From contig JAJRTK010000377.1 in the NCBI GenBank assembly GCA_024278345.1, positions 1 through 8,557 of the forward strand: 8,557 bases of DNA, in the 5' to 3' direction. Position 1 is the stretch's first letter. Each line of letters begins with the position of its first letter. Below the pieces are notes generated by a model that was given only the letters and a program-made list of their open reading frames with translations, was not told where the DNA came from and searched no databases. Made by a program: the position numbers and the translations under genes. Below, piece after piece: positions 1-8,557 of this stretch. This DNA comes from a bacterium (GTDB taxonomy: Bacteria > CSSED10-310 > JAJRTK01).

Positions 1-171
1 CGCTCGGCGGGTCACGTTTGCGTGAGTCGAAGGTCGGCCGGGAATTGTAGCGTGCGGGCCTTCTGGCCCGCACGCATCGGGTTTTGCCCTGCACTCACCA
101 GGGAGCCCGCTCATTTCCCGTTGCAACTTGCGGGCAACGGGATCCCTACCCACATTTTTGTGCGCTGCGCG
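1..171 (+). repeat. Dispersed intergenic repeat, copy 1 (hairpin-rich)
   Basis: This non-coding repeat is cut by the left edge of the window. It matches, in inverted orientation, the copy at 8184-8341. Positions 3-36 match 8308-8341 (minus) at about 30 of 34 bases, and 87-171 match 8184-8272 (minus) with only about ten differences by eye. It contains three hairpins: TCACG/CGTGA (12-16 with 21-25), a perfect 11-bp stem with loop TTCT (50-75), and CCCGTTGC/GCAACGGG (117-124 with 134-141). The last is the core shared with copies 2 and 3 and is followed by GGGATCCC and a CCCACAT box. The middle hairpin differs completely from that of copy 3. The short open frames crossing it are translations of the repeat. 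Its role (mobile, transcriptional or structural) cannot be read from sequence alone. Confidence 0.8.
50..75. other. Perfect 11-bp stem-loop inside repeat copy 1
   Basis: GCGTGCGGGCC (50-60) pairs perfectly with GGCCCGCACGC (65-75) around a TTCT tetraloop. It is the most stable-looking hairpin in the window. It lies about 175 bp beyond the stop codon of the leftward barrel-protein gene at 252-866, so it might end that transcript, but no T-run follows on either strand, so an intrinsic terminator is not supported. Confidence 0.6.
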
Positions 172-251
172 CTTTTATCGGGTGGCCGGTGCCGACCGCA
201 GGGAGAGCCGGCTTCGCCGCTCACCCCCGATGACCGGCCCCAGAAGATCCA

Positions 252-866
252 TCAAAAGTTTAGTCTCAGGCCGCCCACGATTTTCATTTGCGTCGTATCG
301 ACCTCGACCCTGTTCCCTTCCACGAGGTCGAGGCGGCCTTGAGCAAACATTCCCAGGGACTTGCCCATGGGAATCTCAAAACCCAGGTGAAAGTTGCCGC
401 CGAGCTTGGTGAGCGAGTCTGAATCGATGGTGTGGGTACCTCCGGACTGGGTGACCAACACTGCCGTATCAAGGAAATGAACTCCGGCACCCGCCCCGAA
501 GAAGAACTTGACGGCGACGGTGTGGAGGACCAGGACACCATTCAGCCCGATCAAGAGGTCTTTCTCTGGACCAAGAGAGTCCCGGTTCCTATCAAATTTC
601 CAGTATCCGGCTTCCAGCTCCATGTAGCTGGAAAGAAAGTTGTAGCCGCGGTGGACTCGACGGCGAGCGTTGAGCAGAAAGTAGGCGTTTGTATTGTCCT
701 GGTCATCGAGGTTGTTGACCAACCCGATTCCGGCGCCAAGCTGCCATACTGGCTCCTCGTCCTGCACATCGTAACTCTCATTGGGCCTAGGCTCCTCTGC
801 CTGGGCAGGCACCTGGCCGAGCAGGCATGAACCCAATAGGACAGCCAAAACAGCCGTTCGTCGCAT
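252..866 (-). CDS. Putative secreted outer-membrane beta-barrel protein, unknown function
   Basis: The product is 204 aa. Residues 1-23 form a classic Sec signal peptide: MRRT, then a Leu/Val/Ala-rich core, with likely cleavage after AQA. The mature part (about 180 aa) has alternating hydrophobic and polar stretches and many Gly and aromatic residues, for example around 43-50, 80-90, 117-130 and 157-164. It ends in a C-terminal Phe (GGLRLNF). Both traits are known marks of small outer-membrane barrels recognised by the BAM machinery. The size and Gly/aromatic pattern recall OmpA/OmpW-like or PagL-like eight-stranded barrels, but I see no PagL catalytic signature and do not assign a family. 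The ATG at 866 is supported by GAGG seven bases upstream. It is a single-gene unit, divergent from the lipid kinase gene. The product could also be a periplasmic protein. Confidence 0.75.
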   Translation of the reverse strand: MRRTAVLAVLLGSCLLGQVPAQAEEPRPNESYDVQDEEPVWQLGAGIGLVNNLDDQDNTNAYFLLNARRRVHRGYNFLSSYMELEAGYWKFDRNRDSLGPEKDLLIGLNGVLVLHTVAVKFFFGAGAGVHFLDTAVLVTQSGGTHTIDSDSLTKLGGNFHLGFEIPMGKSLGMFAQGRLDLVEGNRVEVDTTQMKIVGGLRLNF

Positions 867-939
867 CGTATTTCCTCGCTCCTCGATTCAGCGTGTGGGA
901 CGGACACAGAATTGCGCTGCCCCCAATGGTAGACCCGCA

Positions 940-976
940 TATAACTATATAACCTTTTTTTCTAAGTTCCGCACAA
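940..976 (-). promoter_or_regulatory. Candidate sigma-70-type promoter for the barrel-protein gene
   Basis: On the minus strand TTGTGC (976-971) is followed, after 18 bases, by TTATAT (952-947), inside a conspicuously AT-rich patch in otherwise GC-rich DNA. Transcription would start near 940, giving a leader of about 75 nt before the ATG at 866. The -35 match is partial, so this is a candidate only. Confidence 0.35.
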
Positions 977-1212
977 TCCCGTGGTCTCCAATCTATCCGC
1001 AGGCTCGAGTTTTGAACCTTGCCCCGGGAATATGCGTCGGCCCACAGCCTACTGATAGCGTAATCCTTGGCCATCGTCCATGTCAGCCGGAGAAGGCCTT
1101 GTCCACCGGTGGTCGGCGGAGCTGGAAAATGGGGTCCAGACGGCCACGAATAGAGATCAGCGGGACTGGCCATCGGTGGTGCCTTCGGCAGCTCTCGCCG
1201 CTGGCGCTCGGC

Positions 1213-1434
1213 CCCGGCCACCCAGTGAATTTCGGACCCAACCCCAGGGCTTCCAGGCCTGGAACCCGGCGGAGGCGGCCTCCATACCTCCGCCAGGAGC
1301 GCTGGTTATGACCTGCGGTCATTATCTCCGCTTCGCTCACGCTACGCTCCGGTTCAGGACCTCGCCAGGGAGCGCGCTCAACTTCCCGTTGCAACAAAGG
1401 GCAACGGGATCCCAGCCCACATCATTGTACGGTG
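1213..1434 (+). repeat. Dispersed intergenic repeat, copy 2 (composite, modules A and B)
   Basis: Two modules can be seen. Module A (about 1213-1303) matches the start of copy 4 at 8436-8525. Both contain CCCCAGGGCTTCCAG, a weak CCAGG/CCTGG-type palindrome, GGAACCCGGCGGAGGC, then CCTCCGC and GGAGCGC blocks. Module B (about 1320-1434) matches copies 1 and 3. It contains CCAGGGAGC, then CCCGTTGC (1385-1392) pairing with GCAACGGG (1401-1408), then GGGATCCCAGCCCACAT and TGTAC. This copy shows that the two modules belong to one element or lie in fixed association. No transposase or coding sequence is found within it. Confidence 0.8.
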
Positions 1435-1645
1435 GGCCTCGCTTATGCTCGGCGTCTCGCTCTGCTCGGCACCGCGTTTTCCTTTTGTTTTCAATCTTTG
1501 TCCCGCCTTACGCGGGTACCCTCAGAAAACGTGCGAAACAGATTACGCGGTCTCCGGAACACTCTCTGCGCAGTTTTCTCCTCGGAATGTGCCGCAAAAC
1601 GGCAAAACATTGACGATTCAGTGAATTCCATTGCCCACGGATTCC

Positions 1646-1660
1646 TGGCATCGTTTTTGC
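1646..1660 (+). promoter_or_regulatory. Candidate sigma-54 (-24/-12) promoter for the lipid kinase gene
   Basis: The sequence TGGCATCGTTTTTGC has the invariant GG and GC doublets at the exact spacing of the RpoN consensus (TGGCACG-N4-TTGC), differing only in the two bases after TGGCA. Transcription would start near 1672, giving a leader of about 38 nt before the ATG at 1710. It is the best promoter-like sequence upstream of this gene. No enhancer-binding-protein gene or clear upstream activator palindrome is visible nearby, so use in vivo is an inference. Confidence 0.5.
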
Positions 1661-1709
1661 GAAATACCTAGTCAGCTTTTCGCGGAACCACTGAGCCAGG
1701 AGTTCTCCC

Positions 1710-2720
1710 ATGACTAGCCGAGACGACAAAATCGCGGTTCTCCTCAATCCCAACGCCAAGCGCGTGAGTTCCAGGACCCGGCAAATCTTTGAAGCGGTTG
1801 TCCCCAAGGCCGACCTCTTCTGGTCCAGAGACCTCCGAGAGGCCCAGGATCACGTAGCGGCCATCGTGGAGCGTGGTTACGGAACCGTGTTTACAGGTGG
1901 CGGTGATGGGACAGTCTCCAACACGATTAACCTGCTCCACGAAGAGCTGGATCGAAAAGACCCCACCCCGCCATGCCCTCAGATTGGGATTCTCAAGTTA
2001 GGCACTGGGAATGGTCTTGCGCACCTCGTAGGCGCGCACCACCCTCTGACCCACCTCCAGAACGTGCTCCGTGGCCAGAGACCCATGCCCCGGAAACTCA
2101 ATCTCATCCGCCAGGGGAGCGACTTGCTCTTCTTTTCGGGCATCGGCTGGGACGCGGGTATCTTGAATGACTTCACCGACTTCAAGAACCGGTTCACGGG
2201 TTGGCTGGGTCGGAAAGTTTTCCATTCGGTGGCCGGTTACTTTGCTGCCATCGGCGCCAAGACCATCCCAAGGGAACTCTTCAAAAAAGACCCCTGGACG
2301 ATTCGCGTTCGGAACCGTGGCAAGGCCGTTCGTATCATCCCCGGCCATGCTCCCATCGAGGTCCCCCCAGGTGCCTTGCTCTTCGAGGGGCCATGCAAAC
2401 TCGCGGGTGTATCGACGGTTCCCTTCTATGGATACGGCCTCAAAGTCTTCCCCTTCGCGGATTCTGAGTCGGGCCTCATGAGCCTGCGGATCGTCACTGC
2501 CTCCGCATTCGAAATCCTTCGCCACCTGCCCAGTGTCTGGAGAGGCGAGTACCAGTCGCCTGGGATCTCCGATTTCTTGGTGGACGACATCGAGATTGAA
2601 GCGGATAAGCCCGTGCCTTTTCAGATTGGCGGCGATGCCCGCGGTCGTCGGAAAAAGCTGGAGTTCGCCATGTCCGGTCGCAGCATCGAGCTTTTGGACT
2701 TCAAAAGGCTGGCTGCCTAG
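1710..2720 (+). CDS. Diacylglycerol/sphingosine-kinase-family lipid kinase
   Basis: The 336-aa product belongs to the DAGK catalytic-domain superfamily (DgkB, YegS, sphingosine kinase), soluble or peripheral enzymes that use ATP to phosphorylate lipids such as diacylglycerol. The N-terminal domain opens with IAVLLNPNAK (8-17). The nucleotide-binding GGGDGT is at 63-68, and LGTGNGLA at 97-104 fills the place of the family's GT-x-N motif. The C-terminal half (about 125-336) has the expected beta-rich lipid-binding domain, including FFSGIGWDAG (141-150). At the usual place of the DGE motif near the C-terminus the protein reads FQIGGD (304-309), a variant. AGGAG lies seven bases before the ATG, fixing the start. 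The gene stands alone, behind a sigma-54-like promoter and convergent with the permease gene. The lipid substrate cannot be told; lipid A or phosphatidylglycerol metabolism, or other lipid phosphorylation, are all possible. Confidence 0.88.
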   Translation: MTSRDDKIAVLLNPNAKRVSSRTRQIFEAVVPKADLFWSRDLREAQDHVAAIVERGYGTVFTGGGDGTVSNTINLLHEELDRKDPTPPCPQIGILKLGTGNGLAHLVGAHHPLTHLQNVLRGQRPMPRKLNLIRQGSDLLFFSGIGWDAGILNDFTDFKNRFTGWLGRKVFHSVAGYFAAIGAKTIPRELFKKDPWTIRVRNRGKAVRIIPGHAPIEVPPGALLFEGPCKLAGVSTVPFYGYGLKVFPFADSESGLMSLRIVTASAFEILRHLPSVWRGEYQSPGISDFLVDDIEIEADKPVPFQIGGDARGRRKKLEFAMSGRSIELLDFKRLAA

Positions 2721-2788
2721 TTGCCACGAACGCTTGGCTCCGCCGGCGCGATTTACGAACTGCACCCCGTCGTGCGCCCGGCGTGGCC

Positions 2789-2808
2789 GAGCGGTTTTGG
2801 AACCGCTC
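2789..2808. terminator. Perfect hairpin between convergent genes (possible bidirectional terminator)
   Basis: GAGCGGTT (2789-2796) pairs perfectly with AACCGCTC (2801-2808) around a TTGG loop. It directly abuts the stop codon of the DppC-like gene (2809-2811) and lies 68 bp beyond the lipid kinase stop. On the plus strand it is followed by a weak T-rich stretch (TTACCTTTGTTG), and on the minus strand by no T-run. Its position favours a transcription-ending or 3'-end-protecting role, but it is not a textbook rho-independent terminator. Confidence 0.5.
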
Positions 2809-3708
2809 TTACCTTTGTTGGTGGGGGTCGAGCCAATCCCTCAAGCCATCTCCGAAGAGATTGAAGCCCAGCACGGCGAGCAAGATGGCGAGACCCGGAA
2901 AGGTGATGGCCCACCAGGCAGTGGAGATCAGGTCCTTACCATTCTTCAGCATGAGACCCCACTCAATATCGGGGTCCTGTGCGCCCAAGCCCAGAAACGA
3001 CAACCCGGCCGCATCCAGAATCGCCGTGGCGTAGCCCAGGGTTGCCTGAACAATCACCGGGGCAAGAATGTTGGGCACCAGATGGCGAAAGACGATGCGC
3101 CAGTGGGACGCACCAAGAGCTGTACATGCCTGAATGTACTCCTTCTGCTTTTCCCCGAGCACTGACGAACGAATCAGTCTTGCGTAGACGGGAATACCGA
3201 CAATCCCCACGGCGATCATGGCATGAACGAGCCCCGGATTGGGCGCAATGGCCACAATGAGGATGGCCAAGAGGATCGACGGGAAAGCTAGCATGACATC
3301 CACGAGCCGCATGAGCCCGGAATCGACCCATCCTCCCAGATAGGCTGCGGAAAGTCCGATCCCTCCGCCGAAAAAGAGGCTGATCCCCACCGAAATAAGG
3401 CCCACGGCCAGGGAGACTCGAGCGCCATAAAGGACGCGGGAGAAAATATCCCGACCATGTTCGTCGGTGCCGAGCCAAAAGGCCCTGGCGGACGTGGCTT
3501 CATCCGTGCCGGGTGGCAAGGCGCTGCCAGGAGGCTTCAAGGCCATACCTCGGTACCGCTGCTTCGGCGGATGGGGGGCCAGGAGAGGCGCAAAGATGGC
3601 GGCCAGACTGAATGTGGCCAGCAAGAGTAGACCTGCCACGGCCGTCTTATTTTTGAGGAAGTCTTTCATTTTCAGTTTGATCCGGGGGCCGATTGCCCGT
3701 CGCTCCAC
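2809..3708 (-). CDS. dppC: ABC transporter permease, DppC/OppC type
   Basis: This is the second inner-membrane subunit of a peptide/nickel-type ABC importer (binding-protein-dependent transport permease family), 299 aa from GTG 3708. A short cytoplasmic N-terminus leads into a first membrane helix (about 23-43), then the conserved periplasmic LGTDEHGRDIFSR (79-91), a cluster of further helices, the cytoplasmic EAA loop (EYIQACTALGA and on to about 217) that docks onto the ATPase, and the family ending GFNLFGDGLRDWLDP (281-295). It pairs with the DppB-like permease at 3988-5094, but 279 bp containing repeats separate them, where such pairs are normally adjacent. The start is uncertain: GTG 3708 has no ribosome site, and ATG 3669 (286 aa, starting MKDFLKNK) has only a weak GGA upstream but suits the family. 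Substrate is unproven: dipeptide, oligopeptide, nickel or similar. Confidence 0.9.
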   Translation of the reverse strand: MERRAIGPRIKLKMKDFLKNKTAVAGLLLLATFSLAAIFAPLLAPHPPKQRYRGMALKPPGSALPPGTDEATSARAFWLGTDEHGRDIFSRVLYGARVSLAVGLISVGISLFFGGGIGLSAAYLGGWVDSGLMRLVDVMLAFPSILLAILIVAIAPNPGLVHAMIAVGIVGIPVYARLIRSSVLGEKQKEYIQACTALGASHWRIVFRHLVPNILAPVIVQATLGYATAILDAAGLSFLGLGAQDPDIEWGLMLKNGKDLISTAWWAITFPGLAILLAVLGFNLFGDGLRDWLDPHQQR

Positions 3709-3731
3709 GGCATGGATTCAAGTTTAGTGAT

Positions 3732-3799
3732 TTTGTCGGCCACTGCGGAACAGGTCGGTGGTTCCTTTGTCGGCCACTGCGGAACAGGTCGGTGGTTCC
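3732..3799. repeat. Perfect 2 x 34-bp tandem repeat upstream of dppC
   Basis: The unit runs from TTTGTCGGCCACTGCGGAAC to its end at GGTCGGTGGTTCC. Copy one is 3732-3765 and copy two 3766-3799, with no mismatch. The second unit ends only 24 bp from the GTG at 3708 when read on the coding strand. Perfect identity suggests recent duplication or continuing homogenisation. The TGT-starting, internally repeated unit loosely recalls the multiple terminal repeats of IS21-family elements, but no transposase genes are present, so this comparison is weak. Confidence 0.9.
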
Positions 3800-3827
3800 C
3801 GGCGAGTAGCGGGCGTCGGAGGGCGCC

Positions 3828-3849
3828 CGATGGGAGCGGAACACAACCC
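3828..3849 (+). repeat. 22-bp shared motif, copy in the dppB-dppC gap
   Basis: This copy reads CGATGGGAGCGGAA, then CACAACCC, on the plus strand. The reverse complement matches 6880-6901 at 21 of 22 bases, so the two sites are inverted relative to each other. It overlaps the right edge of the hairpin at 3810-3829. Two copies within 3.1 kb, both in leaders of the same ABC gene set, suggest a dispersed repeat or a shared regulatory site. Confidence 0.7.
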
Positions 3850-3987
3850 AAGAAAAGAGATTGACACTCCTACGCAACCGGCGGTTTCCCCGAAAAGAGC
3901 ACAAACCTCCAAAGCCCCCGCGGCTTCTCAAAAGAGCTCCTGGGTTTCCGAAAGGTTGGGCGACTTCTGGGGAAAGGCCTTCCGGAA

Positions 3988-5094
3988 TCAGTCGTATTGG
4001 ATCCTTGGATCGATCCAGGCGTACAGGAGATCGACTCCGATATTGATGGTGGTGAAGGTAGCAGCCACCAGGATGACGCCTCCTTGAATAACGTAGATGT
4101 CGCGGTTTTGAATGGCGTCGAGAATCCAAGTGCCCACGCCCGGCCAGGAAAAGATGGTTTCGGTGATGATGGCCCCGCCCAGGAGCGACCCGAACTGCAG
4201 CCCGATAATGGTGATAACGGGGATAAGAGCGTTCTTAAAGGCGTGGCGCGAATAGACGGCCCAGCGGGAGAGGCCCTTGGCCCAGGCGGTTCGGACGTAA
4301 TCCTCGGTCAGAACCTCCAGCATGGCGGAACGAGTCATCCTGGCGATGATGGCCATGGGGATCGTCGCCAGCGCCAAGGCCGGTAGAAGGAGGTGCCGCA
4401 AGACTTCCACGAAATCGCTCCAGCTTCCGCGCAAAAGCGAATCGATCAAGAAAAAGCCCGTCACCGGCTGAAGCTCGGACAGATAATCGACCCTCTGGCC
4501 CATGGGCCAGCCGGGGAAAAGGTTGGAAAAGAGCACCAGAAGTACCAGACCCAGCCAGAAGATGGGCATGGAGACACCCACGAGGGCCCCGGTCATACTG
4601 AGATAATCAAGGATCGAGTGCTTGTTCACCGCTGAGAGGATCCCCAGGGCGATTCCCACAAACATGGCGATCAACATCGCGGACACGGTGAGCTCGATGG
4701 TGGCGGGGAATCGTTCCAGGATTTCCTGGGCCACGGGGCGTTGCCGGACAATGCTGATTCCCAAGTCGCCTCGAAAGAGGCGGAGCAAGTAGGAAACGTA
4801 TTGGGTCTTGGCGATGGATCGCGGCCCATAGACGATGTGAAGGGGCCCCAAGACGAGCTCTGCGGGAGGCGTCTCCCAGGCGATATCTCTGCTCTCCAGG
4901 TAGACTGGAAAGGGCGGGTGGTCGAGACCAAGACGCGTTCGCTCCCTCTGGAGCGCTTCGGCGGTCGCTCGGGATCCAAGCCTTGCCCGGGCGGCGTCAC
5001 CGGGGGCGTAGGAGACCGTCACGAAGACGACTAGGGTGACGCCGATGAGTGTGGGCACCACGTAGAGAAGGCGCCGCAAAAAATAGAGGAACAT
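3988..5094 (-). CDS. dppB: ABC transporter permease, DppB/OppB type
   Basis: This is the first inner-membrane channel subunit of the peptide/nickel-type importer, 368 aa. It starts with the family's typical MFLYFLRRLLYVVPTLIGVT, which forms the first helix (about 9-29), followed by SYAPGDAARARLG (28-40). A long periplasmic segment follows (about 41-130); residues about 67-100 look like an insertion, making the protein longer than the usual 305-340 aa. Further helices lie at about 134-156, 166-190, 236-252, 292-312 and 334-357. The EAA loop that contacts the ATPase is DYVRTAWAKGLSRWAVY (265-281), leading to FKNALIPV. ISWPGVG-type residues (FSWPGVG, 315-321) are also conserved. The ATG at 5094 follows the binding-protein stop by 15 bp and has GGAG about 10 bases upstream, so it is cotranscribed with that gene. 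Confidence 0.93.
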   Translation of the reverse strand: MFLYFLRRLLYVVPTLIGVTLVVFVTVSYAPGDAARARLGSRATAEALQRERTRLGLDHPPFPVYLESRDIAWETPPAELVLGPLHIVYGPRSIAKTQYVSYLLRLFRGDLGISIVRQRPVAQEILERFPATIELTVSAMLIAMFVGIALGILSAVNKHSILDYLSMTGALVGVSMPIFWLGLVLLVLFSNLFPGWPMGQRVDYLSELQPVTGFFLIDSLLRGSWSDFVEVLRHLLLPALALATIPMAIIARMTRSAMLEVLTEDYVRTAWAKGLSRWAVYSRHAFKNALIPVITIIGLQFGSLLGGAIITETIFSWPGVGTWILDAIQNRDIYVIQGGVILVAATFTTINIGVDLLYAWIDPRIQYD

Positions 5095-5109
5095 GCTGGT
5101 GGTGCTCCG

Positions 5110-6750
5110 TCAGGGGCGCCGGATGGACACGCCGCGAAAATCGACGCGGGAGGTCGGGTGGAGATGAAACCCCTCGACATTGTCCCGGACGATCATGACC
5201 TGGACCGAGTGAGCGACGGGCACCCAGGGAGCATCCCGGTGAAAGATTTCCTGCGCCTGGCGGTAAAGGGCGGCCCGCTGGTTTTGGTCGGTGAGGACTT
5301 TGGCCTTTTCCAGGAGATCGGTAAAGGCATCGCTCCTGTAAAAAGCGATGTTCGTCGCAGGAATGGTGGCGCCTGTCTTGGACAGGAGCATGTAAAGAAA
5401 ATTGTCCGGATCGCCATTGTCACCCGACCAGCCCAGAAAGGCCATGTCGTGCTGGCCGTGGTCGGTTTTTTCCAAATAGGTGGGCCAGTCGTAGGTCACC
5501 TTTCTGGCGCGGACGCCGATCTGCTCCAGGTCGGCTATGACCGCCGCGGCCACCTTGTCCGGCGCCAGGATGTAGGGCCTGGGATTGGACATGGCCCAGA
5601 GCGTCGTCTCAAAGCCGTCCGGAAACCCGGCCTCCGCCAAGAGCTCTCGGGCCTTCGCGGGGTCGTAAGAATAGGGCACGAGCTCCTTGTGATATCCCCA
5701 AACCACCGGTGGCAACGGGTTCTTCGCCACGGTGCCCAGCCCCTGGTAGAAATTGTCGATGATAGCTTGCTTGTTGATGGCGTAATTGATGGCGCGCCGG
5801 ACGAGCACGTTGTCGAAGGGCGGCTTCTGGGTGTTCAGAGCCAGGTAGCAGATGTTCATCCCCTCCTGGGTCAGGAAGCGGACGCCGGGACTGCTTCTGA
5901 TGGCATCCAGCTCGAACGGGTTCGGAAAGTTGAAGCCGTCGAGCTTCCCCGCCTTGAAGGCCTGAAACCGGACGGAATTGTCGGGGATAGCGGCGAAAAC
6001 TACCTTGTCGAGCTTCACTGGCCCGCCGAAGTAATGAGGGTTTTTCCGAAGAACTATCTTCTGTCCCCGCTGCCAGGATTCGAACATGAAGGGACCGGTT
6101 CCCACGGGATGGAAGTTGAACTGCTTCCGCATCTTCACCACGGCAGTAGGAGAAACAATACTTGCGAAGTTCATGGCCAGGTTCGCCAAAAAAGGTGCCT
6201 CCGACCGCACAAGGCGGAAGCGAACCGTGAGGTCGTCCACTTTTTCAATGGCCTTGACAATCTGGCTCATCCCCATGTTGTCCCAGTACTTGTAGGGTCC
6301 TCCCACGTCGGCGAATTCGTGCTTAGGGTCGTGCTGCCGCAAGAAGGAAAAAAGAACGGCATCGGCATTGAACGGCGTCCCGTCGTGGAAGGTCACGCCC
6401 TTCAGAAGATGAAAGGTGTATACCTTCCCGTCTTCGCTGATCTCCCAGCTCTCGGCCAGAGAAGGCTCCACCTCGGTGCTCTCTACCTTGAACCTCACCA
6501 AAGTATCGTAGATGTTCCCTGTCACGTTGAACGATTCACCGTCATCCTCGTGGGCAGGGTCCAGCCCAACGCTATCTTGACCGCGCCCAAAGACAAAGAC
6601 GTTCTCCCGGCGCAGGTCCACGGAACTTGAGCCATTCCCCGAGCAAGCCCCTATTGCCAGGACCATGGAGGCCCAAGCCACCGCCCAAACCCCGAACCTG
6701 GCGGCTCCAGGCCGACTTCCGCTACGCTTTAAAGTCCACCACTCGAACAC
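5110..6750 (-). CDS. dppA: ABC transporter substrate-binding lipoprotein, DppA/OppA type (SBP family 5)
   Basis: The 546-aa periplasmic receptor captures the substrate and delivers it to the two permeases encoded downstream. Residues 1-35 form a lipoprotein signal with lipobox IGAC, giving Cys36 as the lipid-modified N-terminus, so the protein is probably membrane-anchored. Family 5 features follow: an N-terminal lobe with LAESWEISEDGKVYTFHLLK (98-117), then VTFHDGTPFNADAV, GTGPFMF (217-223) and KNPHYFGG (236-243), then RRAINYAINKQAI (318-330), and the DppA-like WSGDNGDPDNFL (441-452). The GTG start at 6750 is supported by GGAGGGG ending two bases upstream; an ATG further up (6768) is in another frame. 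The order A-B-C is that of dpp/opp/nik operons. Specific ligand (dipeptide, oligopeptide, heme, nickel or sugar) cannot be told from sequence. Confidence 0.93.
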   Translation of the reverse strand: MFEWWTLKRSGSRPGAARFGVWAVAWASMVLAIGACSGNGSSSVDLRRENVFVFGRGQDSVGLDPAHEDDGESFNVTGNIYDTLVRFKVESTEVEPSLAESWEISEDGKVYTFHLLKGVTFHDGTPFNADAVLFSFLRQHDPKHEFADVGGPYKYWDNMGMSQIVKAIEKVDDLTVRFRLVRSEAPFLANLAMNFASIVSPTAVVKMRKQFNFHPVGTGPFMFESWQRGQKIVLRKNPHYFGGPVKLDKVVFAAIPDNSVRFQAFKAGKLDGFNFPNPFELDAIRSSPGVRFLTQEGMNICYLALNTQKPPFDNVLVRRAINYAINKQAIIDNFYQGLGTVAKNPLPPVVWGYHKELVPYSYDPAKARELLAEAGFPDGFETTLWAMSNPRPYILAPDKVAAAVIADLEQIGVRARKVTYDWPTYLEKTDHGQHDMAFLGWSGDNGDPDNFLYMLLSKTGATIPATNIAFYRSDAFTDLLEKAKVLTDQNQRAALYRQAQEIFHRDAPWVPVAHSVQVMIVRDNVEGFHLHPTSRVDFRGVSIRRP

Positions 6751-6792
6751 GACCCCTCCACTTCGCCATGAGATAGAAGTTCTTCAAGATTC

Positions 6793-6828
6793 GCGCCGTA
6801 TCATGCATCACGGAGAACAGAAAGGCAA
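6793..6828 (-). promoter_or_regulatory. Candidate promoter of the ABC transporter genes
   Basis: On the minus strand TTGCCT (6828-6823) and CATGAT (6805-6800) are separated by exactly 17 bases. Transcription would start near 6793, giving a leader of about 43 nt to the GTG at 6750. The match is four of six in the -10 box, so it is only a candidate. The 211-bp spacer from mutY supports the existence of a separate promoter, since no clear terminator is seen after mutY. Confidence 0.35.
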
Positions 6829-6879
6829 TCCGCGAATTTTTGCAGAGCCATTTTTTTTCGTCAGCACGTTTCTCAAGAA

Positions 6880-6901
6880 GGGTTGTCTTCCGCTCCCATC
6901 G
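6880..6901 (-). repeat. 22-bp shared motif, copy in the mutY-dppA spacer
   Basis: This is the inverted partner of 3828-3849, with one mismatch in 22 bases. On the minus strand it reads CGATGGGAGCGGAA, then GACAACCC. It lies about 50 bp upstream of the -35 box proposed for the ABC genes, a position compatible with an activator site, though a dispersed repeat fragment is an equal possibility. Confidence 0.65.
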
Positions 6902-6961
6902 CTCACGTCCGTTGCGCGCTGATCGCCCCTCATCCCCCCCACGCTCCATCGGCATCCCCCA

Positions 6962-8128
6962 TCAAAGCGATTTTGCGGCATCCAGGAGTTTCGTCACCAA
7001 AGAGGAGGTCGCCAGCCGCCGGAGCTCCGCATCCGAAGGCCAGAAAACGTCGGCACCCTGAAAAAGATCCTTCGCCAACCGGCCAGGAAAAAGGCTGGCG
7101 CGGATCGAACGGTACGTGATCTGGTGCCGGACCACGGCGATGGGTGACTCGCAGGTAAGTTCGATGCCCCAGCGTTTGGCCAAAAAAACCCGAAACCGAT
7201 CCAATGGCAAAGCCTCACCGGCCACCGGGAGAAAAAGGGCCGGCAGGTGCCAAAGGCCCGGCAAAAACGGGGCCTTGGAGTCCCGCCTGATCAGGAGAGG
7301 CCGCCCTTGAGAGCTCCGGACCAAGACTGCCAGGTGGTTCCACGGCTCCGTGGCCCGGCGCGGGCGCCGGGCCGGGATCCCTGAGACCGCCGCGCTCCCT
7401 TGGGACTGGCAGGTGGAAGCAAGGGGACAATCCTCGCACCGGGGCCGCCGAGGCGTGCAGACCAGCGCCCCTAGCTCCATGAGCGCCTGGTTGAGATCGC
7501 CGGGACGGGCTGGCGATGAAAGGCGGGTGGCCAGTGCCCGGAGAGCTTTCCGTGACAGGCTGCCAGGGGTAGCTGGCTCCGCCGGGACCTCTCCGGGAGG
7601 AGTGGCTACGGGGAACAACCGGGACAAGACTCGCCGAACATTGCCGTCCACCGCCGCCTCCCGCTGCCCGAAGGCGATACTTAGAATGGCGCCAGCGGTA
7701 TAGTCCCCGACGCCGGGAAGCGAGCGACAGGCGTCGGGAAATGCGGGAAAGATGCCGCCATATCGCTCGACGATCATGGCTGCGGCCCGGCAAAGCCGCC
7801 GGGCCCGGGAATAGTAACCCAGGCCAGACCAGAGACCCAGAACCTCATCCTCGGCGGCGGAGGCCAACGCCTCCACCGTGGGGAATCGAGCAAGAAACCG
7901 CTCATAGTACGGAGCGACCACATCGACTCTTGTCTGCTGGGCCATGACCTCCGAAATCCAAATCTTGTAGGGATCGTCACTCCCTCGCCAGGGAAGGTCC
8001 CGCTTCGCGGTGGAATACCAGTCCAGCAAGGCCTGGCGAACCGATGCAAGAGTGGCCGCGCTTGGTGTAACCTCACCCGGTAAGGCGCCAGGCGGCACAA
8101 GGCCCATTCCCTTCATCTCAACACTCAT
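6962..8128 (-). CDS. mutY: A/G-specific adenine DNA glycosylase MutY
   Basis: This base-excision repair enzyme removes adenine mispaired with 8-oxoguanine or guanine. The product is 388 aa from ATG 8128. The glycosylase core carries ISEVMAQQTRV (58-68) with catalytic Glu60, GLGYYSRARRL (102-112) with the DNA-probing Tyr, the helix-hairpin-helix LPGVGDYTAGAI (137-148), and VDGNVRRVLSRL (160-171) with catalytic Asp161. The iron-sulphur ligands are Cys224, 231, 234 and 240, exactly C-x6-C-x2-C-x5-C. Residues about 264-388 form the MutT-like C-terminal domain that recognises 8-oxoG (FLPGLWHLP, VRHQITYRS). The frame stays open to ATG 8413, but those 95 extra codons are repeat copy 3 and have no MutY features, so that start is rejected. 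No strong ribosome site marks the start; ATG 8116 or 8107 are alternatives. Confidence 0.95.
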   Translation of the reverse strand: MSVEMKGMGLVPPGALPGEVTPSAATLASVRQALLDWYSTAKRDLPWRGSDDPYKIWISEVMAQQTRVDVVAPYYERFLARFPTVEALASAAEDEVLGLWSGLGYYSRARRLCRAAAMIVERYGGIFPAFPDACRSLPGVGDYTAGAILSIAFGQREAAVDGNVRRVLSRLFPVATPPGEVPAEPATPGSLSRKALRALATRLSSPARPGDLNQALMELGALVCTPRRPRCEDCPLASTCQSQGSAAVSGIPARRPRRATEPWNHLAVLVRSSQGRPLLIRRDSKAPFLPGLWHLPALFLPVAGEALPLDRFRVFLAKRWGIELTCESPIAVVRHQITYRSIRASLFPGRLAKDLFQGADVFWPSDAELRRLATSSLVTKLLDAAKSL

Positions 8129-8183
8129 GGAAACCAATCGAACCACCCCGAAGAAGAAGAAAAGACGCGGAGCGTCAAAAAAA

Positions 8184-8341
8184 CGCGCAGCGTACATAGA
8201 TGTGGGCTGGGATCCCGTTGCTCGCAAGTTGCAACGGGAAGTTGAGCTAGCTCCCTGGTGGGTGCGGGGCAAAGCCCTGCCCGGGGACCGGGGAAGGAAT
8301 CCCCGGACGACCGCCGAGTCACGCAAACGTGACCCGGCGAG
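8184..8341 (-). repeat. Dispersed intergenic repeat, copy 3 (inverted relative to copies 1, 2 and 4)
   Basis: Read on the minus strand this copy has the order of copy 1: CGGGTCACGTTTGCGTGA with its small hairpin, a variable GC-rich middle, CCAGGGAGC, the CCCGTTGC/GCAACGGG stem (8231-8238 with 8214-8221), GGGATCCCAGCCCACAT, then TGTACGCTGCGCG. Its end lies only 55 bp upstream of the mutY start. Because it has no stop in one minus-strand frame, it makes a false N-terminal extension of mutY. Confidence 0.8.
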
Positions 8342-8435
8342 CGGAGCGCGCCGTTGCCCGTAAGCCAAGAAGACGATTGTCTGCTTGGCGTGTACTTTCA
8401 CGGTAACACTCAAGGAGCGGCCTCGGTCATGGTAC

Positions 8436-8557
8436 CGGCCACGGTGCAGATTTCAGACGCCGCCCCAGGGCTTCCAGCCCTGGAACCCGGCGGAGGCTCT
8501 GCCTCCGGACCTCCGCTGGGAGCGCCGCTCCCAGACCCACGCCAGGGAGCCAGCTCC
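8436..8557 (+). repeat. Dispersed intergenic repeat, copy 4 (cut by window end)
   Basis: This copy matches module A of copy 2 (about 1213-1303) from CCGGCCAC onward. It holds three compact hairpins in a row: CCAGGGCT-TCC-AGCCCTGG (8465-8483), CGGAGGC-TCT-GCCTCCG (8491-8507), and the GGGAGCG/CGCTCCC palindrome (8518-8532). The last 22 bases (CCACGCCAGGGAGCCAGCTC) match the beginning of module B as seen in copies 1 to 3. The rest of module B, with the CCCGTTGC stem, probably continues just past the window. Confidence 0.75.

Follow-up and report, generated by a model that had tools for sequence, protein, structure and literature searches.

What kind of element places four partly matching, hairpin-rich repeats in a single bacterial contig of 8,557 nucleotides? 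The window, as this whole stretch is called here, is the entire contig C307 of a MAG of 6.06 Mb (550 contigs, 88% complete). An earlier note, made from the letters of the window alone, had seen in the repeats a mosaic intergenic element, perhaps mobilised in trans like REP or MITE sequences, or acting as a structured RNA. The analysis presented here indicates that they are short, gene-less jumping elements, present by the hundreds in a single genome. More specifically, they are very likely non-autonomous DNA transposons (MITEs) with two classes of terminal inverted repeat (TIR), with internal slots exchanged by recombination, conversion or template switching, with an enzyme most likely of the IS1595/Merlin type, and with a probably selfish way of life.

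All motifs that had been quoted for the four copies are present where they were said to be. Module A is marked by CCAGGGCTTCCAG (at 1244 and 8465) and CCCGGCGGAGGC (at 1265 and 8486); copies 1 and 3 have GGGTCACGTTTGCGTGA, at 9 (+) and 8319 (-). The CCCGTTGC/GCAACGGG stem of module B lies at 117/134, 1385/1401 and 8231/8214, and GGGATCCC at 139, 1406 and 8209. Pairs of copies have 6-21 exact 12-mers in common, against a mean of 0.01 and a maximum of 3 for random window segments; for the pairs 1-4 and 3-4, no exact 12-mer is shared. The copies are real, but their true ends lie outside the coordinates first given to them (Table 1). Copy 4, which had been thought to enter module B, probably does not do so; its last bases, CCAGGGAGCCAGCTCC, match a "short" hairpin form that continues as CTGGACC in relatives. 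Copy 3 lies in the leader region upstream of a mutY-like gene, and no TIR1 or TIR2 is recognisable at its 5' end.

Table 1. The repeat copies of the window (contig C307) and their parts.
Feature	Position	Strand	Description
Copy 1	1..241	+	Cut by contig end; TIR1-type 5' body, long TIR2-type 3' end (TIR1/TIR2 chimera)
Copy 1, slots 4 and 5			Slot 4 hairpin GGGTCACGTTTGCGTGA; variant slot-5 hairpin GCGTGCGGGCC...GGCCCGCACGC
Copy 1, module B2	about 105-150
Copy 1, slot 8	160-172		Terminator-like
Copy 1, right boundary	about 241		Placed by comparison with relatives that carry the long TIR2 variant
Copy 2	about 1165-1521	+	Chimera; long TIR2-type 5' end about 1165-1222, TIR1 3' end
Copy 2, interior			Module A hairpins (1244-1310), variant hairpin, module B1 (about 1365-1420), long slot 8
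Module B stem-loop	1385..1408	+	CCCGTTGC-AACAAAGG-GCAACGGG
TIR1 of copy 2	1499..1521	-	Reverse orientation, 3 mismatches to consensus
Copy 3	8164..8350	-	Slot 4, slot 5, module B2, terminator-like slot 8 (8164-8176)
Copy 4	8419..8557	+	Exact TIR2 (8419-8442), module A hairpins, start of short slot-7 hairpin; cut by contig end

The window holds other repeated sequence as well. Between two peptide-transporter permease genes, a 34-bp unit, TTTGTCGGCCACTGCGGAACAGGTCGGTGGTTCC, is exactly duplicated in tandem (3732-3799). A short dispersed motif, CGATGGGAGCGGAACACAACCC, forms a 22-bp inverted repeat (3828-3849 / 6880-6901, 95% complementary) and is also present in locus L126, as GAGCGGAACACAACCC.

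The genome-wide search for module B gave 85 exact matches to its stem and tail in 6.06 Mb, and none to the reversed pattern. When many copies are read side by side, the majority prove to be bounded by inverted repeats, which the window alone hides. The first end type, TIR1, is a 23-bp sequence, GGGTATCCACGCAAGGCGGGACA, found at 498 ends in the whole genome when up to 3 mismatches are allowed (the control gives 4); locus L185 has perfect 23-bp ends. The second, TIR2 (GGCCTCGGTCATGGTACCGGCCAC, of which a long variant exists), is unrelated to it, and most module A copies have TIR2 ends. Pairing of ends and counting of duplications covered about 1.45 Mb of non-redundant genome sequence, read directly; here, 54 TIR1 and 14 TIR2 pairs lie less than 600 bp apart.

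Flanking duplications, whose presence had been proposed as a check, were found. Exact target duplications of 8-9 bp border 20 of 52 TIR1 pairs and 9 of 13 TIR2 pairs in the 1.45 Mb (29 of 65 together), 2000 random pairings gave none of that kind, and no other duplication length is enriched. In one case, an insertion can be undone on paper. A TIR2 copy in locus L130 interrupts an ISL3 transposase gene, flanked by the duplication GTTCAAGCG; when the element is removed and the flanks are joined with one copy of the 9-bp duplication, the open frame is regained. Inverted ends, 8-9-bp duplications and a restored frame therefore argue for MITEs and not REP elements; together with the hundreds of copies, they bear out the suggestion of a MITE-like mobilisation in trans. 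TIR1 elements measure about 170-360 bp and TIR2 elements about 200-250 bp. Their 23-24-bp ends would have been recognised by a DDE transposase acting in trans, which would also have made the duplications. Selection would then have removed most insertions into genes, leaving the elements intergenic; by gene calls that are a hexamer-based approximation, 44 of the 54 TIR1 elements fall outside genes, a placement shared by 19% of random positions.

About half of the TIR1 pairs have no exact duplication. This fits decay or an exchange of ends, and misassembly may account for such pairs. Elements without duplications average 3.5 mismatches between their ends (of 23 positions), against 2.2 in those with duplications, as expected if ends have been exchanged or have decayed.

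The stretch inside the ends is built as a series of hairpin slots, with conserved blocks linking one slot to the next. Across 173 module occurrences in which three slots were scored, 66 combinations were found (ends counted), and slots 5 and 7 vary almost independently of each other. In TIR2 rows, the slot-5 label GGGGCCTCCGGCCCC nearly matches the module A hairpin, and it was left out of the evidence for sharing. This free recombination of hairpin slots, in hundreds of copies, supports the earlier view of a mosaic intergenic element. The hairpins are evidently exchanged as blocks along the connecting sequences; the route would be template switching at palindromes, or else recombination or gene conversion within so large a set of copies. 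The same exchange would account for the TIR1/TIR2 chimeras, of which window copies 1 and 2 are examples. A bolder alternative, which we consider unlikely, is that the hairpins are themselves mobile units. Here, a dedicated or palindrome-driven process (template switching at cruciforms, for example) would swap cassettes between resident elements at a pace beyond that of ordinary gene conversion, and would do so even across MITE families whose ends are unrelated.

Other sequences have entered these elements, or lie beside them. One and the same slot-7 hairpin carries an insertion of about 250 bp (CTTGTATCTTGTC...GACATTCAAGACAGTTGC), complete in L100:480-740 and represented by its 3' end in L104 near 7469, L130 (minus) near 17895 and L133 near 72. 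In L138:1-661 (minus), a group II intron starts directly after the CCAGGGAGCCAGCTCCCTGG hairpin of a TIR2-type element. Its reverse transcriptase fragment matches TIGR04416 (E 7e-23), under the family cut-off because the contig end truncates it, and its placement resembles that of group IIC introns, which target terminator-like hairpins. A second MITE-like family, GGGACCTATCAAATC...GATCTGATAGGTCCC, occurs in L013, L100, L104, L110 and L146, in several of these nested inside TIR1 elements; another repeat, CCATGAAAGTACATGGTTAAATCCATCTTCGACGGCG..., has inserted repeatedly in or beside TIR1 ends (L188, L172, L180).

So many hairpins might mean that selection on transcript structure maintains these repeats, as structured RNAs or as terminators or attenuators. 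This is quite improbable. Many hairpins in the elements are indeed strong, in slot 8, T-rich sequence often follows a GC hairpin (for example, window 160-172 and 8176-8164), and one element gives a DNA fold z of -8.1, largely from its own TIRs. When stem alignments were compared with shuffles, however, no excess of base-by-base compensatory change emerged in slots 6-7, module B or the TIR2 body, the best-aligned slots among them. Single changes in stems simply break pairs, and the hairpins change as blocks. An excess in slots 3-6 (12 compensatory pairs against at most 8) is read as alternative whole hairpins. Placement shows no bias either: relative to tandem genes, 11 elements have the same orientation and 17 the opposite, and convergent genes are not favoured. 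The window, with 13 terminator-like sites against 9.7 after shuffling, shows no enrichment of them. Rfam gave no match in the window, and only a tRNA in the 138 kb of element-bearing loci. The structured-RNA proposal of the earlier note thus finds no footing here. The hairpins are read here as tolerated cargo rather than selected RNA, within elements that are probably selfish; a terminator effect of slot 8, if there is any, may be incidental.

A mosaic might also be made by the assembler, if short reads joined the wrong halves of repeats. Assembly does seem to struggle at these repeats: element sequence lies within 250 bp of 42% of locus ends, against 8% of random windows, a comparison in which the loci were partly selected for containing elements. 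The elements, being enriched at contig ends, probably help to fragment the MAG. Further, a target duplication was looked for at the chimeric copy 2 of the window and none was found. Whether the junctions are real is least certain for copies 1 and 2, neither of which has a confirming duplication; copy 1 is cut by the contig end. Elements with exact duplications are, however, correctly joined at both ends, and they are mosaic too: these 24 copies hold 17 slot combinations, and slots 5 and 7 show four-gamete incompatibility. The mosaic is therefore not an assembly artefact, or is one with very low probability. Module B1 itself occurs in verified copies of both TIR classes, in L054 and L185 (TIR1) and in L015 (TIR2).

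What enzyme moves these MITEs? An autonomous partner supports the identification of a MITE but is not needed for it, and such a partner may be missing from the assembly. Searches of the genome with PF12762 (IS1595; two truncated matches), PF01610 (ISL3; the interrupted gene and a fragment), PF01609 (one fragment), PF00872 (no match, IS256 being absent) and PF01797 (Y1_Tnp; a single match of 21.5 bits, cut-off 23) gave no transposase with TIR1 or TIR2 ends. The resident IS1595 and the remnants of ISL3 and ISAs1 were rejected as cognate mobilisers, since their ends differ from TIR1 and TIR2. Five long TIR pairs, read as possible autonomous copies (L100, L104, L110, L172, L188), proved to hold nested repeats or ordinary genes and no recognised transposase, and unusual TIR1 inner sequences led to ordinary genes. 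The 1.45 Mb read contains no multi-copy insertion sequence longer than 400 bp.

The resident IS1595-family insertion sequence has a 25-bp TIR, GGCTCTATATGCGATCCAGGGATCT, unlike TIR1 and TIR2. It occurs in L253, L254, L256, L258 and L259, with contigs breaking inside it, and one copy sits inside a TIR1 element. It breaks contigs C88 and C295 of the MAG, so multi-copy insertion sequences are under-assembled there, and those above 1 kb may have been lost. The absence of the enzyme from the bin is therefore weak evidence of its true absence. ISL3 elements also give 8-bp duplications. Terminal GG and 8-9-bp duplications are features of IS1595/Merlin elements (PMC8101967). The repeats have both, which makes an IS1595/Merlin enzyme the most likely one, and an IS1595 transposase occurs in the genome. 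Their membership in that group is putative; the repeats have no ends in common with the resident IS1595, and no cognate element was found. As for REP/BIME-type palindromes moved by a REP-associated tyrosine (Y1/HUH) transposase, these also would be intergenic, palindromic and mosaic, but such an origin is hardly credible given the long inverted ends and the 8-9-bp duplications, and the check for such a transposase returned only the one sub-threshold Y1 gene, which the elements do not frame.

The family is private to its host among the 386 genomes searched. With up to 2 mismatches, TIR1 has 423 matches in the host genome; the 385 others gave two in total, at the control level expected by chance, and viral contigs gave none. 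The search of relatives met no genome of the same family and just seven from the phylum. The only other public match to module B is contig L091 in a Myxococcota MAG, the rest of which has no near-consensus ends; L091 is probably misbinned.

TIMEs, the Tn3-derived miniature elements, have Tn3-type ends and 5-bp duplications, whereas duplications here measure 8-9 bp. They are alike in being miniature TIR elements that form mosaic non-autonomous transposons (PMC4133298). REP/BIME sequences, and REPINs with their RAYTs, are likewise high-copy intergenic palindromes arranged in mosaics (PMC2817692, PMC3116915), but the elements here have long TIRs, target duplications and no RAYT above cut-off. IS1595/Merlin-derived MITEs share GG ends and 8/9-bp duplications, and differ in the TIR of the resident IS1595. 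The closest precedent is the BOX elements of Streptococcus pneumoniae and S. suis, which are modular and MITE-like, with TIRs, target duplications and variable internal hairpins (PMC3049150). In S. suis, two end types (boxA/C and boxE/F) enclose one boxB module (PMC3049150), much as TIR1 and TIR2 both hold module B here. BOX, however, has different sequences and another host, and varies mainly in boxB copy number; the elements here are GC-rich, with 8-9-bp duplications and several slots that each have 2-6 alternative hairpins. What is new with respect to BOX is the multiple slots with alternative hairpins, their free combination certified by duplications, and the scale.

Most of what is known of modular bacterial repeats of the BOX kind comes from a few pathogens. 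Here, a poorly sampled phylum offers a single genome with roughly 250 TIR1 copies (498 ends). Target duplications certify many of these copies, so one can measure directly how hairpin blocks are exchanged and how ends pass from one MITE family to another, unrelated one. For the way in which such elements turn into mosaics, the genome is a good natural example.
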